From Thermaurantimonas aggregans (GTDB lineage: Bacteria > Bacteroidota > Bacteroidia > Flavobacteriales > Schleiferiaceae): a stretch of DNA of 64,000 nt. The stretch spans positions 1-64,000 of the forward strand of contig NZ_BHZE01000010.1 of NCBI RefSeq assembly GCF_003851885.1. The letters are read 5' to 3'. The notes below the pieces were generated by a model that saw only the letters and a program-made list of their open reading frames with translations, had not been told where the DNA came from and made no database searches. The position numbers and the translations under genes were made by a program. Below are positions 1 to 64,000 of this stretch, in pieces; position 1 is the stretch's first letter, and each line of letters starts with the position of its first letter.

Positions 1-89
1 AAAAATCAATTTTTTGAAATATCACTACCAAAAACCTGCTTTAAGTCTAATTCATTTTTTGTAACATTAAATACCATTTAAAAACTGAT

Positions 90-125
90 AAAAAAAAGCT
101 GCCCTCTTTTAGGACAGCTTCTTTT
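90..125 (-). terminator. Intrinsic terminator of sucC
   Basis: Arms 96-105 and 111-120 form a 10-bp stem with one position that is a G-U wobble only in minus-strand RNA. The plus-strand A run at 88-97 gives the U-tract after the hairpin on the minus strand. It lies about 30 bases past the sucC stop codon, so it terminates sucC. Confidence 0.85.
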
Positions 126-154
126 GACATATAAAGCAATTTTAAAAAAAGACT

Positions 155-1345
155 TTATCCTACAAGCTCTTTCACCTTGTCAGCAGCTTCCTGGAGAGCA
201 ATGACAGAATGTACTTTCAAGCCACTGGTATCGAGTATTTGCTTAGCTTCTTCAGCATTAGTACCTTGTAAGCGTACGATGATCGGCACAGGAATTTCAC
301 CAACGTTACGATAGGCATCCACAATACCTTGGGCCACACGGTCGCAGCGCACTATACCGCCGAAAATGTTGATTAATATGGCTTTTACGTTCGGATCTTT
401 TAAGATGATTCGGAAGGCCTTTTCTACGCGAGCAGCATCAGCAGTACCGCCTACGTCGAGGAAGTTGGCAGGGTTGCCACCAGAGAGCTTGATGATGTCC
501 ATCGTAGCCATAGCAAGACCTGCCCCATTTACCATGCAGCCCACATTTCCGTCGAGCTTTACAAAGTTCAGGTTAGCTTCGCGCGCTTCTACCTCGGTTG
601 GGTCTTCTTCGCGAATGTCGCGCATAGCAGCATACTCCGGATGGCGGAAGAGACCATTGTCGTCGAGCACCACTTTGGCATCAACAGCGATTACGCGGTC
701 GTCAGAAGTTTTCAATACTGGATTTATCTCAAACAAACTGGCGTCGATGCTGATAAAGGCCTTGTAAAGCGCATGTACAAACTTCACCATTTCTTTGTAG
801 GCCTGCCCTTCCATTCCCAGATTAAAGGCTATACGGCGCGCTTGAAAATCTAAGAGTCCGGTAGCCGGGTCAATGATTTCTGTAAAAATCTGATCTGGAT
901 GATTTTCAGCTACCTCTTCTATGTCCATACCGCCTTGTGGCGAGTAAAGGATCATGTATCTGCCTACCTGACGGTTGAGCAATACGCTCATGTATATTTC
1001 TTTGGTCGGATTCGGGCCTGGATAGTAAACATCTTCCGCTATGAGTACCTGGTGTACCTTTTTGCCCTCTTTTGGAGTTTGTGGAGTTACTAGGTTCATC
1101 CCGATGATCTGAGAAGCTCTTTCTCTTACCTCATCTAGGGATTTTGCCAATTTTACCCCGCCACCCTTTCCGCGGCCGCCGGCATGTATTTGAGCTTTTA
1201 CCACCCACCATTTTGTACCGGTCTGCTCACTGAGTTTTTTCGCGGCTTCTACTGCCTCATCGGGTGTGGTAGCCACAATCCCCCTCTGAATGCCTACACC
1301 AAAAGAGCTTAAAATTTCTTTGCCTTGATATTCGTGTAAGTTCAT
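155..1345 (-). CDS. sucC: Succinate-CoA ligase (ADP-forming) beta subunit
   Basis: 396 residues, the normal length for bacterial SucC. The cytoplasmic enzyme interconverts succinyl-CoA and succinate with ATP formation in the TCA cycle, as a heterotetramer with SucD. The N-terminus MNLHEYQGKEIL, the glycine-rich ATP-grasp stretch around residue 55 (GGRGKGGG), the EINPV motif around residue 206 and the C-terminal ligase part (NGAGLAMATMD, NIFGGIVRCD) are all visible. sucD is not next to it in this window. A TACCTTTG -7 box lies 20 bases upstream of the ATG and a terminator follows, so it looks monocistronic. Confidence 0.96.
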   Translation of the reverse strand: MNLHEYQGKEILSSFGVGIQRGIVATTPDEAVEAAKKLSEQTGTKWWVVKAQIHAGGRGKGGGVKLAKSLDEVRERASQIIGMNLVTPQTPKEGKKVHQVLIAEDVYYPGPNPTKEIYMSVLLNRQVGRYMILYSPQGGMDIEEVAENHPDQIFTEIIDPATGLLDFQARRIAFNLGMEGQAYKEMVKFVHALYKAFISIDASLFEINPVLKTSDDRVIAVDAKVVLDDNGLFRHPEYAAMRDIREEDPTEVEAREANLNFVKLDGNVGCMVNGAGLAMATMDIIKLSGGNPANFLDVGGTADAARVEKAFRIILKDPNVKAILINIFGGIVRCDRVAQGIVDAYRNVGEIPVPIIVRLQGTNAEEAKQILDTSGLKVHSVIALQEAADKVKELVG

Positions 1346-1364
1346 CTGCTTCTGAATTTGCGCC

Positions 1365-1372
1365 CAAAGGTA
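1365..1372 (-). promoter_or_regulatory. -7 promoter element (TACCTTTG) for sucC
   Basis: Exact match to the Bacteroidota -7 consensus TAnnTTTG on the minus strand, 19 bases before the sucC ATG. No clear -33 TTTG partner is visible. Confidence 0.6.
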
Positions 1373-1480
1373 ATCGTCTTAAGACAGTTTTTTGAGTTTG
1401 TAGATGTTGTTTTAAAAGACTATTCAAATTCGGCTTTTTTCTATAAGATTTTTTTATGAATTTCATTCAATTTTTTTATT

Positions 1481-1488
1481 TATTTTTG
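1481..1488 (+). promoter_or_regulatory. -7 promoter element (TATTTTTG) for the TonB-like gene
   Basis: Exact TAnnTTTG match, 25 bases before the ATG at 1514, in an AT-rich intergenic stretch. No convincing -33 element is visible. Confidence 0.5.
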
Positions 1489-1513
1489 AAGAAATCAAAA
1501 TTCAGTACAAATT

Positions 1514-1981
1514 ATGAATTCAGTTAAAAACAAACTCTTCTTCGCTGTTGTAATATTTTCATTAGTGTTGTCAAATGTGCTCAAAGCCCAGTCTGCCAAC
1601 TCAAGTGAGGCACTTAGTATTGCGAAGGTAGACAACAAGCCTGTTTTTCCGGGTTGTGAATCCATCAAAGATGAAGAAGGCCGATTGAGCTGCTTAATTC
1701 AGGGCATACAAAAACACGTTGCTAAAAACTTTGTGTACCCAGAAGAAGCTAAAAAAGAAAAAATTCAAGGAAAAATTTTTGTGTCTTTTGTAATTGCAGA
1801 GGATGGCACCGTAAAAGATATCGAAGTAGCTAGGTCAGCACATCCTTTGTTAGATCAGGCTGCTATTGCCAGTGTTGCCAGCATTAATGACTTAAATCCT
1901 CGCATTAAACCTGCTTCTCAACAAGGCAAACCTGTAAGCGTAAAATTTACCATTCCTATTCAGGCTTCTTTGAATGACTAA
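1514..1981 (+). CDS. Exported TonB C-terminal-domain protein
   Basis: 155 residues. An N-terminal signal peptide ends near residue 26 (hydrophobic core, then LKAQS). The rest is a TonB C-terminal-type domain: PVFPGCES..., then YPEEAKKEKIQGKIFVSFVI with the typical DGTVKDIEV segment, and a conserved PVSVKFTIPI end. Bacteroidota encode many such small periplasmic TonB-like proteins; unlike true TonB it has no Pro-rich spacer, and the N-terminal hydrophobic segment looks cleavable rather than an anchor. The role in energising outer-membrane receptors is inferred from the domain only. It is monocistronic, between its own -7 box and a strong bidirectional terminator. Confidence 0.85.
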   Translation: MNSVKNKLFFAVVIFSLVLSNVLKAQSANSSEALSIAKVDNKPVFPGCESIKDEEGRLSCLIQGIQKHVAKNFVYPEEAKKEKIQGKIFVSFVIAEDGTVKDIEVARSAHPLLDQAAIASVASINDLNPRIKPASQQGKPVSVKFTIPIQASLND

Positions 1982-1995
1982 TTTCATGTAGACAT

Positions 1996-2040
1996 AAAAA
2001 AAAAAAAAAAAAAAAAGCCGGACGTATTGTCCGGCTTTTC
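1996..2040. terminator. Bidirectional terminator with a 21-base A tract
   Basis: Perfect 7-bp GC-rich stem (GCCGGAC 2017-2023, GTCCGGC 2029-2035) with a 5-base loop. TTTT follows on the plus strand. An uninterrupted run of 21 A (1996-2016) on the other side becomes a U21 tract for the minus-strand gene ending at 2062. It separates two convergent genes. Confidence 0.9.
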
Positions 2041-2061
2041 TTTTCATCTCTGCGTTTTGAT

Positions 2062-4008
2062 TTATTGAATATTGTTCAAATTTCGATACCCAGGTTTGTC
2101 TTCATACCAGTCAGTACGCTGTACACCGATAGTATTCACCCAAGTATTAAAGTACAGATATGCATCCCAAATTTTTACTTTTTCCTTAGGAGCTTTGTAA
2201 TCGTGGCTTATTAGCATAGCCCAAGGATAACCTTCTTTGTTTCTGTAAGTCACAGAGCGGTCAGCATCTGTTATATCATCGCCAGTACCAAGCAGTGCAG
2301 TATTAGCTAAAGCAGTTGGTTGCTTGCCTAGGAGATGGATTTCTCTACCGCGATTTCCGTCCACAAAGGCGAAGTAATTCAGTCCAAGTTGGTTCATTGG
2401 CTGCAGATTTTGTGGACTGTTGTATTTAATATTGATTGTGATTGTGTCTCTTAATTGCTTGAAGGCATTGTCAAACACAATTATTGTAGGAGCATTTTGA
2501 TCGGCTTCCAAACCCTTAGCATTTATGGTAATGATGTTTTCGGTAAGCTTTGCTCCGGATACGCTCTGAACAGCTGATTCAGCGTATGGCAGCTGGAATC
2601 CGAAGCCATTGCGATAAGAGGCACCGATGTGGTCAACTACGAATTTGTAATCAGACTCCACAAGCTGATTTTGAGCGTTTAAAACGTTTTTAAGGTTCAT
2701 TTTAACAATCAAATCGTTGAAGTCATAGTCGCCCATGTATGGCCATAGATCCTCGAATGCGATAGATGAATAGCTGTCTATGAAGGGTAAGTATTGATTG
2801 AAGGCCTTTGTAGCATCATTAGGATATTCGTCGAGTATATCTGCGATTCCATCGCCATCTGTGTCAGCAGGAGCAGGGCCGGGTACGGGAACGTTAGCTT
2901 GGCTAATGGCAGTTACAGGGTTTGAAGACACATAGAAAATTGCATCGTTAAAATCGTTATCACAGCTCGACCAGTCTCTGCGCAAGTCTTCAAAGCCAAT
3001 TACAAAACGCTGAAACTGAGCGGCAAAGTTCAGCATCACCATATGTGGCTTGAGATTGATGTTTGTCTCAGGATTGAATGCGGGCTTTGAAAAGAAATTG
3101 GTATTAGAAGGAACAACGGTAGAAGGTTTAGTGGTGTTGCCCTGAGAGAAAGCATTTTGTATCAAAACCCATCCAATTGATTTTCCGGCAGGGAATCTTC
3201 CCAATTTTACTTTCATACCGGGCAGTAATTCACCACCGCTACCGTTGAGTGAATAGTTGGGGAAGATCAGGTGAATTGTATCAATTTGGGACAAAGAAGT
3301 AGGCGGGTTGTTTGTGTTGTACACATAGTAGCCCAAAACATTTCTATAGCCAGCACCCTCGTGTACTACAGTCACATAAACATCAGCCAACTCGGTAATC
3401 TGTACGTCGGTTTGAATACCTGACTGAATGTAGTGAGGATTAAATTGAGGAACAGGTCTTTGCTCGGGTAAAGCATTATTTACAGCCTGAAGAAAGGATG
3501 AACTAATTTGATCGCGATCAGGCTCAAGATAATTGGGTAAACCTTGAATGTTAAATCCTCCCATAAATTTATAAACAATGCCATTGTGCACAATCGGTGC
3601 TGGTGTGTTTTTGAATGTGAGGGAAGGTGTTGATTTATTAACTGCAAAAAAGTTATAGGTGATGCTCTTGTTTACAATGGGAATTTCAATGTCACCTGGT
3701 AAACCAATAAAATAGGATTTTAAGAAGACGGACTTAAGAGAAGAGGGCAGAATGATGGATGAGATGTATTTGCCATCGTTGTCGAGTCTAATAGTTTGCA
3801 GCAGCGAACCACCGGAATCGGGATCAGCAGTAAAAAGTTTCACGATCGCTCCTTTGTATTCAGGGGTGGCAGTGAGAGAAATACTACCTGGTATGGTTGT
3901 TTCAAAATTAAAGTTACCTGCTGGATTAGGTGTTGGTTCATCCACTTTCTTTTTACAAGCTGCCAATGCGGCAAGTATTAAAATGGCAGAGATGATTCTT
4001 GTTTTCAT
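2062..4008 (-). CDS. LruC-domain surface lipoprotein
   Basis: 648 residues from the ATG at 4008. I chose this over an in-frame upstream ATG at 4050 because it gives a proper lipoprotein signal (MKTRIIS... LAAC, Cys at about residue 18, then KKK). The middle carries FVIGFEDLRRDWSSCDNDFNDAIFYV, a calcium-binding-like FEDL...NDxND motif, then a DTDGDGIADILDEYPND repeat, and the C-terminal LruC domain (FEDLWPYMGDYDFNDLIV). LruC proteins are known from Bacteroidota and Leptospira as surface or outer-membrane-associated lipoproteins of unclear function. It ends at the terminator with the U21 tract. No close TAnnTTTG promoter is visible. Confidence 0.9.
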   Translation of the reverse strand: MKTRIISAILILAALAACKKKVDEPTPNPAGNFNFETTIPGSISLTATPEYKGAIVKLFTADPDSGGSLLQTIRLDNDGKYISSIILPSSLKSVFLKSYFIGLPGDIEIPIVNKSITYNFFAVNKSTPSLTFKNTPAPIVHNGIVYKFMGGFNIQGLPNYLEPDRDQISSSFLQAVNNALPEQRPVPQFNPHYIQSGIQTDVQITELADVYVTVVHEGAGYRNVLGYYVYNTNNPPTSLSQIDTIHLIFPNYSLNGSGGELLPGMKVKLGRFPAGKSIGWVLIQNAFSQGNTTKPSTVVPSNTNFFSKPAFNPETNINLKPHMVMLNFAAQFQRFVIGFEDLRRDWSSCDNDFNDAIFYVSSNPVTAISQANVPVPGPAPADTDGDGIADILDEYPNDATKAFNQYLPFIDSYSSIAFEDLWPYMGDYDFNDLIVKMNLKNVLNAQNQLVESDYKFVVDHIGASYRNGFGFQLPYAESAVQSVSGAKLTENIITINAKGLEADQNAPTIIVFDNAFKQLRDTITINIKYNSPQNLQPMNQLGLNYFAFVDGNRGREIHLLGKQPTALANTALLGTGDDITDADRSVTYRNKEGYPWAMLISHDYKAPKEKVKIWDAYLYFNTWVNTIGVQRTDWYEDKPGYRNLNNIQ

Positions 4009-4404
4009 GGTTTGTTTCTGTTTACTGTTATATGTACAAATGCATGCCAATTTTTATAGTATTGATTTTCAATGTGTTCAATTTTATTAAATTTCCATAT
4101 TTGGGTATTTTTACCATTTATAGATTTTTTCTCATAGATGACTATTTTTCTTTTTCTTATCAAATTTCAACATTTCAGAGAGAAGTATTTATGAGATATG
4201 TTAGGAATCAGAAGAAATTTGTTTTAATACTGCTGAATTTGGTGGGAAGTGATGATTTGCCAAAAGATGTTTAAAGGTGTATTAATCTTAAAGAAGTAAT
4301 AAGTTTATTACTTACTACCTGTCATTTTTTTAATCTAAATCTATGAATTAAATCTATTGTAAAAATTTGGGGAACGAATAAACCAACAGCCGCAAAAGCG
4401 TAAA
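4009..4404. other. AT-rich intergenic region, no gene seen
   Basis: About 395 bases between the LruC lipoprotein start and the 3' end of the next minus-strand gene. It should hold the LruC-gene promoter, but I see no exact TAnnTTTG box near the start, no hairpin and no convincing reading frame. The short open frames here lack protein-like composition. Confidence 0.5.
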
Positions 4405-4830
4405 CTAAAATGACGCGTAGAAATACTCTGCTATTCCGTTTTTATCAACTATGATCAGCAGATTATACCCGTCAATTGAAACTTTTACGCCATTTCTGGT
4501 AGTTGTAAGGTTTGGTAACTCGAAGAGGTAAAAACCTTTGATGTCGTAAGAATTTGGTTCAACCTCAAAAACAATTCCTTCGATACCATCCTCTGTTATA
4601 TACCTACTTCTACTCACTGAAAAATACAGTCTGTTATTTGGTTCATCCGGATGTTGTAAGGTAATTTGATTACCAGCGCTTACCGAAAAGATTGTACTTC
4701 TATTCTTAGAATAATAATTTCGGGTCAATGTGATTCGTACTTTTTCGGGATGATTCGTCGCTAATCCTTTTTGCAACGAGAGTAAACTTGAAAATACGAG
4801 TATAAAAATGAAGAGGCTTAAATGTTTCAT
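4405..4830 (-). CDS. Small exported protein of unknown function
   Basis: 141 residues. The N-terminus MKHLSLFIFILVFSSLLSLQ is a signal peptide with cleavage probably near residue 25. The mature part (about 115 residues) is predicted to be mostly beta strand (VRITLTRNYYS, RLYFSVSRSRYIT, GIVFEVEPNSY) and ends in an aromatic residue. I do not recognise a family. It stands alone between the LruC lipoprotein and the YceI protein, with 125 bases and a terminator separating it from the latter, so it probably has its own promoter. Confidence 0.65.
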   Translation of the reverse strand: MKHLSLFIFILVFSSLLSLQKGLATNHPEKVRITLTRNYYSKNRSTIFSVSAGNQITLQHPDEPNNRLYFSVSRSRYITEDGIEGIVFEVEPNSYDIKGFYLFELPNLTTTRNGVKVSIDGYNLLIIVDKNGIAEYFYASF

Positions 4831-4900
4831 ATATTAGAAAGTATGGAATACGAAATTGGCTATTTCATGATAAATCCATACTACTGCATCTGAGTGAAAT

Positions 4901-4934
4901 AAAAAAGCCGCTCCTTAATAAGAGCGGCTTTTAA
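4901..4934. terminator. Bidirectional intrinsic terminator after the YceI gene
   Basis: Perfect 11-bp stem AAAAGCCGCTC (4903-4913) and GAGCGGCTTTT (4922-4932) with an 8-base loop. It lies just past the stop codon of the minus-strand YceI-like gene at 4956. Confidence 0.85.
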
Positions 4935-4955
4935 AACTTATCAAATACAAATAGA

Positions 4956-5621
4956 TTAGATATTCCCTTTTACATCGAGGGTCAGCAAGAAGTTGTCGTC
5001 GATCAACTGATCTTTAAGAACTCCTTTGATGCCTGATGAACGGAACATCACGTTGAATTGTGTGCGGTTTACGCCAAACTCAGGTGCACTGAGGCTTACT
5101 CCGTTTTCATTAACAGTTACAGTAGCAGGGAAGGTTATGTTTTTAGTAATACCGCGAATGGTGAGGTTACCACTGATGAGGTGAGATGTTCCCTTTTCGG
5201 CATTTGCCTCTTCAGCCACATTTGTGATTTCAAATACAGCAGTGGGGAAAGAATCAACGGCGAAGAAGTCATTGCTCTTCAGGTGATTAACGAGTTTTGC
5301 ATTGTACATGGTGTCTTCAAGGTCTTTGCAGACGATTGAATTCATATCGATTACGAAGCGACCACCTACCAGCTTGCCATCTTGCAACTGAAACACACCT
5401 TCCTGAATGTTAATTGTACCGATGTGAAAGTCTCCAGAGTAGGTTTTAAAGCCCTTCCAGTTCACAGTGCTACCGGCTATATCTACATTAGCCTGAGTGG
5501 CCGATAGGTAAGCAGGCACTTCTTGAGCTTCAGTAGTTTCTACAGCTTCTGTATTGCTACCACCACATGACCAAAGTAAAGTGGCAATTAGAGAAAGTGA
5601 CGCGAGATTGTGGATTTTCAT
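4956..5621 (-). CDS. YceI-family lipoprotein
   Basis: 221 residues from the ATG at 5621, chosen over an upstream in-frame ATG because it begins a lipoprotein signal (MKIHNLASLSLIATLLWSCGG, lipobox Cys near residue 18). The mature part is one YceI domain: STVNWKGFKTYSGDFHIGTI, then FVIDMNSIVCKDL, SNDFFAVDSFPTAVFEI and the closing NLTIRGITKNITFP and PEFGVNRTQFNV. YceI domains form a lipocalin-like barrel that binds isoprenoid or other lipids in the periplasm; the ligand here is unknown. It has its own -7 box and terminator, so it is likely monocistronic. Confidence 0.92.
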   Translation of the reverse strand: MKIHNLASLSLIATLLWSCGGSNTEAVETTEAQEVPAYLSATQANVDIAGSTVNWKGFKTYSGDFHIGTINIQEGVFQLQDGKLVGGRFVIDMNSIVCKDLEDTMYNAKLVNHLKSNDFFAVDSFPTAVFEITNVAEEANAEKGTSHLISGNLTIRGITKNITFPATVTVNENGVSLSAPEFGVNRTQFNVMFRSSGIKGVLKDQLIDDNFLLTLDVKGNI

Positions 5622-5649
5622 ACGCTTTATTTGTTTTATAAACTTAGAA

Positions 5650-5657
5650 CAAAAATA
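5650..5657 (-). promoter_or_regulatory. -7 promoter element (TATTTTTG) for the YceI gene
   Basis: Exact TAnnTTTG on the minus strand 28 bases before the ATG at 5621. A TTTG lies 15 bases further upstream (5673-5676), a slightly short spacing for a -33 element. The box supports the downstream ATG as the real start. Confidence 0.55.
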
Positions 5658-5794
5658 GTTATTTTCTGCAATCAAAAAAGCATGTATCTACAATTAATAC
5701 ATTAAATTTAAGTTAAATAAAGATGAATAAAAATGGATGTAAAAGGCTAAATAACAAAAATATCGAACGATTAAAAACTTTGTAATATTGTAGT

Positions 5795-6229
5795 TTATTC
5801 TTTACTTTTCAAAATAAAATACTCAATGGCCAAAACGTACGACATAAGACCGAATCCAAAAATTACCCCTACACAATGTGGCGAAATGTAGGACGTATGT
5901 CTGAAAGATTCACGTGCAGCGATGTTTGATATATGCACCTCTACCACGGGCTTAGAGATTGCTTTTACGGCATCGCCTATGGCTACTGAGGTGTGGGTAT
6001 ATCCACCGGCATTGAGTATGATTCCATCCACCCAATAATCAGCCTCATGGAGTTTTGAAATGATATCACCCTCCACATTGCTCTGCCAGTCGTAAAGTTC
6101 GATCGACTTCTGAGCGTATTTCAAGCGCAAAGGCTTTATAAAGTCCTCCCAGCTCTGGCTACTATAAATGGCGGTTTCCCTTATACCAAGTAAATTGAGA
6201 TTAGGGCCGTTAATAATTAAAATTTTCAT
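5795..6229 (-). CDS. aroQ: Type II 3-dehydroquinate dehydratase
   Basis: 144 residues from the ATG at 6229, the normal type II length. An open frame continues upstream but only antisense-like to dciA. The enzyme dehydrates 3-dehydroquinate to 3-dehydroshikimate in the shikimate pathway. It shows the N-terminal NGPNLNLLG, the NAGGYTHTSVA motif (usual form NPGAYTHTS, so two changes in a recognisable block) and EVHISNIAARESFRHTSYIS with the conserved histidine and arginine. It starts 5 bases after dciA, last in a recF-dciA-aroQ operon. Confidence 0.93.
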   Translation of the reverse strand: MKILIINGPNLNLLGIRETAIYSSQSWEDFIKPLRLKYAQKSIELYDWQSNVEGDIISKLHEADYWVDGIILNAGGYTHTSVAIGDAVKAISKPVVEVHISNIAARESFRHTSYISPHCVGVIFGFGLMSYVLAIEYFILKSKE

Positions 6230-6234
6230 GGGAA

Positions 6235-6531
6235 TTACAGTAAAACGATGTTTTTCACCACTATTTCTTCTTGTCCAATTTCTTCGTTGATGGCTTTGAT
6301 CAATTTTTCTTTGTACATCCAAAGTTCTTCTCGAAGTACTGAAGAGTTGAGGTGTATGGTAAGGGTTTGTCGCTCGTAGGAGATGTTTATGGTATGATTT
6401 TGTGCCACCGGACCTAAGATACGGTACCATGCATTTTTAGCTGCTACTTCCATCATCTTATCACCCCAACCGTATTTCTTTTTAAGTAGTTGAAGTACTT
6501 CGCCAAGGCTTAATTCGTTTTTTCGCTTCAT
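6235..6531 (-). CDS. DciA-like protein (DUF721)
   Basis: 98 residues. The DUF721 core is visible: LGEVLQLLKKKYGWGDKMMEVAAKNAWYRILGPVAQNHT, then SYERQTLTIHLNSSVLREELWMYKEKLIKAINEE. The family includes DciA, the helicase loader or operator of bacteria lacking DnaC/DnaI, and in many phyla it sits next to recF or dnaA-region genes. Its ATG overlaps the recF stop by 4 bases, so translation is probably coupled. Helicase loading is inferred from the family. Confidence 0.88.
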   Translation of the reverse strand: MKRKNELSLGEVLQLLKKKYGWGDKMMEVAAKNAWYRILGPVAQNHTINISYERQTLTIHLNSSVLREELWMYKEKLIKAINEEIGQEEIVVKNIVLL

Positions 6532-7643
6532 TCGATGTGAATTTTTTGGTCAGAGTGAATGTGAAAGAAACGGGCATTGCCGTGAAACTGGTTGGCTATC
6601 TGTACACTTCGCTCTGGATCGGTATCTGAAAGGAAAATTTGCCCAAAGTTCATGTCGCGCACCAGTCGTATCACGTTGGCAGTGCGGTTTCGGTCGAGCT
6701 TGTCAAAAATATCGTCGAAAAGTAGAATTGGAGGCATTCCGGTTTTTTCTCGCAGCACGGCATACATGGCTAATTTAAGGGCAATAAGATAGGACTTCTG
6801 CTGTCCCTGGCTTCCGAATTTTTTCAATGGAAATCCATTGATGCGCATGTCGATATCGTCTTTGTGAATGCCCTTAGTTGTATAGAGCACATCCATATCG
6901 CGTGCTGTAGCTTCGCGAAGCATGGCAGCAAGATTGCCTTGTGCTAAGTCGCTCTGATAGGCTACCGAAATGTCTTCCGTAGAATTAGCTATTTGTGAAT
7001 AAAACTCTGAAAGCCATTTGGCTGTTTTTTCCCAAAACTGGCTGCGCACGGAATAGATGTATTCGGCCAGAGGTTCCATTTGTTCGGTGTACAACTCCAG
7101 AATCTCAAGACTACACTTTCGTAGGGGTACGGTTTCTTTTAGGTAGGTGTTACGCTGCTGTAGTAGTCTGTTGTATCGAATCAACTGGTGCAAATAGTGC
7201 GAGTCGGCTAATGACAAAATCAGGTCTGTAACCTTCCGACGCTCTTTGCTGCCTTCGTATATTAGGTTTGTATCCAGTGGCGAAATCACCACTACCGGTA
7301 GCAACCCGATGTGATCCGAAAGTTTTTGGTATTCTACATCGTTGCGCTTAAGGAGCTTTTTATCGTTTTTGCGCAGTGAGAGCAAAATTTCTTCTTCTTG
7401 CTCAGCCCTCGTAAAGAGACCCTTTACCATAAAAAAATCAGCACCGTGCTTCATGGCTTGAGCATCTGTGTTGGTCAAGAAAGATTTAGTTGTACACAGA
7501 TAGTGAATAGCATCGAGCAAGTTGGTCTTCCCTACCCCATTGGCGCCGAGAAAACAATTGATCGAAGGAGAAAAGTTTAAGGATACCTCTTCCCAATTTT
7601 TGAAATTCAATACATTAAGTGAAAGTAACAACAGCTGGCTCAC
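6528..7643 (-). CDS. recF: DNA replication and repair protein RecF
   Basis: 371 residues, typical length. It is an SMC-like ATPase of the RecFOR pathway that loads RecA at gaps. Walker A is at about residue 34 (GANGVGKTN); the signature-like SQGQQKSYLIALK and Walker B ILLFDDIFDKLD are in the C-terminal third. First gene of recF-dciA-aroQ. A TAGCTTTG box ends only 5 bases before the ATG, so the transcript may be leaderless or nearly so. It is divergent from pabA/trpG with 62 bases between. Confidence 0.96.
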   Translation of the reverse strand: MSQLLLLSLNVLNFKNWEEVSLNFSPSINCFLGANGVGKTNLLDAIHYLCTTKSFLTNTDAQAMKHGADFFMVKGLFTRAEQEEEILLSLRKNDKKLLKRNDVEYQKLSDHIGLLPVVVISPLDTNLIYEGSKERRKVTDLILSLADSHYLHQLIRYNRLLQQRNTYLKETVPLRKCSLEILELYTEQMEPLAEYIYSVRSQFWEKTAKWLSEFYSQIANSTEDISVAYQSDLAQGNLAAMLREATARDMDVLYTTKGIHKDDIDMRINGFPLKKFGSQGQQKSYLIALKLAMYAVLREKTGMPPILLFDDIFDKLDRNRTANVIRLVRDMNFGQIFLSDTDPERSVQIANQFHGNARFFHIHSDQKIHIE

Positions 7644-7648
7644 ATGCG

Positions 7649-7656
7649 CAAAGCTA
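7649..7656 (-). promoter_or_regulatory. -7 promoter element (TAGCTTTG) for recF
   Basis: Exact TAnnTTTG on the minus strand with only 5 bases between box and ATG, implying a very short or absent leader. It shares the 62-base divergent region with the pabA box. Confidence 0.5.
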
Positions 7657-7674
7657 AGGGTCTGCAGAGTAGTG

Positions 7675-7682
7675 TACTTTTG
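7675..7682 (+). promoter_or_regulatory. -7 promoter element (TACTTTTG) for pabA/trpG
   Basis: Exact TAnnTTTG, 23 bases before the GTG start at 7706. This TACTTTTG version recurs at several other starts in the window. Confidence 0.6.
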
Positions 7683-7705
7683 TTTGACTTAATTAAACTC
7701 AACCA

Positions 7706-8263
7706 GTGAAACTGCTGCTGCTCGACAATTACGATTCATTTACCTACAATCTTTGGAATTACTTGAAAATGTGCGATGTAGATGTAGAAGTGGCGTACAA
7801 CGATCAAGTGGTTGTAGATAAAATCGGGCAGTACAGTGGCATTGTTCTTTCGCCCGGCCCGGGAATACCCTCAGAGGCAGGAGCCCTCATGGATGTAATT
7901 TCGAAGTGGGCGGGCAAAAGGCCTATTTTGGGTATTTGTTTAGGTCATCAAGCTATAGCTGAGGCATTTGGTGGTCACCTCAGAAAACTACCCATGCCTT
8001 ATCACGGCGTAGCTCACAAGATTACTTTCAAAAACATACCAATTTTTCAAGAAATCGAAATGCCCACAGAAGTCGGATTATATCATTCTTGGGCTATAGA
8101 AAGTGTACCATCGATTGTAGAGGTAGTGGCCGAAAATTCAGAAAACATACCTATGGCCATTTATTCCGAACATTTACATTTGACTGGGCTACAATTTCAC
8201 CCTGAGAGCATAATGACTACCTACGGGCTGAAGATGATACAAAACTGGATAAATTCACTTTAA
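7706..8263 (+). CDS. pabA: Anthranilate/aminodeoxychorismate synthase glutaminase subunit
   Basis: 185 residues starting with GTG; the N-terminus KLLLLDNYDSFTYN is standard, so the start is secure. It is a class I glutamine amidotransferase: nucleophile Cys in LGICLGHQA (about residue 79), and His-Glu in FHPESIMTT near the C-terminus. It supplies ammonia to a chorismate-using partner for folate (PabA) or tryptophan (TrpG); the sequence does not decide and neither partner gene is nearby. It is followed after 2 bases by the exosortase gene, so the two are co-transcribed. Confidence 0.88.
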   Translation: MKLLLLDNYDSFTYNLWNYLKMCDVDVEVAYNDQVVVDKIGQYSGIVLSPGPGIPSEAGALMDVISKWAGKRPILGICLGHQAIAEAFGGHLRKLPMPYHGVAHKITFKNIPIFQEIEMPTEVGLYHSWAIESVPSIVEVVAENSENIPMAIYSEHLHLTGLQFHPESIMTTYGLKMIQNWINSL

Positions 8264-8265
8264 AG

Positions 8266-8811
8266 ATGAAAGAATTCAAGCCAACCATTTTTTTCCTTCT
8301 GCGCTTTGGTGCTTTTTACGCGATTTCTAGCATTCTATACGGCTTATTTATTAAAAAGTATCACCCTGTAGCCGATCCTCTCACAGAGTGGACAGCTAAC
8401 CACACCTATGGAATTATGAAATTTCTGGGTTTTGATGTAAAAAAATTTCCTACAGAAGGTTACCCAAGCATTGATATCTATTGGAAGGATCAATACGCCA
8501 TATCGGTATTCGAAGGGTGCAATGGATTTATTTTGGCAGTGCTTTTTTTGGTTTTCATAGTAGCCTTTCAAGGCAACTGGCGCAAGATGCTTTGGTTTAT
8601 TCCTTTAGGGTTTTTGATTATTTATGTTTTAAATCAAATTCGGCTCATCTTGCTTGCCGTAATTGCGGTCGATTACGCCCGACACATGCACTTCTTTCAC
8701 AAATACTTTTTTACCGGAATTATCTACGGTGTGATTTTATTGCTATGGTTTTGGTGGGCTCGGTTAAATAAAACAGAAAGCCCAAAAGTTGAAAAGGCTT
8801 CAGCCCACTGA
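8266..8811 (+). CDS. xrtF: Exosortase family protein, XrtF type
   Basis: 181 residues, integral membrane. The exosortase triad is visible: Cys85 in FEGCNG, Arg126 in LNQIRL and His145 in HFFHKYFF, each at the edge of a hydrophobic segment. Exosortases are membrane transpeptidases that cleave and re-attach proteins with a C-terminal sorting signal; XrtF is the flavobacterial branch. In the genomes I know, xrtF is followed by a small membrane partner; here the next gene is pth on the opposite strand, overlapping by 12 bases at the 3' ends. It probably shares a transcript with the upstream amidotransferase. Confidence 0.87.
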   Translation: MKEFKPTIFFLLRFGAFYAISSILYGLFIKKYHPVADPLTEWTANHTYGIMKFLGFDVKKFPTEGYPSIDIYWKDQYAISVFEGCNGFILAVLFLVFIVAFQGNWRKMLWFIPLGFLIIYVLNQIRLILLAVIAVDYARHMHFFHKYFFTGIIYGVILLLWFWWARLNKTESPKVEKASAH

Positions 8812-9369
8812 ATTAAATTTATTCATAGTAGCATGTGCACCTGCCAACACAAAGGATTCAACGCAATCAGCCGCGCGATCCAGCAAAGCAGGTAGTTCCA
8901 GGGTTTGAGCGTCCGTAAATCGACCAAGTACGTACTCTACTTGTTTTCCTTTGGGAAAATCATTGCCAATACCTACTCTTAGTCGGGCATATTGCTGAGT
9001 ATTGAGCCATTCGTCAATGTTTTTAAGGCCATTATGCCCAGCTGGTGAACCCTTGATGCGCAAACGCAACGTGCCAAATGGCAAAGCAATATCATCAGTT
9101 ACTACCAGAAGATTTTCAATCGGAATTTTTTCTGCTTCGAGCCAATAGTGCACCGCCTTACCGCTGAGGTTCATATAGGTTGTAGGCTTAATAAGGATAA
9201 TCTGATTTCCCTTTAAAGTGTATTGACCAACGTAAGCATGACGCTGCAACGAAAAAGGAACGCCCGACCGATGCGCCAATCGGTCGAGCGTCATGAATCC
9301 GATATTATGTCTTGTGAATACGTACTCCGAACCTATGTTTCCAAGCCCGGCAATCAGGTACTTTTTCAC
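8800..9369 (-). CDS. pth: Peptidyl-tRNA hydrolase
   Basis: 189 residues, normal length. It releases peptides from prematurely dissociated peptidyl-tRNA. Motifs: GLGNIGSEY, FTRHNIGF with the catalytic His, KPTTYMNLSGKAV, VTDDIALPFGTLRLRIKGSPAGHNGLK with the catalytic Asp, and RLRVGIGNDF. It is last in the prs-rplY-pth operon, 20 bases after rplY, a common order in bacteria. Its 3' end overlaps xrtF on the other strand. Confidence 0.96.
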   Translation of the reverse strand: MKKYLIAGLGNIGSEYVFTRHNIGFMTLDRLAHRSGVPFSLQRHAYVGQYTLKGNQIILIKPTTYMNLSGKAVHYWLEAEKIPIENLLVVTDDIALPFGTLRLRIKGSPAGHNGLKNIDEWLNTQQYARLRVGIGNDFPKGKQVEYVLGRFTDAQTLELPALLDRAADCVESFVLAGAHATMNKFNSVG

Positions 9370-9389
9370 TCGCTATGAGCTTCAGCTAA

Positions 9390-9983
9390 TTAAGCTGTGG
9401 CTTCAGCAGTTTCGGTTTCCTCATCAGCATCCTTCACCACATTACGTGTAGTCTTAATAGAGCAGAGCACTGCTGAAGGAGCGTTTAGAATTTCATAACC
9501 ATTAGTAGCCAAATCAGCCACGCGTACACTTTGACCTACACGCAGGTTTGTGATGTCGTAGGTAATGGAATCTGGCAGATTCTCTGGCAGAGCTCTCACC
9601 TTTACTTTGCGAAGTACGAGCTTAAGCTTACCACCGGCACGCACACCACGAGCGTTACCTGTAAGGTTTACTGGCATTTCAACGGTTACAGGTTTACCGG
9701 GAACTAGCTGAATAAAGTCGATATGCAGAAGGGCGTCAGTAACAGGATCGAACTGCACATCCTGCATAATGGCACGATAAGTCTGACCTTCAATGTCGAT
9801 TTCAGCTACCTTTACTTCAGGCGTATAGACCAGGTGTCTGAAGGCATTCTTATGTGCATAGAAGTGGATGGGTTCTTCACCTCCGTAGAGTACACAGGGC
9901 ACATTTTCTTCTTTGCGAAGACGAGCTGCCGACGACCCACCGAGTTCAGTTCTTTTTTTGGCGCTGATTTGTATAGACTTCAT
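9390..9983 (-). CDS. rplY: 50S ribosomal protein L25 (CTC/TL5 form)
   Basis: 197 residues, the long form with an L25 domain (SAKKRTELGGSSAARLRKEENVPCVLYGG) followed by the CTC/TL5 beta domain (PVTVEMPVNLTGNARGVRAGGKLKLVLRKVKVRALPE in outline) and an acidic tail rich in Asp and Glu. It binds 5S rRNA. It lies 14 bases after prs and 20 before pth in the same direction, forming one operon. Confidence 0.95.
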   Translation of the reverse strand: MKSIQISAKKRTELGGSSAARLRKEENVPCVLYGGEEPIHFYAHKNAFRHLVYTPEVKVAEIDIEGQTYRAIMQDVQFDPVTDALLHIDFIQLVPGKPVTVEMPVNLTGNARGVRAGGKLKLVLRKVKVRALPENLPDSITYDITNLRVGQSVRVADLATNGYEILNAPSAVLCSIKTTRNVVKDADEETETAEATA

Positions 9984-9997
9984 TGTGTTCGATGATT

Positions 9998-10936
9998 TTA
10001 AATAATAAATGAATCGCTTATTGACTGATGATAATGAACTTTTTTCATAACTGAGGCAAACATTTCAGCGATCGAAATAACCTCAATTTTGTCAGATGGC
10101 TTTTTAAGTGGAATGGTATCGGTCACTACGAGTTTTGACAAGGCCGAGTTTTCGATCTTTTCATAGGCGTTACCACTTAGCAGCGGATGCGTGCAGTAGG
10201 CCATCACGCTGCGGGCACCTTCTTCCATAAGCATATCTGCTGCTTTGGTCAGGGTGCCGGCCGTATCGACCATATCGTCCACCAAGATTACGTTACGATC
10301 GCGCACGTCGCCGATTACGGTCATTTTTTCGATTTCATTAGCTTTCTTTCGCTGCTTGTAGCAAATGACCACTTCAGCGCCCAGTGCTTTGGCATACGCA
10401 TTGGCACGCTTAGAGCCACCCATATCGGGCGATGCTATTGTGAGATTCTCGAGATGTAAGCTTTGTATATGGGGCAGAAAAAGCGAAGAAGCATACAGAT
10501 GATCCACCGGTATTTCGAAGAACCCTTGAATTTGATCGGCATGTAGATCCATCGTCATAATGCGGGTAGCACCCGCTGCTGTGATGAGATCAGCCATCAA
10601 CTTGGCACCGATAGGCACTCTGGGCTTGTCTTTGCGGTCTTGTCTTGCCCAACCAAAATAGGGAATAACTGCAGTAATGTGCTTTGCTGAAGCTCTCTTG
10701 GCTGCATCAATCATAAGCAGCAGCTCGATCAAATTGTCGTTGGGCTGATGGGTAGAACTTATCAGGAATACCCTGTTGCCACGTACAGTTTCTTCGAACG
10801 ACGGTTGATACTCACCGTCGCTGAATTCTGTAAAAATCACTTTTCCAAGGGGCTGACCGTATGCCTCGGCTATTCTCTTAGCCAGTGCATAGGAACCTCT
10901 ACTTGAAAATATTTTGGCATTGGGTATCACCTGCAA
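9998..10936 (-). CDS. prs: Ribose-phosphate pyrophosphokinase
   Basis: 312 residues, full length. It makes PRPP from ribose 5-phosphate and ATP for nucleotide, His and Trp synthesis. Visible are FSSRGSYALAKRIAE with FSDGE, the DLHADQIQGFFEIPVDHLYA block and the PRPP-binding loop VILVDDMVDTAGTL. The start at 10936 gives the usual N-terminus (VIPNAKIFSS). It heads prs-rplY-pth; the hairpin just upstream belongs to the thioredoxin operon or its leader. Confidence 0.96.
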   Translation of the reverse strand: MQVIPNAKIFSSRGSYALAKRIAEAYGQPLGKVIFTEFSDGEYQPSFEETVRGNRVFLISSTHQPNDNLIELLLMIDAAKRASAKHITAVIPYFGWARQDRKDKPRVPIGAKLMADLITAAGATRIMTMDLHADQIQGFFEIPVDHLYASSLFLPHIQSLHLENLTIASPDMGGSKRANAYAKALGAEVVICYKQRKKANEIEKMTVIGDVRDRNVILVDDMVDTAGTLTKAADMLMEEGARSVMAYCTHPLLSGNAYEKIENSALSKLVVTDTIPLKKPSDKIEVISIAEMFASVMKKVHYHQSISDSFII

Positions 10937-10949
10937 TCAGATTTTTTTA

Positions 10950-10980
10950 AAATAAAACAGCCCCAAAAAGGGGCTGCAAA
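10950..10980 (-). terminator. Terminator hairpin between trx operon and prs
   Basis: Perfect 7-bp stem CAGCCCC (10958-10964) and GGGGCTG (10970-10976) with an AAAAA loop. On the minus strand it is followed by TTTTATTTTA. It ends the DUF6132-rhodanese-thioredoxin operon; it could also act as an attenuator in the prs leader because it lies only about 20 bases upstream of prs. Confidence 0.75.
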
Positions 10981-11096
10981 TGTAGTCAACTTTCAGCAGT
11001 ATGGAGTTGAATTAATTCCTCAGTTTTATTTAATTAATTTTTAAAAATTTCGACCTTGTTCACCTGCTCGTATTTGGCATCCTCTTTCTTGAAAAG

Positions 11097-11399
11097 TTAG
11101 TTCAAATACGAATTAATCAACTGTTTTAAGCCGTGTAAGGGCATCATTCCCGATTGCCGCCACACCTGTTGGCCGTTTTTGTAAAGCACCAAAGTAGGCA
11201 CTCCACTTATATTCATTCGAGCTGCCAACTCTTGGTTGCGGTCCACATCTATTTTGATGATTTTTACTTTATCAGTTGGTACTTGAGATGCCAACTCTTT
11301 TAAGATCGGGGCTTGCATTTTGCACGGTCCACACCATTCAGCTGAAAAGTCAACCAATACTAATTCTTTGCTTCGGATCAGGTCATTAAATGTACTCAT
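11097..11399 (-). CDS. Thioredoxin-family protein
   Basis: 100 residues. The redox motif W-C-G-P-C-K sits at residues 22-27 after DFSAEW, and the cis-Pro loop SGVPTLVLYKNG follows near residue 67, so the fold and active site are complete. There is no signal peptide, so it is cytoplasmic. Its ATG overlaps the upstream rhodanese gene by 4 bases. Co-expression with a rhodanese suggests sulfur transfer or thiol homeostasis; the substrate is unknown. Confidence 0.92.
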   Translation of the reverse strand: MSTFNDLIRSKELVLVDFSAEWCGPCKMQAPILKELASQVPTDKVKIIKIDVDRNQELAARMNISGVPTLVLYKNGQQVWRQSGMMPLHGLKQLINSYLN

Positions 11400-11704
11400 T
11401 GTTCGATGTCAAATTCCCATTCGAGAATTCCACCTCTCAAATTATATACATTTTTAAAACCTTTATTTTCTAAATATGCACACGCATTGGTAGAACGCGC
11501 TCCAGAGCGACAATAAATCAGATAATGTTTGTTTTTATCGAGCTTTTCAACTACCGACATAAATTCAGTCGGATTATTAATATCTGCCAAAATGGCGCCT
11601 TTAATGTGGCCTTGTTGGTATTCAGCAGGTGTGCGTACATCGATCAGGACGTGATCCGGTAAACCGAGTTTGTCGTGAAACTCTTTAGGACTGAGATGAG
11701 TCAT
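11396..11704 (-). CDS. Single-domain rhodanese-like protein
   Basis: 102 residues from the ATG at 11704; an in-frame alternative at 11734 would add ten residues and more overlap with the gene upstream. The rhodanese fold is evident: HVLIDVRTPAEYQQGHIKGAI, then the active-site loop YCRSGARS with the persulfide Cys, and the ending NLRGGILEWE. It probably moves sulfane sulfur. It overlaps DUF6132 (upstream) and thioredoxin (downstream), forming a three-gene operon. Confidence 0.9.
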   Translation of the reverse strand: MTHLSPKEFHDKLGLPDHVLIDVRTPAEYQQGHIKGAILADINNPTEFMSVVEKLDKNKHYLIYCRSGARSTNACAYLENKGFKNVYNLRGGILEWEFDIEQ

Positions 11705-11900
11705 TTTTAGAAGGTTCTTTTTTTGAATCCACAAACATAGAAATCCCCAAGTATCCTAACAAAGATCCATAGCCTGCCGATATAAAAGGATTAGACCAAA
11801 TTGCACAGCTGCCCATGCAACCTACTTTATAGTAGTAAACCAAACCACCAATTAAGCCCACTATGGCTCCCAGCAATTTATAATGCCATGTTTTGATCAT
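11685..11900 (-). CDS. Small membrane protein, DUF6132-like
   Basis: 71 residues with two hydrophobic segments (about 8-24 and 38-55) around a short loop with two cysteines (KVGCMGSCAIWSNPFISAGYG). This layout matches small Bacteroidota membrane proteins encoded next to rhodaneses (DUF6132, from memory). It is the first gene of the operon and overlaps the rhodanese start by 20 bases. The C-S-N-P loop suggests a thiol or metal function, which is only inference. Confidence 0.7.
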   Translation of the reverse strand: MIKTWHYKLLGAIVGLIGGLVYYYKVGCMGSCAIWSNPFISAGYGSLLGYLGISMFVDSKKEPSKNDSSQS

Positions 11901-11921
11901 CTTTTCTCTTTTTGAAAGTCA

Positions 11922-11929
11922 CAAAAATA
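11922..11929 (-). promoter_or_regulatory. -7 promoter element (TATTTTTG) for the DUF6132-rhodanese-trx operon
   Basis: Exact TAnnTTTG on the minus strand, 21 bases before the DUF6132 ATG. No -33 element at the usual distance. Confidence 0.5.
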
Positions 11930-12089
11930 TGGATGCTCCAAAGGAACCGTTTGTGACCTCACCTTTAAAATTAATCTTACAAACTAAACGAAAAAACCAT
12001 CATTTAAATTCCATACTTACACAAGACCTGGTTATGACAAAGATTTCGGTGTTAGATCCTTGTTTATTTTAGCCATTAAATTCAAAAAA

Positions 12090-12326
12090 ATGCCAAATCC
12101 TGAAATCGCTCAAAAATCGCCTTATGTGCTTGAGATGCAACCAGGAAAGTACTGGTGGTGTGCCTGTGGTAAGAGTCAAAAACAGCCCTTTTGTGACGGC
12201 AGCCACAAGGGATCGGAATTTCGCCCTGTAATGGTAGAACTCACCGAGCCTGGCAGAGTGGCTTGGTGTGGGTGCAAACATTCTGGCAAGGCCCCCCGTT
12301 GTGATGGCTCTCACCGCAACCTCTGA
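12090..12326 (+). CDS. Double-CDGSH iron-sulfur protein
   Basis: 78 residues from the ATG at 12090; an upstream start at 12060 would add ten residues with no conserved content. Two CDGSH modules are present: CACGKSQKQPFCDGSH and CGCKHSGKAPRCDGSH. Each has the three Cys and one His that ligate a 2Fe-2S cluster in the mitoNEET family. Small soluble double-CDGSH proteins are common in bacteria with unknown redox partners. It lies 8 bases before menE and is probably co-transcribed. Confidence 0.93.
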   Translation: MPNPEIAQKSPYVLEMQPGKYWWCACGKSQKQPFCDGSHKGSEFRPVMVELTEPGRVAWCGCKHSGKAPRCDGSHRNL

Positions 12327-12334
12327 TAGCATAC

Positions 12335-13408
12335 ATGCTGTACATCGACTTTTCCACCCCACCAAATCTCAATGAACTATTACCCAAATTACAAGCTGTT
12401 TTGGGACAAGAAGAAGCCAATATCTTCCGAGAAACGTTTGACTTTTATTACACGCTGAATCCAGATTTCTTAAAAGTTACTACATCAGGCAGCACCGGTA
12501 CACCTAAGACCTTCACCTTTAGCCGCAGAGCCGTAAGTACAAGCATTGAAGGCACTGCCAAAGCGCTGAATTTGGGTGAAGGCATCACTGCAGCACTTGC
12601 GCTCCCGCTGCGCTACATAGCGGGTCGCATGATGCTGCTGCGAGCCATGCACTTCAAGTGGAAACTGCTGTGGAATAAACCAACGTTGAGATTGCCAGAC
12701 TTACCAGATATCGATTTTGCGGCACTTACGCCAGCACAGGTAAGCGAGAGTACACATGTGCTTGATTCTATTCAAACTTTGCTGCTGGGCGGATCGGCAA
12801 TTTCCGACGCAATGCTCTCCACCATTCGCCAAAAGGCCAAACATGCCGTCTATCAATCCTTTGCCGCTACTGAAACGCTTTCCAATTTTGCCTTGCGCCA
12901 ACTAGCTCCTGAATACCAGGAGTTTTACACCACTCTGCCGGGCGTTCACATTCGGGTAGATGAGCAGTCGCGACTGTGGATCCATTATCCCGGCATCACG
13001 GCAGACTTTATTACTACCGGCGATGTTGTCAATTTGCAAAGCCCGACATCATTTGTATGGCGCGGTCGAGCTGATTTTGTTATTAATTCAGGAGGTGTAA
13101 AAGTACATCCGGAATTCCTCGAAGCTCAACTTTCTGAGGCTTTGCCCGATAAGCGATTTATCATCACATCAGTACCTGATGAGCGTCTGGGCGAGGCTGT
13201 AGCTATGGTGATAGAAAGCCCGATGGCACTCGACTCTGATGATTTAAAAAGCACCCTTGAAAAAATTGCCTCCAAAAAAGGCCTTCTAAAACACCTGCTG
13301 CCTCGAGTCTATACAACCGTTCCACAACTTCCCGTCACGCCAACGGGTAAACTTGATCGGATTAAAATTAAGGAATGGACTCAAGAAACTTTTTCTAAAC
13401 AGCTGTGA
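12335..13408 (+). CDS. menE: AMP-binding enzyme, probable o-succinylbenzoate-CoA ligase
   Basis: 357 residues. ANL superfamily motifs: P-loop TTSGSTGTPK (about residue 48), ITTGDVV, WRGRADFVINSGGVKVHPEFLE and the C-terminal PTGKLDRIKIKEW with the catalytic Lys. It is about 100 residues shorter than canonical MenE at the N-terminal side, as is usual for the compact Bacteroidota form. The likely reaction is activation of o-succinylbenzoate in menaquinone synthesis. No other men gene is adjacent, so the assignment rests on length and motifs. Confidence 0.82.
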   Translation: MLYIDFSTPPNLNELLPKLQAVLGQEEANIFRETFDFYYTLNPDFLKVTTSGSTGTPKTFTFSRRAVSTSIEGTAKALNLGEGITAALALPLRYIAGRMMLLRAMHFKWKLLWNKPTLRLPDLPDIDFAALTPAQVSESTHVLDSIQTLLLGGSAISDAMLSTIRQKAKHAVYQSFAATETLSNFALRQLAPEYQEFYTTLPGVHIRVDEQSRLWIHYPGITADFITTGDVVNLQSPTSFVWRGRADFVINSGGVKVHPEFLEAQLSEALPDKRFIITSVPDERLGEAVAMVIESPMALDSDDLKSTLEKIASKKGLLKHLLPRVYTTVPQLPVTPTGKLDRIKIKEWTQETFSKQL

Positions 13409-13478
13409 ATAAATTAACACGTGTTGAGTTTTTTTATTCACACCTTCTACTGAATCATATATTGGATTTGTTGATACT

Positions 13479-13486
13479 TACTTTTG
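13479..13486 (+). promoter_or_regulatory. -7 promoter element (TACTTTTG) for the AAA ATPase gene
   Basis: Exact TAnnTTTG with 7 bases to the ATG at 13494, so the mRNA is probably leaderless or nearly so. It also argues against the in-frame TTG at 13491 as start. Confidence 0.55.
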
Positions 13487-13493
13487 TGAATTG

Positions 13494-14948
13494 ATGGAAG
13501 ACCATTTAGAACATTATCTCAAAAATACACGTGTTTCAAAATCTGCTATTCAAAGCAGATTGATTCATCCATTCACCAATTTAAAATACCCCTCGAGGTC
13601 GGCTTTTTTATTATTAAGAAAATACGCAAATGATTTTTTTTCTTCAGGTGCTGAACCTCGGTTTATTGCATTAGCCGGACTGCGCGGTGTGGGAAAAACA
13701 ACCCTCATGTGGCACACTGCCGAATACATTTACAATAATCATCAAACAAACATTTTCTTCTTTAATGTAAATATTCTTAAAAGCATTGGCATTAGTTTGT
13801 ATCAGGTATTAGAAGAATTTCAACGTCAAATACTCAAAAAGCGATTTGTTGAAGCTACAGAACCTATTACGCTGCTTTTTGATGAAGTGCACGACGATGA
13901 AAATTGGGCAAATACACTCAAAATTCTTTACGAAGATGCGCGCTCAGCATTTATACTGTGTACTGGTTCTTCGGCTCTGCACTTGAACCAAACAGTTGAT
14001 TTAGCTCGACGTTGGCGAATTGAAAAAATTTATCCATTTAAGTTCAATGAATTTATTTCCGCCAAAACACATCCTGAGCACAAAGGAAAGATGATTCCTC
14101 CTGAAAAGGATTTAAGCAAATTTTTAAAAGAAGCCTTGTTTTATGCCGAAACGGCTAATGAATCATTTAAAAAAATTCAAGATTTAAAAACCAAAGTAGA
14201 TAATTATTTTCTCAAAATAGAGAGTAATAGCTCCTACAACTTACGAGAACTGATTCAAGGATTTATAAGTTATCAAAACATTCCCAGCTTTCTTTTTTAC
14301 AAAGACAAATACACTATTACGGATAGCATTCTCGATTTATTAAAACGAGTAATACTTGAAGACATTCAAAAATTAAAACCCTCCTATATTGAACATGTAA
14401 AAATCGAACGTCTATTACTGCGACTAGCAGCTTCAGATGAATTAAATACAGAAAAATTATCTCAAATACTTGGACTAAGACAAAATGAAATAAATGATAT
14501 CATTAAGATACTTGCAGATGCAGAGATTTTGAATATTTTGTTTCCATATGGTGGTATCGATGCACGAGTAGTAAAAAACAAGAAAGCGTTTTTCATGTCT
14601 CCATCATTGAGAAGGGCATTACTCTCCACACTCTTTGGCAAGGATTTGCCTGAGCATTATAGAGGTAAATTGCTGGAAGACATAGTTGTTTTATACCTCA
14701 GAAGAATATTAGTTGAAGGCATTTTGTCATTCGTTTCTGGCGAAGACCAAGTGAATCCTGATTTCGTTATTGAAACAAGAGATACTCCCATTTTATTGGA
14801 AGTTGGCACTAAAAAATCTTCATCAAGACAAGTTACAAAATCGAAAATAAAATGCAGATATGGAATATTGGTATCAGAAGGAATTTCAGAACCGAATTTA
14901 ATAGAAAATGCAATAAAATTACCTTTACGTTGGTTTTTACTTTTGTAA
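13494..14948 (+). CDS. AAA ATPase with C-terminal nuclease-like domain
   Basis: 484 residues. Walker A GLRGVGKTT near residue 65, Walker B TLLFDEVHDD near 135 and a sensor-like CTGSSALHL follow the pattern of the archaeal-type/DUF4143 ATPases. A helical middle leads to a winged-helix-like stretch, and the C-terminus has DFVIETRDTPILLEVGTKKSS, resembling the D...ExK core of PD-(D/E)xK nucleases. Such proteins are scattered in prokaryotes, with unknown or defence-related roles. It stands alone with its own promoter; composition is more AT-rich than menE, hinting at acquisition. Confidence 0.75.
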   Translation: MEDHLEHYLKNTRVSKSAIQSRLIHPFTNLKYPSRSAFLLLRKYANDFFSSGAEPRFIALAGLRGVGKTTLMWHTAEYIYNNHQTNIFFFNVNILKSIGISLYQVLEEFQRQILKKRFVEATEPITLLFDEVHDDENWANTLKILYEDARSAFILCTGSSALHLNQTVDLARRWRIEKIYPFKFNEFISAKTHPEHKGKMIPPEKDLSKFLKEALFYAETANESFKKIQDLKTKVDNYFLKIESNSSYNLRELIQGFISYQNIPSFLFYKDKYTITDSILDLLKRVILEDIQKLKPSYIEHVKIERLLLRLAASDELNTEKLSQILGLRQNEINDIIKILADAEILNILFPYGGIDARVVKNKKAFFMSPSLRRALLSTLFGKDLPEHYRGKLLEDIVVLYLRRILVEGILSFVSGEDQVNPDFVIETRDTPILLEVGTKKSSSRQVTKSKIKCRYGILVSEGISEPNLIENAIKLPLRWFLLL

Positions 14949-15046
14949 TGAATTAATGAAAAGATGTTTAAGACATATTTCATTCCATTAAACTTGAGTA
15001 AAAATTCAAAATTTTGCACTTAAATCTTCCGAAAATTTTTACGATT

Positions 15047-15166
15047 ATGAAAACAAATAAAATGGTATTTACAATTTTGGCGATCATACTTTTTTCATCC
15101 TCCTGTCGCCTAATGAAACCCTGCGATTGCCCCAGTGTACGAACTTCTTATTCCCATGAACGCTAA
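15047..15166 (+). CDS. 39-residue lipoprotein
   Basis: Thirty-nine codons from an ATG to TAA. The protein has a lipoprotein signal (MKTNKMVFTILAIILFSSSC, lipobox Cys at residue 20) and a tiny Cys-rich tail with CDCPSV. Short lipoproteins with C-x-C-P tails are common and often unannotated in Bacteroidota. Its stop codon overlaps the ATG of the SprT-like gene (15156) by 11 bases, which suggests translational coupling. Function unknown. Confidence 0.7.
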   Translation: MKTNKMVFTILAIILFSSSCRLMKPCDCPSVRTSYSHER

Positions 15167-15659
15167 ACCTCCTACAGGTACTCCCTCCCTTTGGGCGCCT
15201 TTAGTCAAATACATCCCCGATAAGGCCTATCACTACGTAGAAGGCTTGCTCAATCAGCACACCCTTTTTCTAAAAATCACCAAACCTAAGCGTTCGCGTG
15301 CAGGTCTGTACTTTTACGACGAAAAACGCAGGCGCCATGCCATCTACATCAATGGCAACCTCGACAAGTACAACTTTCTCATCACCCTCATCCATGAATA
15401 TGCTCATTTAGTAGCAAGGGTGAAATATGGACAAAAGATCAAGCCGCACGGACCCGAGTGGAAGTCCATCTTTCGAGAATTGATGAAGCCCCTTTTGCAC
15501 ACCGATATCTTTCCGCCCGCCATCATCACCCACGTGCGAAGTCACATGGCCAATCCTGCGACTACGCACTTCCGCGATAGAGATTTGTTGCAAGCCATCG
15601 ATAGCTACCTCAGTGAATCTCAGCCGAAACCCTCAGTCAAGTCTCGTCCCTCGCGCTAA
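15156..15659 (+). CDS. SprT-like zinc metallopeptidase-domain protein
   Basis: 167 residues from the ATG at 15156; a GTG seven codons upstream is possible but would lie deeper inside the small lipoprotein gene. The zinc motif HEYAH is in LITLIHEYAHLVARVKYG, followed by KPHGPEWKSIFRELM, which is the SprT/SPRTN pattern. Bacterial SprT proteins are presumed DNA- or protein-associated proteases of unclear role. Codons end mostly in G or C, unlike the genes upstream, starting a GC-rich stretch that continues through tgt. Confidence 0.85.
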   Translation: MNAKPPTGTPSLWAPLVKYIPDKAYHYVEGLLNQHTLFLKITKPKRSRAGLYFYDEKRRRHAIYINGNLDKYNFLITLIHEYAHLVARVKYGQKIKPHGPEWKSIFRELMKPLLHTDIFPPAIITHVRSHMANPATTHFRDRDLLQAIDSYLSESQPKPSVKSRPSR

Positions 15660-15672
15660 ACATTGCCAAGCT

Positions 15673-15680
15673 TACCTTTG
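15673..15680 (+). promoter_or_regulatory. -7 promoter element (TACCTTTG) for miaE-tgt
   Basis: Exact TAnnTTTG just after the SprT-like stop codon, 22 bases before the ATG at 15703. It fixes the miaE start to 15703 rather than an in-frame upstream ATG at 15613 inside the previous gene. Confidence 0.55.
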
Positions 15681-15702
15681 CGCAAAAATTTTTAAAGCAC
15701 AC

Positions 15703-16284
15703 ATGCTCGGACTTCGCCTGCCAACCGACCCCCGCTGGGCAGACATCGCCTCTCAAAACATCGAAGAAATCCTCACTGACCACGCCTATTGCGAACAGAA
15801 GGCGGCCTCTACAGCCATATCACTTATCGTCAGCTTTCCGGAGTATCCCGAACTGGTCGCAGAGATGGCTGCCCTGGCCCGCGAAGAGATGGCCCACTTC
15901 GAGCAGGTTCACAAGCGCATATTGGAGCGAGGCCTCAAGCTCGGCCGTGAGCGCAAAGACGAATATGTAGCCCGCATTAATCAGTTCTTCCCAAAAACCG
16001 GCGACCGTCTCGAGCGATTGCTCCAGCGTTTGCTGATAGCTGCCCTTATCGAAGCGCGCAGCTGCGAACGCTTTAAGGTGCTGAGCGAAAACATTCAAGA
16101 CGAAGACCTCGCCCGCTTCTATCGGGGCCTCATGGCCTCTGAAGCCGGCCACTACACCACCTTCCTCACTTTTGCGCGCAAATACGGTGGCCGCGAGCGC
16201 GTCGATGCCATGTGGCAAGCGCTCCTCGACTTCGAGGCTGAAGTAATTCGCGATTTCGGAAAAAAAGAACACATCCACGGCTGA
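15703..16284 (+). CDS. miaE: tRNA-(ms2io6A)-hydroxylase
   Basis: 193 residues. It is a ferritin-like diiron monooxygenase that hydroxylates the isopentenyl group of ms2i6A37 in tRNA. The di-iron pattern is visible: EILTDHAYCEQKAAS, REEMAHFEQVHKR, LIEARSCERFKVLSE and MASEAGHYTTF, giving two Glu-x-x-His pairs plus single glutamates. Its stop overlaps the tgt ATG by 1 base, so the two tRNA-modification genes form an operon. MiaE is patchy in Bacteroidota and the gene is GC-rich relative to its surroundings, consistent with transfer. Confidence 0.92.
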   Translation: MLGLRLPTDPRWADIASQNIEEILTDHAYCEQKAASTAISLIVSFPEYPELVAEMAALAREEMAHFEQVHKRILERGLKLGRERKDEYVARINQFFPKTGDRLERLLQRLLIAALIEARSCERFKVLSENIQDEDLARFYRGLMASEAGHYTTFLTFARKYGGRERVDAMWQALLDFEAEVIRDFGKKEHIHG

Positions 16285-17417
16285 TGCTTACCTTCCAACT
16301 TCAGGCCACCGACCCGCACTCCAAAGCCCGGGCCGGATGTATCACTACGGATCACGGCCAGATAGAGACACCTATCTTCATGCCGGTGGGCACAGCCGGT
16401 ACCGTAAAGGCCACACACCAATACGAACTTACCGACGACATTCGTGCACAGATCATCCTCGGCAACACCTACCACCTCTATCTGAGGCCCGGCACCGAGA
16501 TTCTCAAAAAGGCCGGGGGTCTACACCGCTTCATCGGCTGGCAGCGACCCATTCTAACTGATAGCGGTGGTTATCAAGTCTTTTCATTGGCCGACAGCCG
16601 CAAGCTCACTGAAGAGGGCGCTCGCTTCAAGTCGCACATCGACGGCAGTTATCACCTCTTTACCCCAGAGAGCGTCATCGATATTCAGCGAGCCATCGGT
16701 GCCGACATCATCATGGCCTTCGACGAGTGCCCACCATGGCCCTGCGACGAGCGCTATGCCGAAGAGAGTATGCATCTTACCCACCGCTGGCTCGACCGCT
16801 GCATCGCCCGTATGCAGACAACCGAGCCGCTATATGGTTATGGCCAAAGCGTCTTTCCCATCGTACAAGGCAGCACCATAGCCCGACTCCGTCGCGAATC
16901 AGCCGAATACATAGCTGCCAAAGACATGCCCGGCAACGCCATCGGCGGTCTCTCGGTAGGCGAACCACCCGAGCTCATGTACGAAATGACCGACCTGGTC
17001 ACCGATATCCTGCCTGCTCACAAGCCCCGCTACCTCATGGGCGTAGGCACCCCCGAAAACATCCTCAACGCCATTGCCCTCGGCGTCGATATGTTTGACT
17101 GCGTAATGCCCACCCGCAACGGCCGAAACGGCATGCTCTTCACCACCGAAGGCATCATCAACATCAAAAACCGCAAGTGGGCCGAGGATTTCTCGCCCAT
17201 CGATCCTGCTGGCATCAGCCGCGTCGATACCCTCTACACCAAGGCCTATCTGCGCCACCTCTTTGTGGCTGATGAGTACCTCGCGCGCCAGATCGCCTCT
17301 GTCCACAACCTCGCATTCTACCTCTGGCTCGTACGCGAGGCCCGTTCTCACATCCTTGCCGGAACCTTCCCTGACTGGAAGCGCACCATACTCCCCATCA
17401 TTACACGCAGACTCTGA
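16284..17417 (+). CDS. tgt: tRNA-guanine transglycosylase
   Basis: 377 residues, full length. It inserts preQ1 (queuosine precursor) at G34 of tRNAs for Asp, Asn, His and Tyr. The catalytic elements are present: LTDSGGYQVFSL, FDECPPWP, GGLSVGE and MGVGTPENILNAIALGVDMFDCVMPTRNGR with the nucleophilic Asp. The usual zinc site CxCxxC before the RAYLxHL motif is replaced by PAGISRVDTLYTKAYLRHL, with no cysteine in the last 90 residues; the later His (HNLAFY) remains. It is very GC-rich. The folded repeat element begins 25 bases after its stop. Confidence 0.95.
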   Translation: MLTFQLQATDPHSKARAGCITTDHGQIETPIFMPVGTAGTVKATHQYELTDDIRAQIILGNTYHLYLRPGTEILKKAGGLHRFIGWQRPILTDSGGYQVFSLADSRKLTEEGARFKSHIDGSYHLFTPESVIDIQRAIGADIIMAFDECPPWPCDERYAEESMHLTHRWLDRCIARMQTTEPLYGYGQSVFPIVQGSTIARLRRESAEYIAAKDMPGNAIGGLSVGEPPELMYEMTDLVTDILPAHKPRYLMGVGTPENILNAIALGVDMFDCVMPTRNGRNGMLFTTEGIINIKNRKWAEDFSPIDPAGISRVDTLYTKAYLRHLFVADEYLARQIASVHNLAFYLWLVREARSHILAGTFPDWKRTILPIITRRL

Positions 17418-17442
17418 AATTTTTTTATTTTTTTATTTATTT

Positions 17443-17582
17443 GGGCGTGCCCCAGGCAAGGCAGCTTACACTGCCTTCGCCTGGGTCGGGCTACTTTGGG
17501 GTACGCTTCGCTTCCGTGCTCCGGCAGCGAGGGGCGCTGCCTCCGCACCGCTCTGACGAGCGCCCGCCGTATCCCTCACGCA
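17443..17582. repeat. Strongly folded GC-rich intergenic element
   Basis: A GC-rich block of about 140 bases set in AT-rich flanks, beginning GGGCGTGCCCC and ending TATCCCTCACGCA. It contains a 14-bp hairpin with one bulged C (17451-17464 with 17471-17485, loop CTTACA), a perfect 7-bp hairpin (17523-17529 with 17535-17541) and a perfect 5-bp hairpin with a TGAC loop (17549-17553 with 17558-17562). No protein frame is convincing. I recall similar elements in other Bacteroidota genomes, but could not search. The flanks 17418-17442 and 17583-17758 show nothing else. Confidence 0.6.
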
Positions 17583-17755
17583 TTTGCGAAAGTGGATGTG
17601 TCGACTTGTTTTGCAGAAAACCTTAGCCAATTCTTGAAAGCCAGCTTAAGTAATGAATTTTGGGATTCGCTTTAACCTTACCAACGCCTTAAAGAATCTT
17701 TACAAATCCAACAATTTATGCATCCAATCAGAAAAGTTTCCTGAGCTTTAAAAAG

Positions 17756-17811
<56 letters not shown>

Positions 17812-17832
17812 TTGCTCAAAGGGTATAGAATA

Positions 17833-20800
17833 CTATTTACCAATGATTAGCTGATGTCTTTTAACTCCACCCTTCTGATCTTCAACTGACACTGTGTACA
17901 TGCCTGAAGGTAGGTGCTTGAGGGAAACATTTATTTTCGTCTGAGTGTCGTCGAGAGATTGCTCATACACTACCCTGCCAGCTATATCTATTATTTTCAT
18001 CCGTTTTGCTACCAGCGAAGGATGAAGCTGTAAGGTAAAATCACCCTTATTAGGGTTGGGGTACAAACTGAATCCTGCCAGGGGAGCTTCTCCCACCGAA
18101 AATCCGGAAACCGTAACCTGCGAAGTGTTTTGCAAGGTTCCACAGGCGTGATAAACGATAAGCGTCACGGTATAAGTGCCGCCTGTTTGATATTTATGGA
18201 TTCCATTGGGCAGTGTCGATGTGTTTCCATCGCCGAAGTTCCAACGCAACGAATCGTAAGTACCAACCACATTCGCACTAAAAGTCAATGTATCTAAACT
18301 CACAACAATCGAAGGCGAAAAAGTTGGATTTTCAAAAATGTTGAGCGTCTGGGTGGCCGATGAAGTTCCATTTGCATTCAGCACACTGAGCGTCACAGTC
18401 TTTTGTCCGCCATTTAGATACACCACTTTATGTGGACCAGGCGTATTGGCAAAGGCAGGGTTAGCACCATTACCGAAATTCCAGTTGTAGCTCACGGGGT
18501 TGTTTTGGCTGTTATCGATAAATGTCACCGTATCACCTATGCAAATTACTCCACCCTGAGGTGCCTGCACAGTGAAGGCGGCCACAGGTGGTGCCTGAGC
18601 TAAATCAACAATGCGCACGTTCGTAATGTAGAGGTTGTTTCCGTAGCCGTTGATCGCCTTAAAGCGCAGTCTCACCGGGCCATTGGCAAACGGTGTGAGC
18701 AGTACTGTATCGGTGCGCCATTGCGCTTGTGTGGGCGTAAACTGATTGGTGCTTGGATTCGCAGTGGCCAGTTGCGTACCACCTCTTTTGTACACTTCTA
18801 CAAACGCACTTGAAACACAACCTCCCACAGCTTCTACGGCCAAACTATCGGAAAAACCAGGATATTGCGCATAGGCTACATCAAAGAGCAACGCCGGTTG
18901 CGTGGTATTGAGAAGCGATATAAGCGGCAAATTCAAAAAGTCAACTTCTCCCACAACCGAGTAGTTAAAGAAGTTCATTCGAGCAGAAGCGTTGCCGGTA
19001 GTGTGAGGCGTGGGCGACTGTCGATTCCAGGTAATACCATTGTCTGGATTTACCACTTCCCAATTGGCTGGAGGAAAGATCTGCGGCTGAAAGTTTTGTG
19101 AGAAAGGTAGGTTTTGTCCGGCGGTTACGTTTATCACGTTAACTTTCGTAATGCTATCAGAGCCATTGGAATTGGTGGCAACCAGTTTTATTGTATAGGT
19201 TCCGATCTGACTGAATGAAACTACCGGATTTTGTGAATTTAGAGTAGTTCCACTTAATAGTGTAAAGGTATTTGGAGTAATAGTCCATTGCCATTGAGTA
19301 GGCGTTCCCGTCGAAAGGTCGTTGAGCGTTACGGGTGCCTGTGGGCAGGTTACGAAAGCTGAGGGCGCAAAATCCGGGATTGGCGGAAGTGTATTCTGAC
19401 GAACTTCGATGAGATCGAGCGCCAAATCGGAAGTATTTCCACCGGTTGTTCCAAGGAAGCGTACAGCAATCTTTTTGCCTATGTAGGGTATGAGACTAAT
19501 TCGGGCGTTGAGCCATGCATTGCCTTGATTTCCGGAACGCTGCCATACTGTAGTCCAGCGATTGCTGTCGAGCACTTGCACCTGCAGTTGTCCCATTGCC
19601 GGACCTGACATGTGATACCAGAACGACAGCTCGGGAAGGGTAAGGCCGGTTACAGTAAAACAGTTTGACGATAATATCGCTGTCTGATTCGCACAGCCGG
19701 TAGCCTCTAGGTAGATGTAACGACCCTGACCACTAAGGTTATAATCGCCTGTGGGTCCGGTACCAGCCGTCGCAGTTGGTCCGGTATGTACCCTCCAGTC
19801 AATATCATCCTGAGAGGAATTGGCCAAATTGGCCCAGGAAGCAATCGTGCACACCGTCATTCCGCAGTCAGCACTATCACTGCACAGTGTATCAGAATCA
19901 AAATTTGATTCAAAAGGAATAGCTAACGATGTGGCATTGTACACACCCGAAGTATAAGTCAAAGTGTCGTTTATAGCATTTTGATCTCCAGAGCCTTTTA
20001 CCACCACTTTAAAGGTTACCACAGGCTGATTGGGCATCAAAAATTGCTTTGTGAATGTGTAGTCGATGAAATTTCCTGAGGTAGGTAAGCCAGTAGTGAT
20101 AGTGTCGGAAATGATCAGATTGCCATTGCTATATACAGATACAACGGCACTATTCACCACATCAGTCGATACATTCTTAATTCTCAGGATTGGCCGAATG
20201 CTGTCAACGGCACTACACGAAGGGATGTGTCCGTTTGGCAGATCAAAGACATCCTCAAGCGCCAGATCGCGCTGCACCGTACAGTTGAAGAGCCCCGGTG
20301 CTTTGCGTACAGCTACACCTCGGTTGCCCATGGCGCCATTAGGTCCGTAAGCCATTACGCTCAGCCATTCCTCGTCGTTGAAATTCAAGCCTGTAAGATG
20401 TGCTATGGTAGTATTTTGGCCTACCACGGTGTCGTAAATTTCCATATATTTTTGTCCAAGGCGCGTGATGTAGTAGCCCAAAGCATTGGGCACGGCATTC
20501 CAAGTGAGTGTAACGGTATCAGGACATGCTTTATTTACCGTGATGTTTTGAGGTGCACCAAGGATATGCACCGGATGGGCTGAAATCACCTGTTGGGTGC
20601 CTCTTGTAAGTCTGATCCAATATCTCCCGGCGAGATTGGCCGGTACTGTCCATTGAAATCGTCGTGTCGAGGCCGGAATATTTGTGTTTATTGCCACCCA
20701 TGTAGCGCCAGAATCGGCAGAAATATGAAGTTGAAAAGGCTGAGTACCTGCTGGGGCTTCCCAACGAATGATCTGTTGGCTGCCGGGCTCCCAGCTTATT

Positions 20801-22710
20801 TCTGGTCCGTTGGGATAAGAGAGAATCGGGTTATTAGTAATTATATCGTAAACTACGAAAAATTCCTGAGCAGGAAAGGGTACTGATTTACCTGTAATGG
20901 TGATGGTATACAGACCCTGAGCCGGCGTATCGATCACAATTTGTTCCACATTGTTTACGCTGTCTATACCTGGTACTGCTGCGCTGTTGAGGGCTGTCAC
21001 GTTCGGAGCGGGATTTAAGATGAGGGGTAAATAGGTGGTGTTTCCGAAAGAGACGGTCATGTCCAGGTCGTTTACCAAGGTTTTTTGGGCATTTGCCAGC
21101 GCTTCGCGGTCGTGATAGTAGAGCATCACTTTGAGCTGAGCCACATTAGCTGGTAGTTCGATGGTGAAGGTTCTGGTTTGATTTTGAACAATGGTATCCG
21201 AAAAATTTTGATTGTTTTCAATGGCCTGTATGGCTCGCCGGGCATTGATACGGCCAAAACCATATCGAAAGTCCGGACCGCGATTGCCGAGATCTTCGGC
21301 CGTATTCATCAAGTGGGCCTTGATGAGCGCACTTTTGGGTTCTTGGTTATAAAATGTCTTGTATGCGTGATATATGGTTGCCAATGTTCCTGCAGTGCCT
21401 GGCGATGCCATTGATGTACCCGTAAAAGAAGCATAGGTATGTGGATCGATGGTCGAAAACACACTGGTACCATTGGCTACTACTTCGGGTTTCACGCGTC
21501 CGTCACGGGCAGGACCTCGGCTACTGGAGCTATTGATTGAGTCAAGAGCATTGATATTGCCTACAGCTATTACGTTTTTAGCCTGCTTGTGCCCGCCTGT
21601 TATATTACCCCAGCCAGTGATGAAATTACAATTTTGAGTTCCGTTATTTCCTGCTGAAAATACGTGCAGCAACGAAGGCAGCTGGCGCGTCTGAATATCC
21701 ATGTTGCGCGCGTTGTTGGTATATCCGGTGTTGCACCCATCACTGTACGATGAATTAGTGATGCGCACATTGTTTTGATTGTAATCGCTTACGATGTTCT
21801 GAAGATTGCCCGGATAAGTGCGATAGAACACCTCAGCTCCCGGAGCCATTCCCATGCCTTGTGGGTTGACATTTCCGGCACCGAACACAGTACCAGCCAC
21901 GTGATCGCCGTGATTACCAGTGCTTGCAGTAGCGAATGGTTGTTGCAATCTCCCTTTGTAATCGGCATGTGGGCCAATGGCGCCATCATCGCCTATGCCC
22001 ACCACTACCCCTTCGCCTGTGAAACCAACTGGTGCCAATCTGCCGTGATTGACATTCTGCACACGATGGTTTTCGCGCGCAAATTTGTTCTCAGGTTCCC
22101 CCGGAGGTTCAGCTTGCTGCACAAACATCAATCCGGCCAACTGTGTGAGTTTTGAAATATCAGACTTTTCTACGACTACTTCCGCAAGATTGTCTTGCTT
22201 ACTTATGAATAATGTGCGCTTAATCAACCCTTGAGCTGCAGGCAGAAATTCATCGATGCTAAGGTTTCGAAAGGGCACTAACACTGCCCGAAGATGTTTG
22301 TCATCAACTAGTGTGTACGATGGCAATTCATTGAAATATATCTCCTTGCTCACCTTCAGTTCATAGGGCACAGGCATTATACACACCGCGCCGTATTCAA
22401 ATACCTTCTGAAGATTTGTTCCAGAAGAAATCGAAGCCAGATAGCCGTTTCTTGGCACATACTCCAGCATGTGAACACCCATCTTCTCAAGGGCATTCAG
22501 GTAATGAACACCCGGAATATTTTGGAAAAGAATAAGTCGATAAAACTTTCCGTTTACCGCTTCCCCCATCTTCTCTTTCCAGATCGAGGGTTTGTCTTTG
22601 TTGTAATCAAAGGCGAAATTTCCGTGGGTCAATTGAATGGTTGCCTTTTGCGATACACCGTCAAAACCCATCAACATCGCATAGAGCGCCAACAGTAAAA
22701 CTTTTTTCAT
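17833..22710 (-). CDS. Secreted subtilisin-like (S8) protease with PKD domains and T9SS sorting domain
   Basis: 1625 residues from the ATG at 22710, chosen because it starts a signal peptide (MKKVLLLALYAMLMG...) and lies downstream of a -7 box; an upstream in-frame ATG would add 25 charged residues. The S8 triad is Asp in GIGDDG (about 241), His270 in HGDHVAGT and Ser433 in GTSMASP. A fibronectin-like and jelly-roll middle follows, then three PKD-type repeats (WQWTITPN, YNWNFGNG, LRWNFGDG). The end FSLYPNPNKGDFTLQ...GMYTVSV is a type A T9SS sorting domain, so it is exported by T9SS and surface-bound or released. Confidence 0.93.
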   Translation of the reverse strand: MKKVLLLALYAMLMGFDGVSQKATIQLTHGNFAFDYNKDKPSIWKEKMGEAVNGKFYRLILFQNIPGVHYLNALEKMGVHMLEYVPRNGYLASISSGTNLQKVFEYGAVCIMPVPYELKVSKEIYFNELPSYTLVDDKHLRAVLVPFRNLSIDEFLPAAQGLIKRTLFISKQDNLAEVVVEKSDISKLTQLAGLMFVQQAEPPGEPENKFARENHRVQNVNHGRLAPVGFTGEGVVVGIGDDGAIGPHADYKGRLQQPFATASTGNHGDHVAGTVFGAGNVNPQGMGMAPGAEVFYRTYPGNLQNIVSDYNQNNVRITNSSYSDGCNTGYTNNARNMDIQTRQLPSLLHVFSAGNNGTQNCNFITGWGNITGGHKQAKNVIAVGNINALDSINSSSSRGPARDGRVKPEVVANGTSVFSTIDPHTYASFTGTSMASPGTAGTLATIYHAYKTFYNQEPKSALIKAHLMNTAEDLGNRGPDFRYGFGRINARRAIQAIENNQNFSDTIVQNQTRTFTIELPANVAQLKVMLYYHDREALANAQKTLVNDLDMTVSFGNTTYLPLILNPAPNVTALNSAAVPGIDSVNNVEQIVIDTPAQGLYTITITGKSVPFPAQEFFVVYDIITNNPILSYPNGPEISWEPGSQQIIRWEAPAGTQPFQLHISADSGATWVAINTNIPASTRRFQWTVPANLAGRYWIRLTRGTQQVISAHPVHILGAPQNITVNKACPDTVTLTWNAVPNALGYYITRLGQKYMEIYDTVVGQNTTIAHLTGLNFNDEEWLSVMAYGPNGAMGNRGVAVRKAPGLFNCTVQRDLALEDVFDLPNGHIPSCSAVDSIRPILRIKNVSTDVVNSAVVSVYSNGNLIISDTITTGLPTSGNFIDYTFTKQFLMPNQPVVTFKVVVKGSGDQNAINDTLTYTSGVYNATSLAIPFESNFDSDTLCSDSADCGMTVCTIASWANLANSSQDDIDWRVHTGPTATAGTGPTGDYNLSGQGRYIYLEATGCANQTAILSSNCFTVTGLTLPELSFWYHMSGPAMGQLQVQVLDSNRWTTVWQRSGNQGNAWLNARISLIPYIGKKIAVRFLGTTGGNTSDLALDLIEVRQNTLPPIPDFAPSAFVTCPQAPVTLNDLSTGTPTQWQWTITPNTFTLLSGTTLNSQNPVVSFSQIGTYTIKLVATNSNGSDSITKVNVINVTAGQNLPFSQNFQPQIFPPANWEVVNPDNGITWNRQSPTPHTTGNASARMNFFNYSVVGEVDFLNLPLISLLNTTQPALLFDVAYAQYPGFSDSLAVEAVGGCVSSAFVEVYKRGGTQLATANPSTNQFTPTQAQWRTDTVLLTPFANGPVRLRFKAINGYGNNLYITNVRIVDLAQAPPVAAFTVQAPQGGVICIGDTVTFIDNSQNNPVSYNWNFGNGANPAFANTPGPHKVVYLNGGQKTVTLSVLNANGTSSATQTLNIFENPTFSPSIVVSLDTLTFSANVVGTYDSLRWNFGDGNTSTLPNGIHKYQTGGTYTVTLIVYHACGTLQNTSQVTVSGFSVGEAPLAGFSLYPNPNKGDFTLQLHPSLVAKRMKIIDIAGRVVYEQSLDDTQTKINVSLKHLPSGMYTVSVEDQKGGVKRHQLIIGK

Positions 22711-22751
22711 ATTCCTTCGTTCGGATTTTTTAACATTGCGAAACGTAATTA

Positions 22752-22759
22752 CAAACTTA
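22752..22759 (-). promoter_or_regulatory. -7 promoter element (TAAGTTTG) for the S8 protease gene
   Basis: Exact TAnnTTTG on the minus strand, 41 bases before the ATG at 22710, in the divergent region shared with the PIG-L gene. Confidence 0.45.
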
Positions 22760-22773
22760 GGCGCAAAAAGAAA

Positions 22774-25236
22774 ATGTACATACATCGATTCTTAACTATT
22801 TCCATAATTTGCACTATAACAGGCCATGCTCAATACTATTCATCGAAAACTTCCTCACAGCTACTTCACGAAATTGAGAAACTTCAGAACACAGCACGAG
22901 TGCTGTACGTAGCGGCACATCCCGACGACGAAAACACAAGGCTAATCACTTGGCTCAACAATAGCCAAAAGGCTACTGTGGCCTACCTGTCGCTCACACG
23001 GGGGGAGGGAGGTCAAAACCTAATAGGACCGGAACTCGAAGATGCCCTGGGAGTAATCCGCACCCACGAGCTGCTCAAAGCCCGGGAAATCGATGGAGGT
23101 TTGCAATTTTTTACACGTGCCCGCGATTTCGGATACTCAAAAAGTATGGAAGAATCGCTTCGCTTGTGGAACGAAGACAGCATCCTGAAGGATGTGGTTC
23201 TCATCATACGAAAATTCAAACCTGACATCATCATCAATCGCTTTCCTCCCGACACTCGCGCAGGTCACGGACATCATGCAGCCTCTGCATACCTTGCAAT
23301 CAAGGCATTTGATCTGGCAGCTGATCCTGAATACGAACCAGAGATGGCCTCCAAATACGGAGTATGGCAAGCTGCGCGCTTGTTTTGGAACACCTCCACC
23401 TGGTGGATTAAAGACCTTGACACCACTCAGGTAAGTAATGGTAAACTGCTGAAAATCGAAATCGGAGACTATTATCCTTACCTCGGAGCAGAAACAGGTG
23501 AACTTGCTGCTTACTCGCGCAGCCAACACAAGAGCCAGGGTTTCGGAATCCCGGCTTCACGGGGGGTATATTCCGAATATCTTCAACTCGAACGCGGCTT
23601 ACCAGCTTATAAAGACCCATTCGAAAACATACAGACCAGCTATTCTCGCTGGGGTTGTCCTGCCCTCGACAAACAAGTTAAGGCCATAGCCCTTACCTTC
23701 AATCACGATAGACCTAACCTTTCTATTTACAAGCTCAACGAATTCAAAAAGGCTGCACAACAATGCGTACCAGAACCTTATCTATCGGAATTGATACGAA
23801 AAATCGATGATCTCATTTGGCAATGCAGCGGTGTATATGCTGAAGCAGCTGCCAACAAAAGTTCGGGTACTGAAGGTGATACGCTTCAGCTCACCTTTCA
23901 AATGTTCAACAGAATTGGAGAAATGGTTTTTATAAATTCCATAGAAACAACTGATTCTACCTACAAAATCAATCGCCTCATACAGCCGAAACAATCCTTC
24001 ACATTAAAAATTCCACAACGCATTCTTCGATCTTATTCACAACCATTTTGGCTTAAAAATCCAGAAAAATACCTCTATCTAAGTGATGAACAAAATATCG
24101 GTAGAAGCATAGACGAACCACTTTTTTTACCAATTACTGTTGATCTTGAAGGTGCAAAAATTATTAAAAATCTGCCCGTTATCTTTCGAAACAACGACCG
24201 TGTAAAAGGGGAAATCATTGAAGAAGTTAATGTATTTCCGCAAATTACAGGAGCCACAGATGTAGATGTACTTTATCGTGTTTTTGACAATACTTTCCAT
24301 CTTACTTTGGGAATAGAAATTCATAGAAAGATTGATACTACATACCTTCTAATCAGCAAAGAAGATGATGTAGATATTCAACCAGCTATTCACCCTCTTA
24401 TTAGTCTTCAGGAAGGAGAAATCAAAGAGCTATCCATACGTGGAAATATAGAAAAAAATCAAATCGCATCTATTAAATTTTTCTACTATTCAGAGCATGA
24501 CAGTATTGAATTAATGTCGTATAAAAAAATATCACATGATCATATAGGGAAAAAGGTATTTTTTAAACCCATAACAGTACAAATATTTTCGGTAGAAAAT
24601 GAAAAAGTAAAACCTCTAAAAATTGGGTATATATCAGGTTCGGGCGATGATATTAAATCCATTTTGAAAAACACTGGTTTTCATGTAGAAGACATCCAAC
24701 TTCAAAATGTCACAGCTGAAGATTTAAAAAAGTACGATGCAATCGTTTGCGGAATAAGAAGCTATAACACATCACCTGTACTTGCAAAAGAGCATCAAAA
24801 ACTACTCGAATACACTAAAAATGGGGGAACTTTTATTGTACTCTATCAAACGAATGGTTCTGATTTAAAGGTAAAAAACATCGGACCCTATCCATTTACT
24901 ATCGGTCGAGGAAGAGTGACTGAAGAAGACGCAACTCCTACTATTATAATCCCCAATCATAAAGTACTGAAATATCCGTATGAAATCACTAAAGATGATT
25001 TAACAAGTTGGCACCAAGAAATAGGGCTTTATTTCGCTGAAAATATTTCATCACATTATGAAACCCCTCTTGCGTGGGCCGATACAAATGAACAGCCACA
25101 ATCTGGTGGACTCATCATCGGAAAATATGGTGAGGGGGTTTTTGTATATACTGGTTTAAGTTTCTTCCGACAATTGCCAGCCGGCAACGCAGGTGCTTTT
25201 AAACTTTTTATAAATATTCTACATTTAAATCAGTAG
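22774..25236 (+). CDS. Exported PIG-L family deacetylase
   Basis: 820 residues with a signal peptide (MYIHRFLTISIICTITGHAQ). The N-terminal 250 residues are a PIG-L/LmbE zinc deacetylase: AAHPDDENTR near residue 48, LTRGEGGQN, ALGVIRTHELLKAR and the second metal site in AGHGHHAAS. The C-terminal part contains beta-sandwich-like segments and a Rossmann-like end (KIGYISGSGDDI...YDAIVCGIRSYNT...NGGTFIVLYQTNG) resembling ThuA/amidotransferase folds. The sugar substrate is unknown. The second half is clearly more AT-rich than the first. Its stop overlaps the opposing gene by 7 bases. Confidence 0.88.
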   Translation: MYIHRFLTISIICTITGHAQYYSSKTSSQLLHEIEKLQNTARVLYVAAHPDDENTRLITWLNNSQKATVAYLSLTRGEGGQNLIGPELEDALGVIRTHELLKAREIDGGLQFFTRARDFGYSKSMEESLRLWNEDSILKDVVLIIRKFKPDIIINRFPPDTRAGHGHHAASAYLAIKAFDLAADPEYEPEMASKYGVWQAARLFWNTSTWWIKDLDTTQVSNGKLLKIEIGDYYPYLGAETGELAAYSRSQHKSQGFGIPASRGVYSEYLQLERGLPAYKDPFENIQTSYSRWGCPALDKQVKAIALTFNHDRPNLSIYKLNEFKKAAQQCVPEPYLSELIRKIDDLIWQCSGVYAEAAANKSSGTEGDTLQLTFQMFNRIGEMVFINSIETTDSTYKINRLIQPKQSFTLKIPQRILRSYSQPFWLKNPEKYLYLSDEQNIGRSIDEPLFLPITVDLEGAKIIKNLPVIFRNNDRVKGEIIEEVNVFPQITGATDVDVLYRVFDNTFHLTLGIEIHRKIDTTYLLISKEDDVDIQPAIHPLISLQEGEIKELSIRGNIEKNQIASIKFFYYSEHDSIELMSYKKISHDHIGKKVFFKPITVQIFSVENEKVKPLKIGYISGSGDDIKSILKNTGFHVEDIQLQNVTAEDLKKYDAIVCGIRSYNTSPVLAKEHQKLLEYTKNGGTFIVLYQTNGSDLKVKNIGPYPFTIGRGRVTEEDATPTIIIPNHKVLKYPYEITKDDLTSWHQEIGLYFAENISSHYETPLAWADTNEQPQSGGLIIGKYGEGVFVYTGLSFFRQLPAGNAGAFKLFINILHLNQ

Positions 25237-27110
25237 ACTTTTTTAGCAAGAAAAGCAGAGATATTTTCTACTCTAAGGGAAATATATTTTTTATCCATAT
25301 TCCAAATGAAAATCTTTAGTCGATTTGCATCAATAGATCGAATGAATTGATCAAATGAATTCCGCTCCAAAAAGTGATCAATAGGTACCGAAAAAAATGC
25401 AATAATCGAATCTTGTTTTTCAAAACTCATGCACAGGCCAACATTCGATAGATCACCAGAAAATTGTGTAAAATCAAAAGAAATGTGAAGGATGTTTTTT
25501 TCATCTATTCTTGCTTTTTGATTCAACTCCAAATTACAGATATCTACAAATTCAGAATTGCCTTGAATTAACATACTCTCAGGTATAGGTATAGAAAAAG
25601 CATTGAGATATTTTGCTGCTTTAATACTGTCTAGTACTCGCTCTGATTGTTCCTTGCTCTTATCTATTCTTAAAAAAATATATACTTCATATGCACGCTC
25701 ATTAAGCGTTTTCTCTTCTACAATAGGCGAAAAGTAATTTATTAATTGAAAAAATGGATTTTTCATAAATACTTCAAGCTGCAAACCTCCTTCAATGGGA
25801 GCGTATCTAGTATCATAAACAATCACATCACCAATTTTTGTATCTCTTTCAGGATACTTTTTGTTTATTATTCCCTCTCTGATACGTGAAGTATCGTATG
25901 GATTAAGATTTAAATAAAAAGGCACAAATACATCGAAATAAAATATCTTTTTCTTGAAATATTCCTCACCTTTAATCCAATTCAATGCTGAGATCAATAC
26001 CTTATCAGATTCGTTGAATTTATATGGGATAGGAAGTTGAATCCAAGGTTGAATAACTTGTGCTACTACTATAATGAAAAAAAAGATTAAGTACCTTGAG
26101 AATTTTCGTTTAAAAAAAGAAATCTCAAAGACACTTGAATCAATAAAGTTTAAACCGATCATTCCACTTGCAGCAGCCAAGGGCAATACAGGAACCAAAA
26201 CACGTATCAATCCAAGAGAAGATTTATTGCCCATCCAGTAGGCTACAGAATGAGCTGTGAACAGGGCGAGCCAAAAAAAGTGTATTAAAACGAAGATGTA
26301 TTTTGTTTCTCTTTCTGTAATTTTATTAGATACTAATTGATAAAATGTAACCATTAATCCAATGAGAGAAAATACCAGTAAAGGCCATCCAAAAATTTCA
26401 GGTGATTTAAGAAGAAAATGAAAAGGAGAGCCGGATCCGTAAACATCCGATGCCCCGGCATAAGGATTATGAGTGATGAGCCAAAAAAGATCGTTGTAAA
26501 CAAAGTATCCGATAAAAGAATAAACGACTGGAAACAGAAATATTAAGAAAATTTCTAAGTATTTCCCCAGGAGTAAAAAATAGATAATAATAAGTGGATA
26601 AAAGATGTAGGTTTCGGTTCTGACGAGCACAAGTGAAGAGAAAACGATAGCGGCTAAGGAATACCTTTTTTTAACAAGTAAAAGCAAGGAAAAAGTAAGC
26701 AAAAAGGCTGCTAAAACTTCGGTCATAGCAGACATTAGTAGAACAAAATAAATAGGAGAAAACAAAAGAAAAATTAAAGCTAGATATTGGGCTTTAATCC
26801 GAAGCTCTTTTAAAAGCTCATTTAAAACGAAAAGAGTAAAAACACCAATGAGAATATTAAACAAGACAATTCCCTTTATGCCCCACTGAGCAAAAGGCGA
26901 AGTCAGCAGTGTGAAAATTGGTTTACCCCAATGATCTAAAAAAAGTTTGGGATACAACCATGAATATTTTGAAATAAAATAGTGGGCATAATTGTCACGG
27001 CCTCCTTCATAAACTTCAAAGTGTGAGGAGTAAAGAAAAAGCGAAAGAGAAATGCCTATGAATAAAAGAAGATTAAGGGCTTTTTTGATCTTTTTTGATT
27101 TTATGCACAA
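25230..27110 (-). CDS. Multi-spanning membrane protein, probable GT-C glycosyltransferase
   Basis: 626 residues. About ten to twelve hydrophobic segments fill residues 10-370 and a soluble C-terminal domain follows. Near the N-terminus EGGRDNYAHYFISKYSW and DHWGKPIFTLLTSPF resemble the first external loop of GT-C transferases that use lipid-linked sugars, where acidic residues act in catalysis, and SAMTEVLAAF resembles the next loop. The family assignment is by architecture only; donor and acceptor are unknown. It is AT-rich like the second half of its convergent neighbour. No clear promoter box is visible. Confidence 0.65.
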   Translation of the reverse strand: MCIKSKKIKKALNLLLFIGISLSLFLYSSHFEVYEGGRDNYAHYFISKYSWLYPKLFLDHWGKPIFTLLTSPFAQWGIKGIVLFNILIGVFTLFVLNELLKELRIKAQYLALIFLLFSPIYFVLLMSAMTEVLAAFLLTFSLLLLVKKRYSLAAIVFSSLVLVRTETYIFYPLIIIYFLLLGKYLEIFLIFLFPVVYSFIGYFVYNDLFWLITHNPYAGASDVYGSGSPFHFLLKSPEIFGWPLLVFSLIGLMVTFYQLVSNKITERETKYIFVLIHFFWLALFTAHSVAYWMGNKSSLGLIRVLVPVLPLAAASGMIGLNFIDSSVFEISFFKRKFSRYLIFFFIIVVAQVIQPWIQLPIPYKFNESDKVLISALNWIKGEEYFKKKIFYFDVFVPFYLNLNPYDTSRIREGIINKKYPERDTKIGDVIVYDTRYAPIEGGLQLEVFMKNPFFQLINYFSPIVEEKTLNERAYEVYIFLRIDKSKEQSERVLDSIKAAKYLNAFSIPIPESMLIQGNSEFVDICNLELNQKARIDEKNILHISFDFTQFSGDLSNVGLCMSFEKQDSIIAFFSVPIDHFLERNSFDQFIRSIDANRLKIFIWNMDKKYISLRVENISAFLAKKVY

Positions 27111-27303
27111 AGAAAAACAGCTTGGTCGATATTTTTTTATCTTTCTAAAGTGTTTTTTGATATTTTCAAAAACGGAAGATGATGAACAAGGAGTTTTACA
27201 GCAAAATTTTCCTCACGAATTACTGTAAACAAGCAACTTACAACGGTTTCGTTTTAGGATTTCTGAAGTGGACAATATTTTCTAAAGTGTACGACTGTTG
27301 TTG

Positions 27304-27311
27304 TACTTTTG
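27304..27311 (+). promoter_or_regulatory. -7 promoter element (TACTTTTG) for the tRNA pair
   Basis: Exact TAnnTTTG, 22 bases before the first base of tRNA-Val. No clear -33 TTTG at 17-23 bases upstream. Confidence 0.6.
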
Positions 27312-27333
27312 CCAAGCTACAAAGGTTTTTATC

Positions 27334-27408
27334 GCGCTTTTAGCTCAGCTGGTTTAGAGCGCTGCCTTGACAGGGCAGAGGTCACTGGTTCGAACCCAGT
27401 AAAGCGCA
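27334..27408 (+). tRNA. tRNA-Val (anticodon GAC)
   Basis: Complete cloverleaf: 7-bp acceptor stem GCGCTTT with AAAGCGC, D arm GCTC/GAGC, anticodon stem CTGCC/GGCAG with loop TTGACAG (anticodon 27369-27371), T arm ACTGG/CCAGT with TTCGAAC, and discriminator A. CCA is not encoded. Confidence 0.97.
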
Positions 27409-27482
27409 CTTTTACATCAGGAGTTAACAACCTTTTAGGTTTGTAATGTTCTTTTGGAACAGAATATTTGCAGCCCCGAAAC

Positions 27483-27559
27483 GGCGAGGTAGCTCAGTCG
27501 GTTAGAGCGCAGGATTCATAACCCTGAGGTCACGGGTTCAACTCCCGTCCTCGCTACCA
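27483..27559 (+). tRNA. tRNA-Met (anticodon CAT)
   Basis: Complete cloverleaf: acceptor GGCGAGG with CCTCGCT (first pair G-U), D arm GCTC/GAGC, anticodon loop TTCATAA within CAGGA/CCCTG, T arm ACGGG/CCCGT with loop TTCAACT, discriminator A and an encoded CCA. The overall form fits elongator Met; a tRNA-Ile with a modified C34 cannot be excluded from sequence alone. Confidence 0.94.
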
Positions 27560-27570
27560 TAGAAGCAACT

Positions 27571-27600
27571 CCCGGCCTTATGGTCGGGTTTTTTTGTTTT
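27571..27600 (+). terminator. Terminator after the tRNA pair
   Basis: Stem CCCGGCC (27571-27577) with GGTCGGG (27582-27588), one G-U wobble on the plus strand, loop TTAT, then TTTTTTTTTG. It is 11 bases past tRNA-Met. Confidence 0.88.
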
Positions 27601-27616
27601 TAGTCCATCGAGACCA

Positions 27617-28381
27617 TCAAGGCTCTCTATGCAAAAGTTCATTTTCTGGTTTTTTATCTGTTTTCGCTTTTCGGGTATCTATCACGTGCGTAATCCACAA
27701 CAGTGCGGTGTGATAATTGGTCACATCACCCGGAGTTTGTCCTTGCACCCATCGGAGCATGTAGCCAAACTGAACAGTCGCATAGGGCAACTGATAGCCT
27801 AAGTTGATCCAACTGCGATTTTGGTCGAAGTAATTCCAAACGATGTTTTTTCCGAAATTGAACAGAATTTCATTGTTAACTGAAAAGAAAGGCTTGTAGT
27901 CGCCCAAACTTCTTCCCACCAAAGGGAAGCGAAGGCTTGACATAAAGCGTAGGCGGTGATATGCTGTCCAGGAATGGTTGTGGATTTCGCCTGCAAACAC
28001 CGATTGTCGTATGCGGTAGTCATATCGGATGCGGTGATTAAACTGAGCTGCCTCACCGATCTTAAAATTAAAGACCAATTGTCCCCATGGGCGGTGTTCG
28101 CTTCTCGCGAGCAAACCATCCACCCGTGGTGCTGCATTGAGGAAGGCATATCCGGCTGTACCCACTACTTGTGGGGTAAAATGCCAAGACAAACCTGTAC
28201 GATAAATGAAAAACGACTCCGGCACATAGTGCAGGTCGTTCCAAACGGATATTCGGTCAGAAACTTTGATGCTCGATATGTAGCCACCCCAAATGGCAGG
28301 TTCGTTGCGAACATTTTTTGTGATTTGCGATAAAAGAATACCGCTTTGAAGCATTAAGAATAAGACTTTTAAAATCTTCAT
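27617..28381 (-). CDS. DUF2490 outer-membrane protein
   Basis: 254 residues with an N-terminal signal (MKILKVLFLMLQSGILLSQ). The body follows the DUF2490 pattern: EPAIWGGYISSIKVSDRISVWNDLHYVPESFFIYRTGLSWHF in outline, EHRPWGQLVFNF, FNHRIRYDYRI and HRLRFMSSLRFPL, alternating strands typical of a small beta-barrel. Function is unknown for the family; it is probably a porin-like outer-membrane barrel. Its 3' end faces the tRNA terminator. Confidence 0.85.
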   Translation of the reverse strand: MKILKVLFLMLQSGILLSQITKNVRNEPAIWGGYISSIKVSDRISVWNDLHYVPESFFIYRTGLSWHFTPQVVGTAGYAFLNAAPRVDGLLARSEHRPWGQLVFNFKIGEAAQFNHRIRYDYRIRQSVFAGEIHNHSWTAYHRLRFMSSLRFPLVGRSLGDYKPFFSVNNEILFNFGKNIVWNYFDQNRSWINLGYQLPYATVQFGYMLRWVQGQTPGDVTNYHTALLWITHVIDTRKAKTDKKPENELLHREP

Positions 28382-28593
28382 CCAACAAGGAAATTATGGT
28401 TCTAAAGGTCGTACATTCTTAAGGATGCAGTACTAACGATTATCAGCATTATACGAATTAAAAAAAGTGCAATAAGAAATTGAGAATAGTTCAAATAGTT
28501 TTACAGAGTACCCTTCAATGGTTTAAAATTCTTTGTATTTCATCCATTTTCATGTAAAAGAACATGTAAAAGAATACTCCGATACAAGTTGCA

Positions 28594-29379
28594 TTAGAGG
28601 ATATCAAACAGCTTTAAAATACTTATTGAGAGTATAAATATCAGCACATAGCGGGTAATATTTGTGGCTTTGGGGTGATAGAGAAAATACCGGGTTGAAA
28701 GGATAGAACCGATGGACTGACCTAAAGCAAGTACTAGCCCTGAGGGCCAATGTATCTGTCCGTAAGCAATAAACATCATAAAGGCCGGTAAAGAAAGCAC
28801 TACAGCCATTACCAATTTGATGATATTGGAATCTTTCAGGCTTAACTGCATGGATAATACCATGATAGCCAGCATCATAATGCCTACACCCATTTGAATA
28901 AATCCGGTGTAAACTCCTATGAGGAAGAACCACACATAGTTAACCCATGTATGAATAGGTCTTTTAGGATCGGTATTGCGCTTCCACTTTTTGGGATTCA
29001 GTAGAAGGCTCATCAGTATAAAAACCATCAGTATCCCAATAATCTTCTTCAGCAGCGCATCGTTTAAATCCATTACTATATAAGCACCCACAAAACTTCC
29101 GAGGAAGGCAGGTAAAAAAAAAGGCACGCTAAGCTGAATCAACCTTTTGGTTCTCAGTGTCTTGCGGATAGCCAGTACTGACGTAATGGTCTGCACCATA
29201 GCACCGATACGATTTGTACCGTTAGCCAGGCCAGGGGGCATGCCGGCAAAGATCATTAGACTTAGCGTAATGGCTGAGCCATTGCCTGCGAGTACATTGA
29301 TCATACCTGTTAGCACTCCTCCTACCAGGTACAAGGCATACATCCACCACTCAGTGTTGAGCAGAGCCTCGTTTTGCAT
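28594..29379 (-). CDS. TauE/SafE-family membrane transporter
   Basis: 261 residues, eight predicted membrane segments in two similar halves, with family motifs GVLTGMINVLAGNGSAITL near residue 20 and GVYTGFIQMGVGIMML near 155. TauE/SafE proteins are anion exporters for sulfite, sulfoacetate or related compounds; the substrate here is unknown. The start overlaps the upstream symporter gene by 29 bases, so it is third in the mpl-symporter-TauE operon. Confidence 0.87.
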   Translation of the reverse strand: MQNEALLNTEWWMYALYLVGGVLTGMINVLAGNGSAITLSLMIFAGMPPGLANGTNRIGAMVQTITSVLAIRKTLRTKRLIQLSVPFFLPAFLGSFVGAYIVMDLNDALLKKIIGILMVFILMSLLLNPKKWKRNTDPKRPIHTWVNYVWFFLIGVYTGFIQMGVGIMMLAIMVLSMQLSLKDSNIIKLVMAVVLSLPAFMMFIAYGQIHWPSGLVLALGQSIGSILSTRYFLYHPKATNITRYVLIFILSISILKLFDIL

Positions 29380-31108
29380 CCGATTGTAGTTGAAGAATCA
29401 AAAAATATCCGCTTATCACCACCAAGGTTAAGCAAATCAGAGCCTTAAGCCATTGGCCAAACAGCAAATAGCCCGTACCAAAGAGTACCGAATACGCCAA
29501 TAAAACTGCCGACAGCCATTTTACAGCGTTTTTCCTCACTTCTGAATTATCAGGCACATGTAGATTCTTAGGCCAAATACCTGCAGGCTGAACTTTCAGA
29601 CAAAATTCCCTTATTACTTGATAATCAGTGGGTTTTGATAGTAATGCGACCGCGAGCCAGACGGTCATAGTGCCCAACACTACGATGTAAAAAGTTCCGT
29701 TTTGATGTACAAAATTTTCACCCAAAGCAGGCTCAATCCAGATTTTACTGATTGCCAGAATCATCAAAGGTACAAGGGTGGCCACGAGCTCTGTGGCAGC
29801 ATTGATGCGCCACCAATACCAACGCAATATTAATACTGAACCCAACCCGGCCCCGGCCTGGATGAGAAACTGAGCAGCCTTGTCAATGGTATCGATGTAA
29901 AAAGACACGATACCACCGACAACCATTATCAGTATAGTAAAAATTCGACCAACCACTACCGGCTCTTTTTGATTGTTCATTTCAACTTTTTTCCAGAGCA
30001 AATAAAGGTCGTTGGTCAGGTAGCCACTACCCCAATTGAGTTGTGTGGAAATGGTACTCATGTAAGCCGAAATGAAGACGAGCAACATCAGCCCCCTGAT
30101 GCCCGTAGGCATGTAGTCGCGTATAAGGCGAATGTATGCATTGCCGGCTTCATGGTCGGTCAGGCCCGGATAGAGGACCAGTGCTGCAAGGGCTACCACT
30201 ATCCAGGGCCAGGGCCTGAGGCAATAGTGGGCCAACTGAAAAAAGAGTGATGCTTTCTGAGCATCGGCTTCGGTGCGGGCACTCATCATGCGCTGCGAAA
30301 TATAGCCCCCTCCACCTGGTTCGGCTCCGGGATACCAACTGTTCCACCATTGCAAGGCAACAAAAGAGAAAAAGGCGCCAAAAGATATTGTCAGCACGTC
30401 GCCAGTTTGATTCTCTATTGTAGGAAAAAAGTGAAACCTCCACTCTGGCAGCTTTTCGACAAGGCCGGTAAGGCCGCCAATCTCAGGTAACCGTACAACC
30501 AAAACCGCCAACAGGATGCTTCCGGTCATTGCAATTATAAATTGAATCGCATCCGTTACCACTATGCCAATCAAACCTGAAATGGCAGAATAAACTGCTG
30601 TATAGACCATCATCACCACCACGACAGCCACACTCCATTCGCGGCTCAATTGAAAAAATTCGCCCACAACCTTGATCATGGCGGCATTTACCCATCCAAT
30701 AATTACAGCGTTTAGAAAAAGTCCCAGATAGACGGCCTTAAACATGCGCAAAGGCCTCACCAGGGGCCCACTGTAGCGCAAGCTGATAAACTCAGGCTCT
30801 GTAAGGATACCTGCCCGGCGCCAGTACTTTGCAAAAAAAAAGGTGGTAAGCATGCCGCCCAGCAGCATATTCCACCAAAGCCAGTTGCCGCTGATACCGT
30901 GCTGTACCACTTTTTCGGTGACCCACAAGGGCGTATCAGCTGCAAAGGTGGTAGCTACCATGCTGAGGCCGAGCAACTTCCAACTCACATCTCTGCCACC
31001 GAGAAAAAAGCTCTCAATATTGGTAGTGCCTCTTTTTCTGAGCTGCAGGTTAATGAATAAAAAAAAGACTAGGCCGATTCCGGCGATTACATAATCGATG
31101 CTGCTCAT
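29351..31108 (-). CDS. Sodium:solute symporter (SSS family)
   Basis: 585 residues, about 13-15 membrane segments. SSS features: FFLGGRDVSWKLLGLSMVATTFAADTPLWV at the N-terminus in outline, VYSAISGLIGIVVTDAIQFIIAM in the middle, and ISAYMSTISTQLNWGSGYLTNDLY, the TM8 segment with the sodium-binding Ser/Thr residues. The substrate is not evident. It overlaps mpl by 4 bases and the TauE-like gene by 29, so all three are one transcript. Its partner suggests, but does not prove, import of a cell-wall-derived compound. Confidence 0.88.
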   Translation of the reverse strand: MSSIDYVIAGIGLVFFLFINLQLRKRGTTNIESFFLGGRDVSWKLLGLSMVATTFAADTPLWVTEKVVQHGISGNWLWWNMLLGGMLTTFFFAKYWRRAGILTEPEFISLRYSGPLVRPLRMFKAVYLGLFLNAVIIGWVNAAMIKVVGEFFQLSREWSVAVVVVMMVYTAVYSAISGLIGIVVTDAIQFIIAMTGSILLAVLVVRLPEIGGLTGLVEKLPEWRFHFFPTIENQTGDVLTISFGAFFSFVALQWWNSWYPGAEPGGGGYISQRMMSARTEADAQKASLFFQLAHYCLRPWPWIVVALAALVLYPGLTDHEAGNAYIRLIRDYMPTGIRGLMLLVFISAYMSTISTQLNWGSGYLTNDLYLLWKKVEMNNQKEPVVVGRIFTILIMVVGGIVSFYIDTIDKAAQFLIQAGAGLGSVLILRWYWWRINAATELVATLVPLMILAISKIWIEPALGENFVHQNGTFYIVVLGTMTVWLAVALLSKPTDYQVIREFCLKVQPAGIWPKNLHVPDNSEVRKNAVKWLSAVLLAYSVLFGTGYLLFGQWLKALICLTLVVISGYFLILQLQSDAKRGSAQH

Positions 31109-32466
31109 CTGTCCAGTAATTGATCAGCCCAACGCTTCAGGTCGACTCCGTCAAAGTTGCCGGAAGTCATTATCAGAAAAATGGTATCAGATATTTCCAT
31201 CGACTTTAATTTTTCCAACACTTCTGATGCATCAGAATAAAAATTTGATACTGCGATGCCAAAAGCCTCTGCCACATCCTCTCTCTTCAATTCGGGCAAC
31301 CGCTTGTGCGCCACTGCTTTAGGATTAAAATAGACCATGGGAACATCTGCAGCATCCAGCGCGTGAGCATAGTTGGGCAAAAACGACTTACTGAGACTCG
31401 AATAAGTGTGAAGCTCGAGTACGGCAATGATTTTTTTTTCTGGAAATGACTCTTTTATCGCATCTAACGTCGCCTTCACTTTACTGGGTGCATGGGCAAA
31501 ATCGAGGTAAACCTGGGTGTGATGATTACTTCCTAAAAGTTGAAGGCGTTTAGCAGCTCCTTCGAAGGAAGTAATTGCCTCATAAAACTCACGCTCCTGG
31601 ATACCCATGAGCTGACAGACCCAGCGAGCAGCTTCCAGATTGGCCATGTTGTGTCGGCCAATTACCGATACAGGTAGCAGGCCATCTTCTGTCAATAAAT
31701 GGAAAACTCCTGAGCGCACTTCGTATGGCGGGGTGAAGTAAGGAACTTTCTTTACGAAATTCTGTGTACTTTCAACTACGTTTTTAAGTTTATCATCTTC
31801 AGCAAAATAGATCACCGAAGCTCCCGGCTCGCATTGTTGCATATATTTTCGGAATTGCTCAACATACACCTCTTCTGTAGGAAATACATTGGCGTGATCC
31901 CAGGCTATGCCTGTGATGGCCGTAATGTTGGGTCGGTAAAAGTGAAACTTTGGCACGAGCTGAAGGGCTGAAGCTGGATATTCGTCACCTTCGATGAGCA
32001 TAAACTCGGCTGAATTCGAAAGGCGCACCATTGTATCAAAGCCTTTCACTTGTGCACCAACCAGATAGTCGAAATCCAAGCCTGCGGCACGACACACATG
32101 CATCACCATGCTGGTCACGGTAGTTTTGCCATGACTGCCGGCGATCACCACGCGGGTTTTGTTTTTGGAGTGCTCGTACAAATATTCCGGATACGACAGT
32201 ACCTGAATGCCTAGTTCGCGGGCTCGAGCCAATTCCGGATTATCAGCCCGAGCGTGCATTCCCAGGATTACCAGATCCAAATCAGCTGAAATACGGTCAG
32301 GAAACCATCCAATTTCCGGCGGAAGTAAACTAGCATTTTTTAAGCGCGAAAGCGAGGGTTCGAAAATTTCATCATCGCTACCGGATACGGTGTGACCAGC
32401 CTGTTGAAGGGCGAGCGCCAGGTTGTGCATGGCGCTACCTCCAATGGCTATCAGGTGTATTTTCAT
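31105..32466 (-). CDS. mpl: UDP-N-acetylmuramate:L-alanyl-gamma-D-glutamyl-meso-diaminopimelate ligase
   Basis: 453 residues, normal for Mpl. The recycling ligase joins the wall tripeptide to UDP-MurNAc. Mur-ligase features: N-terminal Rossmann motif IAIGGSAMHNLAL, ATP loop GSHGKTTVTSM near residue 109, IEGDEYPAS, GIAWDHANVFPT, and GRHNMANLEAA. It matches Mpl rather than MurC by the MHNLA and DEYP blocks. It heads an operon with a symporter and a TauE-like transporter. A TATATTTG box lies 27 bases upstream. Confidence 0.9.
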   Translation of the reverse strand: MKIHLIAIGGSAMHNLALALQQAGHTVSGSDDEIFEPSLSRLKNASLLPPEIGWFPDRISADLDLVILGMHARADNPELARARELGIQVLSYPEYLYEHSKNKTRVVIAGSHGKTTVTSMVMHVCRAAGLDFDYLVGAQVKGFDTMVRLSNSAEFMLIEGDEYPASALQLVPKFHFYRPNITAITGIAWDHANVFPTEEVYVEQFRKYMQQCEPGASVIYFAEDDKLKNVVESTQNFVKKVPYFTPPYEVRSGVFHLLTEDGLLPVSVIGRHNMANLEAARWVCQLMGIQEREFYEAITSFEGAAKRLQLLGSNHHTQVYLDFAHAPSKVKATLDAIKESFPEKKIIAVLELHTYSSLSKSFLPNYAHALDAADVPMVYFNPKAVAHKRLPELKREDVAEAFGIAVSNFYSDASEVLEKLKSMEISDTIFLIMTSGNFDGVDLKRWADQLLDR

Positions 32467-32493
32467 ACTGGGAGGTGTTCAAAAAAATGAACG

Positions 32494-32501
32494 CAAATAT
32501 A
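32494..32501 (-). promoter_or_regulatory. -7 promoter element (TATATTTG) for mpl
   Basis: Exact TAnnTTTG on the minus strand, 27 bases before the mpl ATG, in the divergent region with mscL. Confidence 0.5.
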
Positions 32502-32589
32502 GTCTGACCAAAAACCGAGGAATTAGGTAACTTTATTTTGATGCTTCTCCAAAAAAATTACATTTGAGGAAAATTTAAATTATCATAAT

Positions 32590-33006
32590 ATGTCTTTTCT
32601 TAAAGAATTCAGAGAGTTTGCCATGCGCGGTAACGTGCTCGACCTGGCTGTAGGTGTGGTCATAGGTGGAGCTTTTGGTAAAATTGTGAGCTCCTTTGTG
32701 GGTGATGTGTTGATGCCGCCACTCGGCTTACTGCTAGGTGGTATTGACTTTAAGGATTTTTCACTAACCTTAAAAGAAGCAACTGATAACGCTCCTGCCG
32801 TTACGTTGAATTATGGCGCATTCATTCAAAATGTAATTGATTTCACCATCATAGCTTTTGCGATCTTTCTTTTAATAAAAGGCGTAAATCAACTCAAAAG
32901 AAAACAAGAAGTCTCTGCACCCGCCCCAGCCGCACCTTCTGAACCATCAAATGAGGAAAAACTCCTGGCTGAAATCCGAGATTTATTGAAAGCTCAAAAA
33001 AACTAA
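32590..33006 (+). CDS. mscL: Large-conductance mechanosensitive channel
   Basis: 138 residues, normal MscL size. N-terminal amphipathic helix [33 protein letters not shown] in outline with the first membrane segment, the second membrane segment [20 protein letters not shown], and a C-terminal Ala/Pro linker and coiled helix ([11 protein letters not shown]). It is an inner-membrane pentamer that opens under hypo-osmotic shock. It is alone, divergent from mpl, and convergent with the ABC-F gene. Confidence 0.96.
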
Positions 33007-33065
33007 TTCGCAATTCGCGATTTGCGCAGTATGATCCTCCAATTAAAAACACTTTTGGAAGGTTA

Positions 33066-35006
33066 TTATTCCATCTGAATTTTCTCAAGCGCTTCAGTCA
33101 GCTCTTCCCACTGCTGCATGAGTGCCTCAAGCGCTTTTTTGGTAGTTTCGTATTGGTTCAGAAGTTCCACCCCTTTTGAAGTGGCGAATATTTCGGGATT
33201 AGTGAGCCTTTCCTCTAATGCCTTAACGAGATGTTCGGAAGCGTGAATTTCGGATTCGATTTTTTCGATTTTTTGCTGAAGCTTCTTTTGCTCATTTTTA
33301 TTGCTGAATGTTTGTTTTTCTGTAGTTTTTGAAGAAGTTTCTAAAGAAGGTTTTTTGTCCGAAAAGATCGAAGGTTTGCTTTCGTAATCTCTGAAAGTTT
33401 CTCTTTGCTTTTCAGCCAAAAAGCTGTCGATGTCACCCAGCCATTCTTTTACAGTACCTCCTTGAAATTCAAAAACTTTTGTAGCCAAACCCTGGAGGAA
33501 GTCGCGGTCGTGGCTCACCAGCACGATGGTGCCCTCAAAGTCAAGCAAAGCTTGCTTCAGAACATTTTTACTGGCGATGTCGAGGTGATTGGTAGGTTCA
33601 TCGAGCACAAGCAAATTCGAAGGCTGAAGCAAGAGCTTACACAGCGCCAATCGACCCCGCTCTCCCCCCGAGAGCACCTTTACTTTTTTGTACACCTCAT
33701 CGCCTGAAAACATGAAAGCTCCAAGCAAAGACCGAGCGCGTGGTCGCAATTCGTCGGGTGCTGCACTTTCAATGACTTCAAGCAGTGTGCGGTCGGCGTC
33801 TTGGGTAAGGTGTTGTTCTTGAGCATAGTAGCCTATTTGTACATTATGACCTATTGTAAGCGTACCCCCACCCTGTAATTCGCCCAATATCATGCGCACC
33901 ATAGTGGTTTTGCCCTGTCCGTTTTTACCCACAAATGCCACCCGCTCACCGCGCTCAATTTCAAAATTCACCTGTTTTAGAACAGTTTTCTCTCCAAAGG
34001 CCATCGATACATTTTCAGCCTTCAGCACCACTTTACCACTGCGTGGGGCTGGAGGAAAGCGAAAGTGCATCGTTTTGGTGTCTTCGGTATCGACTTCGAT
34101 GAGTTCGATTTTATCGAGCCGCTTAATAAGGCTTTGAGCGAAGGAGGCTTTGGTGGCTTTTGCTCGAAATCGGTCGATGAGCTGCTGGGTTTCCTTAATT
34201 TCTTTTTCTTGATTTTTGCGCTGCAGCTGCTGATGTTCGATGCGCTCTTTGCGCAGCTCTACAAATTTGGAATATGGCACCGGATAGTCATAAATCTTTC
34301 CGCCGGCTATCTCTAGAGTACGGGTAGTTACGTTGTCGAGAAAGGTTTTATCGTGACTGATAAGCAAGAGAGCACGGTCGCTGTTTTTTAAAAAATTTTC
34401 GAGCCACAAAATAGACTGTAAGTCGAGGTGATTGGTAGGTTCGTCCATCAGCATTAATTGGTGCGGTTTAAGCAGAATTTTGGCCAATTCCACGCGCATG
34501 CGCCATCCACCGCTGAAGGTATCGAGCTGTCGGTCGAGGTCTTCGTCGGTAAAACCCAGACCCTTTAAAATTTTTTCTACCTTGCCTTCAGCTTCATATC
34601 CACCAGCTACCTGAAATTCGTGTGTAAGGTCTGATACCCGCTGAATGAGGTGCATGTACTCCTGGCTGTCGTAGTCGGTACGCGTAGCCAGAGCTTCATT
34701 AATCAGATCTATTTCGGTTTGAATCTTTCGAATGTCGTCTAAAGCTGTTTCAGCCTCTTGTTTCACAGTTTTTCCTGTGGGCAATGGAAGTATCTGAGGC
34801 AGATAACCAATCGAAATGTCACGTGGCTTGGCGACCAGGCCCTGGTGTGGACTTATTTCGCCTGCTATGATTTTGAGCAGAGTTGATTTTCCGGCTCCAT
34901 TACGGCCTGCCAATCCGATTCTCTCACCGGGATTGATAAGGAAATTTATGTCTTTAAATAGCGTTTTTGAAGGGTATTCGACGGTAAGCTGCTGAATAGA
35001 AACCAT
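33066..35006 (-). CDS. ABC-F family ATPase
   Basis: 646 residues from the ATG at 35006, which gives the standard N-terminus MVSIQQLTVEYPSKTLF; an in-frame upstream ATG lies beyond the promoter box. Two ATPase domains: Walker A GRNGAGKST and GKNGQGKTT, signatures FSGGWRMRVELAKIL and LSGGERGRLALCKLL, Walker B MDEPTNHLD and LDEPTNHLD. A charged linker separates them and a coiled coil ends the protein. There are no membrane domains, so it is a ribosome- or translation-associated factor like Uup/YheS; the exact subfamily is unsure. Only 4 bases separate the -7 box from the ATG. Confidence 0.92.
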   Translation of the reverse strand: MVSIQQLTVEYPSKTLFKDINFLINPGERIGLAGRNGAGKSTLLKIIAGEISPHQGLVAKPRDISIGYLPQILPLPTGKTVKQEAETALDDIRKIQTEIDLINEALATRTDYDSQEYMHLIQRVSDLTHEFQVAGGYEAEGKVEKILKGLGFTDEDLDRQLDTFSGGWRMRVELAKILLKPHQLMLMDEPTNHLDLQSILWLENFLKNSDRALLLISHDKTFLDNVTTRTLEIAGGKIYDYPVPYSKFVELRKERIEHQQLQRKNQEKEIKETQQLIDRFRAKATKASFAQSLIKRLDKIELIEVDTEDTKTMHFRFPPAPRSGKVVLKAENVSMAFGEKTVLKQVNFEIERGERVAFVGKNGQGKTTMVRMILGELQGGGTLTIGHNVQIGYYAQEQHLTQDADRTLLEVIESAAPDELRPRARSLLGAFMFSGDEVYKKVKVLSGGERGRLALCKLLLQPSNLLVLDEPTNHLDIASKNVLKQALLDFEGTIVLVSHDRDFLQGLATKVFEFQGGTVKEWLGDIDSFLAEKQRETFRDYESKPSIFSDKKPSLETSSKTTEKQTFSNKNEQKKLQQKIEKIESEIHASEHLVKALEERLTNPEIFATSKGVELLNQYETTKKALEALMQQWEELTEALEKIQME

Positions 35007-35010
35007 ATTG

Positions 35011-35018
35011 CAAAAGTA
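35011..35018 (-). promoter_or_regulatory. -7 promoter element (TACTTTTG) for the ABC-F gene
   Basis: Exact TAnnTTTG on the minus strand with only 4 bases before the ATG at 35006, so the transcript is probably leaderless. Confidence 0.5.
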
Positions 35019-35188
35019 TTCCGAACCTGAGAGGCTGATGTACAAACAAATCTGAAAATCTGTTTACATAAATAATAAGTCAAGCACTAATTCAATTTGC
35101 TTAAAAAACAAGGTGATTGTACAAGATTAAAATTAAAAATAGTGCAAGAAATTCCAATAAATTCCTTTAGTTTCCCGTTCAAAATAAA

Positions 35189-35196
35189 TACTTTTG
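35189..35196 (+). promoter_or_regulatory. -7 promoter element (TACTTTTG) for the coiled-coil lipoprotein gene
   Basis: Exact TAnnTTTG, 16 bases before the ATG at 35213. The -33 region has TTTAG rather than TTTG. Confidence 0.55.
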
Positions 35197-35212
35197 ACCA
35201 AAATTAAACACG

Positions 35213-36067
35213 ATGAAAAAGTCCATTTTTGCTTTTTTCACTGCCTTGATTCTTGCATCATGCAACAGTGAGTTAAAACAAGAAATCGAAACTCTGAAAG
35301 CTGAAAAAGCAGAACTCGAACAGCGTGCCCGCGAGCAAGACAGCACCATCGAAAGCTTTACAAACGCCATGCTGGAAATTCAGGAAAATCTCAACGTAAT
35401 TCGCGAAAAAGAAGGACGCTTGAGGGTAGCCGAAAGTGCTAGTGGCGACCGCTTTGTATCGATGAAAGATGCCGTAATCAGAGATATTCAAGATTTAAAC
35501 AGCATTATTGAAGAGTCGAAAGCAAAAATCACTCGTTTGAATCAGCAGCTTTCAGCTAGTAAATCTCAAAATTCTCAGCTTACAAAACTGGTAGAATCGC
35601 TCAAAAAACAAATCGAAGAACGCGAAGCTACCATCGCAGAACTCACCAAGGCCATTGAAGAGCGCGATGAAACCATTCGTCAACTCACGCGTAAGGTACA
35701 GGTAATCACTGAAGAAAGTCAGCGTACCATCAGCGCTAAGGAAGCTGAGCTAAATAAATGCTACTACATCGTAGATACCCGCAGAAATCTGAAAGATAAG
35801 GGAATTATTGATAGTCAGGGAGGTTTTCTCGGAATTGGTCGGGTAAAGACTGTTTCCAGTTCGGCTGATCAAGCACTTTTTACTGTTGGTGACATTCGCC
35901 AATTAAATCGCATCGACCTCGATGCTAAAGGTGTAAAAATCATATCTGAACATCCGCAGGGCAGCTATTCCATTGAACGTGAAGGCAAACGAATTACGGG
36001 TCTGGTCATCAATGATCCGAAAGCCTTCTGGAGCATCACCCGTGTATTAGTAGTAATGGTTGAATAA
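35213..36067 (+). CDS. Coiled-coil lipoprotein
   Basis: 284 residues. Lipoprotein signal MKKSIFAFFTALILASC with Cys at residue 17. Residues about 20-185 form a long heptad coiled coil rich in Glu, Lys and Leu. The C-terminal 95 residues (KCYYIVDTRRNLKDKGIID...GGFLGIGRVKTV...QGSYSIE) form a compact domain found in many Bacteroidota lipoproteins, which databases sometimes label Cbp1-like collagen-binding adhesins (from memory). Whether it binds collagen here is unsupported; the visible features indicate a periplasmic or surface rod. It is monocistronic. Confidence 0.8.
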   Translation: MKKSIFAFFTALILASCNSELKQEIETLKAEKAELEQRAREQDSTIESFTNAMLEIQENLNVIREKEGRLRVAESASGDRFVSMKDAVIRDIQDLNSIIEESKAKITRLNQQLSASKSQNSQLTKLVESLKKQIEEREATIAELTKAIEERDETIRQLTRKVQVITEESQRTISAKEAELNKCYYIVDTRRNLKDKGIIDSQGGFLGIGRVKTVSSSADQALFTVGDIRQLNRIDLDAKGVKIISEHPQGSYSIEREGKRITGLVINDPKAFWSITRVLVVMVE

Positions 36068-36082
36068 GCTGAGCCTGAAATC

Positions 36083-37231
36083 TTATTTTACTTCAACGTA
36101 ATGTTTCAGATAAACGCCCGTACGAAGTGTCGTATGGGCGTTTATCATGTGTAGCCAACCTGAATTTTTCACCTGAAAAAAGGCTGTGGCCCGCAACCTA
36201 CAGATCAACTCTTCATGAGCATAAAGGCTGACTCTGCAGAAGTAATTCCCCGGAAATAGGTTCAGTTCCGGTATTCGAACTTGAATCGCGTTTAATCCTC
36301 TTCTGAGACTTAGGAACAAAGGCCCCTCAAAGCCGGAATCCAAATGGGTTACAAAGGTGGAGGATTGAGCATCGAAAATATTGATGCGCATCTGAGTAGC
36401 TGGTAGGTATTGATTTGCCATCAACTCCACGGTAAGCAGAGCCTCCTGTCCGGTGATGTAGGTAGCATCATTTTTATCCCAAATACAAGAAATCTCTGTT
36501 ACAAGTCCGCTTTTAAAGATTCCTGACTGCGTCTGCTCTGATTGCAAATAGTTGCTCACTATTCTGCTAAACGGCCCTTTATCGACCATTTTACCTTTCG
36601 AAAGCCAGATGGCCTGGTCGCATAGCTGCTCTAACAGATTCATCTGATGGCTTACCACGACCAGTGTTTTGTTGCCTTCTGCACGTACAGCGCGAAGGCG
36701 CTCACTACTGCGCTGCTGAAAGGCTGCATCGCCTACGGCAAGTACTTCATCGATGAGCAGTATATCAAACGGCATGTGGATGGCCGTAGCAAATGCAAGC
36801 CGCAGGTACATGCCGTGGCTGTAGTATTTCAGCGGTCTATCCGTAAAATCCCCGATATCGGCAAATGCTTCAATTTCAGGCAGCAGATTTCGTATATCGG
36901 CTTCGGTAAGCCCTTGAAGGCGACCGTAGAAAAAAATGTTTTCGCGACCTGTAAGCTCCGGGTGAAAACCCGCCCCCAGATCGAGCAACGCAGCTACCCT
37001 CCCTCGCGTGCTTACTTTACCTACAGAAGGCCTCAGAATACCTGCAATCAACTTCAGCAAAGTGGACTTACCGCTGCCGTTGCTGCCTATGAGCGCAGTG
37101 CTGCTGCCTTTTTGGAGCGTAAGGCTGATATCTGACAAGGCACTAACGCGACTATGGTCGTCGAATTCAAACGACTTTCCGACGCCTTCTACCCGTATGG
37201 CCCAATCTGACTCAGATACGCTCAAGTGCAT
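36083..37231 (-). CDS. Polysaccharide ABC transporter ATPase (Wzt-like)
   Basis: 382 residues. The N-terminal 220 residues are an ABC ATPase (GSNGSGKSTLLK, YSHGMYLRLAFA, ILLIDEVLAVGD) of the KpsT/Wzt type. The remaining 160 residues are a beta-rich domain like the Wzt carbohydrate-binding C-terminal domain (TGQEALLTVELMANQ, NAIQVRIPELNLFPGNYFCRV). It exports a lipid-linked or capsular polysaccharide with the overlapping permease (20-base overlap). It is last in the five-gene envelope operon. Confidence 0.9.
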   Translation of the reverse strand: MHLSVSESDWAIRVEGVGKSFEFDDHSRVSALSDISLTLQKGSSTALIGSNGSGKSTLLKLIAGILRPSVGKVSTRGRVAALLDLGAGFHPELTGRENIFFYGRLQGLTEADIRNLLPEIEAFADIGDFTDRPLKYYSHGMYLRLAFATAIHMPFDILLIDEVLAVGDAAFQQRSSERLRAVRAEGNKTLVVVSHQMNLLEQLCDQAIWLSKGKMVDKGPFSRIVSNYLQSEQTQSGIFKSGLVTEISCIWDKNDATYITGQEALLTVELMANQYLPATQMRINIFDAQSSTFVTHLDSGFEGPLFLSLRRGLNAIQVRIPELNLFPGNYFCRVSLYAHEELICRLRATAFFQVKNSGWLHMINAHTTLRTGVYLKHYVEVK

Positions 37232-38000
37232 TTTTAGACAATTTTACAAAGACAAATGCAGATACATAGGCAAAGGAAAGTATTGATATAGAGGTTAAAA
37301 CAATTAATACAGAAGATTCGTGATTTTTTAAAAGATTGATAAACAAAACCGGGGGAAGCCATTCAAGCCATGAAAACGCTTGAAATTCAGCACTATGAAT
37401 CATGTATAACACAATGAGAAGTAGCTGCCCTTGTATCACAACGGGCACTGCGTGAATCACATCGCGAAACCTGCTGCTTATGGCGCAAAAAATCACCCCC
37501 ATTGAAAATCCAAAGACCCAAAATAGCTGAAAAACAAACCATTGCAAGGCAATGGATCCTGCTGGTAAATCCAGATACACTCCCAAACCAGTGAGGATAA
37601 TTGAATACAAAATCCACTCAGGCAGCATCACGACAAGGCGACTTATGGGCATAAAAAGAACCGGCAAGCGGATTTTAAGTAAAAAATGTTTGTTGTTAAT
37701 CCACAAAGGAGCAATCTGCTGCATTAGCCCGGCACTGAGTATATGACCGCTTAAAACAGTAACCCATTGCGAAAGCTCTTGATCCTTCATGCCAAACCGA
37801 GCTTGAAGCAGTAATACCGGCAATAAAAGAAGCACAGCTGGCAGGAGCAGCCATCCCCAACCTAGGTAGGTGCGGATATACCTGATCTTTACATCGCGCC
37901 ATCCATAGGCTGCTACAGCTCTTCGCACCTCCAATACTTCTTTAATAGCCTGCGGCAGTCCGGTATTTTCAGGCGTATTATGGTATTCTCCAGCTTTCAA
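37212..38000 (-). CDS. Polysaccharide ABC transporter permease (Wzm-like)
   Basis: 262 residues, six predicted membrane segments, ABC-2 type. The N-terminal amphipathic part before the first segment (RDVKIRYIRTYLGWGWLLL) is the conserved RxRY...LG.W feature of O-antigen/capsule permeases. It overlaps the ATPase gene and, by 23 bases, the sulfotransferase gene upstream. It forms the membrane channel of the exporter; the glycan is unidentified. Confidence 0.9.
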   Translation of the reverse strand: MKAGEYHNTPENTGLPQAIKEVLEVRRAVAAYGWRDVKIRYIRTYLGWGWLLLPAVLLLLPVLLLQARFGMKDQELSQWVTVLSGHILSAGLMQQIAPLWINNKHFLLKIRLPVLFMPISRLVVMLPEWILYSIILTGLGVYLDLPAGSIALQWFVFQLFWVFGFSMGVIFCAISSRFRDVIHAVPVVIQGQLLLIVLYMIHSAEFQAFSWLEWLPPVLFINLLKNHESSVLIVLTSISILSFAYVSAFVFVKLSKNALERI

Positions 38001-38727
38001 AATTTCCGAAATCAGGGGTTATCAGTTGTTTGAGCCGCTTTACCTCATTGGCAAAGATGCTCGATAATTTTTTTCGCACCTCATCAGACAGTGATAAGCC
38101 ATCACCTCTGTTGTAGGAAGATTTGACTATTTCTCTGTCAGAGAATTTGAATTGTAAAAAATTTTCCAACACATCAAGTCCTTCTTCAGGACGGGAAAAA
38201 AAATCTTCATAAACTGCAACAAAGAGCTGATCTCGCCAAAAGTATGTAAGCCATCGGCTAATTTGACTAGCGTATCTCCCCCTTTGGATGTAGCTGTAGT
38301 TCTGAAAGCGGGACTCGGGAACGTCGGCCGATGAACCGAGCAATCGAAAGGGTTCAAGCCGAACGGCGGTCAAAAAGCCAAGCCGTTCGATGCCTCTTCG
38401 CACATTCATTCGGTACTGAGACCAGGCCCTGTCTACCGGATTGCGAAGCAAGAGGATCAGTTTTGCGTAGGGAAAATGTGTGCACATGCGCTCCGGTACA
38501 TGTGGATGAAACAGGTACATCGGACTGGCCTCAAGCAGGAGGGTTCCCTCCTTTTTTTCAAACCGGGATAAGTAAAAATCAATTCCTTTGGTATGCGAAA
38601 AATCAAAGTAGTGAAGCTCCTTTTCTACCGAAGGCACTATGCCGGGCTGCACCTTCAACCATTCAAATAAAGTGGAAGTGCCGCTTTTCTGCGCACCAAT
38701 GATAACAGCAAGTTGCTTTTCATTCAT
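37978..38727 (-). CDS. Sulfotransferase-domain protein
   Basis: 249 residues. The PAPS-binding 5' loop is GAQKSGTSTLFEWL near residue 11 and the 3'-phosphate motif is LILLLRNPVDRAWSQYRMN near residue 90, both classic for the carbohydrate sulfotransferase family. KELHYFDF and ASPMYLFHP between them match too. No signal peptide, so it is cytoplasmic. Placed directly before a Wzm/Wzt exporter (23-base overlap) and one base from glmM, it probably sulfates a glycan before export. PAPS synthesis genes are not in this window. Confidence 0.88.
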   Translation of the reverse strand: MNEKQLAVIIGAQKSGTSTLFEWLKVQPGIVPSVEKELHYFDFSHTKGIDFYLSRFEKKEGTLLLEASPMYLFHPHVPERMCTHFPYAKLILLLRNPVDRAWSQYRMNVRRGIERLGFLTAVRLEPFRLLGSSADVPESRFQNYSYIQRGRYASQISRWLTYFWRDQLFVAVYEDFFSRPEEGLDVLENFLQFKFSDREIVKSSYNRGDGLSLSDEVRKKLSSIFANEVKRLKQLITPDFGNFESWRIP

Positions 38728-40113
38728 TTATATCAAAGCTTTCAGCTCTGATACAAATCGCTCAGCCAGCGTATCGGCTTCTTTTTGCGAACGGGCTTCG
38801 GTGTAAATGCGGATGATAGGCTCTGTGTTTGACCGGCGCAGGTGTACCCAGCTGTCGGCGAAGTCTATTTTCACTCCATCGATCGTAGTCAGGCGTTCGC
38901 CCTGGTATTTTTCTTCCACTTTTTTCAATAGGGCTGCTGTGTCCATACCCGGCTGCAGCTCGATTTTATTTTTACTCATGTAGTAGGCAGGGTATTTCGC
39001 CCTGAGCTGCGAAAGTGTGAGGCCTGTTTTGGCCAAATGAGTAAGAATCAGAGCTATGCCCGCCAAGGCATCGCGACCATAGTGAAAGTCAGGCCAGATA
39101 ACGCCACCATTGCCTTCACCGCCAATGCGGGCACCGACGGCTTTCATTTTTTCCACCACATTCACCTCACCTACGGCTGCAGCATGGTATTCAGCCTTGT
39201 AAGCATGGGTAAGATCGGCCAAAGCACGCGATGAAGACAGATTTGATACCGTTGGCCCGCTCTTGAGTGAGAGCAGATAATCGGCTACAGCGACCAAAGT
39301 ATATTCTTCGCCAAACATTTCGCCATTTTCATCAATCAGCGCCAGTCGATCCACATCCGGATCTACCACAATTCCCAAGTCGCATTTCTCGGTCTTCACC
39401 AGCTGCATGATGTCGCCCAAATGCTCTTTCAGGGGCTCCGGATTGTGAGCAAACCAGCCTGTTGGCTCACAGTGAAGTTTTTTGATGTTTTTTACACCCA
39501 ATGCTTCCAACAATTTTGGAATCGCTAGACCACCAGTGCTGTTTACAGCATCCACAGCTACTGTAAATCCTGCCTTTGCTATGGCTACGGTATCTATCTC
39601 CGGCCGCTCCAGCAGAGCAGCAATGTGGTCTTCTATCGCTTGTGTATAGGTGTGAACTTTTCCGAGCGCATGTACATCGGCAAAGGCAAAATCACGCGCC
39701 TTGATCATAGCTAACAATTCGTTGCCATCAGCCGCGCTGATAAACTCGCCCTTATTGTTTAAGAGTTTTAAAGCATTCCAAATCACGGGATTGTGCGAAG
39801 CGGTGATGATGATTCCCCCATCCGCTTTCTGCTTGGGCACGGCTACTTCGACTGTGGGTGTAGTACTAAGACCCAGGTCTATGACGTCGATACCGCTACC
39901 CACAAGGGTATTAATCACCAAAGCAGACACCATTTCGCCTGATGGACGGGCATCCCTACCTATCACCACCCGAGGTGCCTGGTCGCCGGTTTGCTTTTTG
40001 AGCCATTGGCCATAGGCCGAAGCAAACGCCACAATATCAACGGGGGTCAGATTTTCGCCAGGCCGACCACCGATGGTGCCCCGCACGCCGGAGATGGATA
40101 CTATTAATGCCAT
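38728..40113 (-). CDS. glmM: Phosphoglucosamine mutase (phosphohexomutase family)
   Basis: 461 residues. Four phosphohexomutase blocks are visible: VSGVRGTIGG with GRDARPSGEM, the phosphoserine loop TASHNPVIWNALK near residue 105, the magnesium loop DPDVDRLALID near 250, and the sugar-phosphate loop RRSNTEPIIRIY near the C-terminus. It resembles GlmM, which converts glucosamine 6- to 1-phosphate; a phosphomannomutase is possible. It begins inside the T9SS cargo gene's end (10-base overlap) and is one base from the sulfotransferase gene. Confidence 0.88.
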   Translation of the reverse strand: MALIVSISGVRGTIGGRPGENLTPVDIVAFASAYGQWLKKQTGDQAPRVVIGRDARPSGEMVSALVINTLVGSGIDVIDLGLSTTPTVEVAVPKQKADGGIIITASHNPVIWNALKLLNNKGEFISAADGNELLAMIKARDFAFADVHALGKVHTYTQAIEDHIAALLERPEIDTVAIAKAGFTVAVDAVNSTGGLAIPKLLEALGVKNIKKLHCEPTGWFAHNPEPLKEHLGDIMQLVKTEKCDLGIVVDPDVDRLALIDENGEMFGEEYTLVAVADYLLSLKSGPTVSNLSSSRALADLTHAYKAEYHAAAVGEVNVVEKMKAVGARIGGEGNGGVIWPDFHYGRDALAGIALILTHLAKTGLTLSQLRAKYPAYYMSKNKIELQPGMDTAALLKKVEEKYQGERLTTIDGVKIDFADSWVHLRRSNTEPIIRIYTEARSQKEADTLAERFVSELKALI

Positions 40114-40910
40114 ATGGGAGAATATTGTATTTTTCTGGTAATAAATGTGTTGTCTTTTTTAATCAAAAGAAGATAAACACCCGTTGGCACATGCATCGGA
40201 ATACTGTGGTGGGGGCCGAAAAAGTGCTCAGAGCGCAATATGCGTCCCTGTATGTCTGTCAATTGCACCTCTACCCTGCCCTGATTGTCAGGCAGACGAA
40301 GGTGCACCATGCCGGTGCTCTGCCAAATCACCAGATCGCGCAAAGGATTTTCTATTATGCTAAAAAAGCGGTTGGTATTAATAGGCGTATCTGGAGTAAG
40401 CTGTACGGCAAATTCTTTGAGCGTCACCGATTTTCCGTCGTTGCCTACATCTACCTTGGCCCAGCCGTAGTGTGTGTTGCCATTTTTGCGAAGGGCAAAT
40501 CCCAAAAATTCGTCAGTAGCCCCGCCGTTCCACGGGTCGTTAAAGAGAAACTGCCCGTTGCGTACGAAGGACATCCCACCTTCGATTTCCGGATTCAAAA
40601 AGGGAGTTTCCGGACCGATAAATTCGTTGAAACCAAACCTACTGGCATAGGGAAACACGGTAGGCGTAGTGCCCGCTACCCGATGACCTTGCTGACCAAG
40701 AGGCGTCACCGAGATGACATCGTACACGGCATTATTCTCTGTCCGATTAAACTGTGTGCGAATCGCATAATCAGGCACTGTATCCTGATCTAAGTCAATA
40801 AGCAACAACGTATCGCTGGTGATGACATTGGGTGTGACGACAGTGTGAAGAATTTGCGCCTGTAAACCGGCAAAAAACAGAATAGCTCCTGCGACTAAGT
40901 ATATTCTCAA
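40104..40910 (-). CDS. Secreted protein with probable T9SS sorting domain
   Basis: 268 residues from a TTG at 40910. The in-frame ATG at 40949 lies upstream of an exact TACTTTTG box (40928-40935), so it would not be in the transcript; the TTG start yields a clean signal peptide (RIYLVAGAILFFAGLQAQ). The mature part is beta-rich and the end (RVEVQLTDIQGRILRSEHF...VPTGVYLLLIKKDNTFITRKI) matches a type A T9SS C-terminal domain. I do not recognise a family for the middle. It is the first gene of the operon with glmM, sulfotransferase, permease and ATPase. Confidence 0.8.
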   Translation of the reverse strand: MRIYLVAGAILFFAGLQAQILHTVVTPNVITSDTLLLIDLDQDTVPDYAIRTQFNRTENNAVYDVISVTPLGQQGHRVAGTTPTVFPYASRFGFNEFIGPETPFLNPEIEGGMSFVRNGQFLFNDPWNGGATDEFLGFALRKNGNTHYGWAKVDVGNDGKSVTLKEFAVQLTPDTPINTNRFFSIIENPLRDLVIWQSTGMVHLRLPDNQGRVEVQLTDIQGRILRSEHFFGPHHSIPMHVPTGVYLLLIKKDNTFITRKIQYSPIWH

Positions 40911-40927
40911 CGTTTGAAATTTTGGAA

Positions 40928-40935
40928 CAAAAGTA
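40928..40935 (-). promoter_or_regulatory. -7 promoter element (TACTTTTG) for the glmM-sulfotransferase-exporter operon
   Basis: Exact TAnnTTTG on the minus strand, 17 bases before the TTG at 40910 and downstream of the ATG at 40949. It fixes the start of the operon's first gene. Confidence 0.55.
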
Positions 40936-41119
40936 CAGTGAAAGGCCATTTACCTAACCAATAAGTAGGTAATAGACTTTACCACAATCAAATTGCTTTT
41001 AGATTAAAACTAAATTTTTTACACCAAATTATGAGCTACTACGAAAGACTAAAACAAAATTTTCAATAAACTCAAAAATCAAGTAGCAAGAAAATCTAAT
41101 TCAAAAAAAACAGCTCAAG

Positions 41120-41457
41120 TCATGGAGATTGTCGCATTGTTGACGACATTGTTTTAAAAAAATCAATGCCAACCCTTTGGATATGAGAGAGCAATTCAGG
41201 ATTTGATACGCCATCGTAGTCAATCACGTCAAATCTGTAGGGCAACATGGTTTCCTCGTTCAAAATTCTGCTAATGTGCCTTACTACATCGGCCTGCCCT
41301 TTTTCCACGCGAAGTGCCAGATCCACATCACTGCCGCGTTTGTACGTCCCTTTGCCCTGCTGCAAAAGGTGATAGCTTCTTTTACCTGTGGAAAACGCAA
41401 TAATACGTTATGTATTACGAGCAAGTCACTATTGCTTAAACCAACATCAGGTTTGAT
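41120..41457 (-). pseudogene. Decayed MNT nucleotidyltransferase (antitoxin) gene
   Basis: The frame from 41457 reads KPDVGLSNSDLLVIHNVLLR...EAITFCSRAKG, then a one-base loss near 41345 shifts to GTYKRGSDVDLALRVEKGQ... through 41120. Joined, it is an MntA/MNT-domain protein with motif FGSRAKGTYKRGSDVDLA. The first motif Gly is Cys here (FCSRA), no start codon precedes the first part, and a stop sits just upstream. MNT proteins are antitoxins that AMPylate HEPN toxins. The gene is dead by three independent marks. Confidence 0.8.
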
Positions 41458-41725
41458 CTAATTTACCCTCAAAAGTACTTTTAAGTCGTTTAAAAACAGG
41501 AAAATATTTTTCAGCTATTCTATCGAGCATCTCACTTGATTTGTACTTGTCATACGTATGTACAATAAAATTTTGGTTGTGTAAACGTTCCAACCACAAG
41601 TGCCCCTCCTCAATTAACCCCACTTCAAATGCCTTTTTGACGGTAGAGCGCGGTGAATTTACCTCCGAAAAACCCTGTTCTTCGAGATAATCTTTTAGCA
41701 GTTTCCAAGCCAGTTCGGTATATTT
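41447..41725 (-). pseudogene. 5'-truncated HEPN (HepT/HI0074-like) toxin gene
   Basis: An open 92-codon frame without a start codon, bounded by a TAG at 41726-41728. It reads KYTELAWKLLKDYLEEQGF...RSTVKKAFEVGLIEEGHLWLERLHNQNFIVHTYD..., the body of the nucleotidyltransferase substrate-binding (HEPN) family. The first 40 or so residues are missing. The RxxxxH-like RLHNQNF and the HTYD motif are recognisable. It overlaps the MNT remnant in the usual toxin-antitoxin order. Confidence 0.78.
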
Positions 41726-42028
41726 CTAAAAACTAAATAGTTTCGGCTTTTTGAATTATATCGGGTCTATGAATTTTTACAGAATTTTCTCAAAGTGCAA
41801 GTGCTTTTGCGAAATCTTGAAACCTTTGTTTCCAACGTATATCTTCACCAAACACGTACTTATATTTTATCACAAATGTATATGATAGCCTTTAAAACCC
41901 ATTTTTCTCTTAAAAATACCAAAAATCCCGGTCGAATAAATTTTTTACGAAACCATTTTTTTTTTTTTTTCTTAAATGTTTTGCCCATTTCAAAAGCAAC
42001 CTTTATTTTAGCTAAAAATTAACGACCC
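41726..42028. other. AT-rich spacer with a T15 tract
   Basis: No gene seen. It contains an uninterrupted run of 15 T (41956-41970) without an adjacent hairpin. A weak TATTTTAG box lies before the frameshifted ATG at 42029. Confidence 0.5.
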
Positions 42029-42370
42029 ATGAAAAAAGCTCTACTTCTCCCAGCCCTGTGTGTGTGTGTGTGTGTGTAACTTGACCCACGCCCAGCACTT
42101 TTTCCTCAACGACTTCCGTGGCCAGTTCTTCGAGCAAGGTTACGGTGGCTCCCACGACGAAGAAGCCCTCGATATTCTCATCACCCCCTCCAAGCACACC
42201 GTGCTCTGCGGCTGGCAAGAAAGCCCCGAGGCTGACCGAAAAGACTTCACCCTCTGGTACATCAGCGATATCGGTGAACCCCTGCGCGAAATCAACTACC
42301 CTCACCCAATGAACCATTCCATCGCTACAGCCATTGCTCCCCTATCCTCCGACCAATGGATAGTTTAAGA
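42029..42370 (+). pseudogene. Frameshifted, truncated secreted-protein gene with (TG)10 tract
   Basis: From the ATG at 42029 the frame reads MKKALLLPALCVCVCV then stops at TAA 42077-42079. The +1 frame continues NLTHAQHFFLNDFRGQFFEQGYGGSHDEEALDIL... to a stop at 42368-42370. The alternating dinucleotide tract (42057-42077, ten TG plus T) lies in the signal-peptide core, and gain of one TG or loss of two restores the frame. The downstream part resembles the first blade of secreted delta-60/propeller-like T9SS cargo (YGGSxDE...LCGW...DFTLWYI). It ends abruptly where composition turns AT-rich. Either a relic or a phase-variable gene in its off state. Confidence 0.7.
42057..42077. repeat. (TG)10 dinucleotide tract
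   Basis: Twenty-one bases of perfect TG alternation inside a signal-peptide coding region. It encodes alternating Cys and Val in two frames. Confidence 0.95.
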
Positions 42371-42388
42371 CTTAAAAATATTTAATAA

Positions 42389-43864
42389 ATGAGAATATTT
42401 TTTATACTTGTAACTTATTTATTAAAACTCTATTCCAATGCACAAAGCGACACTACATTTTTCCGCTCCTTTAATCTACACGCTCGGGAAATAAGCATAA
42501 ATCATGTGGTGGAATCATCCTCGTATTTTTATGTGTTTTTTAAGGCAAAATATTATCCCGGTGGAAGCACGGGACCTCAACCTCAAATAGGAATCTATGA
42601 TAAAGAAGGATTCTTGTTGGATTATTATGACCTGTTTCCCTTCTCAGTGATATGGTCGTCAATATACCCTCAATATATCTATAGCGATCGGTACATTCTT
42701 GTACTGGATTTTAGCGATTATTCCAACCCAAACAATGTATCCAATGGATTAATGCTTTTAGATATGAAAACAAGATCTATTGTCTGGAGAAATGGCTTTA
42801 AAGGATGGCTTCTTTCAACTAATGATACTATCGCATCTGCCCTAGAAAACATGTATAATTATGATGAAATATTGAAATTAGGTTTTGTTAATATAAATAA
42901 TGGCACAATAGTAAAATACTTCTCTATTGATAGTATCATAGATAGTTTCGGTTTAGAGGCCTCTCATTTCAGATATGCACAACATTATTCCTTCGGCGAT
43001 ACCCTTATATTGAAATTAAATAGCAAAAATATTTTATCTAAAAAACTTCTCATTTCATTTGTAGGAATGAATTTTTACTCGTTTCAGGAAATAACAGACA
43101 GTGCTATTTCGCGATTTTACAGTGCTGATAAAAATTTTGAGGTAAGTATAATGATGGATATTATTGATTCAATTCATTTTATGGCAGGATACTATAATTA
43201 TTGCAGAAATTTTACATTATGGATTAATGATAAAATCAATCATACTTTAAGAGAATTTAAATTGGACGAAAAATTGCAGCAAAAGTGTTTCACCATTAAC
43301 AATTTAATTTTTAATTCCGATAGCACGTTTACAATTTTATATACTTACTCAAATAGATCAGATTATTCTCCCACCAATTATTGTCTGGCAAATATTAATA
43401 TGAATGGGGATGTAGAATGGTGTATGGATTACGGCTTGCCATTTGGAAGAAATTATATATCTAATCTGAGAAAATCTAAAGATGGCGGATACTTTTTTAT
43501 TCATAGCCTTGGACAATTACAAGCTTTATGCAAAACGGATAAGAGAGGAAAAATCTATGACAGTGACTTTGGAGTAACTTACACCTTCAGTAATTGTGAA
43601 AATGTTAAAGTACTTGAAAAACCTGATATTCAATCCAATATTTTCGTATTCCCAAATCCATCAAATTCAAAGGTTACAATACTGTCAAAAAACAAATTAA
43701 TGCTCAAAGTATTCTCTGTTGAAGGCAAATACCTCGGTACCTACAATTTAACAGAATTTGAAAGTCAAATAGATCTTTCCTATCTCAAATCTGGAATGTA
43801 TTTTTTTGTGTTTTTTGATGAACTTAATGAGTACTTAAAAACGGAAAAAATTATTAAACTATGA
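42389..43864 (+). CDS. T9SS-type secreted protein, paralog 1
   Basis: 491 residues with a signal peptide (MRIFFILVTYLLKLYSNAQ). The central region is beta-rich with no recognised enzymatic motif. The segment NMNGDVEWCMDYGLPF...KSKDGGYFFI...KTDKRGKIYDSDFGVTYTFSNC matches the corresponding block of the next gene. The end SNIFVFPNPSNSKVTIL...LKSGMYFFVFF is a T9SS type A sorting domain. It is strongly AT-rich, unlike the fragment 18 bases before it, and overlaps the next gene by 4 bases (ATGA). Confidence 0.85.
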   Translation: MRIFFILVTYLLKLYSNAQSDTTFFRSFNLHAREISINHVVESSSYFYVFFKAKYYPGGSTGPQPQIGIYDKEGFLLDYYDLFPFSVIWSSIYPQYIYSDRYILVLDFSDYSNPNNVSNGLMLLDMKTRSIVWRNGFKGWLLSTNDTIASALENMYNYDEILKLGFVNINNGTIVKYFSIDSIIDSFGLEASHFRYAQHYSFGDTLILKLNSKNILSKKLLISFVGMNFYSFQEITDSAISRFYSADKNFEVSIMMDIIDSIHFMAGYYNYCRNFTLWINDKINHTLREFKLDEKLQQKCFTINNLIFNSDSTFTILYTYSNRSDYSPTNYCLANINMNGDVEWCMDYGLPFGRNYISNLRKSKDGGYFFIHSLGQLQALCKTDKRGKIYDSDFGVTYTFSNCENVKVLEKPDIQSNIFVFPNPSNSKVTILSKNKLMLKVFSVEGKYLGTYNLTEFESQIDLSYLKSGMYFFVFFDELNEYLKTEKIIKL

Positions 43865-45318
43865 GGTTGATAATAATCATTATTTCTATACTTTTATGTA
43901 CGCAAATACATGGACAAGAAAACAAGACATTTACAAGAAAAATTCCAGCTATTAATCATATAAATTCAAGATCAGGTAATTCTGTAGAGAATAATTTAGG
44001 ATATCATTCTGTTTTCGAAAACTTAATTCCACATCCTTTGTCCGGAAGACTTCCAAAAGTAGTATTAGTAAATCATACATATACCCATGGAGTAAGGCTT
44101 TTAAGTATTTTTGGTTTTAACCATTCTAACTACTCCATTATAAAATTACATGATTTCTATAGAGATAGTAACCTTTTATTTAGTCATATTTCCGAACTTT
44201 ATTCCCCCGCCGGTTATTATATCTCATGTGGATATTTTTCTCATATAATTGATACAAATTTAATGTATATAGTAAAGAATATTAATGATTTCTGCGGACC
44301 TGTCATTAAAGTAACAGATTCTACCGTCCTGGGTATAGATACTTTTTTTAACAAATTTTCAGTGTACTTCATCAACCCATATACAGCAGAAAAGTACTTT
44401 CTTATAGATATTGATTCAACCATTAATGAAATTTTTTCGGACAAAGACAATGTATATCTTCATGAACTTTTCATCCGTCAAGACTCAGCCCATGCCATCT
44501 TTGTGCATCGACAAGACCCTTCACTTAAGGTAAGACTGGTCTTCTCTCAATCGGGCTTCGAAAAACTCCACATCGAGCAGCATCCCTACGACCGCCATTG
44601 GTACTTCTCCGGCACCCGACTGGGTGTAAAGCGACGGGTACTCTACGAAAATACCTCCATCTACGACGGCAAGGCCGATGGCACCCTCGATGTATTCGAC
44701 CATCACGACCTGCGTATCCTCTCCTTCTCTCTATCTAACTGGGCTGATGACTTCTCCTTCCTGCCCGAAAAAGTCTTCTGGGAGCCCGACAATACCCTCT
44801 CCATCTTCTACCGCTACCGGCGAAAGGGCAGCCCCAAAGTCTTTACCGCCCTGATGAACATCGACCTACAAGGCCAGGTCAACTGGTGTATGGACTATTG
44901 GCTGCAAAACTTTCGCGTCACCATCAACGACATCATCAAAACTTGGGATGGGGGCTTTTACATGATTCTCGAGCAATACGGTGTTGGTTTTCACGTGATG
45001 AAAACCGACAAACGCGGCCGGGTGTATGAAAGCGAAAACGGTATCACCTACACCCGCTCCAACTGCTCGCATACCGAACTGCCTCGTCGCACCGACATCC
45101 TGCTCTTCCCCAATCCCTCCAGTGGGCGCTTTACTCTCCAAACCGGTGAGTACGGCCTACTCCAAATCGTAAATCTGGCCGGTCAGGTCGTCTTTGAAAC
45201 CGCCATCCAAGACCATACTACCGAAGTGCTCTTCGGCCGTCTGCCCGCCGGTATATACATCGCGCGCTTCATCGGTGAGAGCGGCTCTACAGCCAGCGAA
45301 AAATTGGTGGTGTATTGA
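43861..45318 (+). CDS. T9SS-type secreted protein, paralog 2
   Basis: 485 residues with a signal peptide (MRLIIIIISILLCTQIHGQ). The C-terminal half holds DLQGQVNWCMDYWLQNF...TWDGGFYMIL...KTDKRGRVYESENGITYTRSNC, a clear paralog of the preceding protein, and ends in a T9SS domain (ILLFPNPSSGRFTLQ...LPAGIYIARF). The first 600 bases are AT-rich like the neighbour, while from about 44480 the sequence becomes GC-rich with C-ending codons, without any break in frame. Function unknown. Confidence 0.85.
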   Translation: MRLIIIIISILLCTQIHGQENKTFTRKIPAINHINSRSGNSVENNLGYHSVFENLIPHPLSGRLPKVVLVNHTYTHGVRLLSIFGFNHSNYSIIKLHDFYRDSNLLFSHISELYSPAGYYISCGYFSHIIDTNLMYIVKNINDFCGPVIKVTDSTVLGIDTFFNKFSVYFINPYTAEKYFLIDIDSTINEIFSDKDNVYLHELFIRQDSAHAIFVHRQDPSLKVRLVFSQSGFEKLHIEQHPYDRHWYFSGTRLGVKRRVLYENTSIYDGKADGTLDVFDHHDLRILSFSLSNWADDFSFLPEKVFWEPDNTLSIFYRYRRKGSPKVFTALMNIDLQGQVNWCMDYWLQNFRVTINDIIKTWDGGFYMILEQYGVGFHVMKTDKRGRVYESENGITYTRSNCSHTELPRRTDILLFPNPSSGRFTLQTGEYGLLQIVNLAGQVVFETAIQDHTTEVLFGRLPAGIYIARFIGESGSTASEKLVVY

Positions 45319-45441
45319 GGGGAACTTAAACTTTAACTTAAACTCATACTTTAACTTAAAATAATTATTGATTAATCGGATAATGTATTGATTTTCATTT
45401 ATTTAAAAAATCATATATTTTCTCTCCGCTGCTTTACTTAA

Positions 45442-45468
45442 TTGGTTAGATATAATCCTGTACTTTTA
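45442..45468 (+). promoter_or_regulatory. Possible promoter for the LiaF-like gene
   Basis: TTG (45442-45444), 16 bases, then TACTTTTA (45461-45468), one mismatch from TAnnTTTG, 18 bases before the ATG at 45487. Confidence 0.4.
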
Positions 45469-45486
45469 CTTAAAAATAAATCCACT

Positions 45487-46185
45487 ATGACTTCTAACTC
45501 TACCCTATCACGAGTCCTTCCAGGCCTTTTTATCATAGGCATCGGTTTGGTATGGATGCTTCGCGTGGCCGGAGTGATGATTCCCGATTGGCTGTTTAGC
45601 TGGGAAATGCTTTTAATCGCTTTGGGATTGTTTTTAGGCATCAAATCGGGTTTTAAAGATTGGAATTTTCTGCTGCCTCTGGGTGTTGGAGTCATCTTTT
45701 TCATCAATGACTTTACGGACCTAAGACTTGGCAAGTTTTTGATACCTGCATTAATTATTCTTTTGGGAATGTATGTGATAGCAAAAAACCTTATAAAACC
45801 CAAAAATAACTCAGGTGCAGATGGCTTCGGTCTTTCTACCGAACATACCACAACCGATGGTGTGGTGAAAATAGACGCCTTTCTGAGCGGAATAAAAAAG
45901 TCTTACGACCTGCCGGAGTTTAAGGGAGGTACGATCAACAATCTGCTGGCCGGCGTGGACCTCAATCTGAAAAACACCAAAGTACATGGCACAGCGGTGC
46001 TCACTGTCAGCACCTTGCTTGGCGGAGTGAAAATTTGGCTTCCAGACGATGTACAGCTGATTTCTGAAATACAGGCCGTGATGGGCGATGTGGATGACAA
46101 GCGCTTTCGTGCCAGCTCCAATCCTACCGGCACGATTATTCTAAGGGGCAGCGCGATGCTCGGTGGTATAGAAATCAGAAGTTAG
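45487..46185 (+). CDS. LiaF-like membrane protein
   Basis: 232 residues from the ATG at 45487 (an upstream in-frame start precedes the likely promoter box). The first 110 residues hold four hydrophobic segments of the LiaI/LiaF transmembrane type (FIIGIGLVWML, LLIALGLFLG, GVGVIFFIND, ALIILLGMYVIAK). The C-terminus is the LiaF beta-helix-like domain with GGTINNLLAGVDLNLKNTKV, LLGGVKIWLPDDVQL and SAMLGGIEIRS. In Firmicutes LiaF inhibits an envelope-stress kinase; in Bacteroidota the role is unknown and no LiaRS pair is adjacent. Confidence 0.82.
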   Translation: MTSNSTLSRVLPGLFIIGIGLVWMLRVAGVMIPDWLFSWEMLLIALGLFLGIKSGFKDWNFLLPLGVGVIFFINDFTDLRLGKFLIPALIILLGMYVIAKNLIKPKNNSGADGFGLSTEHTTTDGVVKIDAFLSGIKKSYDLPEFKGGTINNLLAGVDLNLKNTKVHGTAVLTVSTLLGGVKIWLPDDVQLISEIQAVMGDVDDKRFRASSNPTGTIILRGSAMLGGIEIRS

Positions 46186-46300
46186 AAAATTACAGCATGC
46201 AAAATGATTTGAGAATTCGCCAATCGCATTCGTGTTTTTTTGAAATATTTGCGATTTTTTTATTCTTTATTCATTCTTTTTTCAAGAAAAATATAATGTT

Positions 46301-46332
46301 TTTGAAGTATAAAAAAAATTGAAATACTTTCG
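46301..46332 (+). promoter_or_regulatory. Promoter of metK
   Basis: TTTG (46301-46304), 20 bases, then TACTTTCG (46325-46332), a one-mismatch TAnnTTTG. It ends 11 bases before the riboswitch P1 helix, so the transcript should start just ahead of the aptamer. Confidence 0.55.
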
Positions 46333-46342
46333 TCCCCGTGAA

Positions 46343-46393
46343 TGTGGACAGATTTGAACTGATTGCAACCACACTAAAAAATGCTAAAACAGT
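46343..46393 (+). promoter_or_regulatory. SAM-II riboswitch aptamer upstream of metK
   Basis: Pseudoknot layout of the SAM-II (SAM-alpha) class. P1 is TGTGG (46343-46347) with CCACA (46369-46373), enclosing GATTTGAACTGATTGCAA, which carries the conserved GATTT and TTGCAA. P2 is ACTG (46358-46361) with CAGT (46390-46393), after the A-rich strand with the conserved TGCTAAAA. SAM-II is known from alpha-proteobacteria and Bacteroidota and controls methionine and SAM genes. Its position before SAM synthetase fits feedback repression. Confidence 0.85.
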
Positions 46394-46432
46394 ACCCGGT
46401 CATCCAATCGAAGTTCTGTACAAGGCGTTTTA

Positions 46433-46477
46433 GGGGTTTAGACAGTTCAATCACCACACCGCCAATTGTTTAACCCC
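46433..46477 (+). promoter_or_regulatory. Expression-platform hairpin and anti-aptamer of the metK riboswitch
   Basis: GGGGTT (46433-46438) pairs with AACCCC (46472-46477), extended inward by ACAGTT with AATTGT. Within it, CAGTTCAA (46443-46450) is perfectly complementary to TTGAACTG of the aptamer (46354-46361), and CCACA (46454-46458) to P1 strand TGTGG. The hairpin and the anti-aptamer helix exclude each other. No T run follows, so control is probably at translation of metK, whose ATG is 16 bases on. Confidence 0.6.
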
Positions 46478-46493
46478 AAAAATTTCAACCAAA

Positions 46494-47756
46494 ATGCCTT
46501 ATCTGTTTACCTCCGAATCGGTAAGTGAAGGACACCCCGACAAAGTAGCCGACCAAATCTCTGACGCCATCCTCGACCACTTCCTGGCCTTTGACCCGGA
46601 CAGCAAAGTTGCTTGTGAGACACTTGTAACCACCGGCCAGGTAATTGTAGCTGGTGAAGTAAAGACCAATACCTACATCGACATTCAAACCATCGTGCGC
46701 GACACCATCCGCCGAATCGGTTATACTAAGAGCGAATACATGTTTGAAGCCAACTCTTGCGGTATCCTCACTGCCATACACGAGCAAAGCCCCGATATCA
46801 ATCAGGGTGTAGAGCGCGGTACTCCTGAAGAGCAAGGTGCCGGTGATCAGGGGATGATGTTTGGCTACGCCACCAACGAAACAGCCAACTACATGCCTCT
46901 GGCGCTTGATCTAAGCCATAAACTGTTGATTGAGTTGGCCGCTATCCGCAAAGAAGGTCGCATGATGACCTACCTGCGACCTGACGCCAAAAGCCAGGTG
47001 ACCATCCAATACAGCGATGACAATCGCCCGGAGAAGATTCACACCATCGTCATCAGCACCCAGCACGATGAATTTGACACCGAAGCGCGCATGCAGGAGG
47101 TGATTAAAAAAGACATCATCGACATCCTTATTCCAAGAGTTAAAGCTCAGCTCACTCCGGAGCTTCAGAAGCTTTTCACAGATGACATCATCTACCACAT
47201 TAACCCGACGGGCAAATTCGTCATTGGTGGCCCACATGGCGATACCGGACTTACAGGCCGCAAAATCATCGTAGATACTTACGGCGGAAAGGGCGCTCAT
47301 GGTGGTGGTGCCTTCAGTGGCAAAGACCCTTCTAAAGTGGACCGCTCAGCTGCCTATGCCTGCCGTCACATTGCGAAGAATCTGGTGGCTGCCGGAGTAG
47401 CCGATGAAATTCTGGTGCAAGTGTCATATGCCATCGGTATCGCTCGTCCTGTTAACATTTTTGTAAATACCTACGGCACTGCCAAACATGGCCTTACCGA
47501 CCAAAAAATCGCTGAAGGCGTGGAAGCTATCTTCGACATGCGCCCGTACGAAATCGAAAAGCGTCTTGGCCTGCGCTCACCCATCTACAGCGAAACAGCT
47601 GCCTACGGCCATATGGGTCGCCAACCTCAAACGGTGATCAAAACCTTTCGCAAGCCAGATCACAACGGTACTTTGGTGCTCAAAAAAGAAGTAAAACTCT
47701 TCACCTGGGAAGAGCTAAATTATATAGATGCTATTAAAAAGTACTTCAAAATATAA
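46494..47756 (+). CDS. metK: S-adenosylmethionine synthetase
   Basis: 420 residues. It makes SAM from methionine and ATP. Motifs: [24 protein letters not shown] at the N-terminus in outline, GEVKTN, the catalytic loop region [36 protein letters not shown] and [19 protein letters not shown]. It is slightly longer than the E. coli enzyme, with an insert around residues 180-200, as usual in Bacteroidota. It is preceded by a SAM-II riboswitch and followed by a terminator, so it is monocistronic and feedback-controlled. Confidence 0.98.
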
Positions 47757-47774
47757 AAACGATTCTTCTGGTAT

Positions 47775-47802
47775 AAAAAGCCCCTTTTTAAGGGGTTTTT
47801 TT
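47775..47802 (+). terminator. Terminator of metK
   Basis: AAAAGCCCC pairs with GGGGTTTTT (one G-U) around a TTTTTAA loop, followed by TTTT; 18 bases past the stop codon. Confidence 0.85.
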
Positions 47803-48300
47803 ACTTGAAAAAATGCCTTTAATTACCAAGTGATCTATAAGATTAATTTGGTTGCACTTGAGTGTCATCTGGGAGAAAGCGCAGTATGACTTTACTTTTA
47901 TTGTTTTTTACAATGATTTCAACAAAAGTTCATATTTAGGTGCACAGTGCTCTTCCTCCTGATCAACGATTTTCAAATGTGCATAAGACAAATTGCGGAA
48001 ACTCCTCCAGACTACTTTCGGAATTTCTGATTTCTTTATTTCTCTTTTGGTTTTTACCTTTTTACCACTTTAAGTAAAATGAGCTTCTTATCAATTTGTG
48101 TTTTTTTAAAAATTCTGCTTCAATTACCATTTTCTTTCTTTCTCATTCCCAATGATACACATGAGTAGTAGGATATACTTTCCTGAATTCATTCAATACC
48201 GCTTAAAGTATTCTTTATTTTTTGATGCTGAGCCAATATCGGATTAACATCAAAAAAACCTATGAAATAAAACATTAATAAAAAGGATTATCAACATCTT
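47803..48300. other. AT-rich intergenic region with a possible decayed ORF
   Basis: About 500 bases without an intact gene. The only protein-like sequence is on the minus strand at 47908-48130 (listed separately). I see no hairpins or repeats of note. Confidence 0.5.
47908..48130 (-). pseudogene. Possible frameshifted small ORF
   Basis: An ATG at 48130 opens 22 codons (MVIEAEFLKKHKLIRSSFYLKW). The neighbouring frame then reads on through KVKTKREIKKSEIPKVVWRSF and ...HCAPKYELLLKSL to a stop at 47908. Together they would be about 74 residues with one frameshift near 48065. Amino-acid composition is protein-like, with no recognised family. It could be chance. Confidence 0.3.
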
Positions 48301-49314
48301 TTAGAAATTTAAAAATTCTATTTCAGTGGTAAGAACTTTTAGATCCTGTTGCATGAGATTAATTGTAGCTTCAAGCTGGTCAAGCATATTTGCCCGATTA
48401 TATAACTGTTCTGCTGAATACAACCCACCCAGACCAAAATATAAATCAATGAGTTTTCTTTTTCTTTTTGTTTTATCCATTGAAATTTGACCAAAACTCA
48501 TCCATCGATCTATAATTTGATAACGCAGAGATGGCTCTTCTGGTCTATCAGGATCGTAATAATTTAAAAAATACCATATAGATTTAGGAAAAATTTCAGA
48601 AGTTTTATTTCCCTCCCATATATCTTTTAATGGATTACGGGGATGAGAAAAAAAAATTTTCTTTTTGTTTCTCAGTATTAGAAGACCTAAAATACCTTCT
48701 GTAACACTTGATAATATTCCAATTTTTTCTCCCAAATTTCCTAAATTTCCATTTGTGAGCAATAAACCAGTAATTAAAGCACCCGTAGCACCAATTACAA
48801 TAGCACCTACAGTTAGTTTTGTTTCCGCATCATCTTCGATATTTTTTAGAAAATTAGCTATTTGATCTGCACGTTCCTCTTCACAATCTAATTCGCCTGC
48901 TATAGCCGATATTTCCAATGATGTTTGGTGTATTTTATGATATATTTTTTGAGATAATTCGAGCATTTCTACCTTGTTTTCAATTGAGGGGTTTTCATCA
49001 AAACATCGCTTTACATACATGTATTTTTTCAGTAAATCTAATACTCCAATTGCATGTGCTGTGTTTAGCGATTGAAATGAAAAGCGACTCGCGAGAAGGG
49101 TATCTATATCTAATGTGTGAATAGGGGATGGAAGTTCATCTGGAGTGTAGGTTTGTATCTTCTCTTGATTACAATAATTTTTGCTTAGCTGATTCGAAAC
49201 TTGTATGTTTTTTATATTTGAACATGAAACTGCTAAGAAGAGTATAAGTGCGTGTAGAGACTGAAGCACAAACTTTTTGTAATCTAAAAGATTTTTTACG
49301 AGTATTTGCTTCAT
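48301..49314 (-). CDS. Lipoprotein of unknown function
   Basis: 337 residues from the ATG at 49314 (another start three codons earlier is possible). The N-terminus has a basic stretch then a lipobox (ALILFLAVSC, Cys near residue 31). A helical region (residues 90-170) with LDLLKKYMYVKRCFDENPS follows, then a Gly-rich hydrophobic segment TVGAIVIGATGALITGLLLT near 185 and a second weaker one near 215. The C-terminal third is charged and helical. I do not recognise the family. It is strongly AT-rich and isolated, consistent with accessory DNA. Confidence 0.65.
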   Translation of the reverse strand: MKQILVKNLLDYKKFVLQSLHALILFLAVSCSNIKNIQVSNQLSKNYCNQEKIQTYTPDELPSPIHTLDIDTLLASRFSFQSLNTAHAIGVLDLLKKYMYVKRCFDENPSIENKVEMLELSQKIYHKIHQTSLEISAIAGELDCEEERADQIANFLKNIEDDAETKLTVGAIVIGATGALITGLLLTNGNLGNLGEKIGILSSVTEGILGLLILRNKKKIFFSHPRNPLKDIWEGNKTSEIFPKSIWYFLNYYDPDRPEEPSLRYQIIDRWMSFGQISMDKTKRKRKLIDLYFGLGGLYSAEQLYNRANMLDQLEATINLMQQDLKVLTTEIEFLNF

Positions 49315-49368
49315 CATAAACAAAGAAAGCTTACTTTAAAATTCCCCTAAATCGCAAATACATTTGCA

Positions 49369-49376
49369 CAAATGTA
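49369..49376 (-). promoter_or_regulatory. -7 promoter element (TACATTTG) for the unknown lipoprotein
   Basis: Exact TAnnTTTG on the minus strand, about 54 bases before the ATG at 49314, within the short palindrome-like stretch CAAATACATTTG/CAAATGTA. Further upstream (49449-49465) is a T17 run without a hairpin. Confidence 0.4.
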
Positions 49377-49544
49377 TATTTTTGAAAGTAAACTTTTTTG
49401 AATGATTAAATTGCATTAAACTTTCTTTTTACGCTCATTTGATAAAACTTTTTTTTTTTTTTTTTAATTGTTAAAAATGTTGGATAATTTTAAAAATTTC
49501 AGCAACTAATCCACTGTATTCTACACAGAAAGTTATAAGCTGGA

Positions 49545-50624
49545 CTATCGAGAATTGTTATTAAGCATTGAAAATTTTAAGCTAAAAATATGACTCAGCA
49601 ATGCGCTTTCAAAAGAGACGAGATTTGATAAAGCATAGTCGACCTTTAGTCTTCCAAAAGCTAAGCCTAAACCTAAAGATGGACTAAACATCCACTGTTG
49701 GCCACCGGCGAAGGTTGTTGTGCGCTGCCACCTGCCGGCTCCAAGCCGAAGAAAAATCCATTTTCTGTAGTCGGCTTCTACTCCGATAGCCGGATTGACG
49801 GTCAGTATAGTTCCAACATTAATCCCAGCAAATGGACCTGCTGATAAAACGGCATTCATTTCAGGTAAAATCCCAAAATCATCATTTATTTTCATATATC
49901 TGGCTACGCCAAGTGTGAGCGATGGTGGAGTAAATTCAAGGTTTTCTTCGGGAAGTTCGTTGCCTGTTTGTTCGAAAGAACCTCTTAATAGCTCATTGTT
50001 AAAAGTCCAGAAATTAAAAGTTGTAGTCACATCTTTTAGTAAAGCTGAAAACATCCAATCCCCAGACCTGTAATGTACACCTGCATCAAAGCCAAATCCG
50101 TAAGCATTGGCAAAGGGGCCGATGTTTCTATAGATCAATTTTGAATTAATGCCTAAAAACAATCCTGGAATACGTGCAACAGGTGATGCAAAATGTCCAA
50201 TCAAAGCATAATCAGAGGCAGAAAACCGCGTAATTCTATTGTAATCCACCTGGCCTTGATCATCTACAAGATTCAATGTGTTTTGAATATCATCAATGGC
50301 AAATCTTAAAAGGGATAACCCTACTCGATAGGGAGAGCCCTTAGCCTGGTAAGCTAAAGCTAAATAATCGTAATTAGCAATGGAAGCAAACCACGAAGCA
50401 TGCATCAGCGCAGCATCGTAAGTAAAATCGCCATGTAAAAGACCTGCCGGATTCCAATAACCCGCCTCTACCCCTTCGACCGAAGCCGTAACGGCCCCTG
50501 CCATACCTATAGCCCTTGCCCCTGCTCCAATGTTCAGAAATTCGTTGCTGTATTTTCTTAATACCTGAGCTTGTAAACTTTGTAAGCCAACTAACAAAGC
50601 AACAATTGAAATAAATTTCCTCAA
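49545..50624 (-). CDS. PorV/PorQ-family outer-membrane protein (PorV2-like)
   Basis: 359 residues from a TTG at 50624, which gives a compact signal peptide (RKFISIVALLVGLQSLQAQ). An in-frame TTG at 50648 lies only 4 bases from the -7 box and adds eight basic residues. The mature N-terminus EFLNIGAGARAIGMAGAVTAS...GYWNPAGLL is the UPF0164/PorV signature of FadL-like barrels associated with T9SS. It resembles the PorV2 branch rather than PorV or PorQ proper (from memory). It is last in an operon with a large barrel protein, an ArsC-like protein and rsmG, with 61 bases after rsmG containing its own box. Confidence 0.8.
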   Translation of the reverse strand: MRKFISIVALLVGLQSLQAQVLRKYSNEFLNIGAGARAIGMAGAVTASVEGVEAGYWNPAGLLHGDFTYDAALMHASWFASIANYDYLALAYQAKGSPYRVGLSLLRFAIDDIQNTLNLVDDQGQVDYNRITRFSASDYALIGHFASPVARIPGLFLGINSKLIYRNIGPFANAYGFGFDAGVHYRSGDWMFSALLKDVTTTFNFWTFNNELLRGSFEQTGNELPEENLEFTPPSLTLGVARYMKINDDFGILPEMNAVLSAGPFAGINVGTILTVNPAIGVEADYRKWIFLRLGAGRWQRTTTFAGGQQWMFSPSLGLGLAFGRLKVDYALSNLVSFESALLSHIFSLKFSMLNNNSR

Positions 50625-50652
50625 GAATCTTTTAATTTGAATACTCAACGGC

Positions 50653-50660
50653 CAAAAATA
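50653..50660 (-). promoter_or_regulatory. -7 promoter element (TATTTTTG) for the PorV2-like gene
   Basis: Exact TAnnTTTG on the minus strand, 28 bases before the TTG at 50624, in the gap after rsmG. It may give internal transcription within the operon. Confidence 0.45.
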
Positions 50661-50685
50661 CTCTTTTAGTACTTTTTTGAATGGT

Positions 50686-51309
50686 TCAGACCTGAAAGAC
50701 TACCAGCTTTTTCGTTTCAAAAAAAGGTTCTTCAAACCATTCTGATATATCTTTTACTTCCAATACTTTTACTGGCGGAATTAATTCATGGGTAATATCG
50801 CCCCCTTTTAAGTAAAGCACCGAAGGAGGCAAGGCGCCGGGCGGATTGTTCTTTACCAATTTACCCTTAATCCACTTAGCAAACTCTGGCAAGGTGGTCA
50901 CTGCACGACTTACGATGTAATTAAAACTATTTTTTATGCCTTCTGCTCGTGCTTGCGTAGCTACTACATTTTCAAGACCTAGTGCATTTTTAACTTCCTG
51001 AACAACTCGAATCTTTTTGCCAATAGAATCGACCAGATGAAATTCAACCTGCGGTAATGCAATTGCTAAAGGAATACCGGGAAAACCGCCTCCGGTGCCT
51101 ACATCCAACACTGTAGCTCTCTCGAAAAATGAAGTGTATCGCGCAATGGCCAAACTGTGAAGTACATGGTGGAGGTAAAAATTCTCCATGTCTTTTCGCG
51201 AGATCACATTGATGCGCGCATTCCATTCGCTGTACAGCGCTTTAAGGCTTTCAAATTTTTGTATTTGTTCCTCTTTTAATTCAGGGAAATACTTCAGAAT
51301 ACTTTCCAC
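50686..51309 (-). CDS. rsmG: 16S rRNA (guanine527-N7)-methyltransferase
   Basis: 207 residues, normal length. The SAM-binding motif VLDVGTGGGFPGIPLAI is near residue 72 and the N-terminal WNARINVISRKDMENFYLHHVLHSLAI is the family signature. ARAEG and VSRAVTTLPEFAKW follow. It methylates G527 of 16S rRNA. It follows the ArsC-like gene by 14 bases in the same direction. Confidence 0.95.
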   Translation of the reverse strand: MESILKYFPELKEEQIQKFESLKALYSEWNARINVISRKDMENFYLHHVLHSLAIARYTSFFERATVLDVGTGGGFPGIPLAIALPQVEFHLVDSIGKKIRVVQEVKNALGLENVVATQARAEGIKNSFNYIVSRAVTTLPEFAKWIKGKLVKNNPPGALPPSVLYLKGGDITHELIPPVKVLEVKDISEWFEEPFFETKKLVVFQV

Positions 51310-51323
51310 TTCGTCGCAATCTC

Positions 51324-51671
51324 TTACAATACTTCTTGAATCTTATCAGCCGGTCTGGCTATTACGGCCAAGTCTTTTTCAGGATTATACACGATCGGGC
51401 GCTGCAAAAGAATAGGGTCTTCGATGATGGCGTAAATCAACTCGTTGTCATCGAGTTCAAGCTCAGCATATTTCTCTTTCCAAACTTGTTCATTGGTGCG
51501 GATGATGTCGATGGTGTGAAAACCAGCGAGCTCGACGAGTTTTTCCACTTCATCAAAGGTAAGCGGCTCATCGAGATAACGCTTGATCTGGAAGGGAATG
51601 TTGCGCTCTTCGAGCCATTTTACAGCTTCTCTGCTCTTTCCACACCGGGGGTTGTGATATACGATCAGCAT
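51324..51671 (-). CDS. ArsC-family protein (arsenate reductase-like)
   Basis: 115 residues. The glutaredoxin-like ArsC fold with the active-site loop HNPRCGKSREA (single Cys near residue 10) and the C-terminal DPILLQRPIVY with its conserved Arg-Pro. These match glutaredoxin-dependent arsenate reductases and their YfgD relatives; there is no arsR or arsenite pump nearby, so arsenate as the physiological substrate is uncertain. It precedes rsmG by 14 bases. Confidence 0.88.
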   Translation of the reverse strand: MLIVYHNPRCGKSREAVKWLEERNIPFQIKRYLDEPLTFDEVEKLVELAGFHTIDIIRTNEQVWKEKYAELELDDNELIYAIIEDPILLQRPIVYNPEKDLAVIARPADKIQEVL

Positions 51672-51786
51672 GTTAATGTATTAAAGTTTTTTATTTAACT
51701 GCAAATGTAGGTTCAGCCATAGTACACGATCAGAAATCGACGGGCAGTTGTCCGTTCTGAATAGTCTTTAAAATGATGATATATAA

Positions 51787-54700
51787 TTAAAAAAAGGCTT
51801 TTAATTGAACGGCACCGTTTTGTATGAATGTCAATTGTTGTCCCCATCGGGCTTCGTATGCCAAACTAACTTGAAGACCATTTACTAAATTTCTTTGTAT
51901 TTGAAGGTTTACAATCACATTGTCGCCTGCCTGTAACCCTTCGAGCATAGAAAAGCCAAGTGGTGAATTAGCCTCGCCGGTAAAGGCATTTCGCACCCAC
52001 TGCACGATAGTAGTGATGGCATAAGAAGAGGCAGACGATAGGTAATTTTCGTTTAAAAAGCGCCAAGTATTTAAATTGGCTTGTTCCGCAGTTTTTATGC
52101 TGCGCTCTATGCCAATGCTCGAGCGAAAGCGTTCATTGGGTTGATATTCCAATTTGGGATTGAATAAAATTTCTTGAAACGAAAAATTTCTATTTGAAAA
52201 ATTTTGAGAAATATTGTCTCGTTGTCCAAAATTAAAAGCGAAGCGCGCAATTATCGGAGGTAGTATTTTCCACCGAATGTTGAATGGATGCTCAATTTTT
52301 CTGACTTCTTCAATGCCAAACGAAAGCAAATTTGCACTCGTGTTGGTTAGATATGAGATATCCCATCCGAATTTGTTTTTGCTTCGGTCGAAAAACAAGG
52401 TGTGTCGCTGCTGAACAAATGCCCCTAAAACAGCTGTATCTGAAGCATTCAAGGCGGATAGATAAAAGAATTTGTTGACGTTGTTGTTTAACTGCCTTCG
52501 GCTGTCATATTGCAGGGTTGACTGTATGCTAAAACGCGTTAAATACCTTCCAAATCCGGTCAATTGGGTTGAAAAAGCAGAAGGATTGAAAAGGATGGAT
52601 TGAGATACTTTGTTGAATTCTACTCTGATAAAGTCTGACGAAGGGGCAAATATGCGTAGGTAGCGAGCCTCTGCCGGAAACCTAGCTGGCTCAAATTCAT
52701 CTAACTCTTTGACTCCATTTCCGTTGTAATCTATCCAAGTATGAGTACCGGTACCCGACGGCACCTCTATGAAGCTAAAAACCCGTCGAGGTTCTGTGCC
52801 GGTTCCACTTTCCAAAAAAGTGTTGAGCATCAATGAAGATTTCAACCACCGTTGCTGTAGCCGAATGCGTCCAGTGTAAGCAGCAAAGTCACTTTGATTT
52901 ACAACCTCTTGAAAATCAATTTTCCTATAGAGAAGTGAAGAATTTACATTCACATGAGAATTCCATCGCCAATCGGTGCGTACGCCGACGCCTTGTGAAC
53001 GTGCTGCATTTTGAAATGCCTGGTTATAAACAGTATCATCGGCACGAACGATGGAAAAAAGCTCCAGATAATTTGCTTGTTTATATGACATCCTAACGTA
53101 AGGCTCAGCATAAAAAAACTGATATGAACCATCGACGAGTGCTGTTTGAATACTTCTGATATTTCGTTCGACGTCTGTCCGTACACCGACCCCAAGAGCT
53201 TCTGACAGCAAAAAGCGCATGTCTCCATTCTGCCGTATGAAAGAACCACTGCCTTGATCTCCTAAAATAGAAAGCGCTGAAAATCTGGTTGTAAGACTTA
53301 AAAATTGATTTTTAGCGCCCACATTGGCTGAAACTTTATGCCTGAGATCGCTGCCTTGGTTTAGATACGAATATTCTACCTGAGCCTTAAAAGAAGTATC
53401 AGTTTCTAAGCCCACAGAAAGAGCAGCTAAAATCTGATTCTCAGCCCCTGCAGCAGAAGGCAGCGCCCAATCGCGCTGAAATTCCACTTGCCGCACGCGC
53501 TCTACCGTAGTAAAAGTTGACTGCATCCAGTCAACAAAAGAGTGTACCTTCAGCAATGATTTTCCAATTTTTTGATCTAAACCATATTTAGCCCGCAACG
53601 CCAGACCATCTGTTTGTGAAGGATTGAAAGAATACCGATTCACATCTTTCTGGCTTACAGCCAGTTGTAATTCAATATTACCTAATTTCTCGCCGTCAAA
53701 AGTTGATCTTAACGACGAAATCCTAAGTGCCTGAGGTGGAGTAAGCTGTTTTACAGGCTCGTAGCTTCCTTGTGGCTGTCCATTTACCGGAGGTATCCAT
53801 TCGTACACTCTACCATTAAGGGTTTTGTTTGCCTGTACATAGTTGCCCTTGCCCTGCCCTACGAAGTTAAACTGCACGCGGTACAATTGCTTCGTAGAGT
53901 CGCGAGAATACACGAACACTTCACCAAATCCAGGCATTAGCACCTTTTCATACAAGATTTCATCGCTCGTGTAAGGCACAGCTATAGCTGTTGGGATGCG
54001 CATTTGATTCAAATCAGTTCCTGCTTGCGCCATGACCAGCTTTTCTTGATCCGTAAGGTCCTGAAAAAGGGTTTGATTGCGACTGTCGGATTCTTGGTAG
54101 TGTACAAGTTCTGCCTGAAATCTTCTTTCCGAAATACCGGCTTTGGCATAACCTATTGTACGCAGATACAGCAAAGTAGTGTATTGAAATTCAACCACAA
54201 TTCGTCGGTCGCGCGTTATAGGGCGCAGAGCAGTGAAAGTGATCTCACCGGCATTGTAATCGATCACGTAGTCATACTCTTGCCCTCGCGTAAGCAACTG
54301 ACCATCGATATATACCCGCTCGCTTCCCGATACGATGATGATAAAAAGTTCATTGTTATTGCCAAAAAGCTTATATGGACCTTGATTGCCCTCTTGCCCC
54401 ATAAACGAATTTCGGGCGAAAATTCCTCTGGATGCAGCACCATTTAGTTCTGCAAACAGGTGTCTATTGGAAGGATGAAAACTCCTTTGGGTTGATAGGC
54501 CAACACCCGTCACACGACGATCAAAAGTTAAAAAGTAATGATCTGTGTTGGCGATCGAATAATCGCCTGCCACTAATTTTCCCCTTTTAGGATGCGATAC
54601 CTCCATGTAAATGCGGTCAATGTCACGCAACTGTTGCGAATAACCATCAGGCTGAATCGGAATGCGATTATCAGTAATTGAGGCCTTGATCGATGTACTG

Positions 54701-55218
54701 TCGGGCAGAGTGCCCGAAATCTGTAAGTCGAGTGTCGAATTCAGCACTGCGCTTTGGTTCGAACCTATGCGAACAGCCCTACTTATTGCCCCTGTACGCG
54801 AAATTCCTGCAAAGTCAGATTCGAAAAATCTATTGTTAGATTTTACAACAATTAGCTCTCGTTCATCAAACTTATCGAGTTTAGTTTTAGACGTAATTTT
54901 TTTGCGATCAAGTCCGTCCACCGAAGTTAAAAAACTATCTGGCAGCAAATAGTAAGTAATTTCCACCTCCAAAGCCTCACAACGGTTCCAGTAAGTAAAA
55001 CCTGAATCCAAGCTAACAAGACAACTATCTGAAAAAAAATTTTTTGCTGAAATGAGAAGAGAAGGGAGATAGGTTCTTTCAGGAAGTTTGAATGTATCGC
55101 CTGCCGCTAATCTGTAAACTTGCGAAACAAAACGAGGATTGATCTGCTGAGCAGAAATTGTGACAAAAAGAACTTTTGTCAGTACGAAACATGATAAAAT
55201 CAACCCCCATCTATTCAT
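51787..55218 (-). CDS. Giant outer-membrane beta-barrel protein, uncharacterised
   Basis: 1143 residues with a signal peptide (MNRWGLILSCFVLTKVLFVTISAQQ). Residues about 30-420 hold beta-sandwich domains with LDLQISGTLPDSTSIKASITDN, SHPKRGKLVAGDYSI and RGQEYDYVIDYNAGEITFTALRPI. From about 520 to the end runs a regular series of amphipathic strands ending in VQLKAFF, as in outer-membrane barrels. The style recalls SprA and related proteins, at half the size. The operon continues with ArsC-like, rsmG and the PorV2-like gene. Function unknown; a partner role with PorV2 is inference. Confidence 0.75.
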   Translation of the reverse strand: MNRWGLILSCFVLTKVLFVTISAQQINPRFVSQVYRLAAGDTFKLPERTYLPSLLISAKNFFSDSCLVSLDSGFTYWNRCEALEVEITYYLLPDSFLTSVDGLDRKKITSKTKLDKFDERELIVVKSNNRFFESDFAGISRTGAISRAVRIGSNQSAVLNSTLDLQISGTLPDSTSIKASITDNRIPIQPDGYSQQLRDIDRIYMEVSHPKRGKLVAGDYSIANTDHYFLTFDRRVTGVGLSTQRSFHPSNRHLFAELNGAASRGIFARNSFMGQEGNQGPYKLFGNNNELFIIIVSGSERVYIDGQLLTRGQEYDYVIDYNAGEITFTALRPITRDRRIVVEFQYTTLLYLRTIGYAKAGISERRFQAELVHYQESDSRNQTLFQDLTDQEKLVMAQAGTDLNQMRIPTAIAVPYTSDEILYEKVLMPGFGEVFVYSRDSTKQLYRVQFNFVGQGKGNYVQANKTLNGRVYEWIPPVNGQPQGSYEPVKQLTPPQALRISSLRSTFDGEKLGNIELQLAVSQKDVNRYSFNPSQTDGLALRAKYGLDQKIGKSLLKVHSFVDWMQSTFTTVERVRQVEFQRDWALPSAAGAENQILAALSVGLETDTSFKAQVEYSYLNQGSDLRHKVSANVGAKNQFLSLTTRFSALSILGDQGSGSFIRQNGDMRFLLSEALGVGVRTDVERNIRSIQTALVDGSYQFFYAEPYVRMSYKQANYLELFSIVRADDTVYNQAFQNAARSQGVGVRTDWRWNSHVNVNSSLLYRKIDFQEVVNQSDFAAYTGRIRLQQRWLKSSLMLNTFLESGTGTEPRRVFSFIEVPSGTGTHTWIDYNGNGVKELDEFEPARFPAEARYLRIFAPSSDFIRVEFNKVSQSILFNPSAFSTQLTGFGRYLTRFSIQSTLQYDSRRQLNNNVNKFFYLSALNASDTAVLGAFVQQRHTLFFDRSKNKFGWDISYLTNTSANLLSFGIEEVRKIEHPFNIRWKILPPIIARFAFNFGQRDNISQNFSNRNFSFQEILFNPKLEYQPNERFRSSIGIERSIKTAEQANLNTWRFLNENYLSSASSYAITTIVQWVRNAFTGEANSPLGFSMLEGLQAGDNVIVNLQIQRNLVNGLQVSLAYEARWGQQLTFIQNGAVQLKAFF

Positions 55219-55270
55219 TCAAAAGACTATCTTCGCTCAGATTTGCTTATTACAAACTAACGGATTTTGG

Positions 55271-56035
55271 ATGAATATCATTACCTATAATGTAAATGGC
55301 ATTAGAGCCGCAATCAATAAAGGATTCTTAGAATGGCTAAAAAACGAAAATCCCGACATTCTTTGTTTACAAGAAACCAAGGCTGATGCCTCTCAGGTTG
55401 ATTTTTCACTCTTCGAACAACTCGGTTACAACGTACAATGGCATGAGGCAGAAAAGAAAGGCTATTCAGGAGTAGCCATTTTGTCAAAACCTCTACCCAA
55501 ATCCACCACTAAAGGCTGTGGCATCGAATACATCGACAAAGAAGGCCGAATTTTACTCAACGAATACGACACTTTTACTCTGGTGTCAGTTTATATTCCC
55601 TCAGGCAGCAGTGGCGAAGAGCGACAAGACATTAAAATGAAATTTTTAGAAGATTTTCTTCAATACACTGATACCCTAAAAAACAAATACACCAACATCA
55701 TATTAGCGGGTGACTTTAACATCTGTCACAAACCCATTGATATTCATGACCCCATCCGCAACGCCAAGAGCAGTGGATTCTTGCCCGAAGAACGAGAGTG
55801 GTTTGATCGGTTTGTAGAACACGGTTGGGTAGATTCCTTTCGGGTGCTTAATCAAGAGCCACATCAATACACCTGGTGGACTTACAGAGCAGGTGCTCGG
55901 GCAAAAAACAAAGGCTGGCGAATCGACTATCAAATGCTCACTCCCGAATTGAAAGACCAACTTACCAGCGTGCATATTTTGTCTGATGTATATCACAGCG
56001 ATCACTGCCCCTATAAAATAGAGATCAATGTTTGA
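55271..56035 (+). CDS. xthA: Exodeoxyribonuclease III (AP endonuclease family)
   Basis: 254 residues from the ATG at 55271; an in-frame upstream ATG at 55160 overlaps the divergent gene and adds an unrelated stretch. Motifs of the ExoIII/AP endonuclease fold: ITYNVNGIRAA, LCLQETKAD, GDFNICH and YHSDHCPYKI with the catalytic Asp-His. It repairs abasic sites. It is divergent from the giant barrel gene with 52 bases between, and two histidine kinases follow in the same direction. Confidence 0.95.
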   Translation: MNIITYNVNGIRAAINKGFLEWLKNENPDILCLQETKADASQVDFSLFEQLGYNVQWHEAEKKGYSGVAILSKPLPKSTTKGCGIEYIDKEGRILLNEYDTFTLVSVYIPSGSSGEERQDIKMKFLEDFLQYTDTLKNKYTNIILAGDFNICHKPIDIHDPIRNAKSSGFLPEEREWFDRFVEHGWVDSFRVLNQEPHQYTWWTYRAGARAKNKGWRIDYQMLTPELKDQLTSVHILSDVYHSDHCPYKIEINV

Positions 56036-56050
56036 ATAAAAAATAAAACC

Positions 56051-57460
56051 ATGAATACAGAACTCTTCAAACAGTTAGTAGATCAAAGTCAAATTCCAAC
56101 GCTAATCTGTTTAAAGAATGAACGTATTTATGAAAATCAATCTTTTAGTAATCTGCTCAAAACGGCTAAAATAAATATTGATGAATTCATTGAAAAATAT
56201 TTACAAAGTTTTGATTCCACTATAGAAATAAATTTGAATGACAAAAACATTTACTTTTATATTTTTAAACAAATGATTGACACTTCAATTATTTCTTACC
56301 AAATAATTGATGTTACTGAAGAGCAAATACATTTAAAAAATTTAGAAAATTCATTAAAAAGCTTACACGAAATTGATAAACAAAGAAAAATATTTTTAGA
56401 AAACCTTTCACACGAACTGCGCACCCCGCTCACCGGGATCATCGGATTTACAGACCTATTGAAATACACTGACTTAAGCGAAGAAGCTCAAACGTATTTA
56501 GAGGGTTTGTCAGAATCAGCCAATAGAATGGTCGAAACTCTAAATAATATAAATGATTTCACATTGCTTACTTCTGAAAACAACAGCGTTGAAATACAAG
56601 AAATAGATGTTTACTCTACACTTAAAACACTATGTGATGCCTTTTATTACAAAGCAAAAGCAAAACAATTAAGAATACAATTAATTGGTGAGGTAGCCCC
56701 TGAAATTAAATTTTTTACTGATACTAAAAAAGTAGAAACCATAGTAAAACAACTGCTTTCCAATGCTATAAAATTTACAGACAAGGGTAAAATAGAAGTA
56801 TCGTATGAAGTGACAGAAGACTTGTGTAGAATTTCAGTAAAAGATACTGGAATCGGAATACCCGAAGATAAAATAGAAGAATGTTTTGATGATTTTAAAC
56901 AATTGAGTGAAGGTTACAACAGACAATACGAAGGTTCAGGTATTGGATTAAGTATCGTAAAGAAATTAGTGAATTTATTGAAAGGCTTTATACGTGTAGA
57001 AAGCAAGGTAAATGAAGGAAGTACTTTCACCATAGAAATTCCCAATGCAAAGGAAAAATTTGAAAAACCTGAAGTTTCCATCTCAAAAACACAAGGAAAC
57101 AATATTCTCTATGTAGAGGACAATTATTTAAATCAAAAATTACTTCAAATCAGTTTAGGTAAAAAATACAATATTACCTTAGCTGACAATGCAGAAGAAG
57201 GTTTAAAATGGATTAAGGAAAAAGATTTTGACTTGGTATTAATGGACATTAATCTCGGAAAAGGCATGGACGGCATACAAGCAATGAAAGAAATCAAAAA
57301 ATATCCAAAATACTCAAAGACACCAGTCATCGCCCTTACCGCCTATGCATTGGCAAATGATGAAGAAAAATTTTTGAAAGAAGGATTTGATGATTACATT
57401 CCTAAACCCTATACAAAGGATGAAATCATTAGCAAAATTTCAAAATTTATTTACAAATGA
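56051..57460 (+). CDS. Hybrid sensor histidine kinase
   Basis: 469 residues. A short PAS-like sensor (residues 5-90) precedes HisKA with the phospho-acceptor His121 in LSHELRTPLTG, HATPase_c with N-box Asn238 in LLSNAIKFT, DTGIGIPE and GSGIGLSIVKKL, and a C-terminal receiver domain (ILYVEDN near 352, phospho-acceptor Asp399 in LVLMDI, Lys in YIPKPY). No membrane segments, so it is cytoplasmic. There is no DNA-binding output. It lies 15 bases after xthA and 20 before a second kinase; it probably relays to partners elsewhere. Confidence 0.92.
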   Translation: MNTELFKQLVDQSQIPTLICLKNERIYENQSFSNLLKTAKINIDEFIEKYLQSFDSTIEINLNDKNIYFYIFKQMIDTSIISYQIIDVTEEQIHLKNLENSLKSLHEIDKQRKIFLENLSHELRTPLTGIIGFTDLLKYTDLSEEAQTYLEGLSESANRMVETLNNINDFTLLTSENNSVEIQEIDVYSTLKTLCDAFYYKAKAKQLRIQLIGEVAPEIKFFTDTKKVETIVKQLLSNAIKFTDKGKIEVSYEVTEDLCRISVKDTGIGIPEDKIEECFDDFKQLSEGYNRQYEGSGIGLSIVKKLVNLLKGFIRVESKVNEGSTFTIEIPNAKEKFEKPEVSISKTQGNNILYVEDNYLNQKLLQISLGKKYNITLADNAEEGLKWIKEKDFDLVLMDINLGKGMDGIQAMKEIKKYPKYSKTPVIALTAYALANDEEKFLKEGFDDYIPKPYTKDEIISKISKFIYK

Positions 57461-57480
57461 AGTAAAAATCATCTTATTAA

Positions 57481-58956
57481 ATGAAATCAAAGAATTTTAA
57501 ATACTACGAATATAGCATAAGGCTTGTCAAGGACCTGAAAGGAAATATCACCGATTTTTTAATTGAAAAATGGGATAAAATCCAACCTGAACCATTAAAT
57601 ATTTTAAATATGTATATACCACCTATTTCCTATAAAATGTTGGAAAGCAAATACAATTTCGAAAAGGGTTTTTTTGAAATGTTTATATCCAATATTGATA
57701 CCACTCCAGAAGGCATATTTTATTACAATGGAAACGGAATACAAGAAAATATTTACAAAATAAAATATGTGGGTACAGGTGATGTGCTTAACATATTACT
57801 TTCAGTAGAAAATCAGATAACGGTTGAAGAGTTTCAGGAGTTGAATGAAATCAAATATTTCTACGAAAATATTTTTCATCATTCGGGTGATGCAATATTT
57901 ATCGTCGAATATAAAAACGGAGAATTTAGATACGTAACTACCAATAAAAAGCACAGAACAGAAACAGGAATACCCATAGAATCAATTCAAAACAAAACAC
58001 CATATGAACTAGTAGGTCATGAAATCGGAAAAGTATTGGTAGATAATTACACCAAAGCGCTTAATTCAAATGATGTGATTTCTTACGAAGAATATCTGGA
58101 ATTGCCTGCTGGGGCAAAGTATTGGTTAACATCATTGAAAAAAATCGTAATACCAAAGTCTGAAAGAGTTTTAATTATTGGAAGTGCAAGAGATATTACT
58201 GATCTTAAGAGCAAAGAAATTAAAAATCAAAAGCTCATCGAGCAGCTAGAAGAGGCGAATTCCATAAAAAACAAGTTTTTTACCATCATAGCTCATGACC
58301 TTAAAAATCCATTGTACAATAGTCTATCCATCGGCGATCTTCTGTATGAAAGTGCAGAATCGCTTTCGATGCAAGAATTGAAGGACTATCTCAAATTGCT
58401 AAACATTAGTTTAAAAAACGCCTCAGAATTGTTGAGCAATTTGTTGGTTTGGTCATCAAGTCAAATGAAGGGACTATCAGTAGAATTTGAACCTATATAT
58501 CTCAAAAAAACAGTTGATAAAGTTTTAGAGGGATTAGAACTTAACATCAACGAAAAAAAGATAAATATAATAAGAGATAATTTAGAAAATACAATTGTAT
58601 ATTGTGATAACAATAGCTTATACTTTATTCTTCGAAATTTAATCTCTAATGCCATCAAGTTTTCGCATATGAATGGAGAAATTAAAATCACCTCTAAAAA
58701 TCTTCCAAACGATGAAATTCAAATCTCCATTCAAGATAATGGAATTGGAATTAGTGAAGAAAACAAAGAAAAATTATTCACTTTTCTTACAAAATCAACT
58801 CTCGGTACTTTTGGCGAAAAAGGTTCAGGACTTGGTTTGGCTCTTGTAAGAGAGTTTGTAGAAAAAAATAAAGGGAGAATTTTTTTCGAAAGTGAATTGG
58901 GAAAAGGTACTACATTTTATGTAATTCTTCCAGCTTTTAAACCCATTAAAAAATAA
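57481..58956 (+). CDS. PAS-domain sensor histidine kinase
   Basis: 491 residues. An N-terminal region of about 115 residues of unknown fold, a PAS domain at about 125-245 (FHHSGDAIFIVEYKNGEFRYVTTN in outline, then GSARDITDLKSKE), HisKA with His272 in IIAHDLKNPL, and HATPase_c with Asn390 in LISNAIKFSH, DNGIGIS and GSGLGLALVREFVE. It is soluble, with no receiver domain. Together with the adjacent hybrid kinase it may form a two-step relay. It ends 2 bases before the dehydrogenase ATG. Confidence 0.9.
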   Translation: MKSKNFKYYEYSIRLVKDLKGNITDFLIEKWDKIQPEPLNILNMYIPPISYKMLESKYNFEKGFFEMFISNIDTTPEGIFYYNGNGIQENIYKIKYVGTGDVLNILLSVENQITVEEFQELNEIKYFYENIFHHSGDAIFIVEYKNGEFRYVTTNKKHRTETGIPIESIQNKTPYELVGHEIGKVLVDNYTKALNSNDVISYEEYLELPAGAKYWLTSLKKIVIPKSERVLIIGSARDITDLKSKEIKNQKLIEQLEEANSIKNKFFTIIAHDLKNPLYNSLSIGDLLYESAESLSMQELKDYLKLLNISLKNASELLSNLLVWSSSQMKGLSVEFEPIYLKKTVDKVLEGLELNINEKKINIIRDNLENTIVYCDNNSLYFILRNLISNAIKFSHMNGEIKITSKNLPNDEIQISIQDNGIGISEENKEKLFTFLTKSTLGTFGEKGSGLGLALVREFVEKNKGRIFFESELGKGTTFYVILPAFKPIKK

Positions 58957-58958
58957 TT

Positions 58959-60116
58959 ATGAATATAAACTCAATTGCAATAGCGGGAGCAGGTACTATG
59001 GGTATCGGTATCGCCCAATTAGCCGCTCAAAATGGACACATAGTATTCTTGTATGACATTCAACAAAAAAACCTCGAAAATGCCCGAAAAAGTATTGAAA
59101 ATAACTTACAAAAGCTTGCTGAAAAGGGCAAATTACCATCATCAACTTATGAAGAAATAGTTCAAAGAATTCATTACATATATCAATTAGAGAATCTAAC
59201 GGAATGCTCTCTTTTTATAGAGGCGATAATCGAAAACTTTGAAGCAAAAAAGACTCTGTTTAGTCAGATTGAAAAAATAGTACCCGATAGCTGCATTTTA
59301 GCCTCAAATACTTCTAGTCTAAGCATCAATCGGTTGAGCAGTGTACTTACCCACCCGGAAAGATTTGTAGGGCTGCACTTTTTCAATCCTGCTACAATAA
59401 TGAAGCTGGTGGAAGTAATACCAGGTATTAACACCTCGTGGGCTATAATTGATGGCTTAAAAGACCTGATGACAAGTTGGGGTAAAATACCTGCTGTGGC
59501 TAAGGACACACCTGGTTTCATCGTGAACCGAGTGGCTCGGCCCTTTTACGGCGAGGCTCTTCGCATTGCTGAAGAAGGACTGGCTACACCGGCTGAGATC
59601 GACCAGATCATGAAGAGGCTCGGTGGCTTTCGAATGGGGCCTTTCGAATTGATGGACTTTATCGGCCTGGACGTGAATTTTTCGGTAAGCTATTCAGTAT
59701 TTGAGCAGTTCTACTACGACCCGCGCTACAAACCTTCGCTTTTGCAACAGCGCATGATGGAATCAGGTCGTCTCGGTCGAAAATCAGGCAAAGGGTTCTA
59801 CGATTACAGCCTTCCCAATCCATTTGAAGTAACCCAAGCGCTCGACGAATCAAAAAGTCAAGCGATTTTCTTTCGCATCTTGAGTATGCTCATCAACGAA
59901 GCAGTAGATGCAGTTTATTTTCAAATTGCCGATGCGCAAGCGGTCGATAAAGCAATGATGTACGGAGCGAATTACCCCAAAGGCTTACTTGCGTGGGGCA
60001 AAGAGATTGGTTTTGATAAAGTGAAGGCCGAAATCGACCGATTGTTTGAGCATTACAAAGACATGCGCTACAGAGCCTCTGCCGGATTTTATGTGATTGA
60101 CAGACTTTTAGATTAA
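58959..60116 (+). CDS. 3-hydroxyacyl-CoA dehydrogenase
   Basis: 385 residues. NAD-binding motif IAGAGTMGIGIAQLAAQNGH at the N-terminus, SNTSSLSI, catalytic His in GLHFFNPATIMKLVEV, and two C-terminal 3HCDH domains (PGFIVNRVARPFYGEAL and the repeat after residue 300), as in PaaH/long Hbd proteins. It oxidises 3-hydroxyacyl-CoA, e.g. in fatty-acid or phenylacetate breakdown or butyrate metabolism; no pathway genes are adjacent. The first third is AT-rich and the rest more GC-rich. Confidence 0.9.
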   Translation: MNINSIAIAGAGTMGIGIAQLAAQNGHIVFLYDIQQKNLENARKSIENNLQKLAEKGKLPSSTYEEIVQRIHYIYQLENLTECSLFIEAIIENFEAKKTLFSQIEKIVPDSCILASNTSSLSINRLSSVLTHPERFVGLHFFNPATIMKLVEVIPGINTSWAIIDGLKDLMTSWGKIPAVAKDTPGFIVNRVARPFYGEALRIAEEGLATPAEIDQIMKRLGGFRMGPFELMDFIGLDVNFSVSYSVFEQFYYDPRYKPSLLQQRMMESGRLGRKSGKGFYDYSLPNPFEVTQALDESKSQAIFFRILSMLINEAVDAVYFQIADAQAVDKAMMYGANYPKGLLAWGKEIGFDKVKAEIDRLFEHYKDMRYRASAGFYVIDRLLD

Positions 60117-60130
60117 ATATCGATATTTAA
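60113..60130. repeat. 18-bp perfect palindrome between convergent genes
   Basis: TTAAATATCGATATTTAA spans the stop codons of the dehydrogenase (plus) and gldA (minus). It is AT-rich and lacks a flanking U-tract, so terminator function is uncertain. Confidence 0.6.
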
Positions 60131-61041
60131 GCTTGAGGTTGTTTTTCTGACTGTGTAAGCAGTCTGAAGACATCCTCAAGTTTTACATCCTTTAGCTGAA
60201 TGCTGAGGATGGCATTTCCGGTAGCTACAGCTTTTTCAAAAATGGCTTTTCTCAAGTCCTTTTGGGCATCTGTGTCGATGAGCCAATGACTTGCTTCTCG
60301 CTTCACCTTTAAAACACCGTCTATCGACTTAAACCAAGCAGCACTGACTTCTTTTTCGAGCTGAACGACCAAGGTCTGTCGACCGGAGGCTTGTTTAAGA
60401 GCTTCGGTAGTAGTGTCAGCCACTATTTTTCCTTTGTTAATAATGATAACCCGATCGCAGAGAATCTCTACCTCTTGCATAATGTGCGTAGAGAGCATTA
60501 CGGTCTTTGAACGGCCAAGCTCCTTGATGAGCTGGCGTATTTCCACAATTTGATTAGGATCCAGGCCGGTAGTTGGCTCATCGAGAATTAAAACTTCTGG
60601 GTCGTGGATGAGTGCGTGAGCCAAACCGACGCGCTGGCGATAGCCTTTTGAAAGTTGTCCGATGCGTTTGTGCGCTTCAGGTGTCAGTCCAGTTTTTTCG
60701 ATCATTTCTTCCACCCGGCTTTTAGGCACTTTCTGAAGACCTGCCATAAAGCGGAGAAATTCGCGAACGTACATGTCGAGGTACAGAGGATTGTGCTCAG
60801 GCAAATACCCAATTTTTTTTCTGACTTCTATGCTGTGTTGATTTACGTCGAGCCCATCTACAGCTGCATATCCCTCAGTGGCTGGAATAAAACCTGTGAG
60901 AATTTTCATCATAGTACTTTTTCCTGCCCCATTTGGGCCTAAAAAGCCTACAATTTCCCCTTTCTTAACTTTAAAACTCACTTTATCAAGGGCACGCTGT
61001 GTTCCGTAAATCTTTGTAACCTTCTGTACTTCGAGCGACAT
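60127..61041 (-). CDS. gldA: Gliding-motility ABC transporter ATPase GldA
   Basis: 304 residues. One ABC ATPase domain: Walker A GPNGAGKSTMM, signature LSKGYRQRVGLAHAL, Walker B VLILDEPTTGLD. GYLPEHNPLYLDMYVREFL is the distinctive GldA block; a C-terminal extension of about 85 residues follows. GldA with GldF and GldG forms an ABC transporter needed for gliding in Flavobacterium; those partners are not in the window. It lies 18 bases after xseB. Confidence 0.88.
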   Translation of the reverse strand: MSLEVQKVTKIYGTQRALDKVSFKVKKGEIVGFLGPNGAGKSTMMKILTGFIPATEGYAAVDGLDVNQHSIEVRKKIGYLPEHNPLYLDMYVREFLRFMAGLQKVPKSRVEEMIEKTGLTPEAHKRIGQLSKGYRQRVGLAHALIHDPEVLILDEPTTGLDPNQIVEIRQLIKELGRSKTVMLSTHIMQEVEILCDRVIIINKGKIVADTTTEALKQASGRQTLVVQLEKEVSAAWFKSIDGVLKVKREASHWLIDTDAQKDLRKAIFEKAVATGNAILSIQLKDVKLEDVFRLLTQSEKQPQA

Positions 61042-61059
61042 ATTTTAAAAAATTACGCA

Positions 61060-61290
61060 TTAAAAGGGTAAAGTTTCTTGATCGGTATTCTGAAGTTTCG
61101 AGAGTATGTCCTGAACGGTTTTTTCAGTTTCTGATAGTTTTTTCTTACAAAAATTAACAAGAAACTCTGCTCTTTGTATGAGCTTTACCATTGTATCCGG
61201 ATCGATGTCTTCTTGTTCCAGCTGATCGGCTATGGTTTGAAGTTCATCCATAGCAGCGGTGTAGGTCAGCTCGTTTTCTGCACTCTCCAT
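61060..61290 (-). CDS. xseB: Exodeoxyribonuclease VII small subunit
   Basis: 76 residues. The XseB pattern is clear: LTYTAAMDELQTIADQLEQEDIDPDTMVKLIQRAEFLVNFCKKKLSETEKTVQDIL in outline, a two-helix coiled coil. It is the small subunit of ExoVII, which degrades single-stranded DNA to oligonucleotides with XseA. xseA is not adjacent; the gene sits between sprA (11 bases upstream) and gldA (18 bases downstream), so it probably rides on their transcript. Confidence 0.92.
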   Translation of the reverse strand: MESAENELTYTAAMDELQTIADQLEQEDIDPDTMVKLIQRAEFLVNFCKKKLSETEKTVQDILSKLQNTDQETLPF

Positions 61291-61301
61291 GTTACAGGAA
61301 A

Positions 61302-64000
61302 TTATTGCGCCAAATTAACGCGGATTGAAATACCTACGTTTGTATTTGAGGTTGGAAAAGCATTGGATGTTTTGTAGGTAGAAATGATCTGATCGTAAAA
61401 GACTTTTGCATTCACGCGTGCTGAAATGGCGTAGTCTGCAGAAATTTTAATGGTGGTAATTCGACTACCAGCCGTTACCTGGTCTACGCGCTCTACGATG
61501 CGCCGAATGATGACCTGATTGTCGCGTACTGATACATCGCAGCGCAGCTCCAGATTCGACTGCGGCTTCTTGCCTGTTTCGCCCAAACTTACAAACTGCA
61601 GTTTTACATCTTTTACTACATAACCGGCGCCTACTACAATTTCATTGCCTCTCGAATCTGTAAGCTGATTGTTGGCGAGGCTTAAGTTTTGTGTGCGGTC
61701 TTTTTTGTAATCGATTCGCAGAGTCAGTGAATTTTTCATTCGAAGGTTTACACCCACCAAAGGTGACCACTGCTCTACAATAGTAGCCGACACAATTTGA
61801 AATTCGGGCAGAAAATCGCCATTTTCATTGATGGGAGGTTCTCCATCTTCGATGCGCTGCTGGCGGATCAGGTTGGTATTGAAATTTCCGAGTGTATAAG
61901 TACCTGTGTAGCCATGCCTTAAAGCTATGTTTGTAAAGTGCTTGTTGAAAAAAGGAATTTTATTCAATCCGTCATAGGTAAGTTGCCAATTAGGCAAGGG
62001 AATTGAATTTCTTCGGTAACGGGGATCAAGAGACACAGTGCCCGGATCTATGCCTGCGAAAGCAGAAAGAAAGGCGGGAAGTAATACATCTTGAGATGCG
62101 TAACTGTAGCCCTGCCAGCCATAGTTAGCTGAATCAGGATTGTTGTTAAAGGTAGGATTGTAGGTCGGATCGGTTTGTTTGCGCAATTCGACCAATCGTT
62201 CGGAGATCACCTCTCTGTTTTTAAGAAATTGCTCGTACACATTGCTTCTGAAATCGGGGCCGCGTAATGATTCAAAAGAAGTGCGAAAAGCCCAGAACGA
62301 TGTTGTGTAGGTACCCATCTGAAAGAGGTTTTGAACCTGATAATCAAAGGCTGTGGCATCGAATCTGAAGAATCCGTTTTGATTGAAGGTACTATTTCTC
62401 TGTGAAGTTAGTTCGATTCTAAAGGTATTAATCGGTTCGATGGTAGCTCGAAGGTTTAGATTTTCAGTATGGGTTTGAGAGAATTGATTATTGAGCAAAG
62501 GTGATTTGGTAATCCATTCGTTTTCAGCAGCTTTTGGTTTAATATCGCGCTGTGAACCAAAGGCAAAATCGTACCCTGGTGCTGAACCATTCTGACCTAA
62601 AATTCCGGGAGTGGGCATGAAACCAGGTAAAAGACTTCCTCGGGTGATGGTGTATCCTCCTCCCACATTGCGCAAGCTCATTAAGATACGCGCTGAAGAT
62701 TTTGCTATTTTCCGGAAAACAGATTCTTTGTCCTCTTCTTGCTTATTTGCATTCTGATTGGGTTGATTGGTATTTCCTCTTAAAGATGCCGGCACATTTG
62801 GACGCTGTTGACCTGGTCTTTGAGGGGGCTTTCCTTGATTGGCTTCTTGTAAAAACTTGATTTTATTGTAGAAGTTTACAAGATTCGCTTGTCCATTGAA
62901 TTGCCAACTTTGAGAGTTTTGGATGGTATTGCCCAGATTAAGCGAATCATTGTCAGTATTTAAAATAGCCAAAAGCGAGTTAGTGGTCCAGTCAAAATCA
63001 GCCGTGTAGCGCACACTTGTATTTACAAAGTTCAGCAATGGAATTTTACTGAAAGGAACTTCGTAGTTCACATTTAGCGTATGGTGGTAGTTGGTCGGGC
63101 GACCACCTGCCCGCAGATTTTCGCGAATAGCGTTTCGCACCGAATCAGCCGTTGCTGGTCCATCAGGCTCATCTATACGTGTAAACATTCGAGCTTGAAA
63201 ATCTGCACGTAGGGCGCGTGTAAGATCCCAGCTAATGTCGTAAATGCGATTAAAAGTGAAAGCTTTTTGATACGTAGTAGGCAATCTAAAAGTTGGGTTA
63301 TCCGTATTGCGCATTTCGGCTTCGTTGTAAATCCTCCATAGCTCCGTTCTGAAAGTGAAGCGCGAGGGCATGTAGTTGAAATTGAAATCTCGGATGAGAG
63401 CTAAATGCTTGTTTTGCAGAAACTTGATTTTCTTAAATGGCTCAACAGGTTTTACTTGTGCTTGATAATTGTAATTCAAAGAGCCTTTGTAATCGCGACG
63501 AATGTCTGAAACGGTATTGATGTTACGGAAATAAATTTCATTAAAAGAGTAGGATAAGGCTATGTTTTCGATATCGTAAAACTGAGGTTTCCGACGTGTA
63601 TTGGTTCGTTCCTTTCGCACATTAGCGAAGTTGATGCCCCTTCGCAAGGTGTAGGTTTGAGCTATTCTTCGCAGAGAGTCGCGCTCTTGGGGTGTTTCGA
63701 TGTTTCGTAAAGCGTCTTTAAATTCAATGTCCATATCCAGCGGATTGAACATCGGATTTCGCCATTCTTCTGCGTAACCGACGAACATAGGTATGCGAAG
63801 CCGCACTTTATCGGAGAAAAATTTGCCAAGTTCAAAGTTGGATTGTAGATCGTAGGCAATGATTTCTTCCTTGCGACGGGCATTCACATTCTGGTCGATC
63901 GAACCAAATCCTACAGTTGAGTAGTTTCCTGAGAGCGTAATGTTAGCGAAATCGGCCAGCTGAGCATTAACTCTACCGGCAGCAGCATAGCCACCGCGGT
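61302..64000 (-). CDS. sprA: Cell-surface protein SprA, C-terminal part (partial)
   Basis: At least 898 residues; the frame is open to the window edge (RGGYAAAGRVNAQLADFANI... at 64000), so the start lies outside. Full SprA is about 2300-2500 residues and forms the outer-membrane translocon of T9SS. Visible SprA features: GRVNAQLADFANITLSGNYSTVGFGSIDQ, RRKEEIIAYDLQSNFELGKF, IENIALSYSFNEIYFRN and long runs of barrel strands. A Pro/Gln-rich low-complexity insert lies near 62750-62850. xseB and gldA follow in the same direction. Confidence 0.92.
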   Translation of the reverse strand, partial: RGGYAAAGRVNAQLADFANITLSGNYSTVGFGSIDQNVNARRKEEIIAYDLQSNFELGKFFSDKVRLRIPMFVGYAEEWRNPMFNPLDMDIEFKDALRNIETPQERDSLRRIAQTYTLRRGINFANVRKERTNTRRKPQFYDIENIALSYSFNEIYFRNINTVSDIRRDYKGSLNYNYQAQVKPVEPFKKIKFLQNKHLALIRDFNFNYMPSRFTFRTELWRIYNEAEMRNTDNPTFRLPTTYQKAFTFNRIYDISWDLTRALRADFQARMFTRIDEPDGPATADSVRNAIRENLRAGGRPTNYHHTLNVNYEVPFSKIPLLNFVNTSVRYTADFDWTTNSLLAILNTDNDSLNLGNTIQNSQSWQFNGQANLVNFYNKIKFLQEANQGKPPQRPGQQRPNVPASLRGNTNQPNQNANKQEEDKESVFRKIAKSSARILMSLRNVGGGYTITRGSLLPGFMPTPGILGQNGSAPGYDFAFGSQRDIKPKAAENEWITKSPLLNNQFSQTHTENLNLRATIEPINTFRIELTSQRNSTFNQNGFFRFDATAFDYQVQNLFQMGTYTTSFWAFRTSFESLRGPDFRSNVYEQFLKNREVISERLVELRKQTDPTYNPTFNNNPDSANYGWQGYSYASQDVLLPAFLSAFAGIDPGTVSLDPRYRRNSIPLPNWQLTYDGLNKIPFFNKHFTNIALRHGYTGTYTLGNFNTNLIRQQRIEDGEPPINENGDFLPEFQIVSATIVEQWSPLVGVNLRMKNSLTLRIDYKKDRTQNLSLANNQLTDSRGNEIVVGAGYVVKDVKLQFVSLGETGKKPQSNLELRCDVSVRDNQVIIRRIVERVDQVTAGSRITTIKISADYAISARVNAKVFYDQIISTYKTSNAFPTSNTNVGISIRVNLAQ

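Follow-up and report, generated by a model that had tools for sequence, protein, structure and literature searches.

A predicted strand-exchange platform between the SAM-II aptamer and the start codon of metK in Thermaurantimonas aggregans, with anti-aptamer complementarity across Bacteroidota leaders

Analysis of a 64,000-nucleotide window of the Thermaurantimonas aggregans genome (contig NZ_BHZE01000010.1, positions 1 to 64,000) reveals, between a SAM-II aptamer and the metK start codon, a platform that carries a strand complementary to the aptamer itself. At the sequence level, this anti-aptamer is firmly a general feature of Bacteroidota metK SAM-II leaders that co-varies with the aptamer, and no oddity of the leader studied here, because the complementarity of aptamers to their own platforms exceeds that to shuffled platforms and to those of other species in 61 leaders. 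Predicted folds further make it probable, in our estimation, that the leader acts as a feedback OFF switch of metK translation, suited to ribosomes that ignore Shine-Dalgarno sequences.

The SAM-II aptamer and the metK gene

The Rfam model of the SAM-II long-loop family (RF01726) matches the metK leader at 46338-46397 on the forward strand with 63.9 bits against a cut-off of 44 (E 5.5e-10), all of its positions (1-60 of 60) being aligned, and this is the only copy in the genome. The match sits upstream of a gene of methionine and SAM metabolism, the metK product scoring 519 bits against NCBIfam TIGR01034 (cut-off 309), and 96 nt lie between the end of the aptamer and the metK ATG (46494-46496). 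The first-pass annotation had placed a SAM-II element on metK from the letters alone, and both the Rfam scan and the presence of the P1 and P2 strands bear it out; on this sequence evidence we take 46338-46397 to be a SAM-II (long loop) riboswitch and infer that it binds SAM. The P2 pseudoknot falls outside the Rfam bracket line and was assigned after the SAM-II description in PMC1273637. The elements of this part of the leader are:

46301-46332, forward strand: putative Bacteroidota promoter, TTTG (46301-46304) and TACTTTCG (46325-46332), read from the sequence
46338-46397, forward strand: SAM-II (long loop) aptamer, matched by RF01726 over the whole model
46343-46373, forward strand: P1, TGTGG (46343-46347) with CCACA (46369-46373), from the Rfam alignment and the sequence
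46358-46393, forward strand: P2 pseudoknot, ACTG (46358-46361) with CAGT (46390-46393), seen as sequence only
46494-47756, forward strand: metK, methionine adenosyltransferase, which makes SAM (420 aa; open reading frame, TIGR01034)

The -7 consensus of Bacteroidota promoters is TAnnTTTG; TACTTTCG comes near it and ends five bases 5′ of the Rfam match, and most related leaders have a similar box a few bases 5′ of P1. Given the putative promoter and its counterparts, transcription probably starts at about 46338-46340, so that the aptamer would begin the 5′ end of the RNA.

Directly 5′ of the metK leader lies a membrane-like open reading frame (45442-46185), whose match to the LiaF C-terminal domain (NF040535) is weak and does not reach the cut-off. 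Positions 43861-45318 encode a 485-aa protein with a T9SS type A sorting domain (TIGR04183, over cut-off), which a similar-looking 491-aa open reading frame (42389-43864) adjoins.

Complementarity between platform and aptamer

The first-pass annotation had singled out two platform stretches complementary to the 5′ strands of the aptamer, and they read exactly as it gave them: TTGAACTG (46354-46361) is complementary to CAGTTCAA (46443-46450), and TGTGG (46343-46347) to CCACA (46454-46458). The two-part anti-aptamer that it built on them is also supported, with a register in the predicted fold that is slightly shifted and longer, comprising 15 pairs: TGTGG/CCACA, GATT (46351-46354)/AATC (46449-46452) and GAACTG (46356-46361)/CAGTTC (46443-46448).

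46443-46458, forward strand: anti-aptamer strand CAGTTCAATCACCACA, pairing with TGTGG (46343-46347), GATT (46351-46354) and GAACTG (46356-46361), according to the predicted fold and the family-wide complementarity

An 8-mer complementary to the aptamer 5′ arm occurs in 5.1% of 20,000 dinucleotide-shuffled platforms, and an 8-mer and then a 5-mer complement in order in 0.39%; as the test was designed with the observation already in view, these values constitute a lower bound on chance. Taken alone, this leader stands out only modestly in the energy of the whole duplex (p 0.11 with shuffles and 0.04 with swapped platforms as reference). The case for the anti-aptamer is carried by the relatives, and this leader alone would not suffice.

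The closest relatives are L016, from the sole other genome found in the genus, and L015, from another genus of the same family; these and the present leader are the only three with the long-platform form. Both retain the complementarity of 46443-46458, on whose conservation in related leaders the first-pass annotation had staked its reading. L016 keeps GTGGA/TCCAC, GATT/AATC and the bulged GAACTG pairing, and L015 has GTGCTG for GAACTG in the aptamer and CAGTAC for CAGTTC in the platform, a compensatory replacement in which one A-U pair is turned into U-A by changes in both strands and another becomes G-U. A MAFFT alignment of the three leaders misplaced L015 in the platform, and pair counts derived from it were discarded.

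For the wider comparison, 98 distinct metK leaders from the order were grouped by sequence similarity, with no tree, into 26 clusters (the order set), and 35 leaders were collected separately from other Bacteroidota records (the named set), adding up to 61 leaders; L046 and L047, from the same order as this genome, match the named Flavobacterium leaders L105, L115 and L120. In each leader, the duplex energy of the aptamer 5′ half was computed against three kinds of partner: its own platform, shuffled versions of it, and platforms taken from other species. Mean energies for own, shuffled and swapped platforms were -17.8, -12.7 (p 8e-7) and -14.1 kcal/mol in the order set and -15.4, -11.4 (p 1e-7) and -13.1 kcal/mol in the named set, with 0 of 20,000 permutations as low in either. 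Over all 61 leaders they were -16.4, -11.9 (p 2.7e-10) and -13.4 kcal/mol (z -8.9 for own against swapped), and the result holds after correction for composition by subtracting the shuffled mean of each platform (z -8.6, 0 of 20,000 permutations). On the same 61 leaders, a control with the reversed aptamer half gave no signal (z -0.9) and one with the uncomplemented half left a small residue (z -2.7, 43 of 10,000).

Analysed by segment against swaps, the order set shows the effect in the P1-strand part (z -4.2) and in the L1 part (z -2.3); in the named set the L1 part stands out (z -3.2) and the P1-strand part alone is no better than swaps (z -0.5). The segment energies of the P1 3′ strand, for which no target is expected, show no excess over swaps. 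Near-complete copies can also be recognized by eye, such as CACTCGAATCTCACCAC in L023 and CAAATCCGCTTCCTC in L085. The first-pass annotation had called a 100-base platform with a two-part switch helix less familiar. The anti-aptamer itself is not special to this leader: in metK SAM-II leaders of Bacteroidota, platforms are as a rule complementary to their aptamers and usually span 50-80 nt.

Two simpler measures were set aside. Counts of CCAC and CCTC in platforms show no clear association with P1 type (GTGG or GAGG), and P1-level co-variation is accordingly left unclaimed from counts. A pairing profile along the aptamer reveals no enrichment of the two-part form (44/61, against 63% in shuffles), since almost any sequence finds a partner in the G-rich P1 strand; segment energies against swaps were used instead.

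These comparisons bear on the reading that the folded aptamer alone hinders the ribosome, as in the compact SAM-II element of the Sargasso Sea, with the platform complementarity incidental. A recent review classes SAM-II as a direct-occlusion switch (PMC10907184), and the duplex of this leader taken singly reaches only p 0.11 against shuffles. Over 61 leaders, however, the platform complementarity follows the aptamer. The ribosome site, moreover, is neither in nor next to the aptamer, the 96 nt gap being too long for occlusion as described, and Shine-Dalgarno pairing is unused by Bacteroidia ribosomes (PMC9976891). We regard direct occlusion as the sole mechanism as quite improbable and favour a strand-exchange role for the platform.

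The collection yielded three further observations. The SAM-II long loop of Flavobacterium-type leaders (L046, L047, L105, L115, L120, L130 and L135) is enlarged between P1 and AAAAAATGCTAAA by about 47 inserted bases that include stem-like repeats. A pattern search encountered no SAM-II pattern within 400 bases upstream of metK in L106-L109, L111, L112 and others (e.g. Cytophagaceae, Saprospiraceae, Chitinophagales and Hymenobacter). In L010, L024 and L025 (at about 1501-1725), a single intergenic region accommodates a SAM-I and a SAM-II riboswitch, back to back on opposite strands with 54-67 bases between them; a survey of 2007 (PMC2258182) had come across no species with both.

Predicted folds around the start codon

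Two foldings, one of the whole leader and one restricted to the platform to mimic the SAM-bound state, outline the following elements:

46389-46419, forward strand: hairpin ACAG (46389-46392)/CTGT (46416-46419), present in both folds computed without SAM
46422-46431, forward strand: anti-start strand AAGGCGTTTT, forming 10 of 10 pairs (one G-U) with AAAATGCCTT (46491-46500) in the platform fold
46424-46438, forward strand: exchange strand GGCGTTTTAGGGGTT, paired with the aptamer middle (46367-46385) in the predicted ON fold and with 46472-46477 and 46491-46498 in the predicted OFF fold
46433-46477, forward strand: OFF hairpin of the platform fold, GGGGTT (46433-46438)/AACCCC (46472-46477) and AGACAGTT (46440-46447)/AATTGTTT (46464-46471)
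46491-46500, forward strand: start region AAAATGCCTT, with the metK ATG inside, sequestered in the predicted fold

When the platform is folded alone, the AAGGCGTTTT/AAAATGCCTT helix forms a stack with the GGGGTT/AACCCC hairpin, in which CAGTT is buried; a pairing run of this length arises in 1.65% of shuffled platforms. The computed folds support the competition between this hairpin and the anti-aptamer put forward in the first-pass annotation, and its idea that SAM drives the exchange stands as far as the competing folds go, the switching itself being a prediction. The extent that it assigned to the element, 46343-46477, has the stretches in place and stops short of the functional region, which reaches 46500, having missed the start-codon helix; because the hairpin extends into this 10-bp helix over the metK start, it gains a function. 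The ACAG/CTGT hairpin occupies part of the P2 3′ strand, an overlap which implies that it must open for P2 to form; CTGT and TTCTGT are kept in L015 and L016.

With 12 nt of coding sequence included, mutually exclusive folds that expose or bury the start are predicted in this leader and, with the same ON/OFF alternation, in L016 and L015. L016 has the start helix GGCGTTTT/AAAATGCC, GGGTTAA/TTAACCC as counterpart of the OFF hairpin and an unconstrained ON fold of -32.3 kcal/mol; the start helix of L015 is AAGGC-TTTTTTT/AAAAAAATGCCTT. The ON and OFF folds of the present leader come to -33.8 and -33.9 kcal/mol, energies computed with neither SAM nor pseudoknot (P2) terms; a switch that can be tipped by its ligand would be expected to show such near-equality. 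The start (-8 to +7) is predicted to be unpaired with a probability of 0.81 in the whole leader and 0.41 in the platform alone here, 0.93 and 0.42 in L016, and 0.84 and 0.10 in L015, with a smaller difference for a wider window (-25 to +3).

The predicted alternation in this leader depends on the length of coding sequence folded. With 18-30 nt, a third structure, in which 46344-46353 pairs with 46503-46512, becomes the minimum-energy fold; even in the absence of SAM, the start is then only about half open (0.45-0.46 unpaired; 0.64 at 42 nt). This dependence suggests that the switch of this leader probably hinges on the order of folding during transcription.

Across the wider set, the start is predicted to be more open in the whole leader than in the platform alone (+0.13 against +0.01 for shuffled platforms in the 26 clusters, p 0.002), and in the platform alone it is weakly buried (0.447 unpaired against 0.483 in shuffles over 61 leaders, p 0.017), with some leaders, such as L004, behaving in the opposite way. 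As a modelled structure, the start-codon helix is firm near this leader and tentative elsewhere. This disparity between weak start burial and strong aptamer complementarity in the wider set lends something to the idea that the anti-aptamer is real but serves another role, such as stabilising the mRNA or helping the leader to fold correctly, start burial being a side effect of A/T-rich sequence; SAM-II elements of S. meliloti do stabilise their own RNAs at high SAM (PMC9373788). We hold this to be improbable, in that the strand pairing with the start is the very strand held by the aptamer in the ON fold of this leader, L016 and L015, and we retain translational control through start burial as the preferred reading.

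SAM might also, instead of or besides blocking translation, provoke premature termination, through an unusual intrinsic terminator or through Rho acting on the untranslated leader. The SAM-II RNAs of alpha- and beta-Proteobacteria most often precede predicted terminators (PMC2258182, PMC1273637), termination is predicted for the S. meliloti metZ switch (PMC9373788), and some relatives (L002 and L005) show, on visual inspection, T-rich tails behind a stem-like stretch. Against this, no terminator-like site was found in 46150-46600, the GGGGTT/AACCCC hairpin is directly followed on its 3′ side by AAAAATTTC, with no T run, and the outer helix sits on the start codon itself. Control of transcription hence appears unlikely. 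With no terminator-like site in the leader and no use of Shine-Dalgarno sequences in Bacteroidia, burial of the start codon is the remaining simple block, and a block on translation is the reading carried forward here.

Proposed mechanism and relation to known riboswitches

From the pairings, their co-variation with the aptamer and the near-equal energies, all of them computed, we infer the following course of switching and its effect on translation. The SAM-II aptamer would be transcribed before the platform. When SAM is scarce, CAGTTCAATCACCACA would pair back on the aptamer 5′ arm and GGCGTTTTAGGGGTT on the aptamer middle, dismantling the aptamer and leaving the metK ATG region single-stranded (ON). 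When SAM is bound, P1 and P2 would hold the aptamer together and free the platform strands, allowing AAGGCGTTTT to pair with AAAATGCCTT over the start codon, stacked on GGGGTT/AACCCC; ribosomes could then not start on the buried metK codon (OFF).

The leader agrees with the SAM-II long-loop family in two respects: its aptamer aligns to the full model with a score exceeding the gathering cut-off, and it stands before metK in a Bacteroidota genome. RF01726 is listed for Bacteroidetes and marine sequence in Weinberg et al. 2010 (PMC2864571). The family is defined by the aptamer, the platform with its anti-aptamer and start-codon helix lying outside the definition. With the compact SAM-II elements (SAM_alpha, RF00521; Sargasso Sea metX, S. 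meliloti metA) it shares the P1 stem, the P2 pseudoknot, a presumed OFF logic and the link to methionine and SAM metabolism. In those elements, P2 itself sequesters the Shine-Dalgarno sequence or a terminator follows (PMC10907184, PMC9373788). In this leader, by contrast, 96 nt separate the aptamer from the ATG, and the predicted strand exchange falls to a distinct platform. Classical antisequestor/sequestor translational riboswitches, described in general terms by Barrick and Breaker (PMC2258182), likewise use mutually exclusive pairings and OFF logic. Unlike theirs, the sequestor predicted here lies on the start codon rather than on the Shine-Dalgarno sequence, and the antisequestor would dismantle a small H-type pseudoknot aptamer; the antisequestor pairing is conserved by co-variation, as seen in own against shuffled and swapped platforms and in the compensatory change of L015. 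We found no description of a platform of this kind in the open-licence literature.

SAM-II, the textbook case of direct occlusion, is known from bacteria that use Shine-Dalgarno sequences, and a recent review classes it among the switches whose folded aptamer conceals that sequence (PMC10907184). Bacteroidia ribosomes do not recognise such sequences (PMC9976891); Bacteroidetes naturally lack them, and mRNA structure tunes initiation (PMC6847099). To the question of how riboswitches of Bacteroidota halt translation, these leaders offer a concrete candidate answer, a platform that would exchange pairing with the aptamer for pairing with the start codon. We tentatively propose, as a possibility that may well fail, that SAM-II in Bacteroidota has abandoned the hiding of a Shine-Dalgarno sequence and relies instead on a strand-exchange platform, with an anti-aptamer that co-evolves with the aptamer and an OFF state that buries the start codon. 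Co-variation over dozens of genera makes a general rule for SAM-II in the phylum likely and supplies many natural variants. If this holds, bacteria whose ribosomes are blind to Shine-Dalgarno sequences would have in it a general design for translational riboswitches.
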